From contig CABUTH010000114.1 in assembly GCA_902494465.1 (NCBI GenBank), positions 1 through 6,037 on the forward strand: a stretch of DNA of 6,037 nucleotides. Reading direction: 5' to 3'. Shown one piece after another: positions 1 through 6,037 of the stretch (position 1 is the first letter of the stretch; each line of letters opens with the position of its first letter). The stretch comes from an uncultured Collinsella sp. (GTDB lineage Bacteria; Actinomycetota; Coriobacteriia; Coriobacteriales; Coriobacteriaceae). The notes below the pieces were generated by a model. The model did no database searches. It was not told where the DNA came from and saw only the letters and a list, made by a program, of their open reading frames with translations. Position numbers and translations under genes: made by a program.

Positions 1-1128
1 TACCGCAGAACTTAGCCATTCTATTATTCGTGATATAGCCGCCCGAAACGGTTACGCTGCCGCCTACGGCCATAATGCCGCCACCATAGCCAGGCTGGTC
101 GCTTTCCCCATTGAACGTCGCATTACCCGAAATAACCGCGTCCTTCGAAATGGAAACGTTCGAGCCATTCGAGTACACGCCGGCACCTTTGGGAGCGTAG
201 TTTGCAGCGATAACACCACCGATCAGACTGAGGGTCGATACATTGCCGTTTGTATTAACCATAATGCCCGCACCGGTACCCGAAGTTCCCGTAGAGGCAC
301 CGCATACGTAGCCACCGCTCATATTGACGGTAGAACCGTTCTCGGCATAGATGAGGCTGCCGACATTGCAGCCCTCTTTCTGCGTAAGCGTACCGCCCTG
401 AAGGTTAAACGTGCCGCTCTGGTAAACGTTAATGAGCTTCATCGTGGAGTTCTTGGTGACTCCAACGATTGCGCCCTGAATAGTCGCTTTGTGCTCATAG
501 ATCTTCTCAGTGGTACCTACACCACTTGCAGTCGATTCGGTTACGTAATAGATAAGGCCAGTCGGAATGCCATTCTTGTCATAAGTCATCTTTGCCGTCT
601 TGCCATAATTTTCAGGTGTCAGATGCTCGTCCTTATCTTGCAGCTGCTGGCCGTCGGCAACATCCTCCTGAATGTGCCCAGAGTCCACGTCGTCCACGAC
701 CGTAAGCGTCGCGCCCTTAGCAATATCAAACAGAGGCTTGCCATTACTATCATCGTGCTTAATCTTGTGACCATTTAAGTTCAAGGTGATATTGATGAGA
801 TTGTCGCTGGACTGTTCGAGCCTAATCTCATCGTCATAGTCGATATCGGCCATAAGCTTAAAAGTAGCAGCGCCGGCTCCATCACGCAGTTTCTTGTTAA
901 AGAGCTTTGAGCTCAGCTCTGCCCCGTTGCGAATTTCATAATCTGATTCATTCTCCGCAGCAGGCGCGATTGCGTCTTCACCATTAGTGTCGTCTTCGGC
1001 AGGCTGCTCAGCACTTTTTGCTTCCGTGTCATCGGGCGACAGGCCCGTCGCGACAGCGCCACCAGAGGTCTCGTCGCCCTCAGTCTCGCCGCTATTCAGC
1101 TTTTCGGTATCCCCGTTGTTGGTGTTGT

Positions 1129-1335
1129 CTACATCAGTAGACTCACTTGAGGAACCCCCCCCATCTCAGTTTTCTCGGTAGGAGCTGCCTGGGCATCGTT
1201 GGCAATGGCCTGCGAGATTGGGGGCATGACGAGCGACAGTACCAGGCTCAGCACGGAGGCTCCGCACAAAACGCCTGCCAGTACACGGCACGTCGCTTTA
1301 TTACTCTGCTTAGATTTGTCCGAATTCGCTTTCAT
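1129..1335 (-). CDS. 68-aa signal-peptide ORF: the product of the adhesin locus as sequenced
   Basis: This is what would be translated from the adhesin start with the G8 tract as written: the complete signal peptide, then PTEKTEMGG, then eight out-of-frame residues ending in a TAG at 1129-1131. It is not an independent gene, because its reading continues naturally into the beta-helix frame once the tract length changes. With G7 the product would end sooner, at a TGA after MGGFLK, for 63 residues. The adhesin body has no good internal start: its first ATG (853) lies deep in the domain and lacks a close Shine-Dalgarno. In this state no exported beta-helix protein is expected. Confidence 0.6.
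   Translation of the reverse strand: MKANSDKSKQSNKATCRVLAGVLCGASVLSLVLSLVMPPISQAIANDAQAAPTEKTEMGGVPQVSLLM
1155..1162 (-). repeat. G8 homopolymer tract (C8 on the plus strand), candidate slippage site
   Basis: Eight G on the coding strand follow the ATG of codon 58, in the low-complexity linker just behind the signal peptide. It is the only homopolymer of this length in the gene segment, and it sits exactly where the reading frame must change. G9 or G6 joins the frames, G8 ends at a TAG 24 codons into the wrong frame counted from the tract region, and G7 ends at a TGA within a few codons. Confidence 0.9.
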
Positions 1336-1390
1336 CGATGTCTCCTCCCCAAGAGACCGCGATCTTGCTCTTTCACCATCAAACGTATCT

Positions 1391-1409
1391 GCGCAATCTG
1401 TAATTGCGC
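1391..1409. promoter_or_regulatory. Perfect 7-bp inverted repeat just downstream of the adhesin promoter
   Basis: GCGCAAT (1391-1397) and ATTGCGC (1403-1409) flank a 5-base centre. Relative to the predicted start near 1418 it lies at about +9 to +27. This is a classic operator position for a dimeric repressor, and it could also form a small hairpin in the mRNA leader. No regulator family can be assigned from the sequence. Confidence 0.4.
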
Positions 1410-1424
1410 TCGTTTAGTAATGCA

Positions 1425-1454
1425 ATTATAACGATTGTTTAAACATCTGAGCAA
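1425..1454 (-). promoter_or_regulatory. Probable sigma70-type promoter of the adhesin gene
   Basis: On the minus strand a perfect TATAAT (1425-1430) has TTGCTC 18 bases upstream (1449-1454); the -35 matches consensus only at TTG. Transcription would begin near 1418, giving a leader of about 80 bases before the ATG at 1335. The weak -35 would suit an activated or modulated promoter. This is a pattern match only. Confidence 0.5.
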
Positions 1455-1600
1455 CAAAACCGATAGTTTTGTAGCAAGTTCTCAATTCTCTTGACATTTA
1501 CTCAGATTTGCCTTCGTTTATTCGCTATCTATTTTTTGTTTCTGCTGGTAATTTAGTTGCCTATTATTTTTTAATGGCATTAGATTTATTTGCACAACAT

Positions 1601-1616
1601 TTTGCTCAAGAGCAAA
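1601..1616. repeat. Perfect 7-bp inverted repeat TTTGCTC-AA-GAGCAAA
   Basis: A near-continuous palindrome in the AT-rich region. It overlaps a TTGAGC element (1604-1609, minus strand) that could be the -35 of a second, weaker adhesin promoter with TCTAAT at 1579-1584 (spacer 19). It could be an operator or a protein-binding dyad; no function is shown. Confidence 0.4.
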
Positions 1617-1622
1617 CATCCT

Positions 1623-1652
1623 GTGAACGGTCGAAAATCGACCGTGAGCGGT
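1623..1652 (-). promoter_or_regulatory. Two ACCGYTCAC direct repeats, LytTR/AgrA-like operator candidate
   Basis: On the minus strand ACCGCTCAC (1644-1652) and ACCGTTCAC (1623-1631) start 21 bp apart, two helical turns, with a 12-bp spacer. LytTR-family regulators such as AgrA bind pairs of 9-bp imperfect direct repeats separated by 12-13 bp. The second copy matches that consensus at about 8 of 9 positions and the first at about 7. The site also contains a perfect inverted repeat (ACGGTCGA at 1627-1634, TCGACCGT at 1638-1645, AAA centre). It lies about 14 bp upstream of a possible -35 at 1604-1609. Confidence 0.35.
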
Positions 1653-1792
1653 AGGTCATTAACCGGAAGGAATATCCTACCAAACTGATGAGAATATCTT
1701 TAACCCATCGGTAGTTAGAAGCGTGATGTTCAGACAACTATATTTGAATTTTCGCGCAGATTTTAGGCATCATTTCGCCCAAATCGCCTGAG

Positions 1793-1827
1793 GCCGCCAC
1801 AAAGGCGCCTATTCCCTTTGTGGTGGC
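1793..1827 (-). terminator. Hairpin behind the HAD gene, diverged copy of the recurrent terminator
   Basis: A 13-bp stem with one G-T pair (GCCGCCACAAAGG at 1793-1805, CCTTTGTGGTGGC at 1815-1827) and a 9-base loop, starting 13 bases past the HAD stop. Stem sequence and loop length match the two other copies in this window, but the bases that follow on the minus strand (CTCAGGCG) lack a T-run. It may terminate poorly or act as an mRNA end-stabilising hairpin. Confidence 0.55.
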
Positions 1828-1839
1828 TCTCCCCCGGCG

Positions 1840-2661
1840 CTACAGCAGATGTTCCTCGATAAAGATCGCGATGCCGTCTTTGTCGTTGCTCGCGGTTACA
1901 AAATCGGCGGCGGAGCGGGTGGCATCGCTGCCATTTGCCATGGCCACGCCCACGCCGGCGTCAGCCACCATGCAGGTGTCGTTGTCCGCGTCGCCAAACA
2001 CGCAGATGTCCTGGAGCTCCATGTCGTTGAGCTCCGCCACGCGCACAAGGCCGCGCGTCTTGGACACGCGCGGATCCATGAACTCGTAGAGCCGCTGCGT
2101 GGTTTGCAGAGCCGCCGCCTTAACAGTGTTATCGGCAAACGTCGATGCCCGCTCAATCACCCGCGGCATTACCTCGGGCGCCATGGTAAACATCACCTTG
2201 GGCTGCGGCTCGCGCAAGAACTCGGCAAAATCGACCACCTGGTAGGGCACGCCGTCGACGCGCGACAGGTGCTCGACGCACGCGTTGCTCTCGGGCACGT
2301 AGAACACGCCGTCTCGGGGGCAGACGGGTGTTGCCGGAAGGTCCGCCATGTGCTTGCAGATGCGCGCGATGGTCTCGCCCGGCAGCGGATAGCTCAGCTC
2401 GCTGATGTCGTGTGCGCGGTCGATGACCTCGGCGCCACCGCAGCCCACGAGCACGTCTACCAGGCCTTCGATGCCCCAGAGCTTGTACATGGCCTCGGTC
2501 GCGTGGGCGTCGCGCCCGGTGCACAGGCCAAAGAGCACGCCGCGCTCGCGCAGGGCGCGGATCGCCGCCACGGTGCGCGGGGACACCGTGTGCTGGCTCG
2601 TGAGCAGCGTGCCGTCAATATCGCAGAACACGGCTTTGATGTGGCTGAAGGTGGTGTCCAT
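1840..2661 (-). CDS. Cof-type HAD-IIB family phosphatase
   Basis: A 273-residue cytoplasmic Mg-dependent phosphohydrolase of the haloacid dehalogenase superfamily, Cof/YidA type, which usually removes phosphate from sugar phosphates or cofactors such as FMN and PLP. All four HAD motifs are visible: motif I CDIDGTLL with nucleophile D14 and acid/base D16; motif II CTGR with T48; motif III Lys K201 in SKTRGL; motif IV GDADND at 223-228 with D224 and D228. Residues of about 80-195 form the C2-type cap insert expected of this subfamily, and the length is typical. The start at 2661 is chosen because homologous proteins begin just before motif I, and GAAAGG lies 5 bases upstream. The same frame is open further upstream to 2853, but that extension would translate two intergenic hairpins and is rejected. 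It is probably its own transcription unit. The substrate cannot be told from the sequence. Confidence 0.93.
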   Translation of the reverse strand: MDTTFSHIKAVFCDIDGTLLTSQHTVSPRTVAAIRALRERGVLFGLCTGRDAHATEAMYKLWGIEGLVDVLVGCGGAEVIDRAHDISELSYPLPGETIARICKHMADLPATPVCPRDGVFYVPESNACVEHLSRVDGVPYQVVDFAEFLREPQPKVMFTMAPEVMPRVIERASTFADNTVKAAALQTTQRLYEFMDPRVSKTRGLVRVAELNDMELQDICVFGDADNDTCMVADAGVGVAMANGSDATRSAADFVTASNDKDGIAIFIEEHLL

Positions 2662-2716
2662 GGGGGCCTTTCTGGGTTGTGCGGCGGTGTGGAGTGCATT
2701 CGCAAACGGCGTACAT

Positions 2717-2747
2717 GGTATACCAAGGCGCAGGCGCGGCCCGTCAA
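2717..2747 (-). promoter_or_regulatory. Probable promoter of the HAD phosphatase gene
   Basis: On the minus strand TTGACG (2742-2747, 5 of 6 consensus) is followed after 19 bases by TATACC (2717-2722), preceded by TGG, an extended -10. The transcript would start near 2710, about 50 bases before the ATG. The TTG of the -35 is the last part of the conserved terminator repeat behind the MFS gene. Confidence 0.5.
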
Positions 2748-2788
2748 AGCAAAAACCACCACAAAGGTGCCTGGCCCCTTTGTGGTGG
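2745..2788 (-). terminator. Intrinsic terminator of the MFS gene, recurrent hairpin copy
   Basis: A perfect 12-bp stem (CCACCACAAAGG at 2756-2767, CCTTTGTGGTGG at 2777-2788) with a 9-base loop. On the minus strand it is followed by TTTTTGCTTTG, as expected of a Rho-independent terminator for the MFS transcript. All 44 bases of 2745-2788 are identical to 4316-4359, including the loop, which terminator function alone does not require. Confidence 0.8.
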
Positions 2789-2806
2789 AAGTGACGTTTG
2801 CGGGCC

Positions 2807-2871
2807 AAACCATCACAACATTCGATGTTTTTCGGCAAAATCGCGATTTTCATCGAATGTTGTGATGGTTT
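2807..2871. repeat. Perfect 21-bp inverted repeat immediately behind the MFS stop codon
   Basis: The arms 2807-2827 (AAACCATCAC...TTCGATG) and 2851-2871 (CATCGAA...GATGGTTT) are exact reverse complements over 21 bp, with a 23-base centre that itself contains the 14-bp palindrome AAAATCGCGATTTT (2837-2850). On the minus strand the hairpin begins one base after the MFS TAA. No T-tract follows, and a separate terminator copy lies just beyond. It may be an mRNA 3'-end stabiliser, a REP-like or MITE-like intergenic element, or a protein-binding site. Confidence 0.75.
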
Positions 2872-2872
2872 C

Positions 2873-4153
2873 TTACCGCTTTACGGCACGTTCCAAGTGA
2901 TTGCGTCCAAACAGCAGCAGCGCCGTGGGGACTGCCGTCACGACCATGCCTGCTCCGATGAGCGTCTGCTGCACGCCAAATGTCGACGCCAGCCACGGGG
3001 CAATCGCCAGCGGCGCCACGCCGGCGAACATATTGCCAAAGCCCATGACCGAGTTCACACGGCCGAGTTGCTCGAGCGGCGCCGTCGTTTGCACGATGGT
3101 GTTGTGGAGCGGGTTGACGACACCCCAAGCTATGCCCAGGGCGACCTGGCCGACAAGGGCCACACCCACGTACGGCGTCCCCACATAGAGCAGGCTTCCC
3201 AGGCCCACGGACATAAGTGCCACGAGCAGCGGTTTAAGGTTGACCAGGTGCGGCGGCAAGCGGAGCGCGAGCACGGCACCCAGCACCGCGCCCACGCCCG
3301 AGGCCGACGAGAGCCAGCCCATCCACTCAACGCCGACGCGTAGGACATCGCGATAGAAAAACGACTCGAGCGGATCGAAGGCTCCGTAGCCAAAGTTCGA
3401 AAGAAAAATGATGCAGAAAAGTAGCGCGAGGACGCTGTTGGTAAAGACCGTCTTGATGCTGGCTGCGAAGGTGGCGCGGGCGGACGTGCTGGGGTCGGGG
3501 CTTCGTCCCGCACGCTCCCCTTCCTCTGCCGAATCGGCATCCGCATGCCCGGCGACATGGCTGGCCTGCGGCCTAAAGCCCCAACCGACGACGAACGCCA
3601 GCACAGTAAAGAGCATCATAAGCACGAACACCGCGCGCGACGACGCAGCCGCCGCGACAAAGCCGCCCAGCGTGGGTCCGACGATAATGCTCACGTTTGA
3701 AAACATGGCGATGGCAGAGTTGATGTCTTTGAGCTCGACAGGGTCGTTGGTGAGGTAGGCCGGATAGGACGTGGCGATGGGCTGAGCGAATCCCATCGTA
3801 AAGCCCAGAAACACCGCGCCGAGCAGGACGACGCCGGTCGCGCTACCAAAGGCGATGATTGCCGTGCCAGTTGCGAGAGCGCCGATGATGCTCAGCAAGA
3901 AATGGCGGCGCGGACCCCGGGCGTCGAGCGCCGCGCCGCCCGCAAAGGATCCCAGGATCACGAAAACGTTCATAAACAGAACGGCCAGCGATGTCGCGAC
4001 GACCGAGGCGTTATCCGCATAGGTGAGCGTCCCGATGACGCCGATAAAATAGCTGGTCTGAAAACCGGTGTAGATGAGAAAGCGCATCGCCACCAGGCGT
4101 CTGGCCTGCGCGGACAGCGACGAGCGGACTTTTGGGAATACAGATGTGGGCAT
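2873..4153 (-). CDS. MFS transporter, 12 TM, DHA3/EntS-like (MFS_3 type)
   Basis: A 426-residue integral membrane protein of the major facilitator superfamily, a proton-coupled secondary transporter. Twelve hydrophobic segments can be traced, at about 24-45, 52-74, 85-104, 107-128, 145-170, 173-192, 236-256, 275-297, 306-325, 328-350, 366-388 and 393-415, with a hydrophilic central loop (193-232, His/Asp/Glu/Arg-rich) between the two six-helix halves. The MFS signature A follows TM2 (GGAALDARGPRR, D77 and R82/R83). The IVGPTLGG stretch in TM5 and TTAPLEQLGRVNSV before TM11 resemble the EntS-like exporter branch (DHA3), which moves drugs, macrolides or siderophores outward. The start at 4153 has AAGGAG 5 bases upstream. 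The gene lies between two terminator hairpins, so it is probably monocistronic. Export is inferred from family resemblance only; the substrate is unknown, and a role with the neighbouring glucosidase is not supported. Confidence 0.92.
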   Translation of the reverse strand: MPTSVFPKVRSSLSAQARRLVAMRFLIYTGFQTSYFIGVIGTLTYADNASVVATSLAVLFMNVFVILGSFAGGAALDARGPRRHFLLSIIGALATGTAIIAFGSATGVVLLGAVFLGFTMGFAQPIATSYPAYLTNDPVELKDINSAIAMFSNVSIIVGPTLGGFVAAAASSRAVFVLMMLFTVLAFVVGWGFRPQASHVAGHADADSAEEGERAGRSPDPSTSARATFAASIKTVFTNSVLALLFCIIFLSNFGYGAFDPLESFFYRDVLRVGVEWMGWLSSASGVGAVLGAVLALRLPPHLVNLKPLLVALMSVGLGSLLYVGTPYVGVALVGQVALGIAWGVVNPLHNTIVQTTAPLEQLGRVNSVMGFGNMFAGVAPLAIAPWLASTFGVQQTLIGAGMVVTAVPTALLLFGRNHLERAVKR

Positions 4154-4167
4154 GGGTGCTCCTTATC

Positions 4168-4229
4168 GCATACGAATAGCGGGCAGCGTCCATTCATCCG
4201 CTGTCCATTGGCTCAATCTATCCGTATGC
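4168..4229. promoter_or_regulatory. 12-bp inverted arms in the MFS leader, next to the Shine-Dalgarno
   Basis: GCATACGAATAG (4168-4179) and CTATCCGTATGC (4218-4229) are inverted copies with one mismatch, which becomes a G-U pair in the minus-strand RNA; the spacer is 38 bases. The arm nearer the gene ends only 3 bases before the AAGGAG Shine-Dalgarno (4159-4164). A 7-base direct repeat GTCCATT (4188-4194, 4203-4209) lies in the spacer. It could be a leader hairpin affecting translation or two operator half-sites for a looping repressor. Confidence 0.45.
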
Positions 4230-4288
4230 CTGACTAGGGTCGCATCGAGCCCCTTCCGTCTTTCCGCCCAGCATGAACTACTCAGTAG

Positions 4289-4318
4289 ATTGTAAGGCAT
4301 GTCCCAACCATCTACCAA
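4289..4318 (-). promoter_or_regulatory. Probable promoter of the MFS gene
   Basis: On the minus strand TTGGTA (4313-4318, 4 of 6) and TACAAT (4289-4294, 5 of 6) are separated by 18 bases. The start would be near 4282, leaving an unusually long leader of about 130 bases before the ATG at 4153. The -35 begins inside the conserved T-tract end of the glucosidase terminator. Confidence 0.5.
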
Positions 4319-4361
4319 AGCAAAAACCACCACAAAGGTGCCTGGCCCCTTTGTGGTGGTT
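4316..4361 (-). terminator. Intrinsic terminator of the 6-phospho-beta-glucosidase gene
   Basis: A 14-bp perfect stem (4325-4338 with 4348-4361; core CCACCACAAAGG / CCTTTGTGGTGG) with loop TGCCTGGCC on the plus strand, followed on the minus strand by TTTTTGCTTTG. It begins about 27 bases past the stop codon at 4389. Over 44 bases (4316-4359) it is identical to the copy behind the MFS gene. Confidence 0.82.
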
Positions 4362-4388
4362 GCGGCGTTTACGCTGGTTGAGACTTGG

Positions 4389-6037
<1,649 letters not shown>

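Follow-up and report, generated by a model that had tools for sequence, protein, structure and literature searches.

Background

Poly-G contingency loci are well known in Campylobacter and Neisseria, where the length of the tract sets surface genes ON or OFF. The genus Collinsella, of the class Coriobacteriia in the phylum Actinomycetota, is common in the human gut, and the closest described systems come from its own phylum. In B. breve UCC2003, the loci bbr_0113 and bbr_1889 were described as G-tract switches of sortase pili, and the OFF state is argued to lower the downstream pilins by polarity (Penno et al. 2022, PMC9187656). The same paper, in its available part, reports that Illumina sequencing reads G-tracts poorly and that annotated tract lengths differ from those in the population (PMC9187656). 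In Gardnerella, according to the available part of the study, variation between tracts of 9 and 10 was found between colonies and checked by Sanger sequencing (PMC11287997). The initial annotation of the locus studied here held that homopolymer variation is little described in this lineage; as far as the available parts of these two papers go, it has been described in the phylum (PMC9187656, PMC11287997); for the genus, a literature search over the titles and abstract beginnings of open-licence papers returned none on homopolymer phase variation or such pili.

Herein we analysed a window of 6,037 nucleotides from an uncultured Collinsella sp. (assembly GCA_902494465.1, contig CABUTH010000114.1), in which a leader and an adhesin are put out of frame by a run of eight Gs. 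Our results suggest that this run is likely a slipped-strand ON/OFF switch of a predicted sortase-anchored pilus-tip adhesin, a reading to which we assign a probability of roughly 0.87.

The tract and the reading frames in the window

As listed in Table 1, the leader ORF and the adhesin frame meet at the tract, and no other G/C run of the window reaches six bases.

Table 1. Features of the analysed window; positions count from its first letter
Feature	Position	Strand	Remarks
G8 tract (C8 on the plus strand)	1155..1162	minus	determines whether leader and adhesin share a frame; from the sequence and the pure tracts of relatives
Leader ORF	1129..1335	minus	ATG at 1335; 68 codons, then stop in the G8 state
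Shine-Dalgarno-like GGGGAGGAGA	1341..1350	minus	five bases 5' of the ATG at 1335; read from the sequence
Adhesin frame (linker and ectodomain)	2..1153	minus	384 stop-free codons; truncated by the window edge
Predicted parallel beta-helix, N-terminal part	2..853	minus	
Cof-type HAD hydrolase	1843-2661	same strand as tract gene	
MFS transporter	2876-4153	same strand as tract gene	
GH1 6-phospho-beta-glucosidase	4392-5837	same strand as tract gene	

The initial annotation had placed a C8/G8 run at 1155-1162 and the stop of the leader frame at 1129-1131, and both positions are exact by the sequence (read on the minus strand in the G8 state, the stop is 1131-1129). Counting the 384 codons confirmed its claim that the adjoining frame has no stop between the tract and the window edge, and its frame arithmetic, by which G9 or G6 restores the frame and G8 or G7 stops early, proved correct. 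Over the same distance there are 14 stops in the leader frame and 34 in the third frame, with 0 in the adhesin frame. In itself a bare G8 run carries no significance, as at least one G8 was present in 29 of 200 dinucleotide shuffles (mean 0.21). Since such a run is not unusual by chance, its significance was sought in conservation among relatives, and there the pure tract at the same codon is more than chance.

The leader ORF encodes a hydrophobic stretch which, judged by eye, resembles a signal peptide, and the Shine-Dalgarno-like GGGGAGGAGA before it is also found in those leader loci of relatives that were read. Searches in Pfam and NCBIfam gave no family for the leader or for the adhesin part of the window, Rfam gave no match in the window, and a promoter scan of the window returned one site, which is not above the number found in shuffles. 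A TATAAT readable as a promoter at 1430-1425 on the minus strand was set aside for want of support.

In the HAD hydrolase, MFS transporter and GH1 genes of the window no tract is apparent. A 33-base hairpin element, CCACCACAAAGG...CCTTTGTGGTGG, occurs in three intergenic copies (1794-1826, 2756-2788 and 4327-4359), and letters resembling it are also present 5' of the leader in a related locus (L041). Moreover, the gap between the HAD hydrolase and MFS transporter genes holds a 21-base perfect inverted repeat with CATCACAACATTCGATG arms and a 23-base loop (2807-2871). These upstream hairpins and repeats prompted the idea of an invertible promoter, which was discarded, as no inversion was noticed in the DNA of relatives as read.

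Tract state among relatives

Of 43 Collinsella genomes, 20 carry an orthologous leader, and the readable set comprises 19 genomes, the match in G033 being excluded as cut by its contig. In ten of the 19, a pure tract of 8, 9 or 10 Gs lies at the same codon. Seven have nine Gs (G002, G003, G004, G008, G031, G032 and G035), and all of these encode a single frame of 1104-1162 codons; G019 and G011 have eight and G006 has ten, and in all three the leader stops after 64-68 codons. Tract length agrees with frame in all ten tract-bearing relatives as well as in the window. This comparison across strains supports the earlier description of the locus as a contingency gene caught OFF, as other genomes carry different lengths, 8, 9 or 10, with the gene otherwise open and intact. 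In addition, decay after a fixed G8, against which that description had been weighed, was not found in the three off-frame relatives (G8, G8 and G10), whose post-tract frames run open for 1031, 1061 and 1010 codons to the anchor, that is LPLSG, a hydrophobic helix and an RRK tail.

The tract is absent in nine of the 19 readable relatives, and given these the switch is not essential to the gene. In seven (G001, G007, G010, G012, G018, G024 and G034) a tract-free linker is in frame, G007 leaving its contig after 167 codons. A third, also tract-free, arrangement of the locus is seen in G005 and G009 (L039 and L037), where a second ORF starts at a GTG that overlaps the TGA of the leader. This second ORF, of 1030 codons in G009 (L037) and 1012 codons in G005 (L039), has a signal-like start of its own and lies roughly 185 bases downstream of the leader ATG.

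As for the window itself, the 4 kb upstream of the ATG together with the leader align best with G004 among the loci of the 19 genus genomes (94.4% over 4168 bases), and the adhesin part has one match in the genome collection, C. aerofaciens L001, with 81% identity in the best segment.

Hundreds of overlapping G9 matches were observed in each of G031, G032 and G033, and G008 contains runs of 20 and 40 Gs (G008:C6:692176-692215, L086). These long runs look like poly-G sequencing artefacts, and the tract lengths in these four genomes are less trustworthy; leaving out G031-G033, the adhesin tracts amount to five G9, two G8 and one G10, with four G9 if G008 is also dropped.

ON and probable OFF forms among database proteins

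A protein search with L001 gave 7971 relatives among the scored candidates, and the best 120 of the 7971 were read for the form of the tract, which was MGG in 61, MGGG in 40 and another linker in 17, the leader being missing in 2. Within these best 120 of 7971, an MGG counterpart at least 99% identical exists for 16 of the 40 MGGG proteins, and three pairs of database proteins differ by one Gly at the tract and are otherwise identical. The MGG form, in frame but one Gly shorter, may be a more stable ON state than the switchable MGGG.

The search for the OFF form was scored on residues 100-1031 alone, which puts proteins with and without the leader on an equal footing in the ranking. It gave 7271 proteins, and the best 120 of the 7271 divide into 92 leader-bearing proteins on 282 contigs, one with another linker, and 27 OFF-called proteins on 58 contigs, all of exactly 981 aa. 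The start of these 27 corresponds to the first start codon that is in frame downstream of the tract in G019, and judging from this start position they are probably OFF alleles. About a fifth would then be OFF, an approximate value that holds for a single allele class among the best 120 of 7271. For eight of the 27, the same best 120 include a leader-bearing counterpart that agrees at each of the 980 residues in common. Moreover, over its 1031 residues the post-tract part of G019 (G8) shows no difference from the leader-bearing P0122 (source name Collinsella sp. TF06-6AC): the post-tract part of an OFF allele can equal the in-frame protein residue for residue. G019 and the source of P0122 may be sister isolates.

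These counts bear on the question whether the G8 was simply miscounted by an error of sequencing or assembly, the true cell being in frame. G runs are prone to sequencing error, trouble of Illumina with G-tracts is reported in the available part of the B. breve paper (PMC9187656), and some related assemblies do show poly-G artefacts, namely the runs of 20 and 40 in G008 and the hundreds of G9 in G031-G033; however, off-frame lengths occur elsewhere too, in two G8 genomes and one G10, and the 27 OFF-called proteins on 58 contigs (best 120 of 7271, with OFF taken from the start position) make error unlikely in general; for the window we regard this explanation as improbable.

There is also a small chance that the frame is bridged at the level of expression, where slippage of the RNA polymerase or the ribosome would yield some full-length product and the tract would tune its amount with no genetic switch involved. 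It would fit a pure run located precisely at the junction of both frames, and transcriptional slippage at homopolymers is known, yet with in-frame encoding in 92 of the best 120 of 7271 proteins and with tract-free in-frame alleles in 7 of 19 relatives, a programmed slip is unneeded. Under the genetic ON/OFF switch that we favour, slippage of this kind could provide a low level of product in OFF cells.

Indels and selection between ON and OFF alleles

In an alignment of G019 (G8) with G008 (G9), which are 92.8% identical over 3.3 kb, there are five indels; four have lengths divisible by three, and the remaining one, the tract, is the sole non-triplet indel in the pair (trailing 1-base indels at column 657/720, which arise from fixed-length cutting, were not counted). 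For the post-tract part, dN/dS was 0.57, 0.30 and 0.24 in three OFF-ON pairs and 0.41, 0.23 and 0.23 in three ON-ON pairs, and the adhesin part of the window compared with G001 gave 0.35 over 377 codons; such pairwise values average the branches of both members and give no date for the frameshift. By these ratios, the off-frame copies look constrained much like the in-frame ones. A plain pseudogene, in which the frameshift is fixed in the lineage and the gene is decaying, would agree with an off-frame window in which the first 384 adhesin codons are all that is visible, but it is very improbable, as a second lesion is absent from these 384 codons and from the three off-frame relatives, dN/dS of 0.24-0.57 in OFF-ON pairs stands beside 0.23-0.41 in ON-ON pairs, and identical protein twins exist in ON and OFF states among the best 120 of 7271.

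The predicted adhesin and its pilus cluster

The product had at first been taken for a beta-helix adhesin, of which the beta-helix was borne out by modelling; it is not a lone adhesin, as in relatives its gene opens a sortase-pilus cluster. In the predicted structure, the adhesin domain of the window forms a beta-helix of stacked beta coils. With VIA-align, the top 50 matches of this model are mainly beta-helix lyases, tailspikes, pertactin and SRRP, and plain Foldseek gave no match for it at E <= 0.001. From the model and VIA-align, the domain is predicted to be a parallel beta-helix. The full-length model of L001 has a middling pLDDT of 67.7, and Foldseek matches it to 3gle and FctB.

The window ends upstream of the anchor, and the anchor, pilins and sortase were seen in relatives. 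There the C terminus of the adhesin carries LPLSG and a membrane helix, an FctA domain (PF12892) lies within the adhesin, and genes for pilins and sortase then follow. For example, the L034 cluster consists of the adhesin, two ORFs with SpaA domains (PF17802), a gap of about 1 kb and then a PF04203 sortase, and in L001 two ORFs with LPLTG are located behind the adhesin.

Taken as a slipped-strand switch, the locus would work as follows. In the relatives, nine Gs unite leader and adhesin in one frame and eight or ten end the leader after 64-68 codons, with the adhesin frame open either way. Slippage in replication would alter the tract length and give rise to ON and OFF cells in one clone. The OFF cells would be without the adhesin, and some downstream pilins would perhaps be lowered by polarity. 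In ON cells, the product is predicted to be exported by means of the leader and joined through LPLSG to the pilus or the wall, with its beta-helix probably displayed to the host or to other bacteria.

Further G-tracts in the genus

Runs of nine or more Gs were catalogued in the 43 genomes, and 20 more sites were read in G002, G003 and G008. In G002, seven of eight tract sites fall within the 5' part of a gene or close to it (a sugar transferase, two Flp-like pilins, BrxA, the CAP protein, the signal-peptide surface protein and the adhesin), the eighth having no clear gene; in G003 this holds for three of eight (BrxA, the CAP protein and the adhesin), the others being not clearly so. In G002, a G9 was observed shortly 5' of a sugar-transferase domain (PF02397) in a gene of the capsule-initiation type (L072), and two neighbouring Flp-like pilin genes (L073 and L074, with matches below the Pfam cut-off) bear tracts of 10 and 11 near the start codon. 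For the sites described below, the pattern searches used exact flanks and allowed any letters in the gap, yet every gap recovered was a pure G run; their counts are lower bounds.

A BrxA gene (PF08849, assigned on the G008 copy) with G9 or G10 near its start and BrxB (PF08747) behind it was found in G002, G003, G006, G008, G031 and G035 (L075, L081, L090, L092-L097). Its tract, present in at least 6 of 43 genomes, has nine Gs in four and ten in two, with the start codon uncertain and the ON length unsettled, and it is possibly a switch of the BREX phage-defence operon. In G031 the BrxA tract is ten and in G035 nine, the two genomes being 96.3% identical over 3 kb there and having the same adhesin tract.

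A CAP-domain surface protein (PF00188) has G9 or G10 directly after a signal-like sequence (L076, L083, L091, L098-L106), in at least 9 of 43 genomes, with nine Gs in seven and ten in two; in the three of nine loci that were read, nine joins the frame and ten breaks it. Another long surface-like protein, which matches no family, has G9 or G10 inside its signal-like sequence (L107-L110, in G002, G008, G012 and G024). The tract of this signal-peptide protein occurs in at least 4 of 43 genomes, with nine Gs in one and ten in three, and at all four loci nine joins the frame and ten breaks it. A further tract of 11 or 9 Gs lies between ORFs with the flanks TTTAATGTG...TACGATATC in differing surroundings (L084 in G003, L087 in G008, L111 and L112). 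It was counted in at least 2 of 43 genomes, with nine and eleven Gs, and is possibly a mobile or promoter-like element.

Altogether, we see about even odds for a multi-locus poly-G phasome in Collinsella, where the adhesin, the signal-peptide protein, the CAP protein, the Flp-type pilins, the sugar transferase and the first BREX gene would switch independently, with MGG as a steadier ON form of the adhesin. In that case, one gut clone would hold cells with varied combinations of surface and defence.

Comparison with known systems

If the switch is real, gene catalogues in which such genes appear as a short fragment plus a leaderless protein give a false picture of the pili of many strains, and an ON/OFF state may be counted as a gene loss when strains are compared. 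Moreover, one design of pilus switch would be common to two classes of the Actinomycetota, and together with the BREX-gene tract of the relatives, switchable phage defence in a gut commensal would become directly testable.

The locus is most similar to those of B. breve, likewise a gut commensal of the Actinomycetota, with the likeness being one of layout and not of sequence comparison. As far as the available part of that paper goes, in both cases the tract, whose length sets the frame, splits an ORF with a signal peptide from the LPxTG part, in the first gene of a sortase pilus (PMC9187656), and pilin and sortase genes lie behind; for Collinsella, this is seen in relatives. The differences are that the present gene belongs to the Coriobacteriia and encodes a beta-helix adhesin, that its tract has 8-10 Gs and those of B. 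breve 10-12, and that slippage was measured in B. breve whereas here it is inferred (PMC9187656). In Gardnerella, the available part of the report describes tracts of at least 8 at genes for surface proteins with LPXTG sites, which is a point of likeness; however, the genes are others, and the majority of the G/C tracts in that genus precede ORFs whereas the present one is in a coding region (PMC11287997).

The contingency loci of Campylobacter and Neisseria belong to Gram-negative pathogens and serve other adhesins, whereas the Collinsella protein is sortase-anchored and of Gram-positive type. With sortase pilins of the FctA/FctB and SpaA types, the cluster shares the FctA domain of its adhesin, the SpaA domains of its two pilins and a sortase gene behind; unlike those pilins, the Collinsella subunit bears a large beta-helix head, as predicted from the model, and a tract at the junction with its leader.
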